A DNA stretch of 64,000 bases from Fuscovulum blasticum DSM 2131 (lineage in GTDB: Bacteria > Pseudomonadota > Alphaproteobacteria > Rhodobacterales > Rhodobacteraceae). The DNA lies in the NCBI RefSeq assembly GCF_003034965.1, contig NZ_PZKE01000003.1:223673-287672 (forward strand), read 5' to 3'. Below the pieces are notes generated by a model. The model saw only the letters and a program-made list of their open reading frames with translations, was not told the origin of the DNA and ran no database searches. Shown in pieces: positions 1 through 64,000 of this stretch. A program made the translations under genes and the position numbers. How positions within the stretch are numbered: the stretch's first letter is position 1; every line of letters starts with the position of its first letter.

Positions 1-675
1 GTCATCACCCTGACCGGCCGGCCGGAACTGCGACCGCAGACCGTGGCCGTGCCGCGCGACCCGTCCAGCGCCGCCTTCCCGGTCTGCGCGGCATTGATCG
101 TCGAAGGGTCCGACATCCGTGTTCCGGGCGTGAGCCAGAACCTGACCCGCAACGGCCTGTATCTGACCCTGGTCGAGATGGGCGCCCGGATCGACTTTGA
201 AAACCCCCGCGAAGAGGGCGGCGAGTCGGTGGCCGACCTGCGCGTCCGCTTCTCGCCGGGCCTGAAGGGCATCGAAGTGCCGCCCGATCGCGCGCCCAGC
301 ATGATCGACGAATACCCGATCCTGTCGGTTGTTGCCGCCTTTGCCGAAGGCCGCACCGTGATGCGCGGGGTCAAGGAACTGCGGGTCAAGGAAAGCGACC
401 GGATCGACGCCATGGCGCGCGGGCTTGAAGCCTGCGGTGCGCGCATCGAAGAGGATGAGGATACCCTGATCGTTCACGGCATGGGGCCCGGCGGGCTGCC
501 CGGCGGAGGCACGGCGCAGACGCATCTGGACCACCGGATCGCGATGAGCTTCCTGGTGGCGGGAATGGCCGCCAAGGCGGAAATCGCGGTGGATGACGGC
601 AGCCCGATCGTGACCTCATTCCCGATCTTCGAGGGGTTGATGAACGGTCTCGGCGCGGCAATCCGCCGGGGATAG
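1..675 (+). CDS. aroA: 3-phosphoshikimate 1-carboxyvinyltransferase (EPSP synthase), C-terminal part
   Basis: The open frame enters from the left edge and ends at TAG/TGA 675, giving the last 224 residues of EPSP synthase, the shikimate-pathway enzyme that joins PEP to shikimate-3-phosphate in the cytoplasm. Family blocks visible are the [10 protein letters not shown] stretch near the edge, [12 protein letters not shown], the [12 protein letters not shown] block and DHRIAMSF close to the C-terminus. The full enzyme is about 440-450 residues, so about half lies outside the window. The next gene, trpF, converges on it. In related genomes cmk and rpsA usually follow aroA on the same strand, which is not the case here. 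The 5' truncation is only the window edge. Confidence 0.96.
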
Positions 676-697
676 CCGCAGGGCCGGCGCAATCGCG

Positions 698-736
698 CCC
701 CTTTCATCTGTCTGCAAGTACCCCCGCCGGAGGCAA
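698..736 (+). repeat. Dispersed intergenic repeat, copy 1 (degenerate)
   Basis: A diverged copy of the CTTTCATCTGTCCGCAAATA family found four more times in the window. This copy reads CTTTCATCTGTCTGCAAGTA and then runs into a GC-rich tract. It lies between the convergent aroA and trpF genes. Confidence 0.6.
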
Positions 737-832
737 ACGGATGAGCCCGTTGGGTCGCGCCTGCGCGGCCCAGAGGCGAGATGCAGGCGTGCAGCCGCGT
801 TTGCTCGGCTGCTCTGCCGAAAACCGGGCAGG

Positions 833-1504
833 TCAGCGAAGAATAGGGATCTCGGCCTTCATGCGGGTCGCGGCGGCGACGAAATCGGCGATCTTGGTCG
901 CGTCCTTGACCCCCGGCGCGCTTTCCACCCCCGACGACACGTCCACCTGCCGCGCGCCGGTCAGGCGGATCGCTTCGGCCACGTTCCCCGATGTCAGCCC
1001 ACCGGCCAACATCCATGGCCGCAGCCAGCGCCGCTGCGCCACCAGCCGCCAGTCGAAGGTCAGCCCATTGCCGCCGGGCAGGGCGGCGCCTTTCGGCGGT
1101 TTGGCATCGACCAGAATCTGGTCGGCCACCAGCGAATGTTCGAACAGCGTTTCAAGGTCACCCTCGTCGGCCACGCCCACGGCTTTCATCACCGGCAGAC
1201 CGAACCGCGCGCGCACTTCGGCCACACGTTCAGGGCTTTCCGATCCGTGCAGTTGCAACATGTCCAGCGGCACGGCCGCCAGAATGGCCTCCAGCGTGGC
1301 GTCGTCGGCGTTTACCGTCAGCGCCACCTTGCACAGCCCCTCGGGCGCGGACAGGGCGGCGATACGGGCCTCTTCCAGGCTGACGTTGCGGGGGGATTTG
1401 GCAAAGAACACGAAGCCCGCATAGGCCGCACCGCTGTCCACGACAGCCGCCACATCGGCCGGCGTCCTCAGTCCGCAGATCTTGACGCGAACCGGCGCAA
1501 TCAC
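833..1504 (-). CDS. trpF: Phosphoribosylanthranilate isomerase
   Basis: A 223-residue TIM-barrel enzyme of tryptophan synthesis that converts N-(5-phosphoribosyl)anthranilate to the carboxyphenylaminodeoxyribulose phosphate. It begins [12 protein letters not shown], with the catalytic Cys in the KICGL motif. Other family blocks are [27 protein letters not shown] and the phosphate-binding [10 protein letters not shown] and [12 protein letters not shown] start at 1504 is chosen because it overlaps the stop of lapA in a GTGA junction, and because a longer upstream reading would lie wholly inside lapA in another frame. It is probably cotranscribed with lapA and ihfB. Its usual partner trpB lies about 4.6 kb away on the opposite strand. 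Confidence 0.96.
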
Positions 1505-1863
1505 CGCCGGCCGCCGCTGTCGAGCAGGGCCAGAACCTCGTCTTGCGGCGGGGTGCTGGTCGAATCCTTCAGCACCGCCAGTTCCCGCTCCAGCCGGGCC
1601 ACCTGCTTGGTCTTGCCCTTGGCCTCGGCGCGGATGCGGGCTTCGCGCAACCATTCCCAGACAAAGCCGATCAGCACGCCAAGCGCCACCGCGGCCAGGA
1701 TCACCAGGAACAGCGGCAACTGGAAGACATAATCCAGGTGCAGCAGCTTGGCCGGTTCTTCCGGCAGCAGGCGCACCGGCACCTCGGTGCGGTTGGCAAG
1801 CGCCAGCACCAGCAGCACCGCGCCAGTCGAAAGGATGAAGAGCAGTCTGAGCAATCGCAGCAT
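1501..1863 (-). CDS. lapA: LapA-family (DUF1049) inner-membrane protein
   Basis: A 120-residue protein with two hydrophobic segments (about residues 5-24 and 46-69), followed by a charged helix ([15 protein letters not shown] to ELAVLKD). This is the DUF1049/LapA layout. In enterobacteria LapA works with LapB to control lipopolysaccharide synthesis. No LapB-like gene is adjacent here, so only the family assignment is firm. It sits between ihfB and trpF on the same strand, and its TGA overlaps the GTG of trpF. The C-terminal tail after residue 95 is low in hydrophobicity and probably cytoplasmic. Confidence 0.8.
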
Positions 1864-1958
1864 CGCAAGTCACCGGGAAGCTGTTTGGTGCCCGGACTAT
1901 CGGCTGCTTCGCGTCCACGCGCAACCCGCGCTTGCGGGTCGTGCGCCTGTGCCGCAGG

Positions 1959-2240
1959 TCATTTGCCGTTCAGGCGGTCCCGCAGCAGCTTGCCGGTCTT
2001 GAAGAAGGGAACCTTCTTGTCCTCGACCTGCACGGATTCGCCGGTGCGCGGGTTGCGGCCCAGCCGGGCATCGCGCGCCTTGACGGAAAAGGCCCCGAAG
2101 CCGCGCAGTTCCACCCGGTCCCCGCGCGCCAGGGCCTCGATGATTTCATCGAACACCGTGTTGACGATCCGCTCGACATGGCGCTGCGTCAGATGAGGAT
2201 TCTCATCCGCGATCTTCTGAATCAGTTCAGACCGGATCAT
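1959..2240 (-). CDS. ihfB: Integration host factor subunit beta
   Basis: A 93-residue DNA-bending protein of the HU/IHF family that pairs with IhfA. It starts [11 protein letters not shown] and has the family arm: [12 protein letters not shown], then LGRNPRTGE with the intercalating proline, then [15 protein letters not shown]. Spacing and length (about 94 residues) are typical of the beta subunit. IHF assists sigma-54 promoters by bending DNA between activator and polymerase, so it is relevant to the nif promoters at the other end of this window (known for the family; no IHF site was located here). It follows rpsA on the same strand, but a terminator and its own promoter lie between them. 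Confidence 0.96.
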
Positions 2241-2303
2241 CCGTTCGTCCCCCCAGGTGGTTCAGCCCCGTCTGCGGCGGCCGCCACGATGTTCTTGTCA
2301 GGG

Positions 2304-2333
2304 ACTATAGAAGCAAGAATTGTCGACTGACAA
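2304..2333 (-). promoter_or_regulatory. Probable sigma-70 promoter of ihfB
   Basis: On the minus strand TTGTCA and TATAGT are separated by 18 bases, about 65 bases upstream of the ihfB ATG. It lies in the 331-base gap between rpsA and ihfB. The rest of that gap holds the rpsA terminator and no visible gene. Confidence 0.55.
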
Positions 2334-2488
2334 ATGAAAACGGGGGCTTGCGGGCAGGGCGCAGGGAACTCATGGCGGTGCGGGGGGCGGTTTGGGGGGC
2401 AATCGCCAGCCGGGCAGGGCCCGCAGCCCGGCCGCATGGCCCCGCGCTGGCCGCTGTGCCCCCGCCGCCCCGGGGCGATTCGCCTGCG

Positions 2489-2522
2489 GAAAAAGGAAAA
2501 GGCCGGGGCATTGCCCGGCCTT
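2489..2522 (-). terminator. Rho-independent terminator after rpsA
   Basis: On the minus strand an AAGGCCGGGC/GCCCCGGCC stem with a short loop is followed by TTTTCCTTTTT, about 50 bases after the rpsA stop. Confidence 0.8.
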
Positions 2523-2571
2523 CCCTGCTGTCAGATTGTGCCCGGCAACGCCGGACGGCGATCGTCTCCGA

Positions 2572-4251
2572 TCACTTCTCGCCCTTGAGCGCGGCACCCA
2601 GGATGTCGCCCAGCGAGGCGCCCGAATCGGACGACCCGTACTGTTCGACGGCTTCCTTCTCTTCCGCGATCTCGCGCGCCTTGATCGACAGACCCAGCTT
2701 GCGGGTCTTGGGGTCGATGTTGGTCACGCGGACGTCGATCTTGTCGCCCACCTGGAACCGCTCGGGGCGCTGGTCGCCACGGTCACGGCTCAGATCGGAA
2801 CGGCGGATGAACGACTTGGCGCCGTTGTATTCCACCTCGATGCCGCCATCCTCGATCGCGGTGACCGCGACGGTGATGATCGAGCCGCGCTTCACGCCGT
2901 CAACCGCGTCGGTGAACGAATCATCCGACAGCGCCTTGATGGACAGCGAGATGCGTTCCTTCTCGATGTCGACTTCCGAGACGACCGCCTGCACCACATC
3001 GCCCTTGCGGTAGGACTGGATGGCTTCCTCGCCACGCTTGTCCCACGACAGGTCCGAAAGGTGGACCATGCCGTCGATGTCGTTGTCGAGGCCGACGAAC
3101 AGACCGAATTCGGTGATGTTCTTCACTTCGCCTTCGATGGTCGAGTTCACCGGATGGTTCTCGGCGAACACTTCCCACGGGTTGCGTTGGGTCTGCTTCA
3201 GGCCCAGCGACACGCGGCGCTTGGCGCTGTCGATTTCCAGAACCATGACGTCCACCTCTTGCGAGGTCGAGACGATCTTGCCGGGGTGCACGTTCTTCTT
3301 GGTCCAGGACATTTCCGAAACGTGGACCAGACCTTCGACGCCCGCTTCCAGTTCGACGAATGCGCCGTAGTCGGTGATGTTGGTCACGCGGCCCTTGTGG
3401 ACCGAGTTGATCGGATAGGCCTTTTCGACCGCATCCCACGGGTCCGACTGCAACTGCTTCATGCCGAGGCTGATGCGGTGGGTTTCCTTGTTGATCTTGA
3501 TGACCTGAACCTTGATGGTCTCGCCGATCGCCAGGATTTCCGACGGATGGTTCACACGGCGCCAGGCCATGTCGGTCACATGCAGCAGGCCGTCAACGCC
3601 GCCCAGGTCAACGAAGGCACCGTATTCGGTGATGTTCTTGACCACGCCGTCCACAACTTGACCTTCGGTCAGGTTGCCGATGACTTCGGCGCGCTGTTCG
3701 GCGCGGCTTTCTTCCAGGATCGCACGGCGCGACACCACGATATTGCCGCGGCGACGGTCCATCTTCAGAATCTGGAACGGCTGCTTCATGCCCATCAGCG
3801 GGCCGGCATCGCGCACGGGGCGCACGTCGACCTGGCTGCCCGGCAGGAAGGCAACGGCACCGCCCAGATCGACGGTGAAGCCACCCTTGACCCGGCCAAA
3901 GATCGCGCCTTCGACGCGCTGTTCGCTGGCATAGGCCTTTTCCAGACGATCCCAGGCTTCCTCACGACGCGCCTTTTCGCGCGAGATGACGGCTTCGCCA
4001 CGGGCGTTCTCGACGCGGTCGAGATAAACCTCGACGGTGTCGCCCACGTTGATGTTGGGCTGCTCACCGGGGTTCGCGAATTCCTTGAGGTCGACGCGGC
4101 CTTCCATCTTGTAGCCAACGTCGATGATGGCCTGGCCCGCCTCGACGGCGATGACCTTGCCTTTGACAACCGTGCCCTCTTCGGGGGTGTCAATCTCGAA
4201 GCTCTCTTTCAGAAGGGCTTCGAATTCGTCCATAGCGTTTTTAGCGCACAT
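2572..4251 (-). CDS. rpsA: 30S ribosomal protein S1
   Basis: A 559-residue ribosomal protein S1, which binds mRNA leaders and helps load them on the 30S subunit. It consists of six S1 (OB-fold) repeats. Typical starts of repeats are visible as GTVVKGKVIAVEAGQAIIDVG, GQVVDGVVKNITEYGAFVDLGGVDGLLHVTD, GRVTNITDYGAFVELEAGVEGLVHVSE and GEVKNITEFGLFVGLDNDIDGMVHLSD. Length matches alphaproteobacterial S1 (about 555-570). The ATG at 4251 has AAAAGGATC about ten bases upstream. A nitroreductase gene lies between rpsA and cmk, which are commonly neighbours. Confidence 0.98.
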   Translation of the reverse strand: MCAKNAMDEFEALLKESFEIDTPEEGTVVKGKVIAVEAGQAIIDVGYKMEGRVDLKEFANPGEQPNINVGDTVEVYLDRVENARGEAVISREKARREEAWDRLEKAYASEQRVEGAIFGRVKGGFTVDLGGAVAFLPGSQVDVRPVRDAGPLMGMKQPFQILKMDRRRGNIVVSRRAILEESRAEQRAEVIGNLTEGQVVDGVVKNITEYGAFVDLGGVDGLLHVTDMAWRRVNHPSEILAIGETIKVQVIKINKETHRISLGMKQLQSDPWDAVEKAYPINSVHKGRVTNITDYGAFVELEAGVEGLVHVSEMSWTKKNVHPGKIVSTSQEVDVMVLEIDSAKRRVSLGLKQTQRNPWEVFAENHPVNSTIEGEVKNITEFGLFVGLDNDIDGMVHLSDLSWDKRGEEAIQSYRKGDVVQAVVSEVDIEKERISLSIKALSDDSFTDAVDGVKRGSIITVAVTAIEDGGIEVEYNGAKSFIRRSDLSRDRGDQRPERFQVGDKIDVRVTNIDPKTRKLGLSIKAREIAEEKEAVEQYGSSDSGASLGDILGAALKGEK

Positions 4252-4410
4252 ATGCAGTTGATCCTTTTCATGGTTTTCCGGCCGTGCGGTTGGCTCCGCA
4301 GGTCTTTGATGGCCCCGAATTGCGAAATCGCGCGGCCGTCCGGTTTTCCGGCGCTGCGCGACTTTCGTCTCGGGATGGCGGGCCTATAGCGCCAAGCGCC
4401 CCCGCAGGCA

Positions 4411-4443
4411 AGCAAAAGCGCGGCCCCTTTGCCCGGGCCGCGC
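4411..4443 (-). terminator. Terminator after the nitroreductase gene
   Basis: A GCGCGGCC/GGCCGCGC stem followed on the minus strand by TTTTGCTT, about 25 bases past the nitroreductase stop. On the plus strand the same stem is followed by CTTGTTTT, so it may work in both directions. Confidence 0.7.
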
Positions 4444-4468
4444 CTTGTTTTGTGGGTAAAAGCCGCCT

Positions 4469-5101
4469 TCAGGCGACGTTGTGCACCAGTTCGTTCAGCG
4501 GCTTGCGCACCTTCTTCTGGCCCTGAAGCCAGTCGCCCTCGGCGGCACGATAGCCCAGGGGCAGCAGCGTGACCGACCGAAGACCGCGCGCCCGCAGGCC
4601 AAGGATCTCGTCCACCTGCGCCGGATCGAAGCCTTCCATCGGGGTGGCGTCCACCTCTTCAAAGGCGGCGGCCGTAACCGCGATGCCAAAGGCGATATAG
4701 GCCTGACGGGCGGCGTGCTGGTAGTTTTCTTCGGCGCTGCGCGGCAGATACATGCCCTTCAGCCGGTCGTAGTATCCGGTCAGGGCTTCGGTCACGCCGC
4801 CGCGCTGGCGGCCGGTCTCGGCGACCACGGCGTCGATCCGCTCGGCGGTGTAGTTGTCCCAGGCGGCAAACACCAGAACATGGCTGCCATCGGTGATCTG
4901 CGCCTGATCCCAGGCCGCGGCGCGCAGCTTCGCCTTCACCTCGGGGTTGGTCACCACGATCACCTCGAAGGGCTGCAACCCGCTGGAAGTGGGTGCCAGT
5001 TGCACCGCCTCAAGGATGCGGTCCACCTTCGCTTGCGGCACGGCACGCGAGGGGTCCATCTTCTTGGTGGCATAGCGCCAGTTCAGTTTTTCGTTCAGCA
5101 T
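4469..5101 (-). CDS. Nitroreductase family FMN oxidoreductase (NfsB-like)
   Basis: A 210-residue flavoprotein of the NAD(P)H nitroreductase family. N-terminal RYATKKMDP and LAPTSSGLQPFEVIVV are the FMN-contact blocks. EALTGYYDRL, NYQHAARQAYIAFG and the C-terminal LPLGY (followed by KVRKPLNELV) match NfsB/dihydropteridine-reductase-like members. It probably reduces nitroaromatics, quinones or pterins in the cytoplasm; the natural substrate cannot be read from sequence. The ATG at 5101 is preferred over a TTG two codons upstream, because AAAGGGA sits six to seven bases before it. It has its own terminator and splits the usual cmk-rpsA pair. Confidence 0.88.
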   Translation of the reverse strand: MLNEKLNWRYATKKMDPSRAVPQAKVDRILEAVQLAPTSSGLQPFEVIVVTNPEVKAKLRAAAWDQAQITDGSHVLVFAAWDNYTAERIDAVVAETGRQRGGVTEALTGYYDRLKGMYLPRSAEENYQHAARQAYIAFGIAVTAAAFEEVDATPMEGFDPAQVDEILGLRARGLRSVTLLPLGYRAAEGDWLQGQKKVRKPLNELVHNVA

Positions 5102-5236
5102 CTGCAATCCCTTTCATGTGCCGCAGTGCGGCATCATCCGTTACATGGGGGAAATGCACCCGCAGGGAAGGGGTTGGACAGAGCCATGAGTGCACAGCGG
5201 ATGTGCAGAAATGGGGCTGTGCCTGGCTGGCGGGCC

Positions 5237-5836
5237 TTAGCCCGCCGCTGCGCGGTCCAGCCGGGCCGCCACCGCCGCAATCGCCTGCGCAACGGCGGCG
5301 TCGATGCTCAGGGCGCTGGTGTCGATCACCAGCGCATCGGCAGCGGGTTTTAGCGGGGCCTCGGCACGGCCCATGTCACGGGCGTCGCGTTCACGCACCT
5401 GGGCCAGAACCTCGGCCTCGTCGCCGCCCAGTTCCAGCCAGCGCCGGTGCGCCCGCACCTCGGGGCTGGCGGTGACATACAGCTTCACCTCGGCCTCGGG
5501 GCAGATCACCGTGCCGATGTCGCGCCCGTCCAGCACCGCGCCGCCCTCGGCCCGCGCAAAACGACGTTGAAACTCCAGCAGCGCGGCCCGCACCTCGGGG
5601 ATCACCGCCACCCGGCTGGCGGCCTGGCCCGCGGCAAGGCTGCGCAGATCGTCGCGCGCCAGATCGGCCGCGGTCAGCGACCGCGCGGCGGCCACCGGAT
5701 CGCCGCCCTTGGCGCCGACCGCACGATAAAGCGCCCCGGTGTCGAGATGGGCAAAGCCGAAGCGTGCCGCCACAGCCCGGCTGAGCGTGCCCTTGCCTGC
5801 TGCCGCCGGCCCGTCAATCGCCACCGTGAAGATCAT
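5237..5836 (-). CDS. cmk: (d)CMP kinase
   Basis: A 199-residue P-loop kinase that phosphorylates CMP and dCMP. It starts [17 protein letters not shown], with the nucleotide-binding loop at residues 9-17. [10 protein letters not shown], the [15 protein letters not shown] block (CMP binding) and [15 protein letters not shown] follow. Length is slightly short of the 220-230 usual for the family. Trimming is in the middle, while all key blocks are present. It lies upstream of the nitroreductase and rpsA on the same strand, and is divergent from trpB. Confidence 0.94.
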
Positions 5837-5947
5837 CGCCTGTCGTCCCAGCCCCGTGTCGCGGCCCGGAAACCGACCCCGCCGCCGCTCCTTACGCCCG
5901 GCGGCCCTGTTCCGTCAAATCCGCCAGGCCGTGCGCAGAGAACCATG

Positions 5948-6013
5948 CCCTTTCATCTGTCCTCAAATATCCCGGGGGAGGCTTCGCGCCAGCGAAGACG
6001 GGGGCAGCGCCCC
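5948..6013 (+). repeat. Dispersed intergenic repeat, copy 2
   Basis: CCCTTTCATCTGTCCTCAAATA followed by TCCCGGGGG and a GGGGGCAGCGCCCCC hairpin. The copy is interrupted by a small GCTTCGCG..AGCGAAG stem. It lies between the divergent cmk and trpB genes, so it overlaps their control region. Confidence 0.75.
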
Positions 6014-6071
6014 CTTTCCCCGCGCCGGGAAGGGCGCTACACCGCTTGGGTCTGCACGCAAGGAGAGCGCC

Positions 6072-7304
6072 ATGGCCGAAGACGGTGTGAACAGCTTCAT
6101 GACGGGGCCGGATGAGGCCGGGCGCTTTGGCCTGTTTGGTGGCCGGTTCGTCAGCGAGACGCTGATGCCGCTGATCCTTGAGCTAGAGGCCCGCTATGAA
6201 CATGCCAAGACCGACCCAACCTTCTGGGCCGAGATGGACGACCTGTGGAAGCACTATGTCGGCCGGCCGTCGCCGCTGTATTACGCGCCGCGGCTGACCG
6301 AGCATCTGGGCGGGGCGAAGATCTATCTCAAGCGCGACGAGCTGAACCACACCGGCGCGCACAAGATCAACAACGTGCTGGGCCAGATCATCCTGGCCCG
6401 CCGGATGGGCAAGACCCGGATCATCGCGGAAACCGGGGCCGGCCAGCACGGGGTCGCAACGGCGACGGTCTGCGCCAAGTTCGGGCTGAAATGCGTGGTC
6501 TACATGGGCGCGCATGATGTGGAACGCCAGGCGCCCAACGTGTTCCGTATGCGGCTTCTGGGGGCAGAGGTGATTCCGGTCACCTCGGGTCGCGGCACGC
6601 TGAAGGACGCGATGAACGATGCGCTGCGCGATTGGGTGACCAATGTGCGCGATACCTTCTACTGCATCGGCACGGTGGCCGGGCCGCATCCCTATCCGGC
6701 GATGGTGCGCGACTTCCAGTCGATCATCGGCAAGGAAGTGCGCTGGCAACTGGCCGAGCAGGAAGGCGAGGGGCGGCTGCCCGACACGGTGGTCGCGGCC
6801 ATTGGCGGCGGGTCGAACGCGATGGGTCTGTTCTACCCGTTCCTTGACGATCCGTCGGTGAACATCATCGGGGTCGAGGCCGGCGGCAAGGGCGTGGACG
6901 ACCGGATGCAGCATTGCGCCAGCCTGACCGGCGGGCGCCCCGGCGTGCTGCACGGCAACCGCACCTATCTGTTGCAGGATGGGGACGGGCAGATCCTGGA
7001 AGGCTTCTCGATCAGCGCGGGGCTGGATTATCCGGGCATCGGCCCCGAACACGCCTGGCTGCATGACATCGGCCGGGCTCAATATGTCAGCATCACCGAT
7101 GCAGAGGCGCTGGAGGCGTTCCAATTGTGCTGCAAGCTGGAAGGGATCATTCCCGCGCTGGAGCCGAGCCATGCGCTGGCCCATGTGATGAAGATCGCGC
7201 CGACGCTGCCCAAGGACCATATCATCGTGATGAACATGTGCGGCCGGGGCGACAAGGACATCTTCACCGTGGCCCGTCACCTGGGCTTTGACATGAAGAT
7301 CTGA
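6072..7304 (+). CDS. trpB: Tryptophan synthase beta chain
   Basis: A 410-residue PLP enzyme that condenses indole with L-serine to tryptophan, working as an alpha2-beta2 complex. Visible features are [13 protein letters not shown] near the N-terminus, the PLP-lysine motif [21 protein letters not shown], the phosphate-binding glycine loop [10 protein letters not shown], and the C-terminal [10 protein letters not shown]. Length fits the family (about 400). The ATG at 6072 has AGGAGA seven bases upstream; longer readings of the frame run through the repeat upstream. trpA is not in the window, and trpF lies on the other side of an oppositely oriented block. Confidence 0.97.
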
Positions 7305-7330
7305 TCCCGCGTCCGCAGCCGGATCCGGGC

Positions 7331-7364
7331 AAAGGCCCCGCAGCGCAGGCTGCGGGGCCTTTTC
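7331..7364 (+). terminator. Terminator after trpB
   Basis: An AAAGGCCCCGCAG/CTGCGGGGCCTTTT stem-loop ending in a T-run, about 27 bases after the trpB stop. Confidence 0.85.
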
Positions 7365-7384
7365 TATGGCCTGCTGTCAGCGCC

Positions 7385-7404
7385 GCATAAACCCGGGTTT
7401 ATGC
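7385..7404. promoter_or_regulatory. 20-base perfect palindrome, possible operator
   Basis: GCATAAACCCGGGTTTATGC is a perfect 20-base palindrome just after the trpB terminator and about 150 bases before the first PepSY gene. It is not followed by a T-run, so it fits a protein-binding site better than a terminator. The rest of the 7405-7555 gap shows no gene. Confidence 0.45.
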
Positions 7405-7555
7405 GTGCAAACCAAAGGCCGATTGCGCCAGAATAATCCGCAGACGAATGTTCGGGCCGTTCGTCATGCCCTTTGCTGGCCGTGTCGCCGGTTGGTGCGG
7501 CACCCTTGGCGCAGCGTCCCTGTCGGGCGGCGCCCCATCACAGGAGGCATGAGGG

Positions 7556-8038
7556 ATGAAGATGCGGACAAAGCTGAAGATGGTGACGGCGGTTCTGGTG
7601 CTGTCAGGTTCGGCGGCCCTTGCGGCGGTGACGACCGACCAGGTGGTCAGCCAGTTCCAGGCCGATGGTTACAGTTGGATCGAGGTGAAGAAGGGGCCGA
7701 CCCAGATCAAGGTCGAGGCGGTCAAGGGAACCGAGAAGGTTGAAGTGGTGATCGACACCGAAACCGGCGCGGTGATCGACCGCGAGGTCGAGGTGGCTTC
7801 GGCCCGCGAACAGGCGCGGACAGGTGTCGAGGTGAGCGAACGGTCGCGCGATTTCGAATCGCGGGACGAAGGGGATGATGAGGGTGATGATGGTGCCAGT
7901 GACGATGATGGCAGCGACCACGACAGTGGCGATGACCACGGGGATGATCACGATGATGATGGCGGGGACGACGATCACGGCGGTGGCGGCAGCGGCAATG
8001 GTGCCGGCGGCGACGACCACGGCGGCGATGACGACTGA
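7556..8038 (+). CDS. Exported PepSY-like protein with Asp/His-rich tail
   Basis: A 160-residue protein. Residues 1-23 form a signal peptide (KMRTKLK, hydrophobic VTAVLVLSGSAA, then ALAA). Residues 24-80 resemble a small PepSY domain (VVSQFQADGYSWIEVKKG, KVEVVIDTETGAVIDRE). Residues 104-160 are almost entirely Asp, Gly and His, with little other composition. PepSY domains are linked to inhibition of peptidases or to sensing roles in envelopes. The acidic His-containing tail suggests binding of divalent cations, but that is inference. The gene heads a three-gene unit with a second such protein and a membrane LuxR-type regulator. The low-complexity tail uses many GAT and GAC repeats. Confidence 0.72.
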   Translation: MKMRTKLKMVTAVLVLSGSAALAAVTTDQVVSQFQADGYSWIEVKKGPTQIKVEAVKGTEKVEVVIDTETGAVIDREVEVASAREQARTGVEVSERSRDFESRDEGDDEGDDGASDDDGSDHDSGDDHGDDHDDDGGDDDHGGGGSGNGAGGDDHGGDDD

Positions 8039-8134
8039 CGCCACGCTGTTCTTCAGCGGCATCCCGGCCTTGCCGGGGTGCCCCCCTTGGGCGAAGATCG
8101 CCGTCAGCGGGCAAGTCGGCCCCGGAGATCACGG

Positions 8135-8551
8135 ATGAACCGCAGAGGTTTCCTTGCCCTGTCCGCCGCGACACTGGCCCTGTTGCCGGTTGGGCCGGCC
8201 TTGGCCCAGGACGTGGTGACGGGCATCGTTCGCCAGCTTGAACGACGGGGCTATCGTGACATCACCGTCTCCCGCACCTGGCTGGGCCGGGCGCGGATTC
8301 AGGCGCATGGGCCGCGCGGGCTGCGCGAGATCATCATCAATCCCGCCACAGGCGAGATCCTGCGCGACCTGACCACCCGCGATGGCCGGAGCGGCGCAGC
8401 AGGCGGCGATCTTCTGGGGGGTGATGACGACAGCAAAGACGATGACGGCAATGATGATGACGGAGGCGATGACGACAGCGGTGATGACGATCACTCGGGT
8501 CACGGCGGCGGGGGCAGCGGTGGCGGTGAAGGAGAGGGTGATGACGACTGA
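8135..8551 (+). CDS. Second exported PepSY-like protein with acidic tail
   Basis: A 138-residue paralogue in layout of the preceding gene. The N-terminus NRRGFLALSAATLALL to PALAQ looks like a signal peptide, with a twin-arginine-like RRGFL. Residues 26-83 form a PepSY-like unit (IVRQLERRGYRDITVSRTWLG, REIIINPATGEILRD). Residues 92-138 are Asp/Gly/Ser-rich with one His-containing patch. The ATG at 8135 has GGAG nine bases upstream; a longer reading has no signal peptide at its start. The two proteins share architecture but little sequence, so they are old duplicates or independently tailed. Function is unknown; it is probably a periplasmic partner of the regulator that follows. Confidence 0.7.
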   Translation: MNRRGFLALSAATLALLPVGPALAQDVVTGIVRQLERRGYRDITVSRTWLGRARIQAHGPRGLREIIINPATGEILRDLTTRDGRSGAAGGDLLGGDDDSKDDDGNDDDGGDDDSGDDDHSGHGGGGSGGGEGEGDDD

Positions 8552-8572
8552 GACCGCCGCCGGGGGGCGCAG

Positions 8573-9100
8573 GTGAGGCGAAGCTGGCCGCTTCTGCTGC
8601 TGTTCATCGCGCAGTTTCTGTGCGCGCTGTTCTTCGTGTTCGACATCCTGACCTCTGTTCTGGGTATCCCGGTCCGGCCGATGCCATGGGAATGGCGCGA
8701 ACTGCTGGAGGTGGCGGCGGCCTTGGGTCTGATTGCCGGGTTGGGTCTTGGCGGTCTTGCGCTGCTTCGGGCGCGGCGGGACCAGCGCCGGGCAGAGGAA
8801 AAGCTGCGCCGGGCCTCGGGTGCGTTCATGGAGCTGCTGGCGGAACGCTTTGACGAATGGGGGCTGACCGCGGCCGAACGGGATGTGGCGCTGTTTGCGA
8901 TCAAAGGGATGAGCACGGCCGAGATTGCCGGACTGCGCAGCACCAGCGAGGGCACGGTCAAGGCGCAGACGGCGGCGATCTACCGCAAGGCCGGCGTAAG
9001 CGGGCGGTCACAGCTTCTGAGCCTTTTCATCGAAGACCTGATGCGGGACGATGGCGCGATCCGGCCGATGACGGGGGCGGGCGGGCTTTCAGCGAAGTGA
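8573..9100 (+). CDS. Membrane-anchored LuxR-type helix-turn-helix regulator
   Basis: A 175-residue protein with two predicted membrane helices (about residues 5-28 and 44-66), a short charged linker (RARRDQRRAEEKLRRA) and a C-terminal LuxR/GerE DNA-binding domain (residues 96-155: LTAAERDVALFAIKGMSTAEIAGLR, STSEGTVKAQTAAIYRKAGV, SGRSQLLSLF). There is no receiver or ligand-binding domain, so any signal probably enters through the membrane part. The GTG at 8573 is 21 bases after the previous stop. The gene is likely cotranscribed with the two PepSY genes, which suggests that one or both are its sensors or targets (inference). Its last 12 bases overlap the convergent haemoglobin gene. Confidence 0.78.
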   Translation: MRRSWPLLLLFIAQFLCALFFVFDILTSVLGIPVRPMPWEWRELLEVAAALGLIAGLGLGGLALLRARRDQRRAEEKLRRASGAFMELLAERFDEWGLTAAERDVALFAIKGMSTAEIAGLRSTSEGTVKAQTAAIYRKAGVSGRSQLLSLFIEDLMRDDGAIRPMTGAGGLSAK

Positions 9101-9481
9101 GGGCGGCGCCCCTTCGGCCTGACCCAGGCCGAACACAAGGCCGCGGCCGATCCGATGCACCAGCGCCGACCAGGCAGCAGCAGTCTCGGACGGCAGTTCG
9201 CGGCGCAGCACGCTGTCGAACAGGCCAAGCCAGACATCGAACATCGGGATGCGCACATCGCCCGCGGCGCGGTGTACCGCCAGCGGGTTGCCGTCATAGC
9301 CGCGGTCGAACAGGATGGCGTTCTTCCAGAACCGGGTGATCTTTGCCTCATGCGCGGGCCAGTCCTGCACATGGGCGGCAAACACCGGGCCAAGGCCGGG
9401 GTGTTGGCGCACACAGGTGTAAAACTCGGCAACCACGGCGGCGATCTGGTCTTCGGTCACGGCAAAGCGCGGCGGAATCAT
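9089..9481 (-). CDS. Group III truncated haemoglobin
   Basis: A 130-residue globin with the group III pattern MIPPRFAVTEDQIAAVVAEFYTCVR, then GPVFAAHVQDWPAHEAKITRFWKNAIL. The proximal His is likely the one in PLAVHRAAGDVRI, followed by FDVWLGLFDSVL. These small haem proteins bind O2 or NO in the cytoplasm; the physiological role of group III members is poorly defined. It is followed 11 bases on by a DUF2237 gene read toward it on the same strand, so the pair is probably cotranscribed from the DUF2237 side. Its 3' end overlaps the LuxR-type gene by 12 bases. Confidence 0.86.
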   Translation of the reverse strand: MIPPRFAVTEDQIAAVVAEFYTCVRQHPGLGPVFAAHVQDWPAHEAKITRFWKNAILFDRGYDGNPLAVHRAAGDVRIPMFDVWLGLFDSVLRRELPSETAAAWSALVHRIGRGLVFGLGQAEGAPPSLR

Positions 9482-9492
9482 CCGGGGGGCCG

Positions 9493-9861
9493 TCAGTCGG
9501 CAGCGTAAAGCTGCAACACCTCAAGCGGAACGATGTGCAGCGTGTTCTGATGGGTGGCGGCAAGGCGCACCTGGGGCGCGGCGCCTTCTTCATGGGCCTG
9601 AAGGAAGCGGCTGGCGCACAGGCACCACTGATCGCCGGGCTTCAGACCGGCGAATCCATATTCCGGGCGGGGCGTCGACAGGTCATTGCCAAGGTATTTC
9701 GACAGCGCCAGGAATTCGGCCGTCATCTTGACACAGACGGTATGCAGGCCCCGGTCCATCGGGCCGGTGTTGCAGCAGCCATCACGGAAAAACCCGGTCA
9801 GGGGCCGGGTCGAGCAGGGCTCCAGCGGGCCGCCGTGGACATTGAGCGAGGGTTCCTTCAT
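9493..9861 (-). CDS. DUF2237 family protein
   Basis: A 122-residue conserved protein of unknown function. The family pattern is clear: NVHGGPLEPCS, TGFFRDGCCNTGPMDRGLHTVC, FLALSKYLGNDLSTPRPEYGF, GLKPGDQWCLCASRF and the C-terminal APQVRLAATHQNTL. Conserved cysteines (DGCCNTG and WCLCA) suggest metal or redox chemistry, but no reaction is established. The ATG at 9861 is chosen because homologues start near this point; the longer frame upstream overlaps the next gene. Confidence 0.8.
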   Translation of the reverse strand: MKEPSLNVHGGPLEPCSTRPLTGFFRDGCCNTGPMDRGLHTVCVKMTAEFLALSKYLGNDLSTPRPEYGFAGLKPGDQWCLCASRFLQAHEEGAAPQVRLAATHQNTLHIVPLEVLQLYAAD

Positions 9862-9908
9862 GCCCCCATCATGCCGCGCGCACAGCGGTCTGTCCATGCA
9901 GGCCGGGA

Positions 9909-10772
9909 TCAGGGCGTGGTGCAGGTCACGCTGGACCCCGCAACGATGGGCAGGCTGCCGTCTTCGCCCATCTCGCCCATCGTTGTGACGCTGAGCTGCC
10001 CGGCCGGGCCGGTGTAGCTGTAGGCACAAAAGCCGAAGCCGGTGCCCGAGCAATCCTCGACTTCGGGGAAGCCGGCGGCGGCAAGATCCTGCGCCTGGCC
10101 CGGTGATCGCTGGGCCCCGGCGGCGGGGGCTGCTTGCCAGCCCGCCTGAACCAGAAGCGCGCGCGCAAGGTCGATCGGCAGGCCGTCGATCAGGGGCACG
10201 GTTGCCGCATCCTGGCAGAGGTGTTCTTCCAGCGCGGGCGGCGTTACCAGGATGCCCTGGCCAGCAGCGCCCAGGTCAAGCGCGCGAAGGTCGGCCTCGG
10301 TAGAGGGCACAACGTCGCCCGACAAGAGCCGGGCCCCGCCCTGGCTGCCGAAGGGCTGCACATAGGCAAGCGTACTGGTGCCGGATTCGGTGGCGTAGAT
10401 CAGTGCGACCAGCCGGTCGCCGGCAAAGAGGCCGACATTGCCGTCCGACAATTCGCAGGTTCCGCTGGTGGCGGCAGCATAGGTGCCCACGAAGCTGACC
10501 GCCGTCAGGCCGGCGGTCAGCGCAACCTCTCCGGTCACGCCCCAGCCCTTGTCCTGCACGGCCCGACCTGCCGGGGTGGTCAGGGTCTCGACCAGAAGAT
10601 GTGTGCAATAGGTCCGGTCCTCGCCTGCGGCGGGGGCCGCGGGCAGGCGGTCCAACGCAACGATGGTCAGGCCGGAGACCTGGCTGGCAACGCGCGGGGC
10701 ACCGGGGCCTGCGACCGCGCCCGTGGCTGCAAGGGCCGCCGCCCCCAGTCCGATCCAGATTCGCTGCCGCAT
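9909..10772 (-). CDS. Secreted protein of unknown function
   Basis: A 287-residue protein that I do not recognise. Residues 1-21 form a signal peptide (MRQRIW, hydrophobic IGLGAAALAATGAVA). The mature part holds at least six cysteines (CTHLL, TCELS, LCQDA, DCSGTGFGFC, VTCTTP near the C-terminus), which fits a disulfide-bonded periplasmic or extracellular protein. It is rich in Ala, Gly and Thr, with no obvious catalytic motif or membrane helix after the signal. It is separated by 47 bases from the DUF2237 gene downstream on the same strand and is divergent from ileS. Confidence 0.6.
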   Translation of the reverse strand: MRQRIWIGLGAAALAATGAVAGPGAPRVASQVSGLTIVALDRLPAAPAAGEDRTYCTHLLVETLTTPAGRAVQDKGWGVTGEVALTAGLTAVSFVGTYAAATSGTCELSDGNVGLFAGDRLVALIYATESGTSTLAYVQPFGSQGGARLLSGDVVPSTEADLRALDLGAAGQGILVTPPALEEHLCQDAATVPLIDGLPIDLARALLVQAGWQAAPAAGAQRSPGQAQDLAAAGFPEVEDCSGTGFGFCAYSYTGPAGQLSVTTMGEMGEDGSLPIVAGSSVTCTTP

Positions 10773-10933
10773 TCAGGCCCCCTGTCCACCGTTTCTGCGG
10801 ACGATTGATCGGCGCGCACGGCGGTTCTGTCCAGTCGGGAAAAGCCGATCCATCGCGCGCACTGGACCCGCCCGGTGCCAGCCCCTATAAGGCAGCCCAT
10901 GCAATGCGGGACGGGCCTTCTGCGAATTAGCGG

Positions 10934-10963
10934 CCCGGCGGGCTGAACGGTTCAGCCGCCGGG
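10934..10963 (+). promoter_or_regulatory. Leader hairpin upstream of ileS
   Basis: CCCGGCGGGCTGAA and TTCAGCCGCCGGG can pair with one bulged base around a three-base loop, ending 40 bases before the ileS ATG. There is no T-run after it, so it is not a plain terminator. It may affect ileS mRNA or be a binding site; nothing else is seen in the 230-base gap. Confidence 0.35.
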
Positions 10964-11002
10964 TTATCCCTGTTTGTCCGCGAGATTCCCGAGAGAGATC
11001 CG

Positions 11003-13921
11003 ATGTCCTCCGACACGACCCAGACGCCCGATTACCGCGATACCGTCTTCCTGCCCGAAACCGAGTTTCCCATGCGCGCCGGTCTGCCGCAGCGCGAACC
11101 CGACTGGCTGGCCCGGTGGGAAAAGATCGGCGTCTATGACCGCCTGCGCGAGAAGAAGGCGCCCGATGGCGGCAAGCGGCCGCCCTTCGTGCTGCATGAC
11201 GGCCCCCCCTATGCCAACGGTCACCTGCACATCGGCCATGCGCTGAACAAGGTGCTGAAGGATATGGTGGTCCGTTCGCAGCAGATGATGGGGCATGACA
11301 GCCGCTATGTGCCGGGCTGGGATTGCCACGGTCTGCCGATCGAATGGAAGATCGAGGAACAGTATCGCGCCAAGGGCCTGAACAAGGACGAGGTGGATAC
11401 CGTCGCCTTCCGTCAGGAATGTCGCGCCTTTGCCGCCGGCTGGATCGACGTGCAGCGAGAGGAGTTCAAGCGCCTTGGTGTGACCGGCAAATGGGACGCC
11501 CCCTATCTGACCATGGACTATCACGCCGAAGCGGTGATCGCGGGCGAGTTCATGAAGTTCCTGATGAACGGCACGCTCTATCAGGGGTCGAAGCCGGTGA
11601 TGTGGTCGCCCGTGGAAAAGACCGCGCTGGCCGAAGCCGAGGTCGAATACCACGACCATACCAGCCACACGATCTGGGTGCCGTTCAAGGTGATCGACGG
11701 CGGTCTGCCGGGCGCGCAGGCGATGATCTGGACCACCACACCCTGGACCATTCCGCAGAACCGGGCGGTCGCCTTCAACCCGACCATCGAATACGGGCTG
11801 TATGAGGTGACGGGCCGACCGGATGAGTCGAACGTCGTGGTCGGCGCGACCTATCTGCTGGCGGACAAGCTGGCCGGCGGCGTCTTTGCGGCGGCAAAGC
11901 TGGCCGAGGGGATGTATCGCAGGCTTCGCGCCGTTTCGGCCGAGGAGTTGGGCGCACTGACCCTTGCCCACCCGTTCCGTGGCATCGAGGGGGCCAACGG
12001 CGAGTGGGATTATGACGTGCCGATGCTGCCCGGCGATCATGTCACCGACGATGCCGGCACGGGCTTTGTGCATACCGCGCCCAGCCATGGCGATGACGAC
12101 TATCAGATGGGTGTGAAATTCGGCCTGCCGATGACCTGGAACGTCGAGGCCGACGGCAGCTATCGCGCCGATCTGCCGATCTTTGGCGGGCAGGCGATCC
12201 TGACGCCTGAGGGCAAGGAAGGCCCGGCGAATGTGTCGGTCATCAAGCAGCTTGCCTATGCGGGCGCGCTGTTTGCCAAGGGCAAGCTGAAACACTCCTA
12301 CCCCCATTCCTGGCGGTCGAAGGCGCCGCTGATCTATCGCAACACGCCGCAATGGTTCGTGGCCATCGACCGCACGCTGGACGATGGCATGACGACCTAT
12401 GGCGACACCATCCGCAAGCGGGCGCTGACCTCGATCAACCAGCTTGTGCAATGGACCCCGGCCACCGGGCGCAACCGCCTGCACTCGATGATCGAGGCGC
12501 GGCCCGACTGGGTGCTGTCGCGGCAACGCGCCTGGGGCGTGCCGCTGACCTGCTTCGTGAAAAAGGGCGCGCGGCCGGATGCGCCGGACTTTCTGCTGCG
12601 CAACCCCGAGGTCAACGCCCGGATCGTGGCGGCCTTCGAGGCGGAAGGCGCGGATGTCTGGTATGTGCAAGGATTCAAGGAGCGGGTGCTGGAAGGCATC
12701 GTGAATCCGTCCGATTATGAACAGGTCATGGATGTGCTGGATGTCTGGTTCGACAGCGGCAGCACCCATGCCTTCGTTCTGCGCGACCGCCCGGATGGTG
12801 CAGAAGACGGCATCGCCGACCTGTATCTGGAAGGCACCGACCAGCACCGCGGCTGGTTCCATTCCAGCATGTTGCAGGCCTGCGGCACCAAGGGCCGGGC
12901 GCCCTATCGCGGGGTGCTGACCCACGGCTTCACGCTGGACGAGAAGGGCATGAAAATGTCCAAGTCGCTGGGCAACACGGTGGCGCCGCAGGCGGTGATC
13001 GACGAATACGGCGCCGATATCCTGCGGCTTTGGGTTGCGCAAAGCGACTACACCGTTGACCTGCGGATCGGGAAGGAAATCCTGAAAGGGGTGGCCGACA
13101 GCTATCGCCGGCTGCGCAATACGCTGCGCTTCATCCTTGGGGCGCTGAAGGACTTTGATCCCGCCGAACGGCTGCCGGTGGATGAGATGCCCGAGCTGGA
13201 ACGCTGGGTACTGCACCGGCTGGCGGGGCTGGATACGGTGGTGCGCGAGGGCTACGCCAAATATGACTTCCAGGGCGTGTTCACCGAGCTGTTCACCTTT
13301 GCCACCAGCGACCTGTCGGCCTTCTACTTCGATATCCGCAAGGATGCGCTGTATTGCGACCGACCGGACAGTCTGCGTCGGCGGGCCAGCCGGACGGTGC
13401 TGGATCTGCTGTTCCAGCGCCTGACCACCTGGCTGGCGCCGATCCTGGTGTTCACCATGGAAGAGGTCTGGCTGTGCCGGAGCCCCGGAGAGGGCAGTTC
13501 GGTGCATCTGGTCGACTTCCCCGAAACCCCGGCCACCTGGCGGGATGAGGCGCTTGCGGCGAAATGGGATGGCGTGCGTGCGGCGCGGCGTGTTGTCACG
13601 GGCGCGCTGGAAGTGCAGCGCACGGCCAAGGTGATTGGGGCCAGCCTTGAGGCGGCGCCGGTGGTGCATGTGGCGGATACGGCGATTCTGGCGGCGCTGA
13701 AATCGCTGGATTTCGCCGAAACCTGCATCACCAGCGGCCTGCAACTGACGGGCGATGATGCACCGCAGGAAGCCTTCCGCCTGCCCGATGTGCCGGGGGT
13801 TGGCGTTGTGTTCGAACGCGCGCCGGGTGAGAAATGCCTGCGCTGCTGGCAGATCCTGCCGGATGTCGGAACGCACAAGCATCCCGGCACCTGCAAACGG
13901 TGCAACGAGGCGCTTGGTTAA
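11003..13921 (+). CDS. ileS: Isoleucyl-tRNA synthetase
   Basis: A 972-residue class I aminoacyl-tRNA synthetase that charges tRNA-Ile. The HIGH signature is at residues 76-79 (HLHIGHALNK) and KMSKS is at about 651-655. The editing domain contains TTPWTIPQNRAVAF and the DDAGTGFVHTAPSHG block. The C-terminus carries a zinc-binding knuckle, CLRCWQI ... CKRCNEALG, as in the eubacterial type with Cys4 zinc. Length fits (930-990). The ATG at 11003 follows GAGAGAGATCC. It is a stand-alone gene between a divergent secreted-protein gene and a convergent DUF1127 gene. A long open frame on the opposite strand is a codon-bias shadow. Confidence 0.98.
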   Translation: MSSDTTQTPDYRDTVFLPETEFPMRAGLPQREPDWLARWEKIGVYDRLREKKAPDGGKRPPFVLHDGPPYANGHLHIGHALNKVLKDMVVRSQQMMGHDSRYVPGWDCHGLPIEWKIEEQYRAKGLNKDEVDTVAFRQECRAFAAGWIDVQREEFKRLGVTGKWDAPYLTMDYHAEAVIAGEFMKFLMNGTLYQGSKPVMWSPVEKTALAEAEVEYHDHTSHTIWVPFKVIDGGLPGAQAMIWTTTPWTIPQNRAVAFNPTIEYGLYEVTGRPDESNVVVGATYLLADKLAGGVFAAAKLAEGMYRRLRAVSAEELGALTLAHPFRGIEGANGEWDYDVPMLPGDHVTDDAGTGFVHTAPSHGDDDYQMGVKFGLPMTWNVEADGSYRADLPIFGGQAILTPEGKEGPANVSVIKQLAYAGALFAKGKLKHSYPHSWRSKAPLIYRNTPQWFVAIDRTLDDGMTTYGDTIRKRALTSINQLVQWTPATGRNRLHSMIEARPDWVLSRQRAWGVPLTCFVKKGARPDAPDFLLRNPEVNARIVAAFEAEGADVWYVQGFKERVLEGIVNPSDYEQVMDVLDVWFDSGSTHAFVLRDRPDGAEDGIADLYLEGTDQHRGWFHSSMLQACGTKGRAPYRGVLTHGFTLDEKGMKMSKSLGNTVAPQAVIDEYGADILRLWVAQSDYTVDLRIGKEILKGVADSYRRLRNTLRFILGALKDFDPAERLPVDEMPELERWVLHRLAGLDTVVREGYAKYDFQGVFTELFTFATSDLSAFYFDIRKDALYCDRPDSLRRRASRTVLDLLFQRLTTWLAPILVFTMEEVWLCRSPGEGSSVHLVDFPETPATWRDEALAAKWDGVRAARRVVTGALEVQRTAKVIGASLEAAPVVHVADTAILAALKSLDFAETCITSGLQLTGDDAPQEAFRLPDVPGVGVVFERAPGEKCLRCWQILPDVGTHKHPGTCKRCNEALG

Positions 13922-13929
13922 CGCTTTGA

Positions 13930-13975
13930 TATAAAAGGAACCGCGGGGCGCAGGCTGACTGGCCTGGGCCCCGCG
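13930..13975 (-). terminator. Terminator between ileS and the DUF1127 gene
   Basis: A CGCGGGGC/GCCCCGCG stem with a long loop. On the minus strand it is followed by TTCCTTTTATAT, so it best serves the DUF1127 gene, although the stem may also stop ileS transcripts. Confidence 0.6.
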
Positions 13976-13984
13976 AAGGCGCGA

Positions 13985-14188
13985 TCAGCCCGCGACAGGG
14001 TGTGCGTAGCCAATCGGTTGAACCGGCCGGGCGGCAAGGCCCGGGGTCACGCCATCCAGCCCCATGTGCATGGCGCTGAGGTGGCTGCGGGTAAGCCCGA
14101 TATCGTCAAGCAGCCGGTCATCCGCGCGCGCCAGCAAGAACGCGGTCGAACGGCGCATCTGCATGTGGGCGAAAAGACGGCGGAACAT
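13985..14188 (-). CDS. DUF1127 small basic protein
   Basis: A 67-residue protein with the DUF1127 core: RRSTAFLLARADDRLLDDIGLTR, i.e. the usual L..L.DR.L.DIGL.R pattern at residues 12-34. Small DUF1127 proteins in alphaproteobacteria have been linked to RNA metabolism and to phosphate and carbon control, but the role of this one is unknown. A very strong ribosome-binding site (AAAGGAGAT) lies seven bases before the ATG. It is transcribed divergently from a LysR-type regulator 99 bases away, a layout suggesting that regulator controls it. Confidence 0.85.
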   Translation of the reverse strand: MFRRLFAHMQMRRSTAFLLARADDRLLDDIGLTRSHLSAMHMGLDGVTPGLAARPVQPIGYAHPVAG

Positions 14189-14249
14189 GATGATCTCCTT
14201 TGGTTGAGATTGTTCTTCTCACAAGGTTTGACATTTCACAAACGAATAG

Positions 14250-14274
14250 GTTTCATGGGTCGCATTGGTGAAAC
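14250..14274. promoter_or_regulatory. Inverted repeat in the DUF1127-LysR divergent control region
   Basis: GTTTCA and TGAAAC separated by 13 bases. It lies just upstream of the LysR-type gene's ATG, and both genes start from this gap. The half-sites and spacing resemble LysR-type sites (T-N11-A-like), so autoregulation is plausible. CATGGGTC also appears twice here. Confidence 0.4.
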
Positions 14275-14287
14275 TCATGGGTCTGCA

Positions 14288-15193
14288 ATGACGGCTCCGC
14301 TCGACAGCGATCTGATGCGCAGCTTTCTGGCGGTGGCCGACACCGGGTCGGTGACTGCGGCGGCGGCGCGGCTGTTGCGCACGCAATCTGCGGTCAGTCT
14401 GCAGATCAAGCGGCTGGAAGACAGCCTTGGCCAGCCGCTGTTCGACCGGCAGGCGCGGGGGGTTCGCCTGACCCCGCGGGGCGAGCAACTGGTGCCTTAC
14501 GCGCGCCGCGTGGTGTCGTTGCTGGATGAGGCGGCGATCGCGCTGCGGGAAAAGCCGCTGGTCGGGCCGGTGCGCGTGGGCATCCCGGACGAATATTCCG
14601 GCAGTGTGCTGCCGCGCGCCCTGGCTGCCTTCGACGAGCGGCACGAGGGGGTGCAGGTTTCCATCCGATGCGACCATTCCGAAGGCCAGATGGACGCGCT
14701 GGAGCGCGACGAGATCGACCTCGCCGTGATCTATGACTGGTCCTATGTCGAGGAGGGCGAGCATCTTTGCATCGACCCGACGGTCTGGGTGACCTCGGTC
14801 GCGCATCAGCAGCATCTGCGGCGCCCTGTGCCGGTCGGGGGATACTTCCGGTCGGACTGGTGCCGGGATTTCGCGGAGGAATCGTTGAACCGGCAGGGGA
14901 TCGTCTGGCGGCAAGCCTGGAGTTGCGATCTGGCGGGGGGCTTGCGGGTGGCCGTGACCAGCGGAATCGCCATCGCGCCGCTGTCGCGCAGCACCATCCC
15001 CCCGGGTTGCCGCGAGCTGACTTCAGCGGACGGCTATCCCATCGTGGATTCCGCGCGTGTCATCCTGCGGCGCAATCCGCGCGGCACGTCTCAGGCAATC
15101 GAAGGAATGGCGGCAATGCTGCGCGAGGCCTTTGCGCCCTTGTCCAGCCTTCACCCCAGAGCAGAGGGAGCAGGCAATGCCGCGGGCGCGTGA
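14288..15193 (+). CDS. LysR-family transcriptional regulator
   Basis: A 301-residue LysR-type regulator. The N-terminal winged helix (residues 5-64) reads LDSDLMRSFLAVADTGSVT, AAAARLLRTQSAVSLQIKRLEDSLGQPLFDR. The C-terminal effector domain starts near residue 90 (VGPVRVGIPDEYSGSVLP). The effector is not predictable. The ATG at 14288 is taken because the helix-turn-helix starts right after it, though an in-frame ATG 12 codons upstream exists. It is divergent from the DUF1127 gene. The next gene, a P1-type peptidase, begins 17 bases before this gene's stop, so the two are translationally coupled. Confidence 0.9.
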   Translation: MTAPLDSDLMRSFLAVADTGSVTAAAARLLRTQSAVSLQIKRLEDSLGQPLFDRQARGVRLTPRGEQLVPYARRVVSLLDEAAIALREKPLVGPVRVGIPDEYSGSVLPRALAAFDERHEGVQVSIRCDHSEGQMDALERDEIDLAVIYDWSYVEEGEHLCIDPTVWVTSVAHQQHLRRPVPVGGYFRSDWCRDFAEESLNRQGIVWRQAWSCDLAGGLRVAVTSGIAIAPLSRSTIPPGCRELTSADGYPIVDSARVILRRNPRGTSQAIEGMAAMLREAFAPLSSLHPRAEGAGNAAGA

Positions 15194-16172
15194 CAAGGGA
15201 ATTGTGATCGGCCGGTTTGCCGCCGGGCCGCTGAACGCCATCACCGATGTGGCGGGTGTGGCGGTGGGGCATGTGACGCTGGTTGAAGGCGACCGTATCC
15301 GCACCGGGGCCACGGCCGTTTTGCCGCATGGCGGCAACCTGTTCCGTGATCGGGTGCCGGCGGGTGTCAGCATCCTGAACGGCTTTGGCAAGTTTGCGGG
15401 TCTGAGCCAGGTGCAGGAACTGGGCGAGCTGGAAACCCCGATCCTGCTGACCAATACGCTGGCGGTGGGGCGCGCGGTTCAGGCGCTGGTGTCCCATACC
15501 CTGGCACAGCCGGGCAATGACCGGGTGACCAGCGTCAATGCGGTGGTGGGCGAGACCAACGATTCCCGGCTGAACGACATTCGCGCCGGCCGCCCGACCG
15601 TGGACGAACACCGCGCCGCGCTGGCCGCCGCCCGCCCCGGCCCGGTGGCCGAGGGCTGCGTGGGCGCAGGTACCGGGACGGTGGCCTTCGGCGTCAAGGG
15701 CGGCATCGGCACGGCGTCGCGGATCGTGGGGCCGCATGTTCTGGGCGTGCTGGTGCAGGCGAATTACGGCGGCACCCTGCGGATTGACGGTGCCCCGCTG
15801 CCGCAGCGGCCGGAGCATGATGTGGACGGTTCCATCGTGATGGTGCTGGCAACCGATGCGCCGCTATGCGCCCGGAACCTGACGCGGCTGGCAACGCGGG
15901 CCTTTGGCGGGCTGGCCCGCACGGGGGCGGCCTTGTCCAACGGCTCGGGCGATTATGCGCTGGCGTTTTCCACCGCCGAAAGCCAGCGGCGGGGGCCGGG
16001 ACGGCCGCCGTCCGGCACGGTTATGGGCAATGACGAGATGTCGCCCCTGTTCGAGGCGGCGATCGAGGCGTCGGAAGAGGCAATTCTGAACGCGCTGTTC
16101 ATGGCCACCGGGATGCAGGGCTGGAACGCGGGGCAGGGTGATGCCGAAATCGTGGCCGCGATTGGAGACTGA
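15177..16172 (+). CDS. P1-family (S58, DmpA-like) peptidase
   Basis: A 331-residue member of the DmpA/L-aminopeptidase D-esterase family, N-terminal-nucleophile enzymes that cut themselves before the catalytic residue. Family blocks are NAITDVAGVAVGHVTLV, GATAVLPHGGNLF, the oxyanion region EGCVGAGTGTVAFGVKGGIGTASR, and SNGSGDYALAFST, where the Ser of GSGD is the likely nucleophile. It would release N-terminal residues from small peptides or amides; the substrate is unknown. GAGGGA lies about ten bases before the ATG at 15177. Overlap with the upstream LysR gene suggests that regulator may also control it. Confidence 0.84.
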   Translation: MPRARDKGIVIGRFAAGPLNAITDVAGVAVGHVTLVEGDRIRTGATAVLPHGGNLFRDRVPAGVSILNGFGKFAGLSQVQELGELETPILLTNTLAVGRAVQALVSHTLAQPGNDRVTSVNAVVGETNDSRLNDIRAGRPTVDEHRAALAAARPGPVAEGCVGAGTGTVAFGVKGGIGTASRIVGPHVLGVLVQANYGGTLRIDGAPLPQRPEHDVDGSIVMVLATDAPLCARNLTRLATRAFGGLARTGAALSNGSGDYALAFSTAESQRRGPGRPPSGTVMGNDEMSPLFEAAIEASEEAILNALFMATGMQGWNAGQGDAEIVAAIGD

Positions 16173-16239
16173 CGGGATTGGCCTGCCGGGCCGGCCATGG
16201 CAGCATGACCGGAATTTCCAATGCCGACCGGAGGTTGCG

Positions 16240-16824
16240 ATGATGCGTTTCGCCCTTTCCCTGCTGCTGCTTGTGCCGGTTACCCCCGCCTGGGCCGATG
16301 CTGATGATGATGCGGCGGTTGAGGTGTTTCGCGGGGCGTTCGGTCAAAGCTGCACGTCCTTTGCCGAAGACGGCAGCCCGATCCGCCCCGCCCGACGGCA
16401 TGATGTGAAGATGCCGGTGACATGGGGAGAGCCGGAGCAGGTGATCCTGTGGCAGTTCCGCTGCGATCAGGGCGCCTACAACAGCGTCGATGTGTTCCTG
16501 CTGAAAACCGAATATGACGGCATCCGGCCGGTCGCGCTGGCCCGGCCCGAAATCAAGGCCGAATATGTGGACCCCGAAGATTCCGAAAGTGCGGTAAAGG
16601 CGATCACCGTCATCGGCTGGGGTGCCGATGCCACGGCGATCAACGCGGGTTTTGATCCGGCAACGGGGATGCTGACCACACATGCGCTGTGGCGCGGCCT
16701 GGGGGATGCCTATTCGGACGGCACCTGGGTGCTGAAGAACGGCGGGTTCGTGCTGGTTCGCTATGAGGTGGACGCAAGCTATGATGGCGAAATCGCACCG
16801 CAGTTGAAACTGGCCTTCCCGTGA
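16240..16824 (+). CDS. Exported DUF1176-like protein
   Basis: A 194-residue protein with a signal peptide (MMRFALSLLLLVPVTPAWA). The C-terminal part, LWRGLGDAYSDGTWVLKNGGFVLVRYEVDASYDGE, resembles the end of DUF1176 proteins, which are longer (about 340 residues) and usually have Cys where this one has Ala and Tyr. The assignment is by resemblance only; an early segment (SCTSFAEDG, FRCDQGAYNSVDVFLL) has two cysteines that may pair. GGAGG lies six bases before the first of two adjacent ATGs. Its stop overlaps the GTG of the alkyltransferase gene. Confidence 0.55.
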   Translation: MMRFALSLLLLVPVTPAWADADDDAAVEVFRGAFGQSCTSFAEDGSPIRPARRHDVKMPVTWGEPEQVILWQFRCDQGAYNSVDVFLLKTEYDGIRPVALARPEIKAEYVDPEDSESAVKAITVIGWGADATAINAGFDPATGMLTTHALWRGLGDAYSDGTWVLKNGGFVLVRYEVDASYDGEIAPQLKLAFP

Positions 16825-17267
16825 CCGGCACGCTGCACACGCCCCTTGGCCCGGTGTCGTTGCGGGAAGCGGCCGGGCGCATTGCAGAACTGATGTGGCG
16901 GCCAGGCGAGGGCGAGCCGACGGCGCTGGAGGCCGAGGGGCTGCGCCAACTGGCCGAATACTTCGCGGGAAAGCGGCAGGCGTTTGACCTGCCGCTGGAC
17001 TGGGGCGCCGGCCTGCATGAACGGGTGCGCCGCGCGATGGCGGCGATTCCCTTTGGCGAGACGCGGACCTATGGCGCGCTTTCGCGGCAGGTTGAGGCCC
17101 CGGCGCAGGCGGTGGGGCAGGCCTGCGGGGCCAATCCGCTGCCGATCCTTATTCCCTGCCATCGGGTGCTGGGGGCGAACACGCTGGGCGGCTTCTCGGC
17201 ACCGGGGGGCGTGGAATCGAAGGTCTGGCTGTTGCGGCACGAAGGGGCGGCGGGGCTGCTGATCTGA
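16821..17267 (+). CDS. ogt: Methylated-DNA--protein-cysteine methyltransferase
   Basis: A 148-residue DNA repair protein that takes alkyl groups from O6-alkylguanine onto its own cysteine and is consumed in the process. The acceptor is Cys113 in IPCHRVLG. IPFGETRTYGALSRQV (the helix-turn-helix start) and GGFSAPGGVESKVWLLRHEG are family blocks. The N-terminal domain is short. It uses a GTG start in a GTGA overlap with the preceding gene, so it is probably translated from the same mRNA as the DUF1176-like protein, with which it has no evident functional link. Confidence 0.92.
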   Translation: MTGTLHTPLGPVSLREAAGRIAELMWRPGEGEPTALEAEGLRQLAEYFAGKRQAFDLPLDWGAGLHERVRRAMAAIPFGETRTYGALSRQVEAPAQAVGQACGANPLPILIPCHRVLGANTLGGFSAPGGVESKVWLLRHEGAAGLLI

Positions 17268-17359
17268 CACCCGATCCGGGGTGCGCTGGCCTGACCTGCG
17301 GGCCCGATCTGGCGCCATGGCCCGGGCTTGCGCGGGCGCGGCCAGAGGGATAGCGCTAT

Positions 17360-17377
17360 CTGTAACGGTTCTGTAAC
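17360..17377. promoter_or_regulatory. Pho-box-like direct repeat
   Basis: CTGTAAC-GGTT-CTGTAAC: two identical 7-base units separated by four bases, the architecture of PhoB sites (CTGTCAT-N4-CTGTCAT type). A 12-base palindrome, GATAGCGCTATC, abuts it at 17349-17360. The site is about 134 bases upstream of the EamA transporter. The rest of the 17268-17510 gap has no visible gene. Confidence 0.5.
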
Positions 17378-17510
17378 AGGCGCGCCCTTCCTTGCCCGCA
17401 ATCGTTCTGCCTGCCGTGCTGGCCACGGCCTTTCTGCCTGCGGTCTGCAGCCGTCGGGTCTGCATGGGCGGGCATGTCGCGGCCTTGAGGGCGGTTATGC
17501 GAGGGGCGGC

Positions 17511-18347
17511 ATGAGCTTCTGGATTTTTGTGGCGGTGCTGGCGGCGGCCTTCCTGCACGCCTTGTGGAACGCGCTGATCAAGGTTGGCACGTCCAAGGTG
17601 GGCGGAATGGTGATCCTGTCCATCGTCGAGGTGCCGATCGGGCTGGCGGTGGTAGCGGTTTCCCCGCCCATCGACCCGGCGGCGATTCCCTGGGTGATTG
17701 CGGCCGGTTGCACGCATTTCTTCTACAAGTTCTTCCTGACCTATGCCTATGACCGCGGCGATCTGAGCCGGGTCTATCCCATCGCCCGCGGCGCGGCGCC
17801 GATGATCGTGACGCTGGTCGGGCTGTTTCTTCTGTCCGATACGGTCAGTGACTGGGAATATGCCGGGATCGCGGTGCTGGCGGTGGGCATCCTGCTGATG
17901 GCGCGCGGTGTGTTTTCCAGCGGCGAAAACCGGCGGCTGCTGCCCTTTGCCCTGGGCAGCGCAGCAGCGACGGCGACCTATACGCTGATCGACGGGCTGG
18001 GGGCCCGCGTTTCCGGCAGCCCCTGGGGCTATGTCGCCTGGGTTTTCGTGGCGGACGGCACATTCTTTGCCACCGGCATGGTGCTGTTGCGCGGGCTGGA
18101 TGTCATTCCGCGCAATCTGGCGGCCTGGCGGATGGGGGCGCTGGCCAGTGCGGCCAGCTATGGTGCCTATTCCGTCAGCATCTGGGCCATGACCTTTTCG
18201 TCGATTGCGGTCGTCTCAGCCTTGCGTGAAACCTCGATCCTGTTCGCCGTGCTGATCGGCTGGCTGGCCTTTGGCGAGAAGATGACGGCGGAAAAGGCGC
18301 TGGCGGCGCTGGTGATCGTGGCGGGCGTCATGCTGACGCGGCTTTAG
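17511..18347 (+). CDS. EamA/DMT-family transporter
   Basis: A 278-residue integral membrane protein with about ten membrane helices in two EamA halves (FLHALWNALIKVGTSK at the start of the first; SAASYGAYSVSIWAMTFSSIAVVSALRETSILFAVLIGWLAFGE in the second). It is a drug/metabolite-transporter superfamily member; the substrate is not readable. A branch of this family is associated with phosphonate use, which would fit the Pho-box-like repeat upstream, but this is inference. It converges with the phosphatidylcholine synthase gene, with only three bases between the stops. Confidence 0.88.
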   Translation: MSFWIFVAVLAAAFLHALWNALIKVGTSKVGGMVILSIVEVPIGLAVVAVSPPIDPAAIPWVIAAGCTHFFYKFFLTYAYDRGDLSRVYPIARGAAPMIVTLVGLFLLSDTVSDWEYAGIAVLAVGILLMARGVFSSGENRRLLPFALGSAAATATYTLIDGLGARVSGSPWGYVAWVFVADGTFFATGMVLLRGLDVIPRNLAAWRMGALASAASYGAYSVSIWAMTFSSIAVVSALRETSILFAVLIGWLAFGEKMTAEKALAALVIVAGVMLTRL

Positions 18348-18350
18348 GTC

Positions 18351-19055
18351 TTAGCGGACGCGCTTGATGCGTTCGGGGAAGATCTGCTGCGCGATGCCGG
18401 CCAGAACCAGATAAAGCGAAGTCAGGATCAGGCCCCAATGCGCCAGGCTGCCTTCGGCAAAGTTGACCATGGCGGCCCAGGCGGCAAAGCAGATCCAGGC
18501 GATGCAGACGCCCAGCGACAGGCTGCGCCAGCGCTTGGTGCGCGTCGGGTGGATGAATTTCAGGTTGGTGAACATGGTGATGGTCAGCAGGATCACCACG
18601 ATCAGGATTGTGCCCTGCGACGGCGCCACAGCAAACAGCACCAGAACAACCATGTTCCAGCAGGCCGGAAAGCCCGCAAAGGATTTGTCCGTGGTCTTCA
18701 TCCGCGTGTCGGCAAAATAGACGACAGAGCCATAGACGATCACGATGATCGCCAGCCAACCCGTCCAGCCCGACAGCAGTCCCGACTTGAACAGCGCATA
18801 GGCCGGGATGAAGACATAGGTCATATAGTCGATGATCAGGTCCATCAGCACACCGTCATAGGTGGGCCAGTTCTTGTGAACCTCGTACTTGCGGGCCAGC
18901 GGGCCGTCGATGCCATCGACGATCAGCGCCACCACCAGCCAGAGGAACATCAGGCTCCACTTCTCTTCGACGGCGGCCAGCATGGCGAACATCGACAGCA
19001 CGGCGCCGGTGGCTGTGAGAAGGTGAACGGACAGGGCCTTGAGACGATCGTGCAT
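18351..19055 (-). CDS. pcs: Phosphatidylcholine synthase
   Basis: A 234-residue inner-membrane CDP-alcohol phosphotransferase that joins CDP-diacylglycerol directly to choline, a route known from alphaproteobacteria. The catalytic motif is VDGIDGPLAR ... YDGVLMDLIIDY. About eight hydrophobic segments are visible, and length (about 235-240) fits Pcs. The ATG at 19055 (MHDRLKALSVHLL) is preferred over a TTG six codons upstream; neither has a strong ribosome-binding site. The enzyme would contribute phosphatidylcholine to the membrane, which can be traded for phosphorus-free lipids in phosphate shortage. Confidence 0.9.
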   Translation of the reverse strand: MHDRLKALSVHLLTATGAVLSMFAMLAAVEEKWSLMFLWLVVALIVDGIDGPLARKYEVHKNWPTYDGVLMDLIIDYMTYVFIPAYALFKSGLLSGWTGWLAIIVIVYGSVVYFADTRMKTTDKSFAGFPACWNMVVLVLFAVAPSQGTILIVVILLTITMFTNLKFIHPTRTKRWRSLSLGVCIAWICFAAWAAMVNFAEGSLAHWGLILTSLYLVLAGIAQQIFPERIKRVR

Positions 19056-19101
19056 GGGCAAGTCTTGAACCAAAGAGCGACGGGGTGCAACAGGGGCGGG
19101 G

Positions 19102-20046
19102 TCAGGATTTCCCCATTGCGGCGCGGGGATGGGCGGCCTCGTACACCTCCATCAGACGGGCGGCATCGACGGCGGTATAGGCTTGGGTCGTGGACAGAGA
19201 GGCGTGGCCCAGCAGTTCCTGAATGGCGCGCAGGTCACCGCCCGCCGTCAGCAGGTGGGTGGCAAAGCTGTGGCGCAGCGCGTGCGGCGTGGCCGTGGCG
19301 GGCAGGCCAAGCTGAAGCCGCGCCTTCTCCATCGCCAACTGGATCAGGCGCGGGTTCAGCGGGCCGCCGCGTGCGCCGCGGAACAGCGGTTCGCTGGCGG
19401 GCAGATCCCAGGGGCACAGGCGTGCATAGGTCGCCACCGCCTCACGCGCGGCGGGCAGCACGGGAACAAGGCGGGTCTTGCCGCCCTTGCCGATGATGCG
19501 CAGCACATCGGGCAGGGGGATGGCGTCGCCGGTCAGGCCAAGGGCCTCGGAGATCCGCAGCCCGCAGCCGTAAAGCAGCGTCACCACCGCAATGTCGCGG
19601 GCCTGTTGCCAGTCGTCGCGCGCCTGCAGGCCGACGGTTTCGATCACCTCGGCGGCGCCGTCTTCCGACAGCGGGCGCGGCAGCTTGCGGCGGAACTTCG
19701 GGCCACGGGCCGATAGAACGGGCGTGGCCTCGGCCCCCGTGCGATCGGCGGCCCAGGCGGTGAAGGACTTGACAGCCGACAGCGCGCGGGCCAGCGACCG
19801 CGCCTCAAGCCCGCGGCGGCGCTCATGCGCCATCCAGGCCCGCAGGTCGGATTGCGTGGTGGCCAGCACCGCCGGCAAGCCTTCGGTGCCGCCCTTGTGC
19901 TGCGCCAGAAAGCCCAGATAACCGCGCACATCGGCGGCATAGGCCGTCAGCGTGTTTTGCGAGGCCCCTTTCAGCGCCGACAGATGGGCCAGCCAATCCG
20001 ACAGGGCCGCGCGAAGCTGCGGCGCGATGGCAAGCGTGTCGGTCAC
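19102..20046 (-). CDS. xerC: Tyrosine recombinase XerC
   Basis: A 314-residue site-specific recombinase that, with XerD, resolves chromosome dimers at dif during division. The N-terminal SAM-like domain (ASQNTLTAYAADVRGYLGFL) is followed by the catalytic domain with Arg in YGCGLRISEALGL, Lys in GKGGKTRLVPV, the HALRHSFATHLL box, GDLRAIQELLGHASLSTTQAYT and the Tyr nucleophile in that last block. It starts with GTG overlapping the stop of the DUF484 gene (GTGA), an association also seen in gammaproteobacteria. This favours a housekeeping Xer protein over a mobile-element integrase. Confidence 0.92.
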   Translation of the reverse strand: MTDTLAIAPQLRAALSDWLAHLSALKGASQNTLTAYAADVRGYLGFLAQHKGGTEGLPAVLATTQSDLRAWMAHERRRGLEARSLARALSAVKSFTAWAADRTGAEATPVLSARGPKFRRKLPRPLSEDGAAEVIETVGLQARDDWQQARDIAVVTLLYGCGLRISEALGLTGDAIPLPDVLRIIGKGGKTRLVPVLPAAREAVATYARLCPWDLPASEPLFRGARGGPLNPRLIQLAMEKARLQLGLPATATPHALRHSFATHLLTAGGDLRAIQELLGHASLSTTQAYTAVDAARLMEVYEAAHPRAAMGKS

Positions 20047-20735
20047 GACAGCCAGCGGCGCATGGTGCGTTCGAAGATGCCGGCAAAAAAGGCCAGCAAA
20101 TCAGTGCCCTGCGTCGGCTTGAACTGGTTGGGGTCTTCGGCGGCGAAGACCAGCATCCCGGGCAGCCGGCCCGCGCCGAAATCCAGCCGCAACAGCGCCT
20201 CGGAGCGGATCTTGCCGGCCCGGTCGCCATAAAGCGCATCGCCCTGTGGCGAGACGGGGCGCAGGGTAACGGGGCGCAGCGGCACGTTGCGGCCACCGGC
20301 CAGATAGTCGGCCACAAAGCCCGGCTCGGCCACATAAAGCACTTCGCCCAGCTTGCGCAGCACCGGATCATTGGCTTCCTGGCGGCTTTCCAGGACGAGG
20401 CGGACGCAGTCTATGCGGAGGGTGGCGGCGACGTCGGTGGAGAGGGTGCGCAGGAAATCCTCGAACCCCAGCGGGTCCAGCATCTGCAGGATGGCGCGGT
20501 GCACCTGATTGGTGCCGGCCAGGTTTTCATAGGCCGCCGCAATGACGCTGCGGTGGGTGTCTTCCAGCCGCTCCAGCCGGGTTTCCAGCCGCTGCATGGC
20601 GATGCCGCGCAGGTCTATGATGTTGTTTCCCATCGCTCTTTCGTTGGCGGCGACAAGGGCATTCATCACGTCGGTATCGTCAAGAATGCTTTCCGGTTCG
20701 GCGATCAGGCGATCGCGCAGGTCTGGTTCGATCAT
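20043..20735 (-). CDS. DUF484 family protein
   Basis: A 230-residue cytoplasmic protein. An N-terminal helical part (LERLEDTHRSVIAAAYENLAGTNQVHRAILQMLD) is followed by a GAF-like domain (DCVRLVLESRQEA to GMLVFAAEDPNQFKPTQGTDLLAFFAGIFERTMRRWL). DUF484 proteins have no agreed function but are often encoded next to xerC, as here with overlapping stop and start. The ATG at 20735 is chosen since the conserved region starts there; no clear ribosome-binding site is seen. Confidence 0.85.
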   Translation of the reverse strand: MIEPDLRDRLIAEPESILDDTDVMNALVAANERAMGNNIIDLRGIAMQRLETRLERLEDTHRSVIAAAYENLAGTNQVHRAILQMLDPLGFEDFLRTLSTDVAATLRIDCVRLVLESRQEANDPVLRKLGEVLYVAEPGFVADYLAGGRNVPLRPVTLRPVSPQGDALYGDRAGKIRSEALLRLDFGAGRLPGMLVFAAEDPNQFKPTQGTDLLAFFAGIFERTMRRWLS

Positions 20736-20949
20736 GGAAGGGCTGCCCGGAGTTTTGTGTGATTTGCCCCACACTATAGCGGAAAAGCGGCCTCGGGCGG
20801 TAGGGCCTGAGGGCAACAGGAACAGGAATTCTGCCGTCTTGCTGCGGTCTTGCCCGCGTCTTGCTTCCGTCTTGCCGTGCGCCGGGCTGAGACAGCGTTA
20901 ACCCTTGCGCCCCATGCTGGCCCCGCAACGCAGACCGCGCGGAGACGCC

Positions 20950-21462
20950 ATGCCCGACCTGAAGAAACAGCCGCCCCGCCAGCGCGCCCACATGACCTAT
21001 ATGATGGATGTGATGCGGCGCCTGGAATGGGACTTGCACAACACCATTGAACTGACCGGCCGCATCCCGGCCGAATGGCATGAGATCGCCCAGGCCACGC
21101 CGCGATCCGCCCGGGTGAAGGTGAACCTGAGCCTTGAGGCCGATGTGGTGAAGTTCTTCAAGTCGATGGGCGCGGGCTACGGGCCGCGCATCAACGATGT
21201 GCTGCGCAGCTACATGCACGCGCGTCTGGCGGGGGTGATCCGCGGCGCCGAGACGATTGCGCATTACCGCGCCCGGGCGGACAGCCACGACGGGCCGAAA
21301 CCGGAGTTCGGCGACCTGGCCCGGGACCTGGGCGAAGCCTGGCAGGACGAGGGGCCGGAGGTGGAACAGGCGGCCCGGGCGAAGATGCAGGAGACGATGC
21401 AGCGCCGGTTCGGGGAAAGCGGCGTGCCGGAGGGGGAGGAGGGGGTGCCTTGGGTGCGGTGA
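20950..21462 (+). CDS. BrnA-like antitoxin-family protein, no toxin partner
   Basis: A 170-residue protein whose middle (residues 50-80) is a BrnA-type ribbon-helix-helix: VKVNLSLEADVVKFFKSMG, AGYGPRINDVLRSYM. BrnA normally represses its own operon and neutralises the RNase BrnT, encoded just upstream. No BrnT-like frame is visible on either side, and the protein is longer than typical BrnA (about 80-100), with an extra acidic C-terminal half (DEGPEVEQAARAKMQ). It may be a stand-alone regulator. GGAGA is six bases before the ATG at 20950. It converges with the nuclease-like gene, six bases between stops. Confidence 0.65.
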   Translation: MPDLKKQPPRQRAHMTYMMDVMRRLEWDLHNTIELTGRIPAEWHEIAQATPRSARVKVNLSLEADVVKFFKSMGAGYGPRINDVLRSYMHARLAGVIRGAETIAHYRARADSHDGPKPEFGDLARDLGEAWQDEGPEVEQAARAKMQETMQRRFGESGVPEGEEGVPWVR

Positions 21463-21468
21463 GGCTGG

Positions 21469-22533
21469 TTAGGCGTATTGCTTCGCGGTTGCCTCTAGGT
21501 TTGCAGACAATTGGTAAATGTCCGAAAGGTCGGAAATGTTGTGGCGTGTTTCGTTCTTTTCTGCATCGAAGACGCCTACCGATTTCACGCTCTTGGCATT
21601 GAAGTAGAAACGGCAGAGCGGCCGTCTGTTGTTGTCGTCGATAAGGACGCTGCAATAGGATTTGGCGTCGCGTAGAACGATGCGTTTAACGTCGATGACT
21701 TTGGCCACGATTGCGCGAGAAATCATGAAGGCCATCTGCTCGTCTTCCGTCGTCACGACATCACTCGAAGAGGCGGGCTCTTCGGCGGCTTTGCGATCTG
21801 TTGGCTCGACACTCGGTTGCTCCTTGCCGAAGGTGACGTTGAGCCTTTCCTGAATTCTGTTGCGAACGACTTCATCCAAGGCTGCCTGGATGGCTGGACG
21901 AAGCATTTCCACGACGGCCTTGGTGAGCGATCCATCATATATCTGCTTGCCCACATACCGCACGAAATCATCGTCAGGCGCGGCCAACTGCGATGAGATC
22001 ATCGCGGATGCGGCTTTGACATAGCGCATGTTGGACGCGGCATCGAGGATCGCATCAACGTCGAAGATCGACTTCTGGAACCGCGCCAGTTCCTCAATCT
22101 GTCTTTCATCGTGGTTCTGAAAGTCGAAGACGAAGAACGGCTTCTTGTCCATCTTGTTCTTCTCGTCGATGTCCGAGAAGAACCAGACCTCTCGGCCGTT
22201 AATCAATATCGCAAGCTTTGCATCAGTCGTGCCGAAGTAACGGAACAATTGACTGTATTGCGCCGATCCGAGTGCAGTCGAGATCGGTTTAACTTCAACG
22301 AGAATCTGAATTTTTCCGCCGATCTTGATGGCGAAGTCGATCTTCTCACCCTTCTTTATGCCTACATCTGCGATGAATTCTGGGATGACCTCTTCGATAT
22401 TAAAGACGTCAAAACCCAAGGCTTGAATGAAAGGCAAAACAACAGCAGTCTTGGTCGCTTCTTCGGTTATCGCGTGCTGCGTCGCATGTTTAGAGCGTTT
22501 CACAAGCTCGGCGACTTTTCCAGCAAAGTCCAC
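21469..22533 (-). CDS. Restriction type I R-subunit N-terminal-like nuclease, orphan
   Basis: A 354-residue protein of the group annotated as type I restriction enzyme R N-terminal domain (COG4748-like). Residues 1-40 match its start (DFAGKVAELVKR, TEEATKTAVVLPFIQALG), and FIADVGIKKGEKIDFAIKIGG-KIQILVEVKP shows a PD-(D/E)xK-type nuclease core (D of KIDFA, E and K of VEVK). No helicase domain, methylase or specificity subunit is nearby. A GTG at 22533 preceded by GGAGG at a five-base spacing is a better start than a TTG 20 codons upstream. GC content and codon use (AAG/AAA, TTT, ATC mixed) are clearly lower in GC than the neighbours, which suggests acquisition by transfer. Confidence 0.66.
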   Translation of the reverse strand: MDFAGKVAELVKRSKHATQHAITEEATKTAVVLPFIQALGFDVFNIEEVIPEFIADVGIKKGEKIDFAIKIGGKIQILVEVKPISTALGSAQYSQLFRYFGTTDAKLAILINGREVWFFSDIDEKNKMDKKPFFVFDFQNHDERQIEELARFQKSIFDVDAILDAASNMRYVKAASAMISSQLAAPDDDFVRYVGKQIYDGSLTKAVVEMLRPAIQAALDEVVRNRIQERLNVTFGKEQPSVEPTDRKAAEEPASSSDVVTTEDEQMAFMISRAIVAKVIDVKRIVLRDAKSYCSVLIDDNNRRPLCRFYFNAKSVKSVGVFDAEKNETRHNISDLSDIYQLSANLEATAKQYA

Positions 22534-22829
22534 TTCAACCTCCGCAGCAAAGGGTGTTCTGAGGATACTCCACAGTAACTGAAGGGTCGGCAAGTGCTAT
22601 TTGCATTGGAAGCTTTGACGCCGCAAATGGGGGTGGGGAGGCGCAACGGTCGGGTGCTGGTGCGTGATGTGCAATGGTTGCACACAGATTGGCGGGGCGA
22701 ACCCCGTGCTAAGAATTTGTGCAGGTGCACACACTCCCTACGCCGGGTTGCCCGCCCGTCCTCATAAACTGTCTGCCCCCTCCTCGCCCGTCGTCGTGCA
22801 AGTCTGACAAGGGAGGAAGGTAGGGTCAC
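22534..22829. other. Gap with no recognisable gene
   Basis: No coding pattern or RNA is seen in this stretch upstream of the nuclease-like gene. TGTGCAATGGTTGCACACA and GTGCAGGTGCACACA look like short inverted GTGCA repeats but have no assigned role. Confidence 0.5.
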
Positions 22830-22896
22830 GTCATCCCCGCGAAGGCGGGGGGTCATTTGGGGCGCCGAAGATGGCCCCCGCTTTCGCGGGGGTGAC
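22830..22896. repeat. REP-like inverted repeat
   Basis: GTCATCCCCGCGAAGGCGGG is answered by CCCGCTTTCGCGGGGGTGAC about 25 bases later. The GTCATCCCCGCGAA palindromic unit is a familiar type of intergenic repeat in alphaproteobacteria. Confidence 0.65.
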
Positions 22897-22947
22897 AGGG
22901 TGGGCGGTGGTCTGCATAAATGCGCACCCTGCGGGTGATGAGCGGCG

Positions 22948-23001
22948 CCCCCACCCCCATCCCCTCCCCACAAGGGGGAGGGGAGGTGCGGAGGTTGGGG
23001 G
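22948..23001 (+). repeat. GC-rich direct repeat, unit 1
   Basis: CACCCCCATCCCCTCCCCAC, then a G-rich complement and GGTGCGGAGGTTGGGGG. A nearly identical unit lies at 23123-23175 in the same orientation. Each unit can fold on itself. Confidence 0.75.
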
Positions 23002-23017
23002 CGGGATGGGGGACCGA

Positions 23018-23072
23018 CCTTGATCCCCGAGGGGGCGGTCATGACGTCGGCGCCCCGATCAGGGCGTGTTGC
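23018..23072 (-). pseudogene. Broken duplicate of an internal piece of the transaldolase gene
   Basis: About 55 bases (CCTTGATCCCCGAGGGGGCG ... GATCAGGGCG) align with 23325-23380 inside tal in the same orientation, with two small indels and several substitutions. It lies between the two GC-rich repeat units and has no reading frame of its own. Confidence 0.65.
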
Positions 23073-23122
23073 TGGTGCGGCCCTGTGTTCGGGCAGGTCG
23101 CTTGAGGTGGGGCGGTGTGTGG

Positions 23123-23175
23123 CCCCACCCCCATCCCCTCCCCACGGAGGGGGAGGGGAGGTGCGGAGGTTGGGG
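23123..23175 (+). repeat. GC-rich direct repeat, unit 2
   Basis: A second copy of the 22948-23001 unit, with CACGGAGGGGG where unit 1 has CACAAGGGGG. The two units frame the tal fragment. Confidence 0.75.
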
Positions 23176-23241
23176 GTCGGGAGTGGTGGGGACAGGGGCG
23201 CCGCGCCGCGCTGCCCGGGGGCCGGGCGGGCTTGGGGGGGA

Positions 23242-23895
23242 TCAGAGGATCTTCTGCCCGGTCTTCGCCCAGTCCTTCATGAACTGTTCCAGCCCCTTGT
23301 CGGTCAGCACATGGTTGGCCATGGCCTTGATCACCGAGGGCGGGGCGGTCATCACGTCGGCGCCGATCAGGGCGCATTGCGAGGCGTGGTTCAGCGTGCG
23401 GACCGAGGCGGCGAGGATCTGGGTCTCGAAGCCGTAATTGTCATAGACCTGACGGATGTCGGAGATCAGTTCCAGCCCGTCAAGGTTGATGTCATCCAGC
23501 CGGCCGATGAAGGGCGAGATGAAGGTGGCGCCGGCCTTGGCGGCCAGCAGCGCCTGGTTGGTGCTGAAGCACAGCGTCACGTTGACCATGCGGCCTTCGC
23601 CGGTCAGCACCTTGCAGGCCTTCAGCCCATCCCAGGTCAGCGGCACCTTGACGGCGATGTTTTCGGCGATTTCGGCCAGCTTGCGGCCTTCCGCGATCAT
23701 CTCGTCGGCCTTCAGCGCCACCACTTCGGCCGAGACCGGGCCCGAGATGAAGGAACAGATTTCCTTCGTCACCTCAAGGATGTCGCGCCCCGATTTCAGG
23801 ATCAGCGAGGGGTTGGTGGTCACGCCATCGACCATGCCAAGGTCGTTCAGCTCGCGGATTGCATCCACATCGGCGGTATCGACGAAGAATCTCAT
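23242..23895 (-). CDS. tal: Transaldolase / fructose-6-phosphate aldolase family (TalC type)
   Basis: A 217-residue short-type transaldolase acting in the non-oxidative pentose phosphate pathway. The start is [25 protein letters not shown] is the substrate loop, and the Schiff-base lysine is Lys83 in [36 protein letters not shown] and [24 protein letters not shown] complete the barrel. The length is that of the TalC/Fsa subgroup, so transaldolase and fructose-6-phosphate aldolase activity cannot be separated from sequence. It is divergent from priA. A fragment of this gene is duplicated 250 bases downstream. Confidence 0.95.
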
Positions 23896-23996
23896 GGGGC
23901 CTGTCCTTCTGGCGCGTCAGGGTGGTTCGGGGCTGGAGAAGCCGGGATGCGGCGGGTATTACCGCAAGACAGCCCCGGGCGAAAGATGCAGGGGCG

Positions 23997-26204
23997 ATGA
24001 AGGATAGCGCAAGCGTGGCCGAGCGGGTGTTCGACGAAGGCGAGGTGGTGGGCGTCCTGACGACGGAACCGCTGGGGCGCCTGTTGGACTACAAGGCGCC
24101 GGAAGGCGGCTGCGGCACCGGCGATTTCGTCGAGGTGCCGCTGGGGCCGCGCCGGGTGCTGGGCGTGGTCTGGGGCAAGGGCGAGGGGCGGTGGGACCCG
24201 GCCAAGGTGCGCCCGATTGCCCGCGTGCTGGACGCGCGCCCGATGCGGGCGGAACTGCGCAGTTTCCTGACGCGGGCCGCCGATTACACGCTGACGCCCT
24301 GGCCCGCGATGCTGCGGCTGGCGACGCGGGCGCCGGGGCTGTTCGACCCGCCGTCGATGCGCAAGGTCTATCGCCTGGCGGGGCCGGTGCCGAACCGGCT
24401 GACCGAGGCGCGGGCGCGGGTGGTCGAGGCGCTGCGCGGCTGGGGCGGGGCCGCCGTCACCCTGCGCGAACTGGCCGAGGCGGCGGGTTGTGGCACCGGG
24501 GTGGTGAAGGGGCTGGTCAAGCTGGGCGTGCTGGCCGAGGAGGAGGCGCCGAAGGACACGCCCTATCCGCCGCTGAACCCGGCCGGCCTGCGGGCGCTGG
24601 CGGGGCAGCAGGTGGCGGCGGCCGATGCGCTGGTGCAGGCGACGACGGCGGGCGAGTACCAGACCTTCCTGCTGAAAGGCGTGACCGGCAGCGGCAAGAC
24701 AGAGGTCTATCTGGAAGCGGTGGCCGAATGCCTGCGGCGGGGCCGGCAGGCGCTGGTGCTGTTGCCGGAAATCGCGCTGACGGCCGATTTCCTGGCCCGT
24801 GTCGAGGCGCGCTTCGGGGCAAGGCCCGGCGAATGGCATTCCGGCGTGACCCAGACCGAACGCCGCCGGCTGTGGAAGATGTGCGGCGAAGGGGGCGTGG
24901 AACTGGTCGTCGGCGCGCGGTCGGCGCTGTTCCTGCCGTTCCGCGACCTGGGCCTGATCGTCGTCGATGAGGAACACGACACCTCCTACAAGCAGGAGGA
25001 GGGCGTGCTCTACAATGCCCGCGACATGGCGGTGCTGCGTGCCTCGATCTGCGGCTGCCCGGTGGTGCTGTCTTCGGCCACGCCCAGCCTTGAAAGCTGG
25101 GCCAATGCCGAGGCGGGGAAGTACTTGCGCCTTGATCTGGGGGCGCGTTTCGGGGTGGCGGAACTGCCGGCGATGAAGGCCATCGACATGCGGGCGGAAA
25201 GCCTGGCTGCGAACCGCTGGATTTCCCCCACGCTGGCGCGCGGGGTCGAGGCGCGGCTGGAGCGCGGCGAACAGGCGCTTTTGTTCATCAATCGCCGCGG
25301 CTATGCGCCGGTGACGCTGTGCCGGGCCTGCGGGGCGCAGGTGGGCTGCGATCATTGCGATGCGCGGATGGTGGAACACCGTTTCCTGAAACGGCTGGTC
25401 TGCCACCAGTGCGGCGCCACCAAGCCGGTGCCGCAGGCCTGCCCGTCCTGCGGGGTTGAGGGGAAGATGGCGGCGGTGGGGCCGGGGGTGGAACGGCTGG
25501 CCGAAGAGGTGGCCGAACGCTTCCCCAAGGCGCGGCTGGCGGTGCTGTCGTCCGACCTGTTCGGATCGGCCCGCGCGCTGAAAGAGCAGATCGAGACGAT
25601 CGCCGCCGGTGCGGCCGACATCATCATCGGCACGCAGATCGTGGCCAAGGGGCACAACTTTCCGCTGCTGACGCTGGTCGGCGTGATCGACGCCGATCTG
25701 GGGCTGCAAGGGTCTGACCTTCGGGCAGCAGAACGGACGTTCCAGTTGATGCGGCAAGTCGCGGGCCGGGCCGGGCGGGCCGACCGCCCGGGCGAGGCCT
25801 GGCTGCAAACCCACCAGCCCGAGCATCCTGTGATCCGCGCCATTCTGGGTGGCGATGAAGAGGCGTTCTGGCGGGCCGAAGCGTCCGAGCGTCGCGCCGC
25901 GGGCGTGCCGCCCTATGGCCGCATGGCGGGCATCATCCTGTCCGGCCCCGATGTGGCGCAGATCTTCGATCTGGGGGGCGAGCTTGCCCGCCGGGCCGAG
26001 CCGCTGCTGCGGGCGGGGGCACAGGTGTTTGGCCCCGCCCCGGCGCCGATTGCCCGCGTGCGCGGGCGTCATCGGGTGCGCCTGCTGGTCAAGGCGCCAA
26101 AGGCGGTGCCGCTGCAACCGGCGCTGGCCGAATGGGTGGCGCAGGTCAAGATCCCGGCCAATGTCCGCCTGGCCATCGACATCGACCCGCAAAGTTTTCT
26201 GTAA
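23997..26204 (+). CDS. priA: Primosomal protein N' (replication restart helicase)
   Basis: A 735-residue superfamily 2 helicase that recognises stalled forks and reloads the replisome. An N-terminal 3'-DNA-end binding domain (FVEVPLGPRRVLGVVWG) comes first. The Walker A loop GVTGSGKT is at 228-235 and the DEEHD box at 324-328. A two-zinc cysteine region follows (CRACGAQVGCDHCDARM, CHQCGATKPVPQACPSCG), then GTQIVAKGHNFP and QVAGRAGR of the second helicase lobe. Length fits (about 730). The ATG at 23997 follows AGGGGCG. It stands alone between the divergent tal and convergent MORN-repeat genes. Confidence 0.97.
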   Translation: MKDSASVAERVFDEGEVVGVLTTEPLGRLLDYKAPEGGCGTGDFVEVPLGPRRVLGVVWGKGEGRWDPAKVRPIARVLDARPMRAELRSFLTRAADYTLTPWPAMLRLATRAPGLFDPPSMRKVYRLAGPVPNRLTEARARVVEALRGWGGAAVTLRELAEAAGCGTGVVKGLVKLGVLAEEEAPKDTPYPPLNPAGLRALAGQQVAAADALVQATTAGEYQTFLLKGVTGSGKTEVYLEAVAECLRRGRQALVLLPEIALTADFLARVEARFGARPGEWHSGVTQTERRRLWKMCGEGGVELVVGARSALFLPFRDLGLIVVDEEHDTSYKQEEGVLYNARDMAVLRASICGCPVVLSSATPSLESWANAEAGKYLRLDLGARFGVAELPAMKAIDMRAESLAANRWISPTLARGVEARLERGEQALLFINRRGYAPVTLCRACGAQVGCDHCDARMVEHRFLKRLVCHQCGATKPVPQACPSCGVEGKMAAVGPGVERLAEEVAERFPKARLAVLSSDLFGSARALKEQIETIAAGAADIIIGTQIVAKGHNFPLLTLVGVIDADLGLQGSDLRAAERTFQLMRQVAGRAGRADRPGEAWLQTHQPEHPVIRAILGGDEEAFWRAEASERRAAGVPPYGRMAGIILSGPDVAQIFDLGGELARRAEPLLRAGAQVFGPAPAPIARVRGRHRVRLLVKAPKAVPLQPALAEWVAQVKIPANVRLAIDIDPQSFL

Positions 26205-26227
26205 CGCCGGCCCATCGGACCCGGCGG

Positions 26228-26278
26228 CCCTTTCATCTGTCCGCAAATATCCCGGGGGTGCGGGGGCAGCGCCCCCGC
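26228..26278 (+). repeat. Dispersed intergenic repeat, copy 3
   Basis: CTTTCATCTGTCCGCAAATA, then TCCCGGGGGT and a GCGGGGGCAGCGCCCCCGC hairpin. It fills the gap between the convergent priA and MORN genes and may act as a transcription stop for both. Confidence 0.8.
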
Positions 26279-26285
26279 CGCAACG

Positions 26286-27743
26286 TCAGGGATTGGCGGG
26301 CGCTTCCGCCGGGGCGGCGCCGTCCGCCGGGGCCGCGGGGGTGCCTTCGGGGGGCGCGGTCAGGATGCCGTTCTGCCAGATGCCTTCGGCCACCTGCCCG
26401 GTGGCATAGGTCATCTTGCCCTGACCTTCGCGCTTGCCCGCCTTGAAGGTGCCTTCATAGACATCGCCCGAAGGATAGGTGGCCTTGCCCTGTCCGTTGA
26501 TCTCGCCGGCGGTCCAGTCGCCGATGTAGCGGAAGCCGTCAGGCATGGTCAGTTCGCCCTTGCCATCGCGCAGGCCGGCCTTGAAGTCGCCCTTGTAGAC
26601 CGTGCCATCGGCATAGGTCGCGTTGCCGGTGCCTTCGCGCACGCCGGCCTTCCAGTCGCCTTCATAGCGATAGCCATCGGGATAGGTCATGGTGCCGGTG
26701 CCATCCGGCTTGGCGGCGGCAAAGCTGCCTTCATAGACCTGCCCGTTGGCATAGGTCGCCTTGCCCGCGCCCTGGATCACGCCGTTTTGCCAGGCCCCCT
26801 GATAGGTGGAGCCATCTGGATAGGTGATCGCGCCCTGGCCATCGGCCTGATCGGCCTTCATCGCGCCCACATAGACCGAGCCATCGGGATAGGTCACCGA
26901 GCCGGTGCCCTCCATCCGGCCCTCGACCCAGGCACCTTCGTATTTGAAACCGTCCTTGGCGGTGAAATTGCCCTGGCCGTGCCGGCGGTCGGCCTTGTAG
27001 TCGCCTTCGTAGACATCGCCCGAAGCATGGACCGTGCGGCCCTTGCCATCGCGCTGGCCATTGACGAAAGCGCCGTCATAGACATCGCCATTGGGCTGGG
27101 TCAGCTTGCCGGTGCCGTTGATCTGCCCTTCGGACCAGTCGCCGACATAGGTCAGCCCGTTCGGCATGATCAGCGTGCCCTTGCCGGACCGTTCGCCCTT
27201 GGCAAGGCCGCCTTCATAGGTGGTGCCATCGGCATAGGTGATCTTGCCGGTGCCTTCCTTGGCCCCGGCCACCCAGTCGCCTTCATAGCGATAGCCGCCG
27301 GGGTTCTCGATCACGCCCTTGCCGTTCTGCTGGCCGTTCAGGAAGGTGCCGGTATAGACCGCGCCATTGGGATAGGTCGCCTTGCCTTCGCCCGTCATCT
27401 TGCCTTCGGTCCAGTCTCCTTCATAGGTGCCGCCATCGGCGAAGGTGATCTTGCCCTTGCCGTTCGGCTGGCCCTTGCTGAAGGTGCCTTCGTAGACCGA
27501 CCCGTTGGGATAGCGCGCGGTGCCCTGGCCGCTGATTTCGCCATCGACCCAGGTGCCGGTATATTCAAAGCCGTTCGGCAGCTTGTAGGTGCCCTGGCCA
27601 TGCTGGCGGCCGTTGCGGAACGTGCCTTCATAGACCGAGCCGTCATCATACTGCTTTGTGATGACCTCATCTTCCGACTGGGCAAGGACAGGCGCGGCCA
27701 GCGCCAGCGTGACGGCAACAACTGAGGCCGGAAGAAGACGCAT
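26286..27743 (-). CDS. Exported MORN-repeat protein (19 repeats)
   Basis: A 485-residue protein with a signal peptide (MRLLPASVVAVTLALAAPVLAQ), then 19 consecutive 23-residue MORN units from about residue 31 to 465 (pattern YP-G-VYEG-F--G-R-G-G-). It ends in an Ala/Pro-rich tail (APPEGTPAAPADGAAP). MORN repeats form a long beta-hairpin ribbon. In eukaryotes they are linked to membranes or protein scaffolds, and in bacteria the function is mostly unknown. Being exported, this one would be a periplasmic or secreted ribbon about 19 hairpins long. The repeats alternate F/W after EG (EGTF, EGDW), so the unit may really be a 46-residue pair. Confidence 0.88.
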   Translation of the reverse strand: MRLLPASVVAVTLALAAPVLAQSEDEVITKQYDDGSVYEGTFRNGRQHGQGTYKLPNGFEYTGTWVDGEISGQGTARYPNGSVYEGTFSKGQPNGKGKITFADGGTYEGDWTEGKMTGEGKATYPNGAVYTGTFLNGQQNGKGVIENPGGYRYEGDWVAGAKEGTGKITYADGTTYEGGLAKGERSGKGTLIMPNGLTYVGDWSEGQINGTGKLTQPNGDVYDGAFVNGQRDGKGRTVHASGDVYEGDYKADRRHGQGNFTAKDGFKYEGAWVEGRMEGTGSVTYPDGSVYVGAMKADQADGQGAITYPDGSTYQGAWQNGVIQGAGKATYANGQVYEGSFAAAKPDGTGTMTYPDGYRYEGDWKAGVREGTGNATYADGTVYKGDFKAGLRDGKGELTMPDGFRYIGDWTAGEINGQGKATYPSGDVYEGTFKAGKREGQGKMTYATGQVAEGIWQNGILTAPPEGTPAAPADGAAPAEAPANP

Positions 27744-27895
27744 CGCACAAGGCTCCTGGGTTCTCGAATCCCGGTGGCAGGGTAGGGGCGGGCGGCGGGG
27801 CTGGCAAGCCGGGCACCGCGTTGCCCGCGCATCGGCAAGGGTTTTCCCGCGCATCGGTTCTGCTAGAAGCGGGGAATGTGAAAAGGAGTCCCGTG

Positions 27896-29560
27896 ATGAC
27901 CGACATTTTCCGGCTGCTGCTGGTGCAGGCCAATCCCACCGTCGGCGACATCGCGGGCAATGCCGCGAAGGCGCGCGGCCACTGGCAGGCGGGCCGGGCG
28001 GCGGGGGCCGACATGGTGGCGCTGACCGAGATGTTCGTGACCGGCTACCAGACCCAGGACCTGATCCTGAAGCGCGCCTTTCAGGACGAGGCGATTGCCG
28101 CCATCGAGGCGCTGGCGAAGGACTGCGCCGATGGGCCGGCGCTGGGCATCGGCGGGCCGGCGCGGATGGGCGGGCGGCTTTACAACGCCTGGTGGGTGCT
28201 GCAGGGGGGCCGCGCCACGGCGACGGTGCTGAAGCACCATCTGCCGAATGACGCGGTGTTCGACGAAAAGCGGATCTTTTCGTCGGCCGAGGTGGCGGGG
28301 CCCTATGTGGTGAACGGCGTTCGCATCGGCACGCCGATCTGCGAGGATGCCTGGCACCCCGACGTGACCGAGACCCTGCAGGAAACCGGGGCCGAGATCC
28401 TGCTGATCCCGAACGGCAGCCCCTATCACCGCGGCAAGCCGAACCTTCGGCTGAACCTGATGATCAGCCGCGTGATCGAGACGGGGCTGCCGCTGTGCTA
28501 TCTGAACATGGTGGGCGGGCAGGATGACCAGGTGTTCGACGGGTCCAGCATGGTGCTGAACCCGGGCGGGCATCTGGCGGTGCAGATGCCGCAGTTCGAC
28601 GAGGCGGCGGAGCTGGTGACCTTCCGGCGCACGGCCGAGGGCTGGCGGGCGGATACGGGCGGGATCGCCGATCTGCCGCCCATCGGCGAGGCGGATTACC
28701 GGGCCTGTGTCATGGGTCTGGGCGATTACATGCGCAAGACGGGCTTCTCGAAGGCGCTGCTGGGGCTGTCGGGCGGGATCGACAGTGCCATCGTGGCCGC
28801 CATCGCGGCCGATGCGCTGGGGCCGGAAAACGTGCGCTGTGTCATGCTGCCGTCGGAATTCACCAGCGCCCATTCGCTGGAAGATGCCACGGCCTGCGCG
28901 CAGCGGCTGGGCGTGCGGCTGGACACCGTGCCGATCAGCGGGGCGCAGGCGGCGGTGGGGCAGGCGCTGGCGCCGCTGTTTGCCGGCACCGAGCCGGGGG
29001 TGACGGAAGAGAACATCCAGTCGCGCCTGCGGGGGCTTTTGCTGATGGCGCTGTCGAACAAGTTCGGCGAGATGCTGCTGACCACCGGCAACAAGAGCGA
29101 GATGGCGGTGGGCTATTGCACGATCTACGGCGACATGAACGGCGGCTACAATCCGGTCAAGGACATGTACAAGACCCGCATGTTCCTGACCGCGAAATGG
29201 CGCAACGAGAACCACCGCCCCTGGATGAAGGGCCCCGGCGGCGAGGTGATCCCGCAGCGCATCATCCAGAAGCCGCCCTCGGCGGAGCTGCGGGCGAACC
29301 AGACCGACCAGGATTCGCTGCCGCCCTATGAGGTGTTGGATGCCATTCTGGAAGGGCTGGTCGAACGCGAGGAATCGGTCGCCGATCTGGTGGCGCGGGG
29401 CTTTGACCGGGCCACGGTGAAGAAGGTGGAGCATCTGCTCTACATCGCGGAATACAAGCGGTTCCAGTCCGCCCCCGGTGTGCGGCTGACGCAAAAGGCG
29501 TTCTGGCTGGACCGCCGCTATCCCATCGCCATGCGCTGGCGCGACGGATCTGGCGGCTGA
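27896..29560 (+). CDS. nadE: Glutamine-dependent NAD+ synthetase
   Basis: A 554-residue two-domain enzyme that makes NAD+ from deamido-NAD using glutamine. The N-terminal nitrilase-type amidase (residues 1-260) has the Glu of LTEMFVTGY, the Lys of LKHHLPN and the nucleophile Cys of GTPICEDAWHPD. The C-terminal synthetase has the ATP loop GLSGGIDSA, then LLTTGNKSEMAVGY, YGDMNGGYNPVKDMYK and QRIIQKPPSAEL. AAGGAG lies nine bases before the ATG at 27896. It is divergent from the MORN gene and followed by a dispersed repeat. Confidence 0.97.
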   Translation: MTDIFRLLLVQANPTVGDIAGNAAKARGHWQAGRAAGADMVALTEMFVTGYQTQDLILKRAFQDEAIAAIEALAKDCADGPALGIGGPARMGGRLYNAWWVLQGGRATATVLKHHLPNDAVFDEKRIFSSAEVAGPYVVNGVRIGTPICEDAWHPDVTETLQETGAEILLIPNGSPYHRGKPNLRLNLMISRVIETGLPLCYLNMVGGQDDQVFDGSSMVLNPGGHLAVQMPQFDEAAELVTFRRTAEGWRADTGGIADLPPIGEADYRACVMGLGDYMRKTGFSKALLGLSGGIDSAIVAAIAADALGPENVRCVMLPSEFTSAHSLEDATACAQRLGVRLDTVPISGAQAAVGQALAPLFAGTEPGVTEENIQSRLRGLLLMALSNKFGEMLLTTGNKSEMAVGYCTIYGDMNGGYNPVKDMYKTRMFLTAKWRNENHRPWMKGPGGEVIPQRIIQKPPSAELRANQTDQDSLPPYEVLDAILEGLVEREESVADLVARGFDRATVKKVEHLLYIAEYKRFQSAPGVRLTQKAFWLDRRYPIAMRWRDGSGG

Positions 29561-29643
29561 GGGAAAAGGCGCGGCCGCAGGCCTGTTGTCTCGCCTCTGG
29601 CGCGCGCAAGGCGCGCGCCAACCGGCTTGGGCGCTGCCTGCCG

Positions 29644-29672
29644 CGCGGGGATATTTGGGGACAGATGAAAGC
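29644..29672 (-). repeat. Dispersed intergenic repeat, copy 4 (short)
   Basis: The minus-strand form, GGGGATATTTGGGGACAGAT-GAAAGC, which keeps the core but not the long GC hairpin. It lies between nadE and the Na/Pi transporter gene. Confidence 0.7.
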
Positions 29673-29808
29673 GGGGCGGGGAACGGCTGCGGGGCGGCAA
29701 ACCTGTCTGGCATATGTGGAGATTTGACCTGAGCCCGGCTTGGGGTCTAGAACTTCAGGTCCGGCACCGGACGTTCCCGCGTGGCGGGTTGAGCCGAGGG
29801 CAGGTGCG

Positions 29809-31482
29809 ATGACCGGAACCTTTGTGATCCTTGATCTTCTTGGCGGCGTTGCCCTGCTGTTGTGGGGCGTGCGGATGGTGCGCACCGGGATGGAACGGGG
29901 CTGGGGCGACCGACTGCGGGGCTGGCTGGAACGGCGGCTGTCGAACCGGATCGCGGCCTTTGGCGGCGGGCTGGCCGTCACCTCGGTTCTGGGCAGCGCC
30001 ACGGCGACGACGCTGATCGTGGCCAGTCTGGCCGGATCGGGGGTGCTGGCGCCGGCGACCGGGCTGGCGGTGCTGCTGGGGGCGGATGTCGGATCGGCGG
30101 CGACGGCGGCGATCCTGGCCTCCGGTTCGTCGGCGGCGGCGATGCTGGCGCCGGCGCTGATCTTTGCCGGCTATGTGCTGTTCGGCCGGTCAGCCGAGTT
30201 TCGCCCGCGCAACATGGGGCGGATGCTGATCGGTCTGGGGCTGATGCTGTTCGCGCTGAAGCTGGTGGTGGGCGCGACCGCGCCGCTGCGGGAGGCGTCG
30301 CTGTTTCACGAGGTTCTGGGCGCGCTGGCGGCCGAACCATTCCTGGCCTTTCTGGCCGGGGCCATCCTGACCTGGATCTGCCATTCCTCGCTGGTGGTGG
30401 TGCTGCTGCTGACCACCTTCGTGATGAACGGCAGCCTGTCCCCCGCCGAGGTGGCGCCCTTCGTGCTGGGCCTGAACTTCGGGGGCGGCCTGCCGGCGCT
30501 GTCGGCCACCTTTGGCCAGCCGGCGGCGGCGCGGCGCCTGCCGGTGGCCAACCTGCTGTGCCGGGGCGGGCTGGCGCTGGCGGGGCTGATCGGCATCAGT
30601 TTCCTGTTGCAGGGGCTGGAGTATCTGCATCTGACGCCGGCAACGGCGGTGGCGCAGATGCACCTTGGGTTCAACCTGGTGGCGGCGCTGCTGTTCCTGC
30701 CGCTGTCGGGGCAGATCACCCGGCTGGTGGCGCGGTTGATGCCGACTGACGAACAGGCCGCCGACCCGACGATGACCCCGCGCTATCTGACCACGCACGC
30801 CTCGGTCACGCCGCAGATGGCACTGACCAATGCGGCGCTGGAAACCACCCGGATGGCCGAGATGGTGGCACGGATGACCGAACAGGCGCTGGACGTGCTG
30901 GAGAGCGGCAAGCTGGAGACGCTGCGCGAGCTGGCCCGGATGGACGGGCTGTTGTCGGCGCATCGCAAGGCGCTGGGCGGCTATCTGGCGGGCCTGTCGG
31001 CCGAGGGCCAGACCAGCGACGAGGCGCGGCGGGCGCGCATGATCCTGCATTATGCGGGCAGCCTGGAACATGCCGGCGACATCCTTCGCCGCAGCCTGGG
31101 GGACAGGTCACGGCAGAAGGTGCGGCGCAACATGGTGCTGAGCGACGCGCAGCGCGAGGGGCTGTCCGAGGCGCGCGGCATCGTGCTGGATTCGCTGCGG
31201 GTTCTGCCCGCCGCGCTGTGTTCGGATGATCTTGAGGTGGCCAAGGATCTGGCCGGCCAGAAGGATGCCTTCCGCAATGTGGAGGACCGGATCATCGCGG
31301 CGGAACTGGCAGACGGATTTGCCGACCCCGAGACCGCCAAGCTGTTCGCCGATATCCTGCGCGACCTGCATCGGGTGAATTCGGCCCTTGCCGCCGCCGC
31401 CTATCCCAAACTTGCGGCGGCAGGCGTGTTGCGCAGCACCCGGCTGCGGGCCATCGACGTGCCGGCCCTGGTGGAGAGCTGA
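29809..31482 (+). CDS. Na+/phosphate cotransporter family protein with PhoU-like domain
   Basis: A 557-residue membrane protein of the NptA/PNaS type. Two related membrane repeats contain the signatures GSATATTLIVASLAGSGVL and ICHSSLVVVLLLTTFVMNGSL, i.e. the QSSS-like transport loops in degenerate form. A C-terminal cytoplasmic region from about residue 360 (ALTNAALETTRMAEMVARMTEQ ... LHYAGSLEHAGDILRRSL ... FRNVEDRIIAAELADGF) is PhoU-like. Bacterial members take up phosphate or have roles that remain unclear. No Pho-box was recognised upstream. The ATG at 29809 is chosen because the first membrane helix follows directly. Confidence 0.86.
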   Translation: MTGTFVILDLLGGVALLLWGVRMVRTGMERGWGDRLRGWLERRLSNRIAAFGGGLAVTSVLGSATATTLIVASLAGSGVLAPATGLAVLLGADVGSAATAAILASGSSAAAMLAPALIFAGYVLFGRSAEFRPRNMGRMLIGLGLMLFALKLVVGATAPLREASLFHEVLGALAAEPFLAFLAGAILTWICHSSLVVVLLLTTFVMNGSLSPAEVAPFVLGLNFGGGLPALSATFGQPAAARRLPVANLLCRGGLALAGLIGISFLLQGLEYLHLTPATAVAQMHLGFNLVAALLFLPLSGQITRLVARLMPTDEQAADPTMTPRYLTTHASVTPQMALTNAALETTRMAEMVARMTEQALDVLESGKLETLRELARMDGLLSAHRKALGGYLAGLSAEGQTSDEARRARMILHYAGSLEHAGDILRRSLGDRSRQKVRRNMVLSDAQREGLSEARGIVLDSLRVLPAALCSDDLEVAKDLAGQKDAFRNVEDRIIAAELADGFADPETAKLFADILRDLHRVNSALAAAAYPKLAAAGVLRSTRLRAIDVPALVES

Positions 31483-31497
31483 GCCCGGCGCGGGCCG

Positions 31498-32448
31498 TCA
31501 GATCGGGCTGGCTTCGGCTTCGTGCAGCAGGCGCATCACGTCTTCGGGGCGGCAAAGCTGGGTTGCGTCGGTCATCACCGCGGCGGCGGCGGCGGCGGAG
31601 CCCAGCGAAAGCGCCTCGTCATCGGGCTGGCCGCGGGCCATGGCCAGCACCAGCGCGGCGACGAAACTGTCGCCCGCGCCGACGGTTGAACGCACGCGCA
31701 CCCTGGGCGCGGGCGAGAACAGCCGCTGGTCGGCGGTGGCCAGCACGTTGCCATCAGCCCCGCGCGCCACCACCACCTTGCGCGCCACGCCCTTGCGCAC
31801 CAGACCTTGCGCGAAATCGGCGGTGTCCTTGCGGTCGGTCAGCGCGTGGCCGGTCAGGCTTTCGGCTTCTTCCCCATCCATCCGCAGCACTTCCAGCCCG
31901 GGGATGGGGTTCCTGACCGCCTCAAGCAGCGGTTTGCCCGAAGTATCGAGCACGACCTTGCTGTCGGGCATCGATTCGGCCAGTTGCGAGGCGAAGTCGA
32001 TCGGGGTGCCGGGCGGCTGGCTGCCCGAGATCACCGAATAGCCGCCGGGGCGCGAGGTGGCGCGCAAGAGGGTGAAGACATGCGCCCGTTCGGCGGCCCC
32101 CCAGACCGGGCCGGGCAGCATGAAGCGGTATTGCTTGCCGGTTGATTCCTCGTTCACGGTCAGCGATTGGCGGGTTTCGCCGGGGCCAAGGATCGACAGG
32201 AAGGTAACGCCTGCGTGGCGGATCAGCCCGGCCAGCCGGTCGCCGGTCAGGCCGCCCAGCGCCACCAGCGCCAGGCTTTCGCCGCCAAGCGCCCGGATGG
32301 CGCGGCTGACGTTCAGCCCGCCGCCGCCCGGGTCCAGCAGCGGATCGGCGCAGCGCAGTTTCTGGCCCGGCACCACTTCGGGCACCTCGGTTGCCATGTC
32401 GAGCGCGGGGTTCAGCGTCAGCGTAAGGATCGGGGCGGTTTCGGCCAT
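31498..32448 (-). CDS. PfkB-family hexose kinase (1-phosphofructokinase/Pfk-2 type)
   Basis: A 316-residue ribokinase-fold sugar kinase. It starts with the Pfk-2/LacC-type TLTLNPALDMATEVPEVVPGQKLR, then DPGGGGLNVSRAIRALGG for substrate binding, RGADGNVLA, and the ATP/anion-hole motif STVGAGDSFVAALV, whose Asp is the catalytic base. This subgroup phosphorylates fructose-6-phosphate, fructose-1-phosphate or tagatose-6-phosphate. The exact sugar is not determinable, and no sugar transporter is adjacent. It converges with the Na/Pi gene and is divergent from wrbA. Confidence 0.88.
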   Translation of the reverse strand: MAETAPILTLTLNPALDMATEVPEVVPGQKLRCADPLLDPGGGGLNVSRAIRALGGESLALVALGGLTGDRLAGLIRHAGVTFLSILGPGETRQSLTVNEESTGKQYRFMLPGPVWGAAERAHVFTLLRATSRPGGYSVISGSQPPGTPIDFASQLAESMPDSKVVLDTSGKPLLEAVRNPIPGLEVLRMDGEEAESLTGHALTDRKDTADFAQGLVRKGVARKVVVARGADGNVLATADQRLFSPAPRVRVRSTVGAGDSFVAALVLAMARGQPDDEALSLGSAAAAAAVMTDATQLCRPEDVMRLLHEAEASPI

Positions 32449-32614
32449 TCATGCACCTGTCTGTCGGTGCAACCTTAGACTGCGCGTCTGGCAAGGTGAA
32501 CCCCTGCGCAAGGATGCACGATGTCTGCGCGGGCATCGCCAATGGCCGGCGGGGCTGCGGGGCCATAGGTTGGGGGCATAGACACCGCACCGTCCCGAAG
32601 AAAGGGTCACCGCA

Positions 32615-33211
32615 ATGAGCGCCGTCAAACTTGCCGTCATCTACTATTCCACCTATGGCACCAACCACGCCATGGCCGAAATCGCCGCCGAGGCCGCCCG
32701 TGCCGCCGGGGCCGAGGTGCGCCTGCTGCGTGTGGCCGAAACCGCGCCCGAGGCGGTGGTGAACAGCCAGGATGCCTGGAAGGCCGCGCTTGAGAAGCAA
32801 AGCGTCGTGCCGGTTGCCACGCCGGAAGACATGGAATGGGCCAATGCCTATCTGTTCAGCGGCCCGACCCGCTTTGGTCAGGCCAGCAGCCAGATCCGGG
32901 CGTTCATCGACACGCTGGGCGGGGTCTGGTTCAAGGGCGGGCTGGCCAACAAGGCGATCAGCGCCATGACCAGCGCGCAGAACACCCATGGCGGGCAGGA
33001 AGCCACGCTTCTGGGGCTGTACACCAGCTTCCTGCACTGGGGGTCGATCATCGTGGCGCCGGGCTTCACCGATGCCGCCATTCCCGCCGCCGGCGGCAAC
33101 CCCTATGGCTACAGCCACACCCAGGGCAAGGAACTGGACGAAAAGGCGCGGGCGGCCATCGGCCATCAGGCCAAGCGCCTGGTCGAGATTGCGGCCAAGC
33201 TGGCCGCCTGA
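32615..33211 (+). CDS. wrbA: NAD(P)H:quinone oxidoreductase, WrbA type
   Basis: A 198-residue flavodoxin-like FMN enzyme that reduces quinones by two electrons. The FMN phosphate loop is [13 protein letters not shown]. The WrbA-specific middle ([53 protein letters not shown]) and the C-terminal [30 protein letters not shown] are diagnostic. Length (about 198-200) fits. It is followed by a strong terminator. Confidence 0.94.
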
Positions 33212-33239
33212 TCGGGCATCCGGGCCTGACGGGAATTGC

Positions 33240-33264
33240 GGGGCGGCTTCGGCCGCCCCTTTTT
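33240..33264 (+). terminator. Terminator after wrbA
   Basis: GGGGCGGC-TTCG-GCCGCCCC then TTTTT, about 30 bases after the wrbA stop. Confidence 0.9.
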
Positions 33265-33271
33265 CGTTGCC

Positions 33272-34201
33272 TCAGCCGTTCAGCAGCAGTTGATAACTGG
33301 CGGGCACGAAGCGGAAGCCGGCATCCCTGGCCTCGACATAGCCGAGGGCAGGGAAGGGCATGTGATAGCCGATGAAGGGGATGCGGTCGGCGGCGATCAT
33401 GCCGAAGACCTGTTTGCGGGTCGCGGCGGCGGCGGGTTTGTCGGCGTCGAAGCGCACCTCCCAATCGGGGTATTGCAGCGACCAGACGTAATGGTTCGCC
33501 GTGTCGGCGGTGATCGCCAGTTGCTGGCCGCCGGATTCCAGCATCCAGGCCATGTGGCCGGGGCTGTGGCCGAAGGCCTCCAGCGCGGTGATGCCGGGCG
33601 CGGCGGTGCCGCCGCCTTCGACGAAGGTGGTCTTTTCGGCCAGCGGACGGACGTTCTTGTCAAAGCCTTCGTTGCCGGCCTGCGCCCAGTGGTTATGCTC
33701 GACGCTGCCGGTCACATAGCGGGCGTTCGGGTAGGCGGGGGTCGTGCCGTCAGCCGCCATCAGCCCGCCGATATGGTCGCCGTGCATATGGGTCAGCACC
33801 ACCACGTCAATCTGGTCGGGGGTGATGCCCGCCGCGGAGAGCGCGGCCCCCAACCCTTCGGCTGACAGGCCGGTGTCGAACAGCACCAGTTCCGCCCCGG
33901 TGTTGACCAGCGTGGGGGTGAAATAGTTGTGCGTCCTGTCCGCCGGCAGGAAGGCGGCGGCCGAGGCGGCGGCGAACTCCTCGGGCGGGACGTTCAGGCC
34001 AAAGGTTTCCTGCGGCTTGTCGCCGGTGCGGGTGCCGGCCAGAAGGGTGGTCACCTCGAACCCGCCCAGCCGGAAGCGGTGGAACAGCGGCAGCGCCGAC
34101 CCTTGCAGATCGGCCCGCGCGGCGGCGGGGTGGGGCAGGGCGGCGCCAAGCGGAAGGGCAGCGGCGGCCATAAGCGCCTGACGGCGGGACAGGGTCGTCA
34201 T
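33272..34201 (-). CDS. Exported MBL-fold metallo-hydrolase
   Basis: A 309-residue metallo-beta-lactamase-fold protein. The N-terminus MTTLSRRQALMAAAALPLGAALPHPAAARA is a twin-arginine signal (SRRQAL), so it is probably exported folded with its metals. The metal motif HMHGDH is at residues 138-143 (VVLTHMHGDHIGGL); later ligands are the His of FGHSPGHM and the Asp of ITADTANH. The family includes lactonases and alkylsulfatase-like enzymes; the substrate is unknown. AAGGAGG is found before the ATG at 34201. Confidence 0.88.
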   Translation of the reverse strand: MTTLSRRQALMAAAALPLGAALPHPAAARADLQGSALPLFHRFRLGGFEVTTLLAGTRTGDKPQETFGLNVPPEEFAAASAAAFLPADRTHNYFTPTLVNTGAELVLFDTGLSAEGLGAALSAAGITPDQIDVVVLTHMHGDHIGGLMAADGTTPAYPNARYVTGSVEHNHWAQAGNEGFDKNVRPLAEKTTFVEGGGTAAPGITALEAFGHSPGHMAWMLESGGQQLAITADTANHYVWSLQYPDWEVRFDADKPAAAATRKQVFGMIAADRIPFIGYHMPFPALGYVEARDAGFRFVPASYQLLLNG

Positions 34202-34294
34202 TCGGTCCTCCTTCGGTGATGTCTTGACGAAGGATAGGGCCCGAGGGCCGGTCGGCACATCAAACCGGCGTCATCACGTCCTTTGCGCCGGTGG

Positions 34295-34705
34295 TCATTC
34301 CCACCAGCGGTCGACGGTGGCGATCTCTTCGTCGCTCCAGCCGAAGTGATGGGCAAGTTCGTGGATGGTCACATGGCTGACAAGCTCGGCGATGGAAACA
34401 TCGCCGCGTTCGGCCCATTCATCCAGGATCGGGCGGCGGAACAGCCAGATCAGATCGGGGTGGGTGGGCTGGTCCGACACCGACTTCTCGGTCAGCGGGA
34501 TGCCTTCATAAAGCCCTGTCAGTTCAAAGGGATCTTCCAGATCCATCGCGTGCAACAGATCTTCTGACGGAAAGTCCTCGACCCGCAGCACGACATGGGT
34601 CGCGGGTTCCCGCCACGGTTCGGGCAGGGTGGCGATGGTTTCGCGGGCGATCTGTTCGATCAGCTCAAGCGAGGGGGCGATGGAATCGTAGGACGGATTG
34701 CTCAT
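34295..34705 (-). CDS. Small zincin-like metallopeptidase family protein
   Basis: A 136-residue protein with the zinc-protease signature HELAH at residues 115-119 (VTIHELAHHFGWSDEEI), typical of the PF06262/DUF1025 minimal zincins. Preceding conserved parts are RVEDFPSEDLL, LTGLYEGIPLTEKS and PDLIWLFRRPILDEW. No partner or substrate is known. The ATG at 34705 starts the conserved part. It is divergent from gltX with about 126 bases between. Confidence 0.86.
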   Translation of the reverse strand: MSNPSYDSIAPSLELIEQIARETIATLPEPWREPATHVVLRVEDFPSEDLLHAMDLEDPFELTGLYEGIPLTEKSVSDQPTHPDLIWLFRRPILDEWAERGDVSIAELVSHVTIHELAHHFGWSDEEIATVDRWWE

Positions 34706-34831
34706 GCCCAGGAGATAGGCGGTGGTCTTGCCCCGGGGAAGGGGGCATCTCCGCGAAAGGCGGCAACCGGGGCGGAAACTGGACAAGACGCGGGCCTTGT
34801 GACAGGAGAGGCGGGTTCAAGGAGCCCACCC

Positions 34832-36163
34832 ATGACCCGCCCTGTTGTCACCCGCTTCGCCCCCTCGCCCACCGGATACATCCATGTGGGCAACCTGCGC
34901 ACCGCGCTGATGAACTGCCTGATCGCCCGCAAGTCGGGCGGGCAGTTCATCCTGCGTCTGGATGACACCGATCAGGAACGGTCAAAGCAGGAATATGCCG
35001 ACGGGATCATGGCCGATCTTGAGTGGCTGGGCCTGCACTGGGACCGCATCGAAAAGCAGTCGCTGCGCTATGACCGCTATCACGCGGCGGCGGACAAGCT
35101 GCGCGCCGATGGCCGGTTCTACGAATGTTTCGAGACGCCGACCGAACTGGACCTCAAGCGCAAGAAGCTGCTGGGGATGGGCAAGCCGCCGGTCTATGAC
35201 CGGGCGTCGCTGGGCCTGTCAGACGACCAGAAGGCCGCCTTTCGGGCCGAGGGCCGGGCGGGATACTGGCGGTTCCTGCTGAACCAGACCCGGATCGAAT
35301 GGCCGGATGGCATCATCGGGCCGGTGTCGATTGACGCCGCCAGCGTGTCGGACCCGGTGCTGATCCGCGCCGACGGGCAGGTGCTGTATACCTTCGCCTC
35401 GTCGGTGGACGATATCGAGATGGGCGTGACCCATATCGTGCGCGGGGCCGACCATGTGACCAATACCGCGACGCAGATCCAGATCATGGAAGCCATGGGC
35501 GGCACGCCACCGGCCTTTGCGCACCATTCGCTGCTGACCGGCGCGCAAGGGGAAGAGCTGTCGAAACGGCTGGGCACGCTGTCGCTGCGCGACCTGCGCG
35601 CGCGGGGTGTGGAGCCGATGGCGCTGCTGTCGCTGATGGCGCGGCTGGGGTCTTCGAAGCCGGTGGAGCTGGCGTCCAGCATAGACGAGCTGGCCGAGGG
35701 CTTTGACGTGGAAAGTTTCGGCGCGGCGCCCACAAAGTTCGATGCTGAAGATCTTTTCCCGCTGACCCGGGGGGTCGTGCAGGGGTTTTCGTTCGATAAG
35801 GTCAAGGACCGGATTGCCGCGCTGGGCGTTCCCGATGATGAGGCTGAAGGGTTCTGGGCCATCGCCAAGGGCAATATCACCGTGCTGGACGATCTGGCCG
35901 GCTGGTGGAAGCTGTTCAGCGAAGGCGCCGCCCCGGTGGTGGACGAGGCCGACCGCGACTTCGTGGTTCAGGCGCTGGCCCTGCTGCCCGCGCAACCCTG
36001 GACCACGGCGACCTGGGGCGAATGGACCGGCGCGGTCAAGGCCGCCACGGGCCGCAAGGGCAAGGATCTGTTCATGCCGCTGCGCAAGGCCCTGACCGGG
36101 CAGGCGCATGGCCCCGACATGTCAGAACTGATGCCGCATCTGCGCAAGCGCCCGGTGATGTGA
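34832..36163 (+). CDS. gltX: Glutamyl-tRNA synthetase
   Basis: A 443-residue class I synthetase charging tRNA-Glu. The HIGH-type motif is HVGN at 18-21 (PSPTGYIHVGNLRTAL) and the KMSKS-type motif is ELSKR at 242-246. It has the short alphaproteobacterial form (about 440 residues). Many relatives carry a second copy of about 470 residues elsewhere, in which case one enzyme may also mischarge tRNA-Gln for the amidotransferase route. The ATG at 34832 follows AAGGAG. A weak CCGGGCCG hairpin without T-run follows the stop. Confidence 0.95.
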   Translation: MTRPVVTRFAPSPTGYIHVGNLRTALMNCLIARKSGGQFILRLDDTDQERSKQEYADGIMADLEWLGLHWDRIEKQSLRYDRYHAAADKLRADGRFYECFETPTELDLKRKKLLGMGKPPVYDRASLGLSDDQKAAFRAEGRAGYWRFLLNQTRIEWPDGIIGPVSIDAASVSDPVLIRADGQVLYTFASSVDDIEMGVTHIVRGADHVTNTATQIQIMEAMGGTPPAFAHHSLLTGAQGEELSKRLGTLSLRDLRARGVEPMALLSLMARLGSSKPVELASSIDELAEGFDVESFGAAPTKFDAEDLFPLTRGVVQGFSFDKVKDRIAALGVPDDEAEGFWAIAKGNITVLDDLAGWWKLFSEGAAPVVDEADRDFVVQALALLPAQPWTTATWGEWTGAVKAATGRKGKDLFMPLRKALTGQAHGPDMSELMPHLRKRPVM

Positions 36164-36242
36164 CCGGCGGCGGACCGGGCCGTTTCCGGCCCGGCCCCCG
36201 GCAAGCTGTTTTCCGTTGAACTGGGACCGGGGGTTTTCGGTC

Positions 36243-37583
36243 GTGAGCGAACCGCAGGCAAAATTCGTCGGAGGAAGCCTCTTCCGGCATATCGTGGTGA
36301 TGTCGCTGACGGCTTCGGTCGGGTTGATGGCGATCTTCATCGTCGACCTGATCAACATGGTCTATATCGGCTGGCTGAAAGACCCGGTGCTGACCGCCGC
36401 CGTGGGCTATGCCGGCGCGGTGATGTTCTTCGTGACCGCCTTCGGGATTGGCCTGTCCATCGGGGTTTCGGCGCTGGTGGCGCAGGCGGTGGGCGCGCGC
36501 GATGCGGGGCTGGCGAAGGAACGGGCAACCGCCGGTCTGGTGCTGAGCCTGATCTTCGGCACCGCGTTTTCGCTGCTGATCCTGATCCTGCTGCCGCAGA
36601 TCGTGGCGGCGCTGGGGGCCACGGGTGCCACGGCGGACGAGACCGTGCATTTCCTGCGCCTTTATACCCTGAGCCAGCCGATCCTGATTCTGGGCATCGT
36701 CGGCTCGGCCATCCTGCGCGCCTTTGGCGAGGCGCGGCGGGCGATGATGGTCACGGTCTGGGGCGCGGTGGTGCTGGCGGTGCTGGACCCGATCCTGATC
36801 CTGTGGGCGGGGCTGGACCTGACCGGCGCGGCGCTGGCGGGGGCCGGATCGCGGCTGGCGATGGCGGCCATGGCGCTGTGGCCGGTGTGGCGGCGGATCG
36901 GCGGCTTTGCGCCCCTGGGCGGCACCATGCTGCGCAGCATGCTGGCACCGCTGTTCGGGATTTCGGGGCCGGCGATCCTGACGCAACTGGCCACACCCGT
37001 GGGGCAGGCGCTGGTGACGCGGCTGGTGGCCGGGTTCGGCGAGGCCGCCGTTGCCGGCATGGCCATCGCCGGACGGCTGACGCCGGTGGCCTTTGCGATG
37101 ATCTTTGCCCTGTCCGGCGCGCTGGGGCCGATCATCGGCCAGAACCTTGGCGCCGGCCGGATGGACCGGGTGCGGCAGAGCTTCGGCCAGGCGATCCTGT
37201 TCACCGGCATGGTGATCCTGACGGCCTCGGCGCTGCTGTTCCTGCTGCGCGCGCCGCTGGCCGACCTGTTCCATGCCGAGGGGCTGACGCGCGACCTGAT
37301 CTTCCTGTTCTGTGGTCCGCTCAGCCTGCTGTTCTTCTTCAACGGGCTGATCTTCGTGGCCAATGCGGTCTGCAACAATCTGGGCGCGGCCTTCCAGTCC
37401 ACGCTGATCAACTGGGCGCGGCACACGCTGGGCACCTTGCCCTTTGCCCTGTTGGGCGCCCAGTGGTGGGGCGCGCAGGGCGTGCTGATCGGGCAGGCCT
37501 TCGGCGGTGTCCTGTTCGGCCTGCTGGCCACCTGGCTGGCCTGGCGGGTGATCCTGCGGCGCACCACCCCGGCGGCCGCGTGA
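36243..37583 (+). CDS. MATE-family efflux transporter
   Basis: A 446-residue membrane protein with about 12 helices in two MATE halves. The first begins LFRHIVVMSLTASVGLMAIFIVDLINMVYIG and the second MLAPLFGISGPAILTQLATPVGQALVTRLVAGFGEAAVAGMAIAGRLTP. MATE exporters use Na+ or H+ gradients to expel cationic drugs or metabolites; the substrate is unknown. A GTG at 36243 is chosen over a TTG nine codons upstream, on weak grounds (GGGGG upstream). It is on the same strand as gltX, 79 bases behind it. Confidence 0.86.
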   Translation: MSEPQAKFVGGSLFRHIVVMSLTASVGLMAIFIVDLINMVYIGWLKDPVLTAAVGYAGAVMFFVTAFGIGLSIGVSALVAQAVGARDAGLAKERATAGLVLSLIFGTAFSLLILILLPQIVAALGATGATADETVHFLRLYTLSQPILILGIVGSAILRAFGEARRAMMVTVWGAVVLAVLDPILILWAGLDLTGAALAGAGSRLAMAAMALWPVWRRIGGFAPLGGTMLRSMLAPLFGISGPAILTQLATPVGQALVTRLVAGFGEAAVAGMAIAGRLTPVAFAMIFALSGALGPIIGQNLGAGRMDRVRQSFGQAILFTGMVILTASALLFLLRAPLADLFHAEGLTRDLIFLFCGPLSLLFFFNGLIFVANAVCNNLGAAFQSTLINWARHTLGTLPFALLGAQWWGAQGVLIGQAFGGVLFGLLATWLAWRVILRRTTPAAA

Positions 37584-37667
37584 TGTCGCATCCGATCGGC
37601 ATACGGTCGTATTCCGTTTTTCGCTTGCCGCCCCGTGGGGCGATGGGCTAACCATCCTTCATCAGAT

Positions 37668-37833
37668 CGGGAGAATCCGGTGCCCTGGCGCCGGTGCCGA
37701 AGGAGCAACCGCCCCGGTAAACTCTCAGGCGCAAGGGACCGTTCTGACAACAGACTCTGGAGAGTGGCGTGAAAGCGCCCGCCGAAGGGATAACGATCTC
37801 AGGCGCCCGAAACCGGGCAAGGACAGAGGGGGC
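37668..37833 (+). promoter_or_regulatory. Tandem glycine riboswitch
   Basis: Two glycine aptamers in series upstream of gcvT. The first (about 37668-37757) has GGGAGAATCC, CCGAAGGAGCAACC and AAACTCTCAGGCGCAAGGGACC. The second (about 37758-37833) has GGAGAGTGGCG, CCGCCGAAGGGATAACGATC and TCAGGCGCCCGAAACCGGGCAAGGACAGAGG. The A-rich linker ACAACAGA is between. Glycine binding turns on the cleavage-system genes in known cases. It accounts for most of the 319-base gap before gcvT. Confidence 0.93.
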
Positions 37834-37902
37834 ACCGGGCGGCAGGGGTACTGCTGCGAACGGTGCCGGGTGCGTATCCGGCGTAGGGTAGGGAGAGGCG
37901 GT

Positions 37903-39012
37903 TTGACCGACCTTTTGCGACTTGGGCTGCACGATCTGCACGTCGGCCTTCAGGGGAAGATGGTGCCTTTCGCGGGCTATGACATGCCGGTGCAATACGC
38001 CGCCGGGGTGATGAAGGAACATCTGCACACCCGCACGGCGGCCGGGCTGTTCGATGTCAGCCATATGGGGCAGGTGATCCTGCGGCCCAGGGCGGGCATG
38101 GCGGCGCTGGCGGCGGCCTTCGAGGCGATGATGCCGGTCGATGTGGCCGGTCTGGCCGAGGGGCGGCAACGCTATGGCCTTTTCACCAGCGAGTCCGGCG
38201 GCATCCTGGATGACCTGATGTTCGCCAACCGGGGCGATCACCTGTTCGTCGTGGTGAACGCGGCCCGCAAGGGCCATGACATTCCGCATATGGCGGCGCA
38301 TCTGGGCGCGGTGGCCGAGGTGGTTCCGGTTACCGACCGCGCGCTGCTGGCGTTGCAGGGGCCGCAGGCCGAAGCCGTGCTGGCCCGGCTGGTGCCCGAA
38401 ACGGCAGCGATGCGCTTCATGGATGTGGGCATCTTCGGCGACATCTGGGTCAGCCGGTCCGGCTATACCGGCGAGGACGGGTTCGAGATTTCGCTGCCGC
38501 AGGCGCGGGCCGAGGCGTTTGCCCGCGAACTGCTGGCGATGCCCGAGGTGCTGCCCATCGGCCTTGGCGCGCGTGACAGCCTGCGGCTGGAAGCGGGCTT
38601 GTGCCTGTATGGCCATGACATCGACGAAACCACCAGCCCGGTCGAGGCGGGGCTGACCTGGGCGATCCAGAAGGTGCGCCGCGCCGGTGGCGCCCGCGAA
38701 GGCGGCTTTCCCGGGACGACCCGCATCCTGCGCGAACTGGCCGAAGGGCCGGAACGCTGCCGCGTGGGCCTGCGCCCCGATGGCCGCGCCCCCATGCGCG
38801 AAGGCACGGACCTGTTCGCCCCCGACGACACGCCGCTTGGCACTGTCACCTCGGGCGGCTTCGGCCCCTCGGTCGAGGCGCCGGTGGCCATGGGCTATGT
38901 GCCCCGCGCCTTTTCCGCCCCCGGCACCGCCCTTCTGGGCGAGGTCCGGGGCAAGAAGCTGCCGGTCACGGTGGCCGCCCTTCCTTTCCATCCCACAACC
39001 TACAAGCGCTGA
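37903..39012 (+). CDS. gcvT: Glycine cleavage system T protein (aminomethyltransferase)
   Basis: A 369-residue tetrahydrofolate-dependent aminomethyltransferase that releases ammonia from the lipoyl-bound aminomethyl group and makes methylene-THF. LHVGLQGKMVPFAGYDMPVQY, AGLFDVSHMGQ, GARDSLRLEAGLCLYGHDID and TSGGFGPS are family blocks. A TTG at 37903 (GGGAGAGG six bases upstream) gives the N-terminus typical for the family, (M)TDLLRLGLHDLHVG. An ATG-like earlier start would fall in the riboswitch tail. The riboswitch and gcvH nine bases downstream place it in one glycine-induced unit. Confidence 0.94.
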   Translation: MTDLLRLGLHDLHVGLQGKMVPFAGYDMPVQYAAGVMKEHLHTRTAAGLFDVSHMGQVILRPRAGMAALAAAFEAMMPVDVAGLAEGRQRYGLFTSESGGILDDLMFANRGDHLFVVVNAARKGHDIPHMAAHLGAVAEVVPVTDRALLALQGPQAEAVLARLVPETAAMRFMDVGIFGDIWVSRSGYTGEDGFEISLPQARAEAFARELLAMPEVLPIGLGARDSLRLEAGLCLYGHDIDETTSPVEAGLTWAIQKVRRAGGAREGGFPGTTRILRELAEGPERCRVGLRPDGRAPMREGTDLFAPDDTPLGTVTSGGFGPSVEAPVAMGYVPRAFSAPGTALLGEVRGKKLPVTVAALPFHPTTYKR

Positions 39013-39021
39013 GGCAAGACG

Positions 39022-39381
39022 ATGAAATACACCAAGGAACATGAATGGCTGCGGGTTGAAGGCGATCTGGTCGTCGTCGGCATTACCGAACATGCCGCAA
39101 CGCAACTGGGCGACGTGGTCTTTGTAGAGCTGCCTGACACCGACAGCATGGTTTCGGCGGGCGACGAGGTCTGCGTCATCGAAAGCGTCAAGGCCGCGTC
39201 CGACATTCTGGCCCCGGTCGATGGCGAGATTGTCGAGGTGAACGAAAAGCTGACCGACAACCCCGGTCTGGTGAACGAAGACCCGACCGGCGCCGCCTGG
39301 TTCTTCAAGATCAAGGTGGTCGATCTTTCGGTTCTGGACGAGTTCATGGACGAAGACGAATACGCCGAGCTGATCGGCTGA
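39022..39381 (+). CDS. gcvH: Glycine cleavage system H protein
   Basis: A 119-residue lipoyl carrier that shuttles the aminomethyl group between P, T and L proteins. The lipoylated lysine is Lys57 in VIESVKAASDI. KYTKEHEWLRVEGDLVVVGITEHA at the start and the acidic EDEYAELIG end are typical. It lies nine bases behind gcvT; a terminator-like hairpin separates it from gcvP. Confidence 0.97.
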   Translation: MKYTKEHEWLRVEGDLVVVGITEHAATQLGDVVFVELPDTDSMVSAGDEVCVIESVKAASDILAPVDGEIVEVNEKLTDNPGLVNEDPTGAAWFFKIKVVDLSVLDEFMDEDEYAELIG

Positions 39382-39389
39382 CCCGTCCC

Positions 39390-39419
39390 GCCCGGGGCCG
39401 CCGGTCCCGGGCCTTTTTC
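39390..39419 (+). terminator. Terminator between gcvH and gcvP
   Basis: GCCCGGGG/TCCCGGGC stem followed by CTTTTTCTT. It lies inside the gcv cluster, so it should reduce read-through to gcvP, or gcvP has its own promoter in the 63 bases that follow. Confidence 0.75.
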
Positions 39420-39482
39420 TTCGAAGAAAACTGCAAATTCCTTTGAAGGAGTTTGCCGCCCCCCGCGCCCGAGGATTTCGTC

Positions 39483-42323
39483 ATGGCTTTCACGCCGACC
39501 GACTATAACCCCTATGATTTCGCCAACCGCCGCCACATCGGCCCCTCGCCGGCCGAGATGGAAGACATGCTGGCCGCCGTCGGCGTGCGCAGCCTGGACG
39601 AGCTGATTGACCAGACGGTCCCGGCCTCGATCCGGCAGGCGCGGCCGCTGGGCTGGGCGCCGCTGTCCGAACATGAGCTGACCGCGAAGATGACCGAGGT
39701 CGCGGCGAAGAACCGGGTGATGACCAGCCTGATCGGGCAGGGCTATTACGGCACCGTCACGCCGCCCGCGATCCAGCGCAACATCCTGGAAAACCCGGCG
39801 TGGTACACGGCCTATACCCCGTACCAGCCCGAAATCGCGCAGGGCCGGCTTGAGGCGCTGCTGAACTTTCAGACCATGGTCTGCGATCTGACCGGGCTGG
39901 ACGTGGCCAATGCCAGCCTGCTGGACGAGGCGACGGCCGCGGCCGAGGCCATGGCCATGGCCGAACGGGTGGCGAAATCCAAGGCCAAGGCGTTCTTCGT
40001 GGACCGCTTCTGCCATCCGCAGACCATTGCGGTGATCCGCACCCGCGCGCTGCCGCTGGGGATCGAGGTCATCGAGGACATGGTGGAAAACCTGGACCCG
40101 GAAAAGGTGTTCGGCGCGATCTTCCAGTATCCGGGCAGCTATGGCCATGTCCGCGACTATACCGCCGAAATCGCCGCGCTGCATGGCGCCGGGGCGGTGG
40201 CCGTCGTGGCGACCGACCTGCTGGCGCTGTGCCTGCTGAAGGAACCCGGCGCGATGGGGGCCGATATTGCGATCGGCTCGTCGCAGCGGTTCGGCGTGCA
40301 GATGGGCTATGGCGGCCCGCATGCCGCCTTCATGGCGGTGAAGGATGCCCACAAGCGGCAGATGCCGGGGCGCATCGTCGGCGTCTCGATCGACGCCAAC
40401 GGCAACCCGGCCTATCGTCTGTCGCTGCAGACCCGCGAACAGCACATCCGGCGCGAGAAGGCCACGTCGAACGTCTGCACCGCGCAGGCGCTGCTGGCGG
40501 TGATGGCCAGCATGTATGCGGTGTTCCACGGGCCGAAGGGCCTGCGCGCCATTGCCGAACGGGTGCATCTGCGCACGCAGCGGCTGGCGCGGGCGCTGAA
40601 GGCGGCGGGGGCCAAGGTTTCGCCCAAGGCGTTCTTCGATACGATCACGGTCGAGGTGGGCGTGGGGCAGGCCGGTATTCTGGCCGCGGCGCGGGCCGAG
40701 GGGCTGAACTTCCGCAAGATCGGCAACAACCGCGTGGGCATCAGCCTGGACGAGACCACCGATGAACGGGTGCTGGTCAAGGTGCTGCGCGCCTTCGGGA
40801 TTCTGGGCCTGCCGCCGCACCGTGCCGCGCTTGGCTTTCCCGAAGAGATGCTGCGCGAAACGCCCTATCTGACCCATCCGGTGTTCCACATGAACCGCGC
40901 GGAATCCGAGATGATGCGCTACATGCGCCGGCTGTCGGACCGCGATCTGGCGCTGGACCGCGCGATGATTCCGCTGGGTAGTTGCACGATGAAGCTGAAC
41001 GCGGCAGCCGAGATGATGCCGATCACCTGGCCCGAATTCGCCACGCTGCACCCCTTCGTGCCCGCCGATCAGGCCGCCGGCTATACCGAGGCGATCAACG
41101 ACCTGACCGTGAAGCTGTGCGAGATCACCGGCTATGACGCCTTTTCCATGCAGCCGAACAGCGGCGCGCAGGGCGAATATGCCGGGCTGATGACGATCCT
41201 GGCCTATCACCGGGCGCGGGGCGACCATGACCGCAAGATCTGCCTGATCCCGATTTCGGCCCATGGCACCAACCCCGCCTCGGCCCAGATGGCCGGGATG
41301 GAGGTGGTGGTGGTCAAGTCCTCGCCCAACGGGGATGTGGATGTCGAGGATTTCCGCGCCAAGGCCGAGGCGGCGGGCAACCGGCTGGCCGCCTGCATGA
41401 TCACCTATCCCTCGACCCATGGGGTGTTCGAGGAGACCGTGCGCGAGGTCTGCCAGATCACCCATGAATTCGGCGGGCAGGTCTATATCGACGGCGCCAA
41501 CATGAACGCCATGGTGGGGCTGGTGAAACCGGGCGAGATCGGCGGCGATGTCAGCCACCTGAACCTGCACAAGACCTTTGCCATCCCGCATGGCGGTGGC
41601 GGTCCCGGCATGGGCCCGATCGGCGTGAGGGCGCATCTGGCGCCGCATCTGCCGGGCCACCCGGAAACCGGCGGGGCCGAAGGGCCGGTCAGCGCGGCAC
41701 CCTACGGGTCGGCCAGTATCCTGCTGATCAGTTGGGCCTATTGCCTGATGATGGGCGGGGCGGGGCTGACGCAGGCGACGCGGGTGGCGATCCTGAACGC
41801 CAATTACATCGCGGCGCGGCTGAAGGGGGCCTACGGGGTGCTTTACATGGGCAACAAGGGCCGGGTCGCGCATGAGTGCATCCTGGACACCCGGCCCTTC
41901 GCCGAGGCGGGCGTCACCGTGGACGACATCGCCAAGCGGCTGATCGACAACGGCTTCCACGCGCCCACCATGAGCTGGCCGGTGGCCGGCACGCTGATGG
42001 TGGAACCCACGGAATCCGAGACCAAGGCCGAGATCGACCGCTTCATCACCGCGCTTCTGGCCATCCGCGAGGAGATCGCGGCGGTGGAGAAGGGCGAGAT
42101 CAGCGCCGAGGACAGCCCGCTGCGCCACGCCCCGCATACGGTTGAGGATCTGGTGGCCGACTGGACGCGGAAATACCCGCGCGAACAGGGCTGTTTCCCG
42201 CCCGGATCGTTCCGGGAAGACAAGTACTGGCCGCCGGTCGGGCGGGTGGACAACGTCTATGGCGACCGCAACCTGGTCTGCACTTGCCCGCCGGTCGAAT
42301 CCTATGCGCAGGCGGCGGAATAG
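39483..42323 (+). CDS. gcvP: Glycine dehydrogenase (decarboxylating), P protein
   Basis: A 946-residue PLP enzyme that decarboxylates glycine and passes the aminomethyl group to GcvH. It is the long single-chain form with two homologous halves; the C-terminal half carries the PLP lysine at about residue 697 in [17 protein letters not shown]. Other blocks are [25 protein letters not shown] and [13 protein letters not shown]. Length (about 950) fits. The ATG at 39483 is at the usual N-terminus. It is likely partly uncoupled from gcvTH by the preceding hairpin. Confidence 0.97.
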
Positions 42324-42360
42324 CCCGACCGGGGCGCTGCGTCGGCGGATCTGAAATCAG

Positions 42361-42384
42361 GGGCGGCCGCACAGGCCGCCCTTT
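42361..42384. terminator. Terminator between gcvP and the GST gene
   Basis: GGGCGGCC-GCACA-GGCCGCCC then TTT. It fits the end of gcvP on plus; the convergent GST gene stops two bases further on. Confidence 0.65.
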
Positions 42385-42385
42385 C

Positions 42386-43045
42386 TCAATCCCGGTCCGG
42401 GGCGCCAAGCGGGAAGAACGGGCGGAAATCGCGCGCCTCGTCCACGGCGAGTGCAAAGGACGGGCGGGCCAGCAGCCGCGCGCGATAGGCCCGCAGGCCG
42501 GGGCAACTGTCGGGGATCGGATGCACCCAGTCGGCGTAGAACAGCGCCGGTGCGGCGGCACAATCGGCCATCGAGAAGGTCTCGCCCGCGGCCCAGGTCC
42601 GGCCGGCCAGATGCCCTTCGGCCCAGGTATAGGCGCGCGGCAGCTTTTCCGCCGAAAGCGCAAGGCCATCGGCCCGCTTGACCGGATCGCCGGTCAGCGC
42701 CCCGTCCACCGCATGTTGGGCCGCGTTCATCACATGCAGGTCGAAGAAACGGTCCAGGAACCGCACCTCAAGCGCCTGCATCGGATCGTTGGGCAACAGC
42801 GGCACCGGGCCGGGATTAGCAAGATGCAGGTATTCAATGATGATGCTGGTTTCCACCACCTGCCGGTCGCCATCGACCAGCAGCGGGAACCGCCGCAGCG
42901 GCCAGCGGCGCAGCCATTCGGTGGTGTTCTCGGGCGTGTCGGGGCCAAGCGACCGCAGCTCGAACGGCAGGGCGTTTTCATAAAGCGCGACCAGCACCTT
43001 CTGCGTGTAGGACGAGAAGCGGTGGCCATAAAGGGCGAGGGGCAT
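42386..43045 (-). CDS. Glutathione S-transferase family protein
   Basis: A 219-residue GST-fold protein. The thioredoxin-like N-domain begins PLALYGHRFSSYTQKVLVALYENALPFE; FPLLVDGDRQVVETSIIIEYL contains the cis-Pro and glutathione-binding Glu-Thr/Ser. The helical C-domain has TWAAGETFSMADCAAAPALFYADW. It would conjugate or reduce substrates with glutathione; the substrate is unknown. The longer frame upstream lacks GST features and is not used. Confidence 0.87.
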   Translation of the reverse strand: MPLALYGHRFSSYTQKVLVALYENALPFELRSLGPDTPENTTEWLRRWPLRRFPLLVDGDRQVVETSIIIEYLHLANPGPVPLLPNDPMQALEVRFLDRFFDLHVMNAAQHAVDGALTGDPVKRADGLALSAEKLPRAYTWAEGHLAGRTWAAGETFSMADCAAAPALFYADWVHPIPDSCPGLRAYRARLLARPSFALAVDEARDFRPFFPLGAPDRD

Positions 43046-43288
43046 CTGGAACCTGCAAAGCTGAAAGGAGCCGGGTCGAAGCAGGCTGGCACGCTGGCGC
43101 CTGCCGGGCAACCGGAACATCGCTTGCCGACAATGCGCCGGAACCCGTGACCCAGGCCGGGCGCCCCTCGGCCCTTGACCCCGCGGCATCGGAGCGAGGC
43201 GTCGCTGCCCCATGCCCAGAAACAAGTCAATCGAAACCCCGCCACGCGCGCGGCCGGGAATTATCGGTTTGTTTCAAGGGGAGAAAAA

Positions 43289-43363
<75 letters not shown>

Positions 43364-43466
43364 GCCGTTGGTGGCGGCGGAGATAGACCAAGGATTGCCT
43401 GTCCGCAACCCCCTTTTCGCGCGATGTCTGGACCCGTGGCGCGGGCTGCGGTATGTGGGGTTCCCG

Positions 43467-43652
43467 ATGCGCAAGACCCCCACGCCCGAGACGCCCGCAA
43501 AGACGGGTCAGCCGACCGCGACCCTGTCGCGGGAGGAGCGGCTGAAGGCGGCGCTGAAGGCGAACATGGGCCGCCGCAAGGCCCAGGCCAGGGCGCGGTC
43601 AAGCGGGACGCCTGACGACGGGCAACCGGACAACAAGAACACGGGCGAGTGA
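43467..43652 (+). CDS. Small basic conserved hypothetical protein upstream of murA
   Basis: A 61-residue protein that I do not assign to a function: [20 protein letters not shown], then [26 protein letters not shown] and a polar tail. The middle is a highly basic helix; the ends are Pro/Thr- and Asp/Asn-rich. It stops seven bases before the murA ATG. Small basic proteins of this layout recur before murA in related genomes, which is the main reason to accept it as a gene. The frame extends 33 codons further upstream, but that part overlaps the tRNA flank. Confidence 0.6.
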
Positions 43653-43659
43653 GGCAGGC

Positions 43660-44931
43660 ATGGATTCGATTCTGGTCAAGGGCAACGGACCGCTGAAGGG
43701 CGAGATCCCGATCGCGGGGGCGAAGAACGCCTGTCTGACGCTGATGCCGGCCACGCTGCTGAGCGAGGAGCCGCTGACGCTGACCAATGCGCCGCGCCTG
43801 TCAGACATCGCCACCATGACGCAACTGCTGCAATCGCTGGGGGCCGAGGTCGCCGCCTTGCAGGACGGGCTGGTGCTGGCGCTGTCGAGCCATGCGATCG
43901 ACAATCACCGGGCCGATTATGACATCGTGCGGAAGATGCGGGCCTCGATCCTGGTGCTGGGGCCGATGCTGGCGCGCGACGGCCATGCGGTCGTGTCGCT
44001 GCCGGGGGGCTGTGCCATCGGGGCGCGGCCGGTGGACCTGCACCTGAAGGCGCTGGAGGCGATGGGGGCCGACCTGGACCTGCGCGACGGCTATGTTCAT
44101 GCCAAGGCGCCCGGCGGGCGGCTGAAGGGGGCGGTGTTCGAGTTTCCGCTGGTCTCGGTCGGGGCGACCGAGAACGCGCTTCTGGCGGCGACGCTGGCCA
44201 AGGGCACCACGGTGCTGAAGAACGCCGCGCGCGAGCCCGAGATCGTGGATCTTGCCCGCTGCCTGCGCCGGATGGGCGCGCAGATCGAGGGCGAGGGCAG
44301 CGGCACGATCACCATTCAGGGCGTGGACCGGCTGCATGGCGCCACGCATCCGGTGGTGACGGACCGGATCGAGCTGGGCACCTACATGCTGGTGCCGGCG
44401 ATTGCGGGCGGCGAGGTGGAATGTCTGGGCGGCCGGCTGGAGCTGGTGGGCGCCTTTGCCGAAAAGCTGGACGCGGCGGGGGTGTCGGTGACCGAAACCG
44501 CGCGCGGCCTGAAGGTTTCGCGCAAGAATGGCCGGGTGCGGGCGGTGGATGTGACGACCGAACCCTTCCCCGGGTTCCCGACCGACCTGCAGGCGCAGAT
44601 GATGGCGCTGCTTTGCACCGCCGAGGGCACCAGCGTTCTGGAAGAAAAGATCTTCGAGAACCGCTTCATGCACGCGCCCGAACTGATGCGGATGGGCGCG
44701 CGGATCGACGTGCGCGGGGGCACGGCCACGGTGACGGGGGTCGAGAAGCTGCGCGGTGCGCCGGTGATGGCGACCGACCTGCGCGCCAGCGTCAGCCTGA
44801 TTCTGGCGGGTCTGGCGGCCGAGGGGGAAACGGTGGTGAGCCGGGTCTACCACCTGGACCGCGGCTATGAGCGGGTTGAGGAAAAGCTGTCGGCCTGCGG
44901 CGCCAGGATCGAACGGATCCGGGGCAACTGA
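43660..44931 (+). CDS. murA: UDP-N-acetylglucosamine 1-carboxyvinyltransferase
   Basis: A 423-residue enzyme making the first committed step of peptidoglycan synthesis (PEP to UDP-GlcNAc). The active-site Cys is at 118 in [21 protein letters not shown]; Lys22-Asn23 (GAKNACL) bind substrate. [18 protein letters not shown] and [13 protein letters not shown] are further family blocks. Having the Cys rather than Asp implies normal fosfomycin sensitivity of the enzyme (family knowledge). Its TGA shares a base with the ATG of the following DUF2948 gene. Confidence 0.97.
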
Positions 44932-45407
44932 TGGCAGACGCGCGTTACGAGGACGGCGACGAAGGCCCGCTGCGGCTGCTGGCGCAGGGGGCCGAGGATC
45001 TGCCGGTGGTTTCGGCTCTGGTGCAGGATGCGGTGCTGCCGGCGGTCGAGATGCGCTATGACGCGCGCCGCCGCCGCTTTGTGGCGCTGGTCAACCGCTT
45101 TCGCTGGGAAGACCGTGAGGCCGCCGTGCGCGAGGGGCGGCCGTTCGAACGGGTGCGCAGCCTGCTGACCGTGGAAGATGTGACGGCGGTCAGGACGCAG
45201 GGCATTGACCGGCGCGACGCCGATCTGGTGCTGTCGATCCTGTCGCTGGACTGGCAGCCGGGCGAGGATGGCACGGGCCGGCTGACGCTGGTGCTGGCGG
45301 GCGACGGCGCGGTGGCGCTGGAGGTGGAAACGCTGGAGCTGCGGCTGGACGATGTGACCAAGCCCTATATCGCCCCGTCGCGCCACGCCCCCGACCACGG
45401 CGCCTGA
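44931..45407 (+). CDS. DUF2948 family protein
   Basis: A 158-residue conserved alphaproteobacterial protein of unknown function: GPLRLLAQGAEDLPVVSALVQDAVLPAVEM, RRRRFVALVNRFRWED, SLLTVEDVTAVRTQGIDR and DVTKPYIAPSRHAPDHG. The one-base overlap with murA (TGATG) indicates coupling to cell-wall synthesis at least in expression. No catalytic motif or membrane segment is seen. Confidence 0.85.
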   Translation: MADARYEDGDEGPLRLLAQGAEDLPVVSALVQDAVLPAVEMRYDARRRRFVALVNRFRWEDREAAVREGRPFERVRSLLTVEDVTAVRTQGIDRRDADLVLSILSLDWQPGEDGTGRLTLVLAGDGAVALEVETLELRLDDVTKPYIAPSRHAPDHGA

Positions 45408-45437
45408 TCGGGCAGGCGGACGCGCAGGGCGGGGGCA

Positions 45438-45488
45438 TGGCGGGGGCGCTGCCCCCGCACCCCCGGGATATTTCTGGACAGATGAAAG
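45438..45488 (-). repeat. Dispersed intergenic repeat, copy 5
   Basis: A minus-oriented copy with GGCGGGGGCGCTGCCCCCGC hairpin, CCCGGGATATTTCTGGACAG and ATGAAAGGG. It lies between the convergent DUF2948 and HDAC-like genes. Confidence 0.8.
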
Positions 45489-45509
45489 GGCGGGACGCGG
45501 CTTTGGCGG

Positions 45510-46610
45510 TCAGAGGCCCAGGGTGACGGCGGCTTCGTCGATCCAGGCCTTTGCGAAGGCGTCGAAGCGGGCGTCGGGCTGGCGTTTTTCCAGCGTGGCG
45601 GCCAGCGGGTCCGGCGCGCGGATCGCGCTGCCGGACAGCTCTTCCAGCACGGCATGGCCGCAGAACGGGACATGCACCTCGGAATAGCCGCCTTCATGCA
45701 CCAGCAGCAGACGGCCGTCACACAGGTCTGCCGCCGCCTGCTTCACCCGGCGGGTCATCAGGCGGAAGGTTTCTGCGGTCAGCAGCATACGCCCCAGCGG
45801 ATCAACGGCCGAGGCATCGTAGCCGCAGGCGACGATGATCGCATCGGGGCGGAAGCGGTGCAGGGCCGGAAGGACCACGCGGTCGAAGGCATGAAGATAG
45901 GCGGCATGGCCGCAGCCGGGCGGCAGCGGCAGGTTCAGGTTGCTGCCGGGGGCGCGGTCGCCGCCGCGTGCCTCGACCCCGCCGGTGTCGAGCGGGTAGT
46001 TGCGGTCCTGATGCAGGCTGAGCGTCAGGGTTTCGGGATCGTCCCAGAACACCGCCTCGGTGCCGTTGCCGTGGTGCACGTCCCAATCGACCACGGCGAC
46101 ACGGCCCAGCCGGCCTTCGGCGCGGGCGGCGCGGATGGCGATGCCGATGTTGTTCAGCAGGCAAAAGCCGTTCGGGAAATCCGGCAGGCAGTGGTGGCCG
46201 GGCGGGCGCGACAGGGCATAGGCATTGGCGGCCTCGCCCGTCAGCACGGCGCGCAGGGCGGCGGTGGCAAGGCCGGCCGACAGCGCCGCGATTTCGAACC
46301 CGCCGCGGCCGAAGGGGGTGCGCAGGCCCAGTTCGCCGCCACCCGCATCGGAGGCCGCCTTGAACGCCTGCAGATAGGTTTCGGGGTGGACGCGCGCCAT
46401 TTCGGCCCAGGTCGCCTCGGGCGCGGTGCGGGCGTCCATCTCGCGCAGAAGGCCGGTCACCTCGAGCAGGTTCTTCAGGCGGCGCTTGGTTTCCGGGCTT
46501 TCGGGCAGGCCGCCGCCGGGCTGGACAAGGCCGCCCGTGGGCAGGGTGAAGGCATAATTGCCGCCCCCGTGCCAGAAGCAGCGTTCGTCGGAATAGAAGG
46601 CAGTGGTCAT
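45510..46610 (-). CDS. Histone-deacetylase-superfamily amidohydrolase
   Basis: A 366-residue zinc amidohydrolase. Catalytic blocks are RPPGHHCLPDFPNGFCLLNN (His139-His140) and VVDWDVHHGNGTEAVFW (zinc ligands Asp175, His177-179 region), followed by RPDAIIVACGYDASAVDPLGRM and VHEGGYSE. Bacterial members deacetylate acetylpolyamines, acetoin-like or lysine substrates; this one resembles class II/APAH-type proteins, but the substrate is not readable. GGAGG precedes the ATG at 46610. It is divergent from the DUF167 gene. Confidence 0.88.
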   Translation of the reverse strand: MTTAFYSDERCFWHGGGNYAFTLPTGGLVQPGGGLPESPETKRRLKNLLEVTGLLREMDARTAPEATWAEMARVHPETYLQAFKAASDAGGGELGLRTPFGRGGFEIAALSAGLATAALRAVLTGEAANAYALSRPPGHHCLPDFPNGFCLLNNIGIAIRAARAEGRLGRVAVVDWDVHHGNGTEAVFWDDPETLTLSLHQDRNYPLDTGGVEARGGDRAPGSNLNLPLPPGCGHAAYLHAFDRVVLPALHRFRPDAIIVACGYDASAVDPLGRMLLTAETFRLMTRRVKQAAADLCDGRLLLVHEGGYSEVHVPFCGHAVLEELSGSAIRAPDPLAATLEKRQPDARFDAFAKAWIDEAAVTLGL

Positions 46611-46675
46611 GTCGGTCCTCCGGGGCTTGCGGCCAGCCTAGGCGCGGGGCAGGGTGGAAGGCCAGAGGAAAGCCG

Positions 46676-46927
46676 ATGGACCTGCCCGACCTTTCGCACC
46701 TTGCCCGACCCGGCGCCGAGATCGCGGTGCGGGTTACGCCGAACGCGCGGCGGGCGGGGCTGGACGCGGGGCCGCCGATCCGCATTGCGGTGACGGTGGT
46801 GCCCGAGGACGGCAAGGCCACGGCGGCGGCGCAGGTGCTGCTGGCGCAGGCGCTGGGGGTGGCCAAGTCGCGGCTGGTGCTGCTGCGCGGGGCCAAGGCG
46901 CGCGACAAGGTTTTCCGCCTGGATTAG
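46676..46927 (+). CDS. DUF167 (YggU) family protein
   Basis: An 83-residue protein with the YggU fold signature: VRVTPNARRAG, PPIRIAVTVVPEDGKATAAAQVLLAQALGVAKSRLVLLRGAKARDKVFRL. The (P-x-D/E-G-K-A) loop and the S-R-V/L-x-L-x-x-G pattern are typical. Function is unknown. The gene starts 65 bases from the divergent HDAC-like gene. Confidence 0.85.
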   Translation: MDLPDLSHLARPGAEIAVRVTPNARRAGLDAGPPIRIAVTVVPEDGKATAAAQVLLAQALGVAKSRLVLLRGAKARDKVFRLD

Positions 46928-46988
46928 CGACGGAAGTGCTGCGCCGCGGCGTTCAAGGGGCAGGTTCAACCCCAGAAGGCCAAATCCC

Positions 46989-47486
46989 ATGTCTCCCGTC
47001 CTGTCACGCTATGCCACCCCGTTCATTACCGGGCTGTTTCTTGTTTCGCTGATCTCGGGTCTTGCGTTGTTCTTCCACATTGGCCCTTCGGGCTTTCACG
47101 GGATGCATGAATGGCTGAGCCTTGTGCTGATCGTGCCCTTCGTCCTGCACATCTGGAAGAACTGGCGGCCGATGACCAGCTATCTGCGCGGCACGCCGAT
47201 GGCCGTGGCGGTGGCGGTGTCGCTGCTGGCGGGGGCGGTGTTCCTGCTGCCGTCGGGATCGGGTCAGGCGGGCGGGCCGCCGCAGATGCGGCTGGCGGCG
47301 CAGGTGCTGAAATCCACCCCGGAAGCGGTGGCCCCGGCGCTGGGACAATCGCCCGAGGCGGTGACGAAGGCGCTGGTCGCCGCGGGCTTCACCCCGATGC
47401 CCGGGCAAAGCCTGGCCGACATGGCAACGGCCGCCGGCAAGTCGAACGCCGATCTGATGGCGGCGCTGCTGGCAACGGGCGGCTGA
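46989..47486 (+). CDS. DUF4405 membrane protein
   Basis: A 165-residue inner-membrane protein. Three hydrophobic segments are visible (about residues 10-30, 40-55 and 73-90); HEWLSLVLIVPFVLHIWKNW resembles the haem-binding-like His pair of DUF4405 (cytochrome b561-like). After residue 95 there is a soluble part with LAAQVLKSTPEAVAPALGQSPEAVTKALVAAGFTP and SLADMATAAGKSNADLMAALL, probably periplasmic. The latter repeats a short helix-turn pattern that looks like a small domain for binding DNA-like or peptide ligands but is unassigned. Confidence 0.72.
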   Translation: MSPVLSRYATPFITGLFLVSLISGLALFFHIGPSGFHGMHEWLSLVLIVPFVLHIWKNWRPMTSYLRGTPMAVAVAVSLLAGAVFLLPSGSGQAGGPPQMRLAAQVLKSTPEAVAPALGQSPEAVTKALVAAGFTPMPGQSLADMATAAGKSNADLMAALLATGG

Positions 47487-47535
47487 AACCCCTTCCGGCG
47501 GGCGGCGTAAAGGGTCCTCGCGCCGCCTGACCGGC

Positions 47536-47573
47536 AACGCCCGCCGTTTCCCCTGACGGCGGGCGTTCCTTTT
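47536..47573 (+). terminator. Terminator after the DUF4405 gene
   Basis: AACGCCCGCCG and CGGCGGGCGTT form an 11-bp stem followed by CCTTTT, about 50 bases after the stop. Confidence 0.85.
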
Positions 47574-47581
47574 GCCGCGAC

Positions 47582-47833
47582 TCAGCCCTTGGGGGCGGGG
47601 GTGCGGTCGATCCGGTAGCTGCCTTCGGGCAGGTTCAGCGCGGCGGCCAGATCGGCAAGCTGCGTCATCGACAGGGTGATGCGGACGGTTTCCTCGGTGT
47701 CCGGGTCGGTCTGTTCGACCGCGACGCAATCTTCGAAGGCAGTGATGACCACATCGCCCATGAGGGGCAGCCCGTCCCCTTCGTCGATCAGGGTGACGAC
47801 CGTGGCGTCGAATTCGTGCTCGATGGTGAACAT
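47582..47833 (-). CDS. Small acidic hypothetical protein
   Basis: An 83-residue acidic protein not assigned to any family: MFTIEHEFDATVVTLIDEGD, VVITAFEDCVAVEQTDPDTEETVRITLSMTQLADLAAALNLPEGSYRI. It looks like a single small beta-rich domain with an acidic helix. It has its own ATG and is followed at once by the terminator shared with the convergent DUF4405 gene. Compact codon use like its neighbours supports a real gene. Confidence 0.6.
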   Translation of the reverse strand: MFTIEHEFDATVVTLIDEGDGLPLMGDVVITAFEDCVAVEQTDPDTEETVRITLSMTQLADLAAALNLPEGSYRIDRTPAPKG

Positions 47834-47930
47834 GGGACAAGGCTAGCCCGTGCCCGCCCCCTGCGCAACCTTTCGCGAGCCGGCGACCGGGGGTCTTTTC
47901 GGGCGCCCCGGATTTGCTAGGTAACCGGGC

Positions 47931-48671
47931 ATGACTGGCCTGATGATCCCCCGGCGCCCGCTGCGCCTTGCCCTTGCCCTGTGGTCCGCGCTGGCGCTTG
48001 CCGGATGCGTGGCCGTGTCCCCCTATCCGCAGGAGGCGGCGCCGGACGCGCCGCGGATGGCGCCCGCTCCGTCCGTGGCGGGCGGGCTGTCTGGGTTTGC
48101 CGCGGTGGCGGCGCGGGTCGAGCCGGTGGCCGAAGCCGCCTGCCGGGCGCGGGCGGCTGGGCGCAACTGCGATTTCGTGATCGCGGTGGATGACCGGCCG
48201 GGGTTGCAGCCCAATGCCTTCCAGACGCTGGATTCCAGCGGGCGGCCCTATCTGGTGTTCACCATTTCCTTGCTGCAAATGGCGCGGAACGCCGATGAAC
48301 TGGCCTTCGTGCTGGGGCATGAGGCGGCGCATCATGTGGCCGGCCATATTCCCCGCCAGCAGGAACAGGCCATGGGCGGGGCGATTCTGGCCGGTGTGCT
48401 GGCGCAGGCCACGGGATTGCCGGCCGACCAGGTGAAGGCGGCGCAGAATGTGGGCGCCAGCCTTGCCGCAAGGCAGTATTCCAAGGATTTCGAGCTGGAG
48501 GCCGATGCGCTGGGCGCACGGATCGCCTGGCAGGCGGGCTATGATCCGGTGCGCGGTTCCGCCTTCTTCGACCGGCTGCCCGATCCCGGCGACAAGTTCC
48601 TGGGCAGCCACCCGCCGAATGCGCAGCGAAAGGCGGTTGTGGTCGCGGCGGTGCAGGGTCTGGGCGGCTGA
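47931..48671 (+). CDS. M48-family metallopeptidase, lipoprotein
   Basis: A 246-residue zinc protease. The N-terminus ends in a lipobox, ALAGC (Cys26), so it is probably lipid-anchored in the envelope. The zinc motif HEAAH is at 130-134 (VLGHEAAHHVAGH) and the third ligand lies in DFELEADALGARIA. It resembles the soluble M48 proteins (BepA/LoiP-like) that degrade misfolded outer-membrane proteins, without the TPR part. The ATG at 47931 is followed by a second in-frame ATG four codons on; either could be used. Confidence 0.87.
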   Translation: MTGLMIPRRPLRLALALWSALALAGCVAVSPYPQEAAPDAPRMAPAPSVAGGLSGFAAVAARVEPVAEAACRARAAGRNCDFVIAVDDRPGLQPNAFQTLDSSGRPYLVFTISLLQMARNADELAFVLGHEAAHHVAGHIPRQQEQAMGGAILAGVLAQATGLPADQVKAAQNVGASLAARQYSKDFELEADALGARIAWQAGYDPVRGSAFFDRLPDPGDKFLGSHPPNAQRKAVVVAAVQGLGG

Positions 48672-48691
48672 CCGGGCACCGGCGCCGCTGA

Positions 48692-48705
48692 TTGATTTGC
48701 GTCAA
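48692..48705. promoter_or_regulatory. FNR/FnrL-type binding site
   Basis: TTGATTTGCGTCAA matches TTGAT-N4-GTCAA, the usual form of the anaerobic regulator site in Rhodobacter-type bacteria. It is centred about 70 bases before the DUF6455 ATG, consistent with activation at low oxygen. Confidence 0.7.
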
Positions 48706-48768
48706 TGCAGCGCCGGGCCGGGTTTGTCACCTTGGGGCCAGAACCCCCCAGCAGCGCGAGGCAAGGCC

Positions 48769-49023
48769 ATGATCGGATATACGGATGCCCCCCGGGCCTG
48801 GTGGATGACCCGCGGCATGGCCCGTGTTGCCGGCGTGAACCTGCCGCAAGCCGTGATTGATGGCTGGCTGACGCGGGAAGAGCTGGCGACCATCGTCGCG
48901 CGCTGCGAAGGCTGCACCTGCCTGTCGCGCTGCGACAGTTGGCTGGCGGGGTCGGGCGCGTCGAAGCGGATGCCCGAATTCTGCCCGAACAAATCGTCGA
49001 TCGAGGCGCTTTGCCCGAACTGA
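48769..49023 (+). CDS. DUF6455 family small cysteine-rich protein
   Basis: An 84-residue protein: MIGYTDAPRAWWMTRGMARVAGVNLPQAVIDGWLTREELATIVARCEGCTCLSRCDSWL and a tail with EFCPNK and LCPN. The six cysteines (CEGCTCLSRC, CPN, CPN) suggest metal or Fe-S binding. DUF6455 is common in Rhodobacteraceae with no known activity. An FNR-type site upstream suggests that it is made under oxygen limitation, the same condition in which nif genes work. Confidence 0.82.
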   Translation: MIGYTDAPRAWWMTRGMARVAGVNLPQAVIDGWLTREELATIVARCEGCTCLSRCDSWLAGSGASKRMPEFCPNKSSIEALCPN

Positions 49024-49066
49024 ACGGCGGCCCGGCGGTGCCGGGCGCGGCGGAGATCGCCGCGCG

Positions 49067-49963
49067 TCAGATCAGGTAATAATTGACCGGGCGCAGCGGG
49101 GGCGGCGGTTCGGTGCCCAGATGCGGCGCGAAGCTGATTTCGACCGCGCGGCAGATCGCATCCAGCGCCAACCCGTTCGGTTGCAGCCCGAAGGGATGCG
49201 CCAGTTCCTCGGTCACTTCGGCAAGGCCAAGAAACATGTAGGCGACGACGCCCACGAAGATCGGCGTCATCCAGCCTGTCGCCGAATTCAGCGCGAAGGG
49301 CAGCATCATGCAGTAGAGGAAGGTCGTCCGGTAGATCAGCAGCGAATAGACGAAGGGCAGGGGGGTGTTGAAGATCCGCTCGCAGCCCGCCTGTTGCAGC
49401 GCGATCGACGACATCCGGGTCGTCAGCGCGCGGGCGCCGAAGCCGTCGATGCGGCCTTCGCGATGGGCGCGGGCGATCACGCTGTTCATGCGGTCCAGCG
49501 CGGTGCAGGGCGGGTGCGGCGTGCCGGCCAGCGCGCGGGCGGTTTCGGGCACATCGGACTCGGCCGTCAGCTTCTGGCCGCGCAGGTGCAGCCGGTGGGC
49601 GTGGACGAAGGCAATGGCCAGATGCAGGATTGTCCGGCGTTCGGCGGCATCGGGAACGAAGACATCGGTTTCGCGCGCAAGGCTGCGCATGTCGGCCAAC
49701 ATGCCGCCCCAAAGTTTGCGCGCCTCCCACCAGCGGTCATAGGCGGCGTTGTTGCGAAACCCCAGGAACAGCGACAGGCCGATCCCGAAGGTTGCATAGG
49801 CCGAGGTTTCCAGCTTTGGCACATAGGGAGTGAAATGGTCCAGCCAGACCACCACCAGCGCGAAGCCGGTCAGGAACAGCAGCGGCCTGACGATATGCGG
49901 CACGACCGAGCCGCGCATGGCTGTCAGCAGATCCCAGAGACGGGGTTTTTCGCGCACGATCAT
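49067..49963 (-). CDS. Bestrophin family (UPF0187) membrane protein
   Basis: A 298-residue protein with hydrophobic segments near residues 20-45, 50-70, 205-225 and 230-250. Family blocks are RNNAAYDRWWEARKLWGGMLADMRSLAR and LAEVTEELAHPFGLQPNGLALDAICRAVE. Bacterial bestrophins form pentameric anion or cation channels. It is alone on the minus strand downstream of the FixJ-like regulator. AAGGAAAG lies before the ATG at 49963; a longer reading adds 24 residues with no support. Confidence 0.88.
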   Translation of the reverse strand: MIVREKPRLWDLLTAMRGSVVPHIVRPLLFLTGFALVVVWLDHFTPYVPKLETSAYATFGIGLSLFLGFRNNAAYDRWWEARKLWGGMLADMRSLARETDVFVPDAAERRTILHLAIAFVHAHRLHLRGQKLTAESDVPETARALAGTPHPPCTALDRMNSVIARAHREGRIDGFGARALTTRMSSIALQQAGCERIFNTPLPFVYSLLIYRTTFLYCMMLPFALNSATGWMTPIFVGVVAYMFLGLAEVTEELAHPFGLQPNGLALDAICRAVEISFAPHLGTEPPPPLRPVNYYLI

Positions 49964-50154
49964 CGGGCGAGCCTTTCCTTGGGGCGGTGCGGCCATGTCC
50001 GGCGCAACGTCAGGGCGATGTGTTTGCGCCGGCATATCCCCCCGGCTGCGCCAAGAACAGCCCGCGGGGGCGCGGCGCGGTCACATCGCCTTGAGTTTGG
50101 CCAAGATGCGGCGGGGTGCCGCAATTTCGGGCAGGGTGTCAGCCGCCCCCGCGG

Positions 50155-50751
50155 TCAGCTTTTGGCCAGCGCAATCAGTTCGGCCACCGAGCGGACGTTC
50201 AGCTTTTCCAGAATCCGCGCGCGATGATGGTCCACCGTTCTGGGGCTGATGCCCAGATAGGCGGCGATTTCCTTGCTGGAGGTTTCGGCCGGGCGTTGCA
50301 GCATCCGGGCCACGATTTCCGCCTCTCGTGCGGTCAGCCGGGCAAACAGCGCCTCATGCTGGCGCGACTGCACCTGCGACGACAGGCGTTCGCGGGCGAT
50401 GGCGAAGGCCGTTTCGATGCGTTCGATCAGATCGCTCTGGCGGAACGGCTTTTCCAGAAAGTCGATGGCGCCGCCCTTGATGGCCTGCACCGATTCCGGC
50501 ACGCCGCCGTGGCCGGTGATGAAGATCACCGGGATCGCGCGGCCCTCGTCGTTCAGCCGGCGCTGCAGGTCCAGCCCGTTCATTCCCGGCATCCCGTAAT
50601 CCAGCAGCAGGCAGCCGGGGCGGCTGTCATCATAGGCATCCAGAAAGGACTGAGCCGAGTCGTGAGGTTCGACGACATAGCCCCGTTTGCCAAGCGCCCG
50701 GGACAGCGAGAGGCGAATATCCTCATCGTCGTCGACCAGAAAGACGGTCAT
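50155..50751 (-). CDS. FixJ-type response regulator
   Basis: A 198-residue two-domain regulator. The receiver (residues 1-120) has the acidic pair DDDE at 7-10, phosphoacceptor Asp51 (GCLLLDYGMPGM) and Lys in FLEKPF. The output domain (about 135-195) is LuxR/FixJ-type (LTAREAEIVARMLQRPAETSSKEIAAYLGISPRTVDHHRARILEKLNV). It follows the histidine kinase gene on the same strand with 107 bases between, so the two form a likely pair. The signal may be a small molecule detected outside the membrane (see the kinase). Confidence 0.93.
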   Translation of the reverse strand: MTVFLVDDDEDIRLSLSRALGKRGYVVEPHDSAQSFLDAYDDSRPGCLLLDYGMPGMNGLDLQRRLNDEGRAIPVIFITGHGGVPESVQAIKGGAIDFLEKPFRQSDLIERIETAFAIARERLSSQVQSRQHEALFARLTAREAEIVARMLQRPAETSSKEIAAYLGISPRTVDHHRARILEKLNVRSVAELIALAKS

Positions 50752-50858
50752 GGCTGCATTGTTCGGGTCGGTCAGGTGCGTGCTCCGTTCTGGGGGCCGA
50801 TGGTGCCAGTGTTATGGGATTCGCACCCGACCGCAACCAAGCGGCGGCGATTCTGATG

Positions 50859-53219
50859 TCAGGCGGTGCGGTGCAGCGGCAGGGTGAAGCGGAATTCCGC
50901 TCCTCCCTCGCCGCCTTCGCTGCGCTCTTCCAGCCAGAGGGCGCCGCCATTGGCCTCGATGATGCTTCGGCAGATCGACAGGCCAAGCCCCATGCCATCG
51001 GGCTTGCTGGTTTCGAACTGGGCGAAGAGATTGATCGTGGGCGAGATGCCCGGCCCGGTGTCCTTGACGCTGACGGTCATCAGGGCGGCGTCCGGCCAGG
51101 CCCTGACGGTGACCCGGCGTTCGTTCGACCCGGCATAGGCAATCGCCTCGATCGCGTTGCGCAGGAGGTTCACGATGACCTGCGCGATCTGAACGCGGTT
51201 GCCTTCCACATCGGGCACATCCGGCGCGATCTCGCTTTCGATGGTCACGTTGGCTTCGGTCGCCTCGGCGCGCACCAGGCGCAGCGACTGGTCAAGCAGT
51301 TCCCCGAAGCCGAACACGCTGCGGTCGCCCGCATCCTTGCGGATGAAGGCCCGCAGCGCGCGGATGATTTCGCCCGCCCGCAGCGACTGCTTTTCGATTT
51401 CCAGCAGGATTTCGTGCAGCTCGTCATCGGGCTGGGCGTGCTGGTTCAGGATCAGAAGCGCGGTATCGGCGTTCTGCGCGATGGCCGTCAGCGGCTGGTT
51501 CAGTTCATGCGCAAGGCCGGTGGCCATCTGGCCCATCGTGTTGCCGCGGGCCAGATGCGACAGGTCGCGGTTCAACTGCACGATCTGGCCTTCGGCTTCC
51601 TTGCTGGAGGTGATGTCGTCCAGCGTCACAACGGCGTGCATCGGGTTGCCGTCGGCATCGTTCACGATGATCGAGTTCACCGCGACCCAGAACAGCGAAC
51701 CATCCTTGCGGCGGCAGCGCATTTCGCGGTTGCCGACGAAATCCTTGAACGGAGCATCAATCTGCGGGGGGCTGTCGGACGAGGCCGACAGCAGCATGTC
51801 GGTGATCGGCTTGCCGATCAGTTCGTCCGGCTCGAAGCCGGTCATCCGGCACAGGCTGGCGTTGACGCGGGTGAAGGCGCCGCAGGACGAGGAGATCTGC
51901 GCCATGCCACGGGGGGACTGGTCAAAGGTCTGTCCATATTCACGCTCGGCCTCTCGCCGGGCGACGATTTCGCGGACAAGGGTCGTGTTGGCGCGTTCAA
52001 GCTCCATATAGGTGCGCGGCTGCGGATCGGACGGGTCGATCACGCCCTGGGCGATCAGGGTCGAGCGGACCGCGAAGGCATGAACCGGCTTGTAGATCAG
52101 ATGGGCCAGCCCAAGGCCCGCCACGCCGGAAATCGCGGCCACCAGCGCCGCGATCCAGATGTTCATCGAACGGTTCTGCTTGATGACGCCGGTAAAGTCG
52201 TCTTCGGGCGCATAGACGGCAATCGTCCAGGGCAGGGTGTCGCTGATCTTGGGCATGACCGTGGCCACGAACTTCTGCCCCTCGTAGGTGAACTCGGTCG
52301 GGGTTTCCTCGGTCACGGTCAGAAGGCCGTCATTGGCCATGGGGGCAAAGGCCGCGCGGGCGATCGGGTCTTCGAATTCGCGGATATTGGCAAAGCGCAG
52401 GGTGCCGTCTTCGTTCTTGGCCTTGATCAGGTTCAGATCGGGGTGCGCGATCACATCGCCGTCGCTGTGGATGATCAGCGCCTTGCCGTGCTGCCCGATG
52501 TTCAACCGCGACAGGAAGTGCGAGATCATGCTGATCTCGATGTCGACGCCCACCACGCCGCGGATGAAGCCCTGTTCGTGGTTGCTGATCACCGGGGCGG
52601 CCAGGGTGATGCCCGGCTGCTGCGAGGTGAAGAAGATGTAGGGATCGGTCCAGATCGTGGTCAACTGGGCCTTGGCCTTCTTGTACCAGGGCCGCTGCCG
52701 GGGATCGTAGGGATCTTCTGGGTCAACCCGGGCCTCGACAATGCCGAAGCTGTCGTCGCGCCAGATCAGTTGCACCAGACGCTTGCCATCCCTTTGGGTG
52801 ATGATCTTCGAGCGGAACTCGCCCGGGCCTTCGGGGGTGCGCATCACCATGACGAAGTTGCCGTCTTCGCTGCCGAAGTAGATGCCGGCAAATTGCGGGG
52901 CGATCTGCAACTGCTGGAACAGCAGCCGTTCCAGCACCTGCGGATCGTCGCTGGCGATCACCCGGTTCTGCGCCAGCCGCGCGGCCAGCTCGGCCGCCCC
53001 TTCCGCCGGGCTGAGGAAGCCCTTGGAATGTTCGATCGTGTTGATGCCGACATCGCGCAGCAGATCGCGCGCATGAAGAAGCAGCGCCCGTTCCGAGGTC
53101 AGGTAAGACGTGTAGACCACCAGGAAGACGGCCAGGAACTGCAACCCGGCCAGACAGATTGCCAGCAGCGCGCCCAGGGATTTCGTGATCGTCGGTTTCT
53201 TTCGCGGCGTGGGGCGCAT
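50859..53219 (-). CDS. dCACHE-PAS sensor histidine kinase
   Basis: A 786-residue membrane kinase. TM1 at 16-38, an extracytoplasmic dCACHE-like domain (39-350; DPRQRPWYKKAK and VVGVDIEISMISHFL are typical), TM2 at 353-374, a PAS domain at about 424-545 (FDQSPRGMAQISSSCGAFTRVNASLCRMTGF), then HisKA with phosphoacceptor His571 (GLAHELNQPLTAIAQNADTA) and the ATPase domain (NLLRNAIEAIAYAG, KDTGPGIS, GMGLGLSICRSIIEANGG). The layout is of the DctB/FixL-type kinases; dCACHE domains bind amino acids or carboxylates, so the ligand may be a nutrient. The gene runs away from nifH, 654 bases apart. Confidence 0.92.
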   Translation of the reverse strand: MRPTPRKKPTITKSLGALLAICLAGLQFLAVFLVVYTSYLTSERALLLHARDLLRDVGINTIEHSKGFLSPAEGAAELAARLAQNRVIASDDPQVLERLLFQQLQIAPQFAGIYFGSEDGNFVMVMRTPEGPGEFRSKIITQRDGKRLVQLIWRDDSFGIVEARVDPEDPYDPRQRPWYKKAKAQLTTIWTDPYIFFTSQQPGITLAAPVISNHEQGFIRGVVGVDIEISMISHFLSRLNIGQHGKALIIHSDGDVIAHPDLNLIKAKNEDGTLRFANIREFEDPIARAAFAPMANDGLLTVTEETPTEFTYEGQKFVATVMPKISDTLPWTIAVYAPEDDFTGVIKQNRSMNIWIAALVAAISGVAGLGLAHLIYKPVHAFAVRSTLIAQGVIDPSDPQPRTYMELERANTTLVREIVARREAEREYGQTFDQSPRGMAQISSSCGAFTRVNASLCRMTGFEPDELIGKPITDMLLSASSDSPPQIDAPFKDFVGNREMRCRRKDGSLFWVAVNSIIVNDADGNPMHAVVTLDDITSSKEAEGQIVQLNRDLSHLARGNTMGQMATGLAHELNQPLTAIAQNADTALLILNQHAQPDDELHEILLEIEKQSLRAGEIIRALRAFIRKDAGDRSVFGFGELLDQSLRLVRAEATEANVTIESEIAPDVPDVEGNRVQIAQVIVNLLRNAIEAIAYAGSNERRVTVRAWPDAALMTVSVKDTGPGISPTINLFAQFETSKPDGMGLGLSICRSIIEANGGALWLEERSEGGEGGAEFRFTLPLHRTA

Positions 53220-53384
53220 GACATCATCTGTTCGTTACTGGCTGCGGGACCGGCCGGCGCGGCTTGCGGGGGGCGCGCGCCCGTCATCCGGCCCGTGATA
53301 GCAGCCCGGACCGCGAATTGCACTGTGTTCCGGCCGATCTGACGAAGCGTCGAAGCGGCGGTCCGGGGCAGGTGTGGGGCGTGT

Positions 53385-53398
53385 AGGCAATATTGCCT
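53385..53398. promoter_or_regulatory. 14-base palindrome upstream of nifH region
   Basis: AGGCAATATTGCCT, a perfect palindrome directly followed by AGGCAACGAC, inside the AT-richer part of the gap between the kinase and nifH. It may be an operator for the kinase gene or for the transcript that ends at 53606. Confidence 0.4.
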
Positions 53399-53399
53399 A

Positions 53400-53606
53400 G
53401 GCAACGACACGAATTTTCTTTGAATTAGAGAAATGCAAAACAGGCTGGGTATTGAGTTGGATGAGTGTGTGGTTCCCCAAGCGGGTGGTTGGGGTGTTGC
53501 ATTGCAAGTGTCGTAACGAGTCGTAACGAGTGCTGCGGTTTCTGCCGCTTTAAAGAGTTGGTCCGGCGCAACGATCACACGATCGTTCGCCGGACCTTTT
53601 CCTTTT
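53400..53606 (+). ncRNA. Candidate small RNA ending at an orphan terminator
   Basis: The 654-base gap between the kinase (start 53219) and nifH (53874) shows no coding frame of interest, but a very strong plus-strand terminator ends at 53606. The stretch before it is less GC-rich than the surroundings, contains GTCGTAACGA in direct repeat (53510-53530) and ends in GCTGCGGTTTCTGCCGC plus the terminator hairpin. A transcript of up to 200 bases could be made. No clear promoter is identified, so the 5' end is a guess. Confidence 0.4.
53560..53606 (+). terminator. Strong terminator with no gene in front
   Basis: GGTCCGGCG-C-AACGATC, loop ACAC, GATCGTT-C-GCCGGACC, then TTTTCCTTTT. A 16-17-bp stem with one mismatch, plus-strand T-run. 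Confidence 0.85.
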
Positions 53607-53706
53607 GGGCGCCCGGAATTGCTGTGACAATGGCCGCCGCCGGCGCTGGCCGTCGCAGATCGCCCCATGTCCGGCCTGACCAGCGATTGTTGCATCCGGC
53701 AGCGAT

Positions 53707-53722
53707 TGTCGGAAACCGCACA
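53707..53722. promoter_or_regulatory. NifA upstream activator sequence of nifH
   Basis: TGT-CGGAAACCGC-ACA, an exact TGT-N10-ACA site about 85 bases before the sigma-54 promoter. Confidence 0.85.
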
Positions 53723-53791
53723 AAGCGGGCGGGCGCGTCGAACCCCATGTAGCACTTTGAATTCAATAGATTTCCTCAAGGGAAGCCCCCT

Positions 53792-53807
53792 TGGCACGTT
53801 TCCTGCT
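53792..53807 (+). promoter_or_regulatory. Sigma-54 promoter of nifHDK
   Basis: TGGCACGTTTCCTGCT: GG at -24 and GC at -12 with the required 12-base interval, 67-82 bases before the nifH ATG. RpoN/NifA-dependent control follows from family knowledge. Confidence 0.88.
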
Positions 53808-53855
53808 GCTCTGGTCCCGAGAGCGGCTGCTCCGCCGTCTCGTGAGCATCGTTGA

Positions 53856-54755
<900 letters not shown>

Positions 54756-54764
54756 CAGGCCCCG

Positions 54765-54810
54765 CCGGGACCGGGCCGCTGGTCCGGTTCCGCAACGGGC
54801 GCTTGCGCCC
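54765..54810 (+). other. Hairpins between nifH and nifD
   Basis: CCGGGACC/GGTCCGG (54765-54787) and GGGCGCTTGCGCCC (54797-54810), with no T-run. Their position matches the RNA-stabilising structures that leave more nifH than nifDK mRNA in other diazotrophs (inference). Confidence 0.5.
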
Positions 54811-54843
54811 GCCCCCCCGACCGCAGGAACAGGAGCCAAAAGA

Positions 54844-56346
54844 ATGGCAAAGGACAACGTCAGCGGGACGCCGGACTATGAAGCCCTCATCGAAGAGGTG
54901 CTGTCGGCCTATCCCGAGAAGTCGAAGAAGAAGCGGGCCAAGCATCTGGGCGTGGCCCAGGCAGACCCCGAAGGCGCCCCCGATGCGGTGACCGGCATCG
55001 CGTCGAAATGCGACACGGTGAAATCGAACATCAAGTCGATTCCCGGCGTGATGACGATCCGTGGCTGCGCCTATGCCGGGTCGAAGGGGGTGGTCTGGGG
55101 CCCGATCAAGGACATGGTTCACATCAGCCACGGCCCTGTCGGCTGCGGCCAGTATTCCTGGAGCCAGCGCCGCAACTACTATACCGGCACCACCGGGATC
55201 GACAGCTTTGTCACCATGCAGTTCACCACCGATTTCCAGGAAAAGGACATCGTGTTCGGCGGCGACAAGAAGCTGGAAAAGACCATCGACGAGATCAACA
55301 CCCTGTTCCCGCTGGCCAATGGCGTCTCGATCCAGTCGGAATGTCCGATCGGCCTGATCGGGGACGACATCGGCGCCGTCGCCAAGAAGAAGAACAAGGA
55401 CATCGGCAAGACCATCGTGCCGGTCCGCTGCGAAGGCTTCCGCGGCGTGTCGCAATCGCTGGGGCACCACATCGCCAATGACGCGGTGCGCGACTGGGTG
55501 TTTGACAAGAAGGAAACCGATTATGTCGCCGGCCCCTATGACGTGAACGTCATCGGCGATTACAACATCGGCGGCGATGCCTGGGCCAGCCGGCGGCTGC
55601 TGGAGGAGATGGGGCTGAACGTCGTCGGCAACTGGTCGGGCGATGCGACGCTGGCGGAAATCGAACGCGCCCCCAAGGCGAAGATCAACCTGATCCACTG
55701 CTACCGCTCGATGAGCTATATCTGCCGGCACATGGAAGAAACCTACGGCGTGCCGTGGATGGAATACAATTTCTTCGGGCCCAGCCAGATTGCCGCAAGC
55801 CTGCGCGCCATCGCCGCCCGGTTCGACGAAACCATCCAGGCCAGGGCCGAGGAGGTGATCGCCAAGTATCAGCCGCTGGTCGATGCGGTGCTGGCGAAAT
55901 ACAAGCCGCGGCTCGAAGGCAAGACGGTGATGCTGTATGTCGGCGGCCTGCGTCCGCGCCATGTTGTCACCGCCTATGACGACCTTGGCATGGTGATCGC
56001 CGGCACGGGCTATGAATTCGCCCATAACGACGATTACAAGCGCACCGGCCATTATGTGAAGGAAGGCACGCTGATCTATGACGACGTGACCGGCTATGAG
56101 CTGGAGCGTTTCATCGAGAAGGTGCGGCCCGATCTGGTGGGGTCGGGGATCAAGGAAAAATACCCGGTCCAGAAGATGGGCATCCCGTTCCGGCAGATGC
56201 ACAGTTGGGATTATTCCGGCCCCTATCACGGCTATGACGGCTTCGCGATCTTTGCCCGCGACATGGACATGGCGATCAACAACCCGGTCTGGGGCCTGTT
56301 CGATGCGCCCTGGGAGACTGCCGCCCCCGCCATCGCGGCCGAATGA
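54844..56346 (+). CDS. nifD: Nitrogenase molybdenum-iron protein alpha chain
   Basis: A 500-residue subunit holding FeMo-cofactor. P-cluster cysteines are Cys75 (IRGCAYAG), Cys101 ([10 protein letters not shown]) and Cys167 ([10 protein letters not shown]). FeMo-co is bound by Cys286 (LIHCYRSM) and His453 ([15 protein letters not shown]). [12 protein letters not shown] and [14 protein letters not shown] are family stretches. Molybdenum type is indicated by length and by the nifEN genes behind. AGGAG lies nine bases before the ATG at 54844. Confidence 0.99.
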
Positions 56347-56438
56347 TCCTGCCGCCCCGGTTGCGGGGCGGCCCCCAACCTTCATCCCCCCTCACGGCCC
56401 GTCTCGGAATGTGGACGGCCCACAGAAGGATACCGACC

Positions 56439-57977
56439 ATGCCCCAATCCGCCGACAAGGTGCTGGACCATGCCCCGCTGTTCCGCGAACCGGAATACAA
56501 GGAGATGCTTGAGAACAAGCGGGTCCGCTACGAATGTGGCCACCCCGAACACCTGGTGACCGAGATCGGTGACTGGACCAAATCCTGGGACTATCGCGAG
56601 AAGAACCTGGCGCGCGAGGCGCTGACCATCAACCCGGCCAAGGCCTGCCAGCCGCTGGGCGCGGTCTTCGCGGCGCAGGGCTATGAGGGCACCATGCCTT
56701 TTGTCCATGGCAGCCAGGGCTGTGTGGCCTATTTCCGCAGCCACCTGTCGCGGCATTTCAAGGAACCGTCCTCGGCGGTCTCGTCCTCGATGACCGAGGA
56801 TGCGGCGGTGTTCGGTGGCCTTGCCAACATGATCGAGGGCCTGTCCAACACCAAGGCGCTGTACAACCCGGCGATGATCGCCGTCTCGACCACCTGCATG
56901 GCGGAAGTGATCGGCGACGACCTGAATTCCTTCATCCGGCAATCCCGGGAAAAGGGGTCTGTCCCGGAAGATTACAACGTGCCCTTCGCCCATACGCCTT
57001 CGTTCGTGGGCAGCCATGTCGATGGCTATGACAACATGCAGAAGGGCATCCTGACCAATTTCTGGGAAGGTCAGGAGCGGGTGCCGGGCGAGGGGATCAA
57101 CATCATCCCCGGATTTGACGGCTATGCCGTGGCCAACAACCGCGAACTGAAGCGGATGATGGGCCTGATGGGCGTCAGCACCACGCTGCTGGGCGATGTG
57201 TCGGATGTCTATGACACGCCCTCGGATGGCGAATTCCGCATGTTCGCGGGCGGCACCGGGCTGGAGGAAACCCGCGCGGCGCTGAACGCCCGGGCCACGC
57301 TGTCGATGCAGGAATATTGCAGCCCCAAGACGCTGGATTACGTCGCCGGCAAGGGGCAGGAGGTGGCGGCCTTCCATTATCCGATGGGTGTGCAGGCCAC
57401 GGATGAACTGTTGATGAAGATCAGCGCGCTGACCGGCAAACCCGTTCCCGATGCGCTGAAGCTGGAACGTGGCCGTCTGATCGACGCCATGGCCGACAGC
57501 CAGGCCTATCTGCACGGCAAGAGCGTGGCGGTGTTCGGCGACCCCGATTTCGTCTACGCCATGGCGCGCTTCCTGCTGGAGGTGGGGGCCGAGCCGAAGC
57601 ATTGCCTTGCCACCAATGGCGGCAAGGCCTGGGCCGAGAAGATGGAGGCGCTGTTCGCCACTTCGCCCTTCGGCACGGGCTGCAATGTCTGGGCGGGCAA
57701 GGATCTGTGGCACCTGCGGTCGATCATGGCGACCGAGCCGGTGGAGCTGCTGGTGGGGTCGTCCTATGGCAAGTATCTGAGCCGCGATCTGGGCGTGCCG
57801 CTGGTGCGGCTGACCTTCCCGATCTTCGACCGCCACCACCATCACCGCTTCCCGGCCTGGGGCTATCAGGGCGGGCTGAACGTGCTGGTCAAGCTGCTGG
57901 ACGTGATCTTCGACAAGCTGGACAGCGACAGCGATACGGCGGGCGTCACCGACATCTCGTTTGATCTGACGCGCTGA
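56439..57977 (+). CDS. nifK: Nitrogenase molybdenum-iron protein beta chain
   Basis: A 512-residue partner of NifD in the alpha2-beta2 MoFe protein, sharing the P-cluster through Cys70 ([10 protein letters not shown]), Cys95 ([10 protein letters not shown]) and Cys153 ([12 protein letters not shown]). [17 protein letters not shown] near the C-terminus is typical. AGAAGGA precedes the ATG at 56439; the extra frame upstream is the intergenic region. A terminator follows. Confidence 0.99.
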
Positions 57978-58003
57978 GACGCCACCCCTTGGCGCGCACA
58001 GGC

Positions 58004-58044
58004 CGGCGGTCCCCAGCTCCCGGGGGGCCGCCGGTTCTGTTTCT
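58004..58044 (+). terminator. Terminator after nifK
   Basis: CCGGCGGTCCCC and GGGGGGCCGCCGG form a stem, then TTCTGTTTCT. It ends the nifHDK unit just before the nifE control region. Confidence 0.75.
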
Positions 58045-58053
58045 GCCAATCCG

Positions 58054-58069
58054 TGTCGCAACCCCGACA
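58054..58069. promoter_or_regulatory. NifA upstream activator sequence of nifE
   Basis: TGT-CGCAACCCCG-ACA, an exact TGT-N10-ACA site 40 bases before the sigma-54 promoter, rather close. Confidence 0.85.
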
Positions 58070-58109
58070 ATCGGCGCCCGCGTATGGGGGAAACGGCCGG
58101 TTCGCGGGC

Positions 58110-58125
58110 TGGCACGTTCCTTGCT
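58110..58125 (+). promoter_or_regulatory. Sigma-54 promoter of nifE
   Basis: TGGCACGTTCCTTGCT, a full match to the -24/-12 consensus, 29 bases before the nifE ATG. Confidence 0.93.
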
Positions 58126-58153
58126 TGATCATCCCTGACCGAAAGGGAAGCCG

Positions 58154-59680
58154 ATGGCCGAGACATTGAAAGCCGCGATCGCCACCGTGTTGCACGAACC
58201 CGCCTGCGCGGTGAACGTCGCCAAGACGGACGGGGCGCGCAAGAAGGGCTGCACCAAACAGTTGACGCCCGGCGCGGCGGCGGGCGGCTGTGCCTTCGAC
58301 GGCGCGATGATCACCCTGCAACCGATTGTCGATGTGGCGCATCTGGTCCATGCGCCGCTGGCCTGCTGGGGCAATGGCTGGGACAATCGCGGCTCTGCCT
58401 CGTCCGGCCCGCAGCTTTACCGCACCGGATTCACCACCGACCTGGGCGAGCTGGACATCGTGATGGGGCATGGCGAACGCAAGCTCTATCGCGCCCTGCG
58501 CGAGGTGATTGCCGCCTATAATCCCCCGGCGGTTTTCGTCTATGCCACCTGCGTCACCGCCCTGACCGGCGACGATGTCGAGGCCGTCTGCAAGGCCGCC
58601 GCGCAGGATTTCGGCACCCCCTGCATCCCGGTCAACGTGCCGGGCTTTGCGGGGTCCAAGAACCTGGGCAACAAGCTGGCGGGGCAGGTGCTGCTGGATC
58701 ATGTGATCGGCACGGTCGAGCCCGAGGCGCCGACGCCCTGTGACATCAACATCATCGGCGATTTCAACCTGTCGGGGGAATTGTGGCAGGTGAAGCCGCT
58801 GTTGGACCGGCTGGGCATCCGCGTGCTGGGGGCCATCACCGGCGATGCGCGCTACCGGCAGGTTGCCATGGCGCACCGGGCGCGGGTGACGATGCTGGTC
58901 TGTTCGCAGGCGCTGATCAACCTGGCGCGGGGCCTGGAGGAACGCCACGGCATCCCGTTCTTCGAAGGCAGTTTCTACGGAATTTCGGACACGTCGGATG
59001 CGCTGCGGACGATGTGCCGGATGCTGGTGGACCGTGGCGCCGCGCCCGACCTGCTGGACCGCTGCGAGGCGCTGGTGGCCGAGGAGGAAGCCCGGGCCCG
59101 CGCGGCGCTGGCCCCGCTGAAGCCGCGCGTCGCGGGCAAGCGGGTGCTGCTTTACACCGGCGGGCATAAAAGCTGGTCCGTCGTCTCGGCCTTGCAGGAA
59201 CTGGGGATGGAGGTGGTCGGCACCTCGACCCGCAAGGCGACCGAGGCCGACAAGGACCGCATCCGCGAGATCATGCAGACCGACGCGCATATGTTCGACA
59301 ACATGGCCCCGCGCGAGATGTATGCGCTCTTGCGCGACAGCGGGGCGGATGTGCTGATGTCGGGCGGGCGCAGTCAGTTCGTGGCGCTGAAGGCGCGGGT
59401 GCCCTGGGTGGATGTGAACCAGGAAAAGCACGAACCCTATGCCGGCTATGTGGGCATGGTGGATCTGGTGCGCGCCATCGACCGCGCGGTGAACAACCCG
59501 ATGTGGGCCGATCTGCGCAGCCCCGCCCCCTGGGACGACCGGCCGCCCGCCGCCGTGGTGCTGCCGCCGCTGACGGCGGGGCGCTGCCCGGTTGTCCATG
59601 CCGGAACCGCGCCCGCCGCGCCGCCCGCTGCGGCCCTTGTGTCCGGCCCGTCGGACCGCGCCGATTTCGAGGATTGCTGA
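58154..59680 (+). CDS. nifE: Nitrogenase cofactor scaffold protein NifE
   Basis: A 508-residue homologue of NifD that, with NifN, forms the scaffold on which the NifB precursor is matured to FeMo-cofactor. Conserved parts are GARKKGCTKQLTPGAAAGGCAFDGAMITLQPIVDVAHLVHAPLACWGN, YATCVTALTGDDVEAVC, VPGFAGSKNLGNKLAGQ and FFEGSFYGISDTSDALR. The C-terminal 45 residues are Ala/Pro-rich and longer than usual. AAAGGGAAG precedes the ATG. One base separates its stop from the nifN start. Confidence 0.98.
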   Translation: MAETLKAAIATVLHEPACAVNVAKTDGARKKGCTKQLTPGAAAGGCAFDGAMITLQPIVDVAHLVHAPLACWGNGWDNRGSASSGPQLYRTGFTTDLGELDIVMGHGERKLYRALREVIAAYNPPAVFVYATCVTALTGDDVEAVCKAAAQDFGTPCIPVNVPGFAGSKNLGNKLAGQVLLDHVIGTVEPEAPTPCDINIIGDFNLSGELWQVKPLLDRLGIRVLGAITGDARYRQVAMAHRARVTMLVCSQALINLARGLEERHGIPFFEGSFYGISDTSDALRTMCRMLVDRGAAPDLLDRCEALVAEEEARARAALAPLKPRVAGKRVLLYTGGHKSWSVVSALQELGMEVVGTSTRKATEADKDRIREIMQTDAHMFDNMAPREMYALLRDSGADVLMSGGRSQFVALKARVPWVDVNQEKHEPYAGYVGMVDLVRAIDRAVNNPMWADLRSPAPWDDRPPAAVVLPPLTAGRCPVVHAGTAPAAPPAAALVSGPSDRADFEDC

Positions 59681-59681
59681 C

Positions 59682-61070
59682 ATGGCCGTCATCACCCACC
59701 CCCGGCGCGCGCTGTCCACCAACCCGCTGAAATCCTCGGCCCCGCTGGGGGCGGCGATGGCCTATCTGGGCATCGACGGCGCGATCCCGCTGTTTCACGG
59801 CGCGCAGGGCTGCACGGCCTTTGCGATGGTGCATCTGGTGCGCCACTTCAAGGAAGCGATCCCGCTGCAAACCACCGCGATGAACGAGGTCAGCGCCATT
59901 CTGGGCGGGGCCGAGCAGATCGAGGAAGCCATCACCAACCTGCGCAGGCGGGCGGCGCCCCGGTTCATCGGCATCGCCTCGACCGCGCTGACCGAAACCC
60001 GGGGCGAGGATGTGGCGGGCGAGCTGCGCGAGATGCGGGCGCGGCGCCGGGATTTCGACGATACCGCCATTGTCTATGCCGCCACCCCCGATTTTACCGG
60101 CGGGCTGGAAGAAGGCTGGGCCCGCGCGGTTGAGGCGGTGATTGGCGCGCTGGTGCCCGAGGTTGATCCGGTCTGGCGCGACCCCGACCTGCGGCAGGTG
60201 AACCTGCTGTGTTCCAGCGCGCTGACCGTGGCCGATGTTGACGAACTGGTGCGGCTGATCCGGTCCTTCGGCCTGTCGCCCATCGTGCTGCCCGATCTGT
60301 CGCGGTCGCTGGACGGGCATCTGGCCGAGGATTGGCGCGGTCATTCGCTGGGCGGCACCACGGTCGCGGACATCGGGCGAATGGGTCGCAGCGCCCATAC
60401 GCTGGCCATCGGGGAATCGATGCGGACGGCGGCGCGGATGATCGAGGACCGCGCCTTCGTGCCGGCGCGGGTGTTTCCTACCGTCACCGGGCTGAAACCG
60501 ACCGATGCCTTCATCCGCACCCTGATGGACCTGTCGGGGCAGGACGCCCCCGCCGGTATCAAGCGTGATCGCGCCCGGCTGATGGATGCGCAACTGGATG
60601 CGCATTTCTTCACCGGCGGGGTCAGGGTCGCCATCGGGGCCGATCCCGACCTGCTGCTGGCGCTGTCGCAGGCGCTGGCGGCGATGGGGGCCAAGGTGGT
60701 GACCGCCGTCACCACCTGCGACCGCCCCGAGGTTCTGTCGCAGGTGCCGGCGGCCGAGGTGATTGTCGGCGATCTGGGCGATCTGGAGCGGGATGCCGCC
60801 GCCAAGGGGGCGCAGGTGATCCTGACCCATTCGCACGGCCGCCATGCCGCCGGCCGTCTGGGCCTGCCGCTGATCCGCGTGGGATTCCCGGTGTTTGACC
60901 GGATCGGTGCGCAGGATGTCTGCCGCGTCGGCTATCGCGGCAGCCGCGCCTTTCTGTTCGAGCTTGCCAATACGATGCAGTCGCTTCCCCACAACGCCCG
61001 GCCCGCCGATTTCGGCGCGGCCCCGATCCCCCAGGAGTTCGAGCATGTCCCGCACGCTGCGGCTGGTTGA
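59682..61070 (+). CDS. nifN: Nitrogenase cofactor scaffold protein NifN
   Basis: A 462-residue NifK-like subunit of the NifEN scaffold. It starts AVITHPRRALSTNPLKSSAPLGAAMAYLGIDGAIPLFHGAQGCTAFAMVHLVRHFKE; one P-cluster-type cysteine (QGCTAF) is kept, and others are replaced, as usual for NifN. IGIASTALTETRGEDVAGEL and GFPVFDRIGAQDVCRVGYRG are typical. Start and stop are tightly joined to nifE (one base) and nifX (26-base overlap), so the products are likely made in fixed ratio. Confidence 0.97.
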   Translation: MAVITHPRRALSTNPLKSSAPLGAAMAYLGIDGAIPLFHGAQGCTAFAMVHLVRHFKEAIPLQTTAMNEVSAILGGAEQIEEAITNLRRRAAPRFIGIASTALTETRGEDVAGELREMRARRRDFDDTAIVYAATPDFTGGLEEGWARAVEAVIGALVPEVDPVWRDPDLRQVNLLCSSALTVADVDELVRLIRSFGLSPIVLPDLSRSLDGHLAEDWRGHSLGGTTVADIGRMGRSAHTLAIGESMRTAARMIEDRAFVPARVFPTVTGLKPTDAFIRTLMDLSGQDAPAGIKRDRARLMDAQLDAHFFTGGVRVAIGADPDLLLALSQALAAMGAKVVTAVTTCDRPEVLSQVPAAEVIVGDLGDLERDAAAKGAQVILTHSHGRHAAGRLGLPLIRVGFPVFDRIGAQDVCRVGYRGSRAFLFELANTMQSLPHNARPADFGAAPIPQEFEHVPHAAAG

Positions 61071-61521
61071 GACCGCCCCCCCGCCGGCTGAACAGCCGCT
61101 GCGGATTGCCATCGCCACCGACGATATGGAAACGCTGAACGCGCATTTCGGATCGGCCCGCAAGTTCGCGGTCTATGACGTGACGCGCAGCGGCGCGCGC
61201 TTCGTGGCCGCGCATGAGTTCGAGACCTTCACCAAGGGCGCGGGCAAGCATGACGATCAGGATGACCGCATCGCCCCCAAGATTGCCGCGCTGCAAGGCT
61301 GCGCACTGGTCTTTGCGCTGGCCATCGGCGGGCCGTCGGCGGCGCGGGTGGTGAAGATCGGCGTTCACCCGATCAAGCGCAAGGAACCCGAACCGATTGC
61401 CGCCGTGCTGGATCAGGTGCGGGTGATGCTGAACGGCACCCCGCCGCCGTTTCTACGCAAGGTTCTGGGTCTGGGCGCCAGACCCGATTTCCGCAGCGAA
61501 GATGAGGAGCAACCTGCGTGA
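61045..61521 (+). CDS. nifX: Nitrogenase cofactor carrier NifX
   Basis: A 158-residue member of the NifX/NafY/VnfX group that binds FeMo-co precursors and shuttles them to NifEN. Conserved parts are LRIAIATDDMETLNAHFGSARKFAVYDV, DDQDDRIAPKIAALQGCALVFALAIGGPSAARVVKIGVHPIKRKEPEPIAAVLDQV. The ATG at 61045, with AGGAG upstream, overlaps nifN by 26 bases. Confidence 0.95.
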   Translation: MSRTLRLVETAPPPAEQPLRIAIATDDMETLNAHFGSARKFAVYDVTRSGARFVAAHEFETFTKGAGKHDDQDDRIAPKIAALQGCALVFALAIGGPSAARVVKIGVHPIKRKEPEPIAAVLDQVRVMLNGTPPPFLRKVLGLGARPDFRSEDEEQPA

Positions 61522-61997
61522 CCGCCCTTTCCGACAGCGAAACCGCCCCGCGCGGCGGCCCGGTGCCCGACAGCGCCTTTCTGAAACAGCTTGTCGCGGT
61601 GATCCGCGCCGAAGACAGCCACGGCACCTGGGACGGCAAGCCTGACACCGAGTTGTTGGCCGAGTTCATCGTGACGCCGGAAGAACGCCGCGCCATCCCG
61701 ATCATCTGCGATCCCGAACCCGAGGTGCTGTGGCGGATGGCCCGGTTCCATGATGCCGTGGGTCTGATGATCGAACGCCGCACCGGCTGCACCGCGGCGC
61801 AGATGGACAAGTTCCACCACGAAGGCTTTGGCCGCGTCGTGCTGATCTCGGGGCGGCTGGTCGTGGTTTCGCGCCATCTGCGCGACGTGCACCGCTGGGG
61901 GTTCCCGACCTGGGTCAGGCTGGCCGAGGCGGGCGCGGCGCTGGTCGATGAGGCGGTGGCGCTGATCGAGCGCTTCCCCGAGGCGGCGCGGGCGTGA
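61518..61997 (+). CDS. NifX-associated nitrogen fixation protein (DUF269)
   Basis: A 159-residue protein regularly encoded behind nifX; its role in cofactor assembly is not settled. DSAFLKQLVAVIRAEDSHGTWDGKPDTELLAEFIVTPEERRAIPIICDPEP and GFGRVVLISGRLVVVSRHLRDVHRWGF are the conserved parts. A GTG start overlaps the nifX stop in a GTGA junction. Confidence 0.94.
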   Translation: MTALSDSETAPRGGPVPDSAFLKQLVAVIRAEDSHGTWDGKPDTELLAEFIVTPEERRAIPIICDPEPEVLWRMARFHDAVGLMIERRTGCTAAQMDKFHHEGFGRVVLISGRLVVVSRHLRDVHRWGFPTWVRLAEAGAALVDEAVALIERFPEAARA

Positions 61998-62010
61998 AAG
62001 GAGAAGGATC

Positions 62011-62301
62011 ATGCCGATGACAGGGCTGACGCGCGGGGGAACGGCATGGGTGCCGGTGTTCCTGATGGCGATCGACGTCGAGAAGTGTATCGGCTGCGGC
62101 CGCTGCTTCAAGGTCTGCGGGCGCGGGGTGATGGGCCTGCGCGGGCTGACCGAAGACGGCGATCTGGTCGATGCCGAGGACGACGACGAGGAAATCCTCA
62201 AGAAGGTGATGGTGCTTGAGGCGGCGGGAAACTGCATCGGCTGCGGCGCCTGTGCCCGCGTCTGCCCGTCAGGGTGCCAGAGCCATGCCCCTGCGGACTG
62301 A
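62011..62301 (+). CDS. fdxB: Nif-specific 2[4Fe-4S] ferredoxin III
   Basis: A 96-residue ferredoxin. Cluster motifs CIGCGRCFKVC (Cys26, 29, 32, 36) and CIGCGACARVC (Cys75, 78, 81, 85) are separated by an acidic insert (DLVDAEDDDEEILKK) typical of FdxB. It probably supplies electrons for cofactor or cluster assembly rather than to nitrogenase itself. AAAGGAGAAGGATC lies directly before the ATG, the best ribosome-binding site in the cluster. Confidence 0.95.
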   Translation: MPMTGLTRGGTAWVPVFLMAIDVEKCIGCGRCFKVCGRGVMGLRGLTEDGDLVDAEDDDEEILKKVMVLEAAGNCIGCGACARVCPSGCQSHAPAD

Positions 62302-62872
62302 GGCAAGGGTCGCGCCCCCCGAGGGCGCCGCCGAAAGCCGCCGCGACTTTGGTGAGATCCTTGCCCATGCGCTGGCCGAACGGGCGGCGGGGCGGGGCAG
62401 CCTGCCGGTGCTGCTGGGGGTGGATGGCCCCGATCTGGCCACGCTGCGCGACCGTTGGGCGCCCGGCCTTGCGCTGCCCGACCTGACCGAAGCCGCGCCC
62501 GCGCCCCTGCCGGAGCAGCAGGCGGTGATCACCCTGATCCTGTGGCGGGCCGGCCGGGCCGATGCCACCGCCCGTGCGCTGGCCAGGATCATTGCCCGCC
62601 GCGCTCTGGAGCCGCGGCACCTGTGGGAAGACCTTGGCCTGTCGAACCGCCCCGCGCTGACCGCGCTGATCGCCCGCCACCTGCCGGGCCTTGCGGCGGC
62701 CAACGGGCAGAAGATGCGCTGGAAGAAGTTCCTTTATCGGCAGGTCTGTCTGGACGACGGCCTGTCGCTGTGCCTGTCGCCGGTCTGCGACGATTGCCCG
62801 GAATGGGCGCTGTGCTTCGCCCCCGAAGAGGCGGCGACCCCCGCCGCCCCCGCCACGGCGGCGCACCCCTGA
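62285..62872 (+). CDS. nifQ: Molybdenum-processing protein NifQ
   Basis: A 195-residue protein that donates molybdenum as a Mo-Fe-S cluster for FeMo-co. The diagnostic C-terminal part is KMRWKKFLYRQVCLDDG followed by C-x4-C-x2-C-x5-C (CLSPVCDDCPEWALC). The N-terminal half is helical with HLWEDLGLSNRPALTALIARHLPGLA. Its ATG at 62285 overlaps fdxB by 17 bases, so it is translationally coupled. Confidence 0.95.
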   Translation: MPLRTEARVAPPEGAAESRRDFGEILAHALAERAAGRGSLPVLLGVDGPDLATLRDRWAPGLALPDLTEAAPAPLPEQQAVITLILWRAGRADATARALARIIARRALEPRHLWEDLGLSNRPALTALIARHLPGLAAANGQKMRWKKFLYRQVCLDDGLSLCLSPVCDDCPEWALCFAPEEAATPAAPATAAHP

Positions 62873-62895
62873 CCCTTTGCCCTGACGCTGCCCGC

Positions 62896-62927
62896 AAGGC
62901 CCGCCTCCGGTTGCGGGCCTTGTCCTT
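62896..62927 (+). terminator. Terminator after nifQ
   Basis: AAGGCCCGC and GCGGGCCTT form a stem, then GTCCTT. T-run short. Confidence 0.55.
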
Positions 62928-62953
62928 ATGGGCCGACAGGCCGCCGTCGGGAC

Positions 62954-62969
62954 TGTCGCAAAACCGCCA
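62954..62969. promoter_or_regulatory. Near-match NifA site of the iscA-nifU unit
   Basis: TGT-CGCAAAACCG-CCA, one base away from TGT-N10-ACA and very like the nifE site (TGTCGCAACCCCGACA). Confidence 0.5.
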
Positions 62970-63031
62970 ATGTCGGGTTCCGCGATCCGGGCAATGCCCG
63001 TGAGCCCCTTGATTTCAGCGGGTTACGGGCT

Positions 63032-63047
63032 TGGCATGCTTCTTGCT
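63032..63047 (+). promoter_or_regulatory. Sigma-54 promoter of the iscA-nifU unit
   Basis: TGGCATGCTTCTTGCT: GG and GC are 12 bases apart, with T in place of C at the end of TGGCAC. It is 43 bases before the iscA-like ATG. Confidence 0.85.
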
Positions 63048-63089
63048 TGATCCTTCGCAGACCCACACCGCCCTGCAAGGAGGCCCGTG

Positions 63090-63410
63090 ATGATCGCCCT
63101 GACCGAACCCGCCCGCACCGCCATCAAATCGGCCATCGACGGCGCCGGGCAGAAGGTGGCTGGCCTGCGCCTGATGGTGCAGGGCGGCGGCTGCGCGGGG
63201 CTGAAATACGGCATGGCGCTGGAGCTTGAGGCGCAGCCCGACGATGCGGTGGTGGAGTTCGGCGGCGTCACCGTGCTGATCGACCCGGCCAGCCGCGACC
63301 ACCTGACCGGCACCACCATTGATTTCGTCACCGGGCTGGAAGGTGCGGGCTTCGTCTTCGACAACCCCAATGCCCGGTCGTCCTGCGGCTGCGGCAAGTC
63401 GTTCTGTTAA
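63090..63410 (+). CDS. iscA: IscA/HesB-like Fe-S assembly protein, nif-associated
   Basis: A 106-residue A-type Fe-S carrier. It starts MIALTEPARTAIKSAIDG; the cluster cysteines are in GGGCAGLKYGM and SSCGCGKSFC at the C-terminus, the standard three-Cys pattern. It would accept or store Fe-S clusters for nitrogenase. An ATG at 63090 is preferred over the GTG one codon before, with AAGGAGG seven bases upstream. nifU follows after 13 bases. Confidence 0.92.
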   Translation: MIALTEPARTAIKSAIDGAGQKVAGLRLMVQGGGCAGLKYGMALELEAQPDDAVVEFGGVTVLIDPASRDHLTGTTIDFVTGLEGAGFVFDNPNARSSCGCGKSFC

Positions 63411-63423
63411 GGGGACCAAAGCG

Positions 63424-64000
63424 ATGTGGACCTACAGCCCCGCCGTCACCGACCATTTCCTGAACCCGCGCAATGCCGGGGCGCTGGCCGATGCCAATGC
63501 GGTGGGCGAGGCCGGGTCGCTGGACGCCGGCGATGCGCTGCGGCTGACCCTGCGCGTCAACCCCGAGACGCGGGTGATCGAGGCGGCAGGGTTCCAGGCC
63601 TTCGGCTGCGGTCCGGCCATCGCGGTGTCGTCGGTGCTGACCGAACTGGTCATCGGCAAGACCGTGGATCAGGCCGCCCGGCTGACCGGCGGCGACATCG
63701 CCGCCCGGCTGGACGGGCTGCCGCCGGAAAAGGCCCATGCGCCGGCCCTGGGCAAGGCGGCGCTGGCTGCGGCGCTGCGCGGCTGGTGCGGGGGGGCAGG
63801 TCCGGCGGCGGCCCCCGGCGCGGGCGTCTGCGGCGGCTGCGCCGGGGTTGATCTGGCGCGCGCCGAGGGTCTGATCCGCGCCGACCGGCTGACCACGCTG
63901 CCGGGCCTGTTGCGGGCGCTGGGCGCGGGCGACAGTTGCAGCCTGTGCCGCCAAAGCCTGCAATCGCTGCTGGCGCGGGTCAATGCCGCGATGCTGGCCG
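63424..64000 (+). CDS. nifU: NifU Fe-S scaffold with altered cysteines, partial
   Basis: The frame runs off the right edge (192 residues seen). Residues 1-120 are the IscU-like domain (MWTYSPAVTDHFLNPRNAGALADAN), residues 130-185 the ferredoxin-like middle domain; the C-terminal Nfu domain would lie beyond. Against the known NifU pattern (Cys35, Cys62, Cys106) the sequence has Ala35 (GSLDAGDAL), Cys62 (FGCGPAIA) and Ala106 (PPEKAHAPAL). The middle domain keeps Cys172 and Cys175 (SCSLC); its first pair is CGGC at 136/139 instead of C-x-C at 137/139. Identity is firm from the surrounding alignment; how it assembles clusters is in doubt. Confidence 0.93.
   Translation, partial: MWTYSPAVTDHFLNPRNAGALADANAVGEAGSLDAGDALRLTLRVNPETRVIEAAGFQAFGCGPAIAVSSVLTELVIGKTVDQAARLTGGDIAARLDGLPPEKAHAPALGKAALAAALRGWCGGAGPAAAPGAGVCGGCAGVDLARAEGLIRADRLTTLPGLLRALGAGDSCSLCRQSLQSLLARVNAAMLA

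What the first reader, a model, noticed from the sequence alone, without database searches (positions are those of the whole stretch)
63424..64000. NifU has lost two of three scaffold cysteines in its IscU-like domain
Residue by residue, the position of Cys35 is Ala (GSLDAGDAL instead of GSLSCGDAL) and that of Cys106 is Ala (KAHAPAL instead of KMHCSV). Only Cys62 is retained. The surrounding sequence is conserved, so the frame and alignment are secure; the bases read GAC GCC GGC and CAT GCG CCG. In standard NifU all three cysteines hold the transient cluster. This NifU therefore either works mainly through its ferredoxin and (off-window) C-terminal domains, or relies on another scaffold, such as the IscA-like protein encoded 13 bases upstream. 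The ferredoxin pair is also shifted to CGGC.
Basis: partly seen in the sequence, partly recalled or inferred. Interest (0 to 1): 0.75.

Follow-up and report, generated by a model that had tools for sequence, protein, structure and literature searches.

The report
NifU stripped of its scaffold cysteines
The nitrogen-fixation protein NifU in this bacterium lacks two of the three cysteines that in standard NifU hold newly built iron-sulfur clusters, and related NifU have lost more (the ferredoxin domain, and in ten genomes the sulfur-donor partner NifS as well), so these bacteria likely mature nitrogenase with only NifU's tail domain, probably fed by the general SUF machinery.

Summary
In detail: NifU codons 35 and 106 read Ala, codon 62 reads Cys, and the ferredoxin motif is CxxC instead of CxC. 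It is not isolated. Of 234 NifU rows examined, 31 lack Cys35; on a 74-row tree with the cysteine columns masked, the C35-less rows form one group. All 31 keep the CxxC of the C-terminal Nfu domain; 29 lack the ferredoxin domain. Ten genomes (eight Rhodovulum, one MAG, Rhodothalassium) also lack NifS, with nifV directly behind nifU. All 24 genomes checked keep nifD and SUF. Three of the NifS-less Rhodovulum have published acetylene-reduction activity. Selection is altered: the N-domain, in canonical relatives more constrained than the Nfu domain, here evolves as fast or faster, yet stays under purifying selection. The window protein is an early stage: its ferredoxin domain is present but is the most diverged part. 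Best reading: NifU is being converted from an IscU-type scaffold into an Nfu-type [4Fe-4S] site, likely supplied by SUF (here perhaps still by NifS). The group includes Cereibacter (Rhodobacter) sphaeroides. SUF supply is inferred; no biochemistry was possible.

The parts
63424..64000 (+). nifU, residues 1-192 of 323; runs off the contig end, C-terminal part at the end of contig C25
63433..63780 (+). IscU-like N-terminal domain (NifU_N, residues 4-119); fold predicted kept, scaffold cysteines 35 and 106 gone
   Evidence: Pfam PF01592 125-127 bits; model matches IscU structures, TM 0.79 to 2z7e
63526..63528 (+). codon 35, GCC = Ala in place of the scaffold Cys35
63607..63609 (+). codon 62, TGC = Cys62, the only scaffold cysteine kept
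63739..63741 (+). codon 106, GCG = Ala in place of the scaffold Cys106
63829..63975 (+). BFD-like [2Fe-2S] domain, C136/C139 (CxxC instead of CxC) and C172/C175; the most diverged domain
   Evidence: Pfam PF04324 27.2 bits, cut-off 26; 42% identity to canonical
63087..63410 (+). IscA-like gene (iscA-nif / iscN), cysteines intact, 13 bases before nifU
63032..63047 (+). sigma-54 type -24/-12 promoter pattern TGGCATGCTTCTTGCT ahead of iscA-nifU
   Evidence: one of two exact matches in the window, 0.09 expected by chance
62216..62872 (+). nifQ (start uncertain)
   Evidence: PF04891 153 bits
53874..62301 (+). nifHDKENX, DUF269 gene and ferredoxin, open frames, same order as in relatives
   Evidence: names of nifH, K, E, N, X by similarity and by eye

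Best explanation
This NifU lacks two of the three cysteines of its IscU-like scaffold and groups with relatives that have also lost the ferredoxin domain and, in ten genomes, the partner NifS, so the protein likely works through its C-terminal Nfu domain, which would hold a [4Fe-4S] cluster on the CxxC of a dimer and pass it to nitrogenase proteins. Shown: the residue losses, one group on the tree, absence of the ferredoxin domain and of NifS in sub-lineages, retention of the CxxC in every C35-less row examined, and of nifD and SUF in every genome checked. Inferred: the clusters are made mainly by the housekeeping SUF scaffold and handed to NifU, which has become an Nfu-type carrier; in the lineages that keep NifS, including this one, NifS may still supply sulfur. 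The N-terminal domain keeps its predicted fold and purifying selection and likely serves as a dimerisation or partner-docking module. The co-loss suggests that the ferredoxin cluster normally serves the N-terminal scaffold rather than the Nfu domain.
For: Of 234 rows, 31 lack Cys35; of these 31, all keep the Nfu CxxC, 3 keep Cys62, 7 keep Cys106, 2 keep the ferredoxin domain; no ferredoxin-less row keeps Cys35 (a few rows are the same protein twice). With the three cysteine columns masked, the 26 C35-less rows of a 74-row tree are one side of a branch (94/87; 95% of 200 bootstrap trees); fewest changes: C35 1, ferredoxin domain 2, C62 3, C106 4; the window protein branches second from the canonical side. 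NifS (TIGR03402) is over cut-off in 14 of 24 distinct genomes; the 10 without are all C35-less, and in 10 of 10 of their loci a homocitrate-synthase (nifV-like) gene follows nifU directly (two tested, both over the nifV cut-off). Those ten genomes hold one NifU_N/IscU protein each, this NifU. nifD is over cut-off in 24 of 24, SufBD in 24 of 24. C290 and C293 are kept in 26 of 26 tree rows. Median dN/dS N-domain/C-domain: 0.09/0.25 in canonical, 0.38/0.29 and 0.21/0.16 in two C35-less groups. Published: acetylene reduction by R. tesquicola, R. steppense and R. strictum (PMC9412634), three of the ten. Published precedent: in Paenibacillus polymyxa SufCDB is the scaffold for nitrogenase and the Nfu-only YutI a carrier with essential CxxC (PMC8038749).
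Against: Cys62, D37, K103 and H105 remain in this protein, so some metal binding by the N-domain is not excluded. NifS is kept here with its catalytic cysteine. In the Paenibacillus precedent a NifS-like protein is required and deleting YutI only halves activity. In A. vinelandii the full protein could not be reconstituted without the core [2Fe-2S], which may point to a role for the ferredoxin domain beyond the N-site (PMC13382767), and NifQ, whose gene is present here, is proposed to be fed mainly from N-terminal NifU (PMC11605450). The N-domain stays under purifying selection, so it does something; and it is no faster-evolving in the NifS-less group. The clustering of lost residues around the three sites is modest (16 of 21 against 20 of 45, p 0.019; 13 of 18, p 0.056 without the cysteines). 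SUF occurs in canonical genomes too. C35 was lost once on the tree, so the order of losses rests on few events. The genome also has a separate Nfu protein (C3:142186). Seven C35-less genomes have a second weak NifU_N hit, not this one.
Confidence: 0.65

Rival explanations
1. NifS-to-Nfu direct assembly: the Nfu domain is itself the assembly scaffold, NifS supplies sulfur directly, and SUF is not involved in this organism.
For: NifS is intact and adjacent in this genome and in Cereibacter, SW2, Phaeovulum and Consotaella. [quoted passage not shown] that paper not read).
Against: Ten genomes of the same group have no NifS over cut-off and keep nifD; three of them are measured diazotrophs.
Confidence: 0.25
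2. Neutral decay: nitrogen fixation is dispensable in this organism and NifU is simply degenerating.
For: Only 1 of 13 genomes of the genus has a nif-type NifU; NifU is among the least conserved Nif proteins.
Against: nifHDKEN are 67-97% and nifS 66-72% identical to the relatives compared, and a NifB-like and a NifS gene are intact; a perfect sigma-54 pattern stands ahead of iscA-nifU; the Nfu CxxC is kept in 31 of 31; pairwise dN/dS of the N-domain is at most 0.60 in 50 pairs from sister groups; relatives with more extensive loss reduce acetylene (PMC9412634).
Confidence: 0.08
3. Residual or alternative scaffold: the N-domain still binds a cluster or zinc through Cys62, Asp37, His105 and perhaps a partner's residue, so its role is altered rather than lost.
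For: These residues are kept in the window protein; the fold is predicted intact.
Against: In the 26 C35-less tree rows C62 is kept in 3, K103 in 3, H105 in 4, C106 in 6; D37, however, in 18.
Confidence: 0.15
4. IscA-nif has taken over as scaffold.
For: Adjacent gene, cysteines intact in the 26 loci that hold it (three are repeats of a genome).
Against: Equally intact beside canonical NifU, so no sign of a change in role; A-type proteins are usually described as carriers (recalled).
Confidence: 0.08

Closest known systems
NifU of Azotobacter vinelandii (IscU + ferredoxin + Nfu; NCBIfam NifU_proper)
   Same: Same operon setting, same three-domain layout in the window protein, C-terminal CxxC kept
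   Different: Cys35 and Cys106 are Ala, ferredoxin CxC is CxxC; full length scores 249.6 bits, below the 273.3 cut-off; related proteins lack the ferredoxin domain and in ten genomes NifS
Nfu-type carriers (NfuA, YutI of Paenibacillus polymyxa)
   Same: CxxC as the cluster site; in P. polymyxa SufCDB as scaffold with Nfu-only YutI as carrier serve nitrogenase (PMC8038749, passages read)
   Different: A cysteine-poor IscU-fold domain is still fused in front; encoded in the nif cluster behind a sigma-54 pattern; in P. polymyxa a NifS-like protein is required
NifU of Cereibacter (Rhodobacter) sphaeroides, 246 aa (P0123)
   Same: Cys35 and Cys106 lost, Nfu CxxC kept
   Different: Cys62 also lost and no ferredoxin domain
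NifU of Rhodovulum species
   Same: Cys35 and Cys106 lost, Nfu CxxC kept, IscA-nif beside it
   Different: All three cysteines and the ferredoxin domain lost, no NifS over cut-off in eight genomes

Membership tests
NifU_proper (TIGR02000, three-domain NifU) | score over the curated cut-off (273.3 bits) | tested here: not met
   full-length P0002 249.6 bits; canonical relative P0004 420.8; P0160 (S35, S62) 323
NifU_proper (TIGR02000, three-domain NifU) | three scaffold cysteines 35, 62, 106 | tested here: not met
   A35, C62, A106
NifU_proper (TIGR02000, three-domain NifU) | ferredoxin domain with CxC...CxxC | tested here: not met
   domain present just over the Pfam cut-off, motif CxxC...CxxC
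NifU_proper (TIGR02000, three-domain NifU) | C-terminal Nfu domain with CxxC | tested here: met
   PF01106 51.7 bits, C290/C293
NifU_proper (TIGR02000, three-domain NifU) | nif operon setting next to iscA-nif and nifS | tested here: met
IscU-type scaffold | IscU fold | tested here: met
   predicted model matches IscU structures, E 2.3e-13, TM 0.79 to target
IscU-type scaffold | transient cluster assembled on the N-domain | not testable with these tools
   needs biochemistry
Nfu-type carrier | cluster site is the CxxC of an Nfu domain only | tested here: inconclusive
   CxxC kept in 31 of 31 C35-less rows, but Cys62 and the ferredoxin cysteines remain in this one
Nfu-type carrier | receives clusters from SUF or ISC | not testable with these tools
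   SUF genes present in 24 of 24 genomes; transfer untested

The most novel reading that the evidence does not exclude
A whole clade of diazotrophs, including Cereibacter sphaeroides, matures nitrogenase without any dedicated iron-sulfur scaffold: NifU has become a nif-regulated Nfu carrier with a dead IscU domain, SUF supplies its clusters, and in Rhodovulum NifS itself has been discarded. The order of losses (Cys35, ferredoxin domain, NifS) shows that NifU's ferredoxin cluster and NifS serve the IscU-like site and not the Nfu site.
Probability: 0.45. Interest if true: 0.85.

Novelty: new variant of a known kind. Interest (0 to 1): 0.7.

Why it matters
The current model has clusters built on the IscU-like domain of NifU with NifS, helped by a catalytic [2Fe-2S] cluster, and then moved to the Nfu domain (PMC13382767, passages). 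Here these parts are missing, singly or together, in bacteria that keep nif genes and in three measured cases reduce acetylene. That makes two open questions directly testable: what NifU's permanent ferredoxin cluster is for, and whether an Nfu site plus the housekeeping machinery is enough. It also bears on efforts to put nitrogenase into eukaryotes, where NifU is described as essential (PMC13382767): a two-domain NifU, perhaps even without NifS, may do.

Tried and rejected
Sequencing or frame error: rejected (two- and three-base codon differences, open frame, cluster of 9 sequences). A second intact IscU or NifU in the genome: none found (likewise one hit each in the ten NifS-less genomes). 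A genome-contig scan with the single protein found no relative; the allowed second scan with a profile (A3) gave 63 loci, of which 55 were tabulated; left out were L121 and L125-L131, partial or remote matches. L081, a C-terminal fragment, was dropped from the tree. The 74 tree rows are my choice: 54 named loci, the window protein and 19 of the other proteins held. IQ-TREE codon models ran, but no omega value was found in their output, so only pairwise Nei-Gojobori values are used; pairs with N-domain dS of 1 or more were left out (canonical 15 of 45, Cereibacter group 1 of 15, Rhodovulum group 0 of 36). Rhodobacter capsulatus NifU1, a well-studied relative, did not appear by name in the listed parts of three protein searches (120 rows each of 1455, 542 and 5635 hits); its domain state is not known here. 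The third search, for NifU reduced to the Nfu domain, listed short Nfu proteins of several Rhodobacteraceae; their gene context was not looked at, so no case is claimed. The strict sigma-54 pattern was found ahead of iscA in this window and in 13 of 26 other loci: 5 of 5 canonical but only 8 of 21 C35-less loci (three of these 21 repeat a genome); this is against an unchanged promoter across the clade, unless the others differ slightly from the pattern. Two family-survey matches (G349 with stops inside; G103 covering positions 94-225 only) were dropped from the count of 12 nif-type NifU. In one search five rows with all three scaffold cysteines do not show CxxC in the alignment: three have gaps there and two show C-W at the two columns; these were not followed. 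Whether this group is already described: ten paper searches listed no paper whose title or abstract start tells of the loss, and the passages read of five papers (PMC6925177, PMC13382767, PMC11605450, PMC8038749, PMC4999443) and of PMC9412634 do not; old subscription papers on R. sphaeroides nifUSVW and R. capsulatus nifU are not held (one tried), so earlier mention of a shorter NifU cannot be excluded.

Full report
Observation. The last 577 bases of the window hold the start of nifU, open in one frame. Aligned with solved IscU structures and with 119 other homologues, position 35 is Ala (GCC), 62 is Cys (TGC) and 106 is Ala (GCG); all 119 others have Cys at the three sites. Asp37, Lys103 and His105 are kept. 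The ferredoxin motif is CxxC...CxxC (C136, C139, C172, C175). The window ends at a contig end; the C-terminal 109 residues, with an intact Nfu CxxC (C290, C293), lie at the end of contig C25, followed by nifS and the start of nifV. The full 323-residue protein is in the database as P0002, listed with 9 member sequences. The genome has no other NifU_N/IscU protein; it has one further protein with an Nfu domain (C3:142186).

It is shared by a group. A survey of 393 family genomes, each with its own genus code, found a match in 14; two are partial and were dropped, leaving 12 nif-type NifU: 8 C35-less, including the window's genome, and 4 canonical (sequences). Only 1 of 13 genomes of the window's own genus has one. 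Among 234 rows, 31 lack Cys35; of these 3 keep Cys62, 7 keep Cys106, 2 keep the ferredoxin domain, and 31 keep the Nfu CxxC; no ferredoxin-less row keeps Cys35. These rows are the best-scoring 120 of each of two searches plus four proteins from genomes, so they are biased to near relatives and a few repeat each other. Named members: Cereibacter sphaeroides (source name), C. ovatus, C. azotoformans (record name Luteovulum), C. changlensis, Rhodobacter sp. SW2, Phaeovulum veldkampii and vinaykumarii, nine Rhodovulum including strain P5, Rhodothalassium salexigens and Consotaella salsifontis; the last two are not Rhodobacteraceae (recalled).

Order of losses. On a 74-row tree of the N- and C-domains, built without the three cysteine columns, the 26 C35-less rows are one side of a branch (94/87; 95% of 200 bootstrap trees). 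From the canonical side come first P0160 (S35, S62, C106, ferredoxin domain kept) with P0162 (S35, ferredoxin domain lost), then the window protein (A35, C62, A106, ferredoxin domain kept), then SW2/Phaeovulum veldkampii, Consotaella, Cereibacter and, with P. vinaykumarii, Rhodovulum. Several end branches are long, the window's among them (0.37), so exact places are unsure. Fewest changes: Cys35 lost once; ferredoxin domain twice, both inside the C35-less group. NifS (TIGR03402) is over cut-off in 14 of 24 distinct genomes and not in 10: eight Rhodovulum, MAG ZodW and Rhodothalassium (26 handles given, two repeat a genome by their identical coordinates; other cysteine-desulfurase-like proteins match below cut-off, 388 bits at most against 530.75). 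In 10 of 10 of these loci a gene with the homocitrate-synthase start motif follows nifU directly; the two tested are nifV over cut-off. The ten genomes have one NifU_N protein each, the C35-less NifU. nifD is over cut-off in 24 of 24 and SufBD in 24 of 24.

Selection. Median pairwise dN/dS for N-domain and C-domain is 0.09 and 0.25 in ten canonical Rhodobacteraceae (30 of 45 pairs used), 0.38 and 0.29 in six NifS-bearing C35-less genomes (14 of 15), 0.21 and 0.16 in nine NifS-less ones (36 of 36); the median ratio of N-domain to C-domain dN is 0.31 (range 0.15-0.74), 1.55 (0.90-2.80) and 1.04 (0.64-2.11). So the N-domain has lost its special constraint but is not free. Of 66 N-domain positions near-invariant in canonical NifU, 21 are kept in fewer than 35% of the C35-less rows; 16 of these 21, against 20 of the other 45, lie within seven residues of the three cysteine sites (p 0.019; 13 of 18, p 0.056, without the cysteines), a modest clustering. 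C290 and C293 are kept in 26 of 26. Identity of the window protein to canonical relatives is 65% (N), 42% (ferredoxin) and 62% (C), against 90, 90 and 76% among canonical proteins: the ferredoxin domain has diverged most. The model of the window protein (mean pLDDT 76.7, nine-sequence alignment) matches IscU structures over the N-domain.

Is the pathway alive? The order nifHDKENX-DUF269-fdx-nifQ-iscA-nifU-nifS is seen in 3 canonical and 7 C35-less loci (in one further canonical genome nifHDK lie apart). A NifB-like gene (radical SAM plus FeMo-co domain) is on C25. The window has exactly two perfect sigma-54 patterns, before nifE and before iscA-nifU, 0.09 expected; the same strict pattern stands before iscA in 5 of 5 canonical but only 8 of 21 C35-less loci. 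NifS keeps its catalytic cysteine in 17 of 17 loci that have it and IscA-nif its cysteines in 26 of 26; three genomes occur twice in both counts. Three Rhodovulum type strains of the NifS-less group reduce acetylene at 278, 523 and 4066 nmol per mg dry weight per hour (PMC9412634; abstract, passages and section 3.3 read). That paper names nifU, nifV and nifW; the string nifS does not occur in its text. R. strictum has a second nif operon; R. tesquicola and R. steppense have one.

Mechanism. [quoted passage not shown] The group described here lacks the first site wholly or in part, mostly lacks the core domain, and partly lacks NifS, but in the rows examined never lacks the last site. The simplest reading is that the Nfu site is loaded from elsewhere, most likely SUF. 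In Paenibacillus polymyxa SufCDB is the scaffold and the Nfu-only YutI a carrier for nitrogenase; there, however, a NifS-like protein is required, and loss of YutI halves activity (PMC8038749, passages read). In the NifS-less Rhodovulum the sulfur would have to come from another desulfurase; desulfurase-like proteins are present below the NifS cut-off. The step from SUF to NifU is inferred. The retained N-domain is unlikely to be only a NifS dock, since it is under comparable constraint in genomes without NifS.

Limits. No biochemistry; most genomes are drafts; C35 loss is one event on the tree; R. capsulatus NifU1 was not seen; older literature on the short NifU of R. sphaeroides could not be read.

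Noticed in passing
window 58110-58125: Second perfect sigma-54 type pattern, just upstream of nifE, so nifENX and iscA-nifU each seem to have their own nif promoter.
   Followed up: no
G051, G091, G111, G397, G415, G416, G417: A second, weak NifU_N hit (23-39 bits, about 80-90 positions), perhaps SufU-like, in seven C35-less genomes; absent in the window's genome.
   Followed up: no
P0233, P0234, P0236, P0238: Short Nfu-only 'NifU family' proteins (79-104 aa) close to nif-type Nfu domains in Mangrovicoccus, Tropicimonas and Alloyangia.
   Followed up: no
genus of the window: Only 1 of 13 genomes in the genus carries a nif-type NifU, so the nif cluster was either gained by this species or lost in the others.
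   Followed up: no
L075 (Phaeovulum vinaykumarii) nifU, 284 aa: The linker between the two domains is longer than in the other ferredoxin-less NifU, possibly a remnant of the ferredoxin region without its cysteines.
   Followed up: no
upstream of iscA in 13 C35-less loci: The strict sigma-54 pattern that stands ahead of iscA-nifU in all five canonical loci is missing or altered there, for example in Cereibacter.
   Followed up: no
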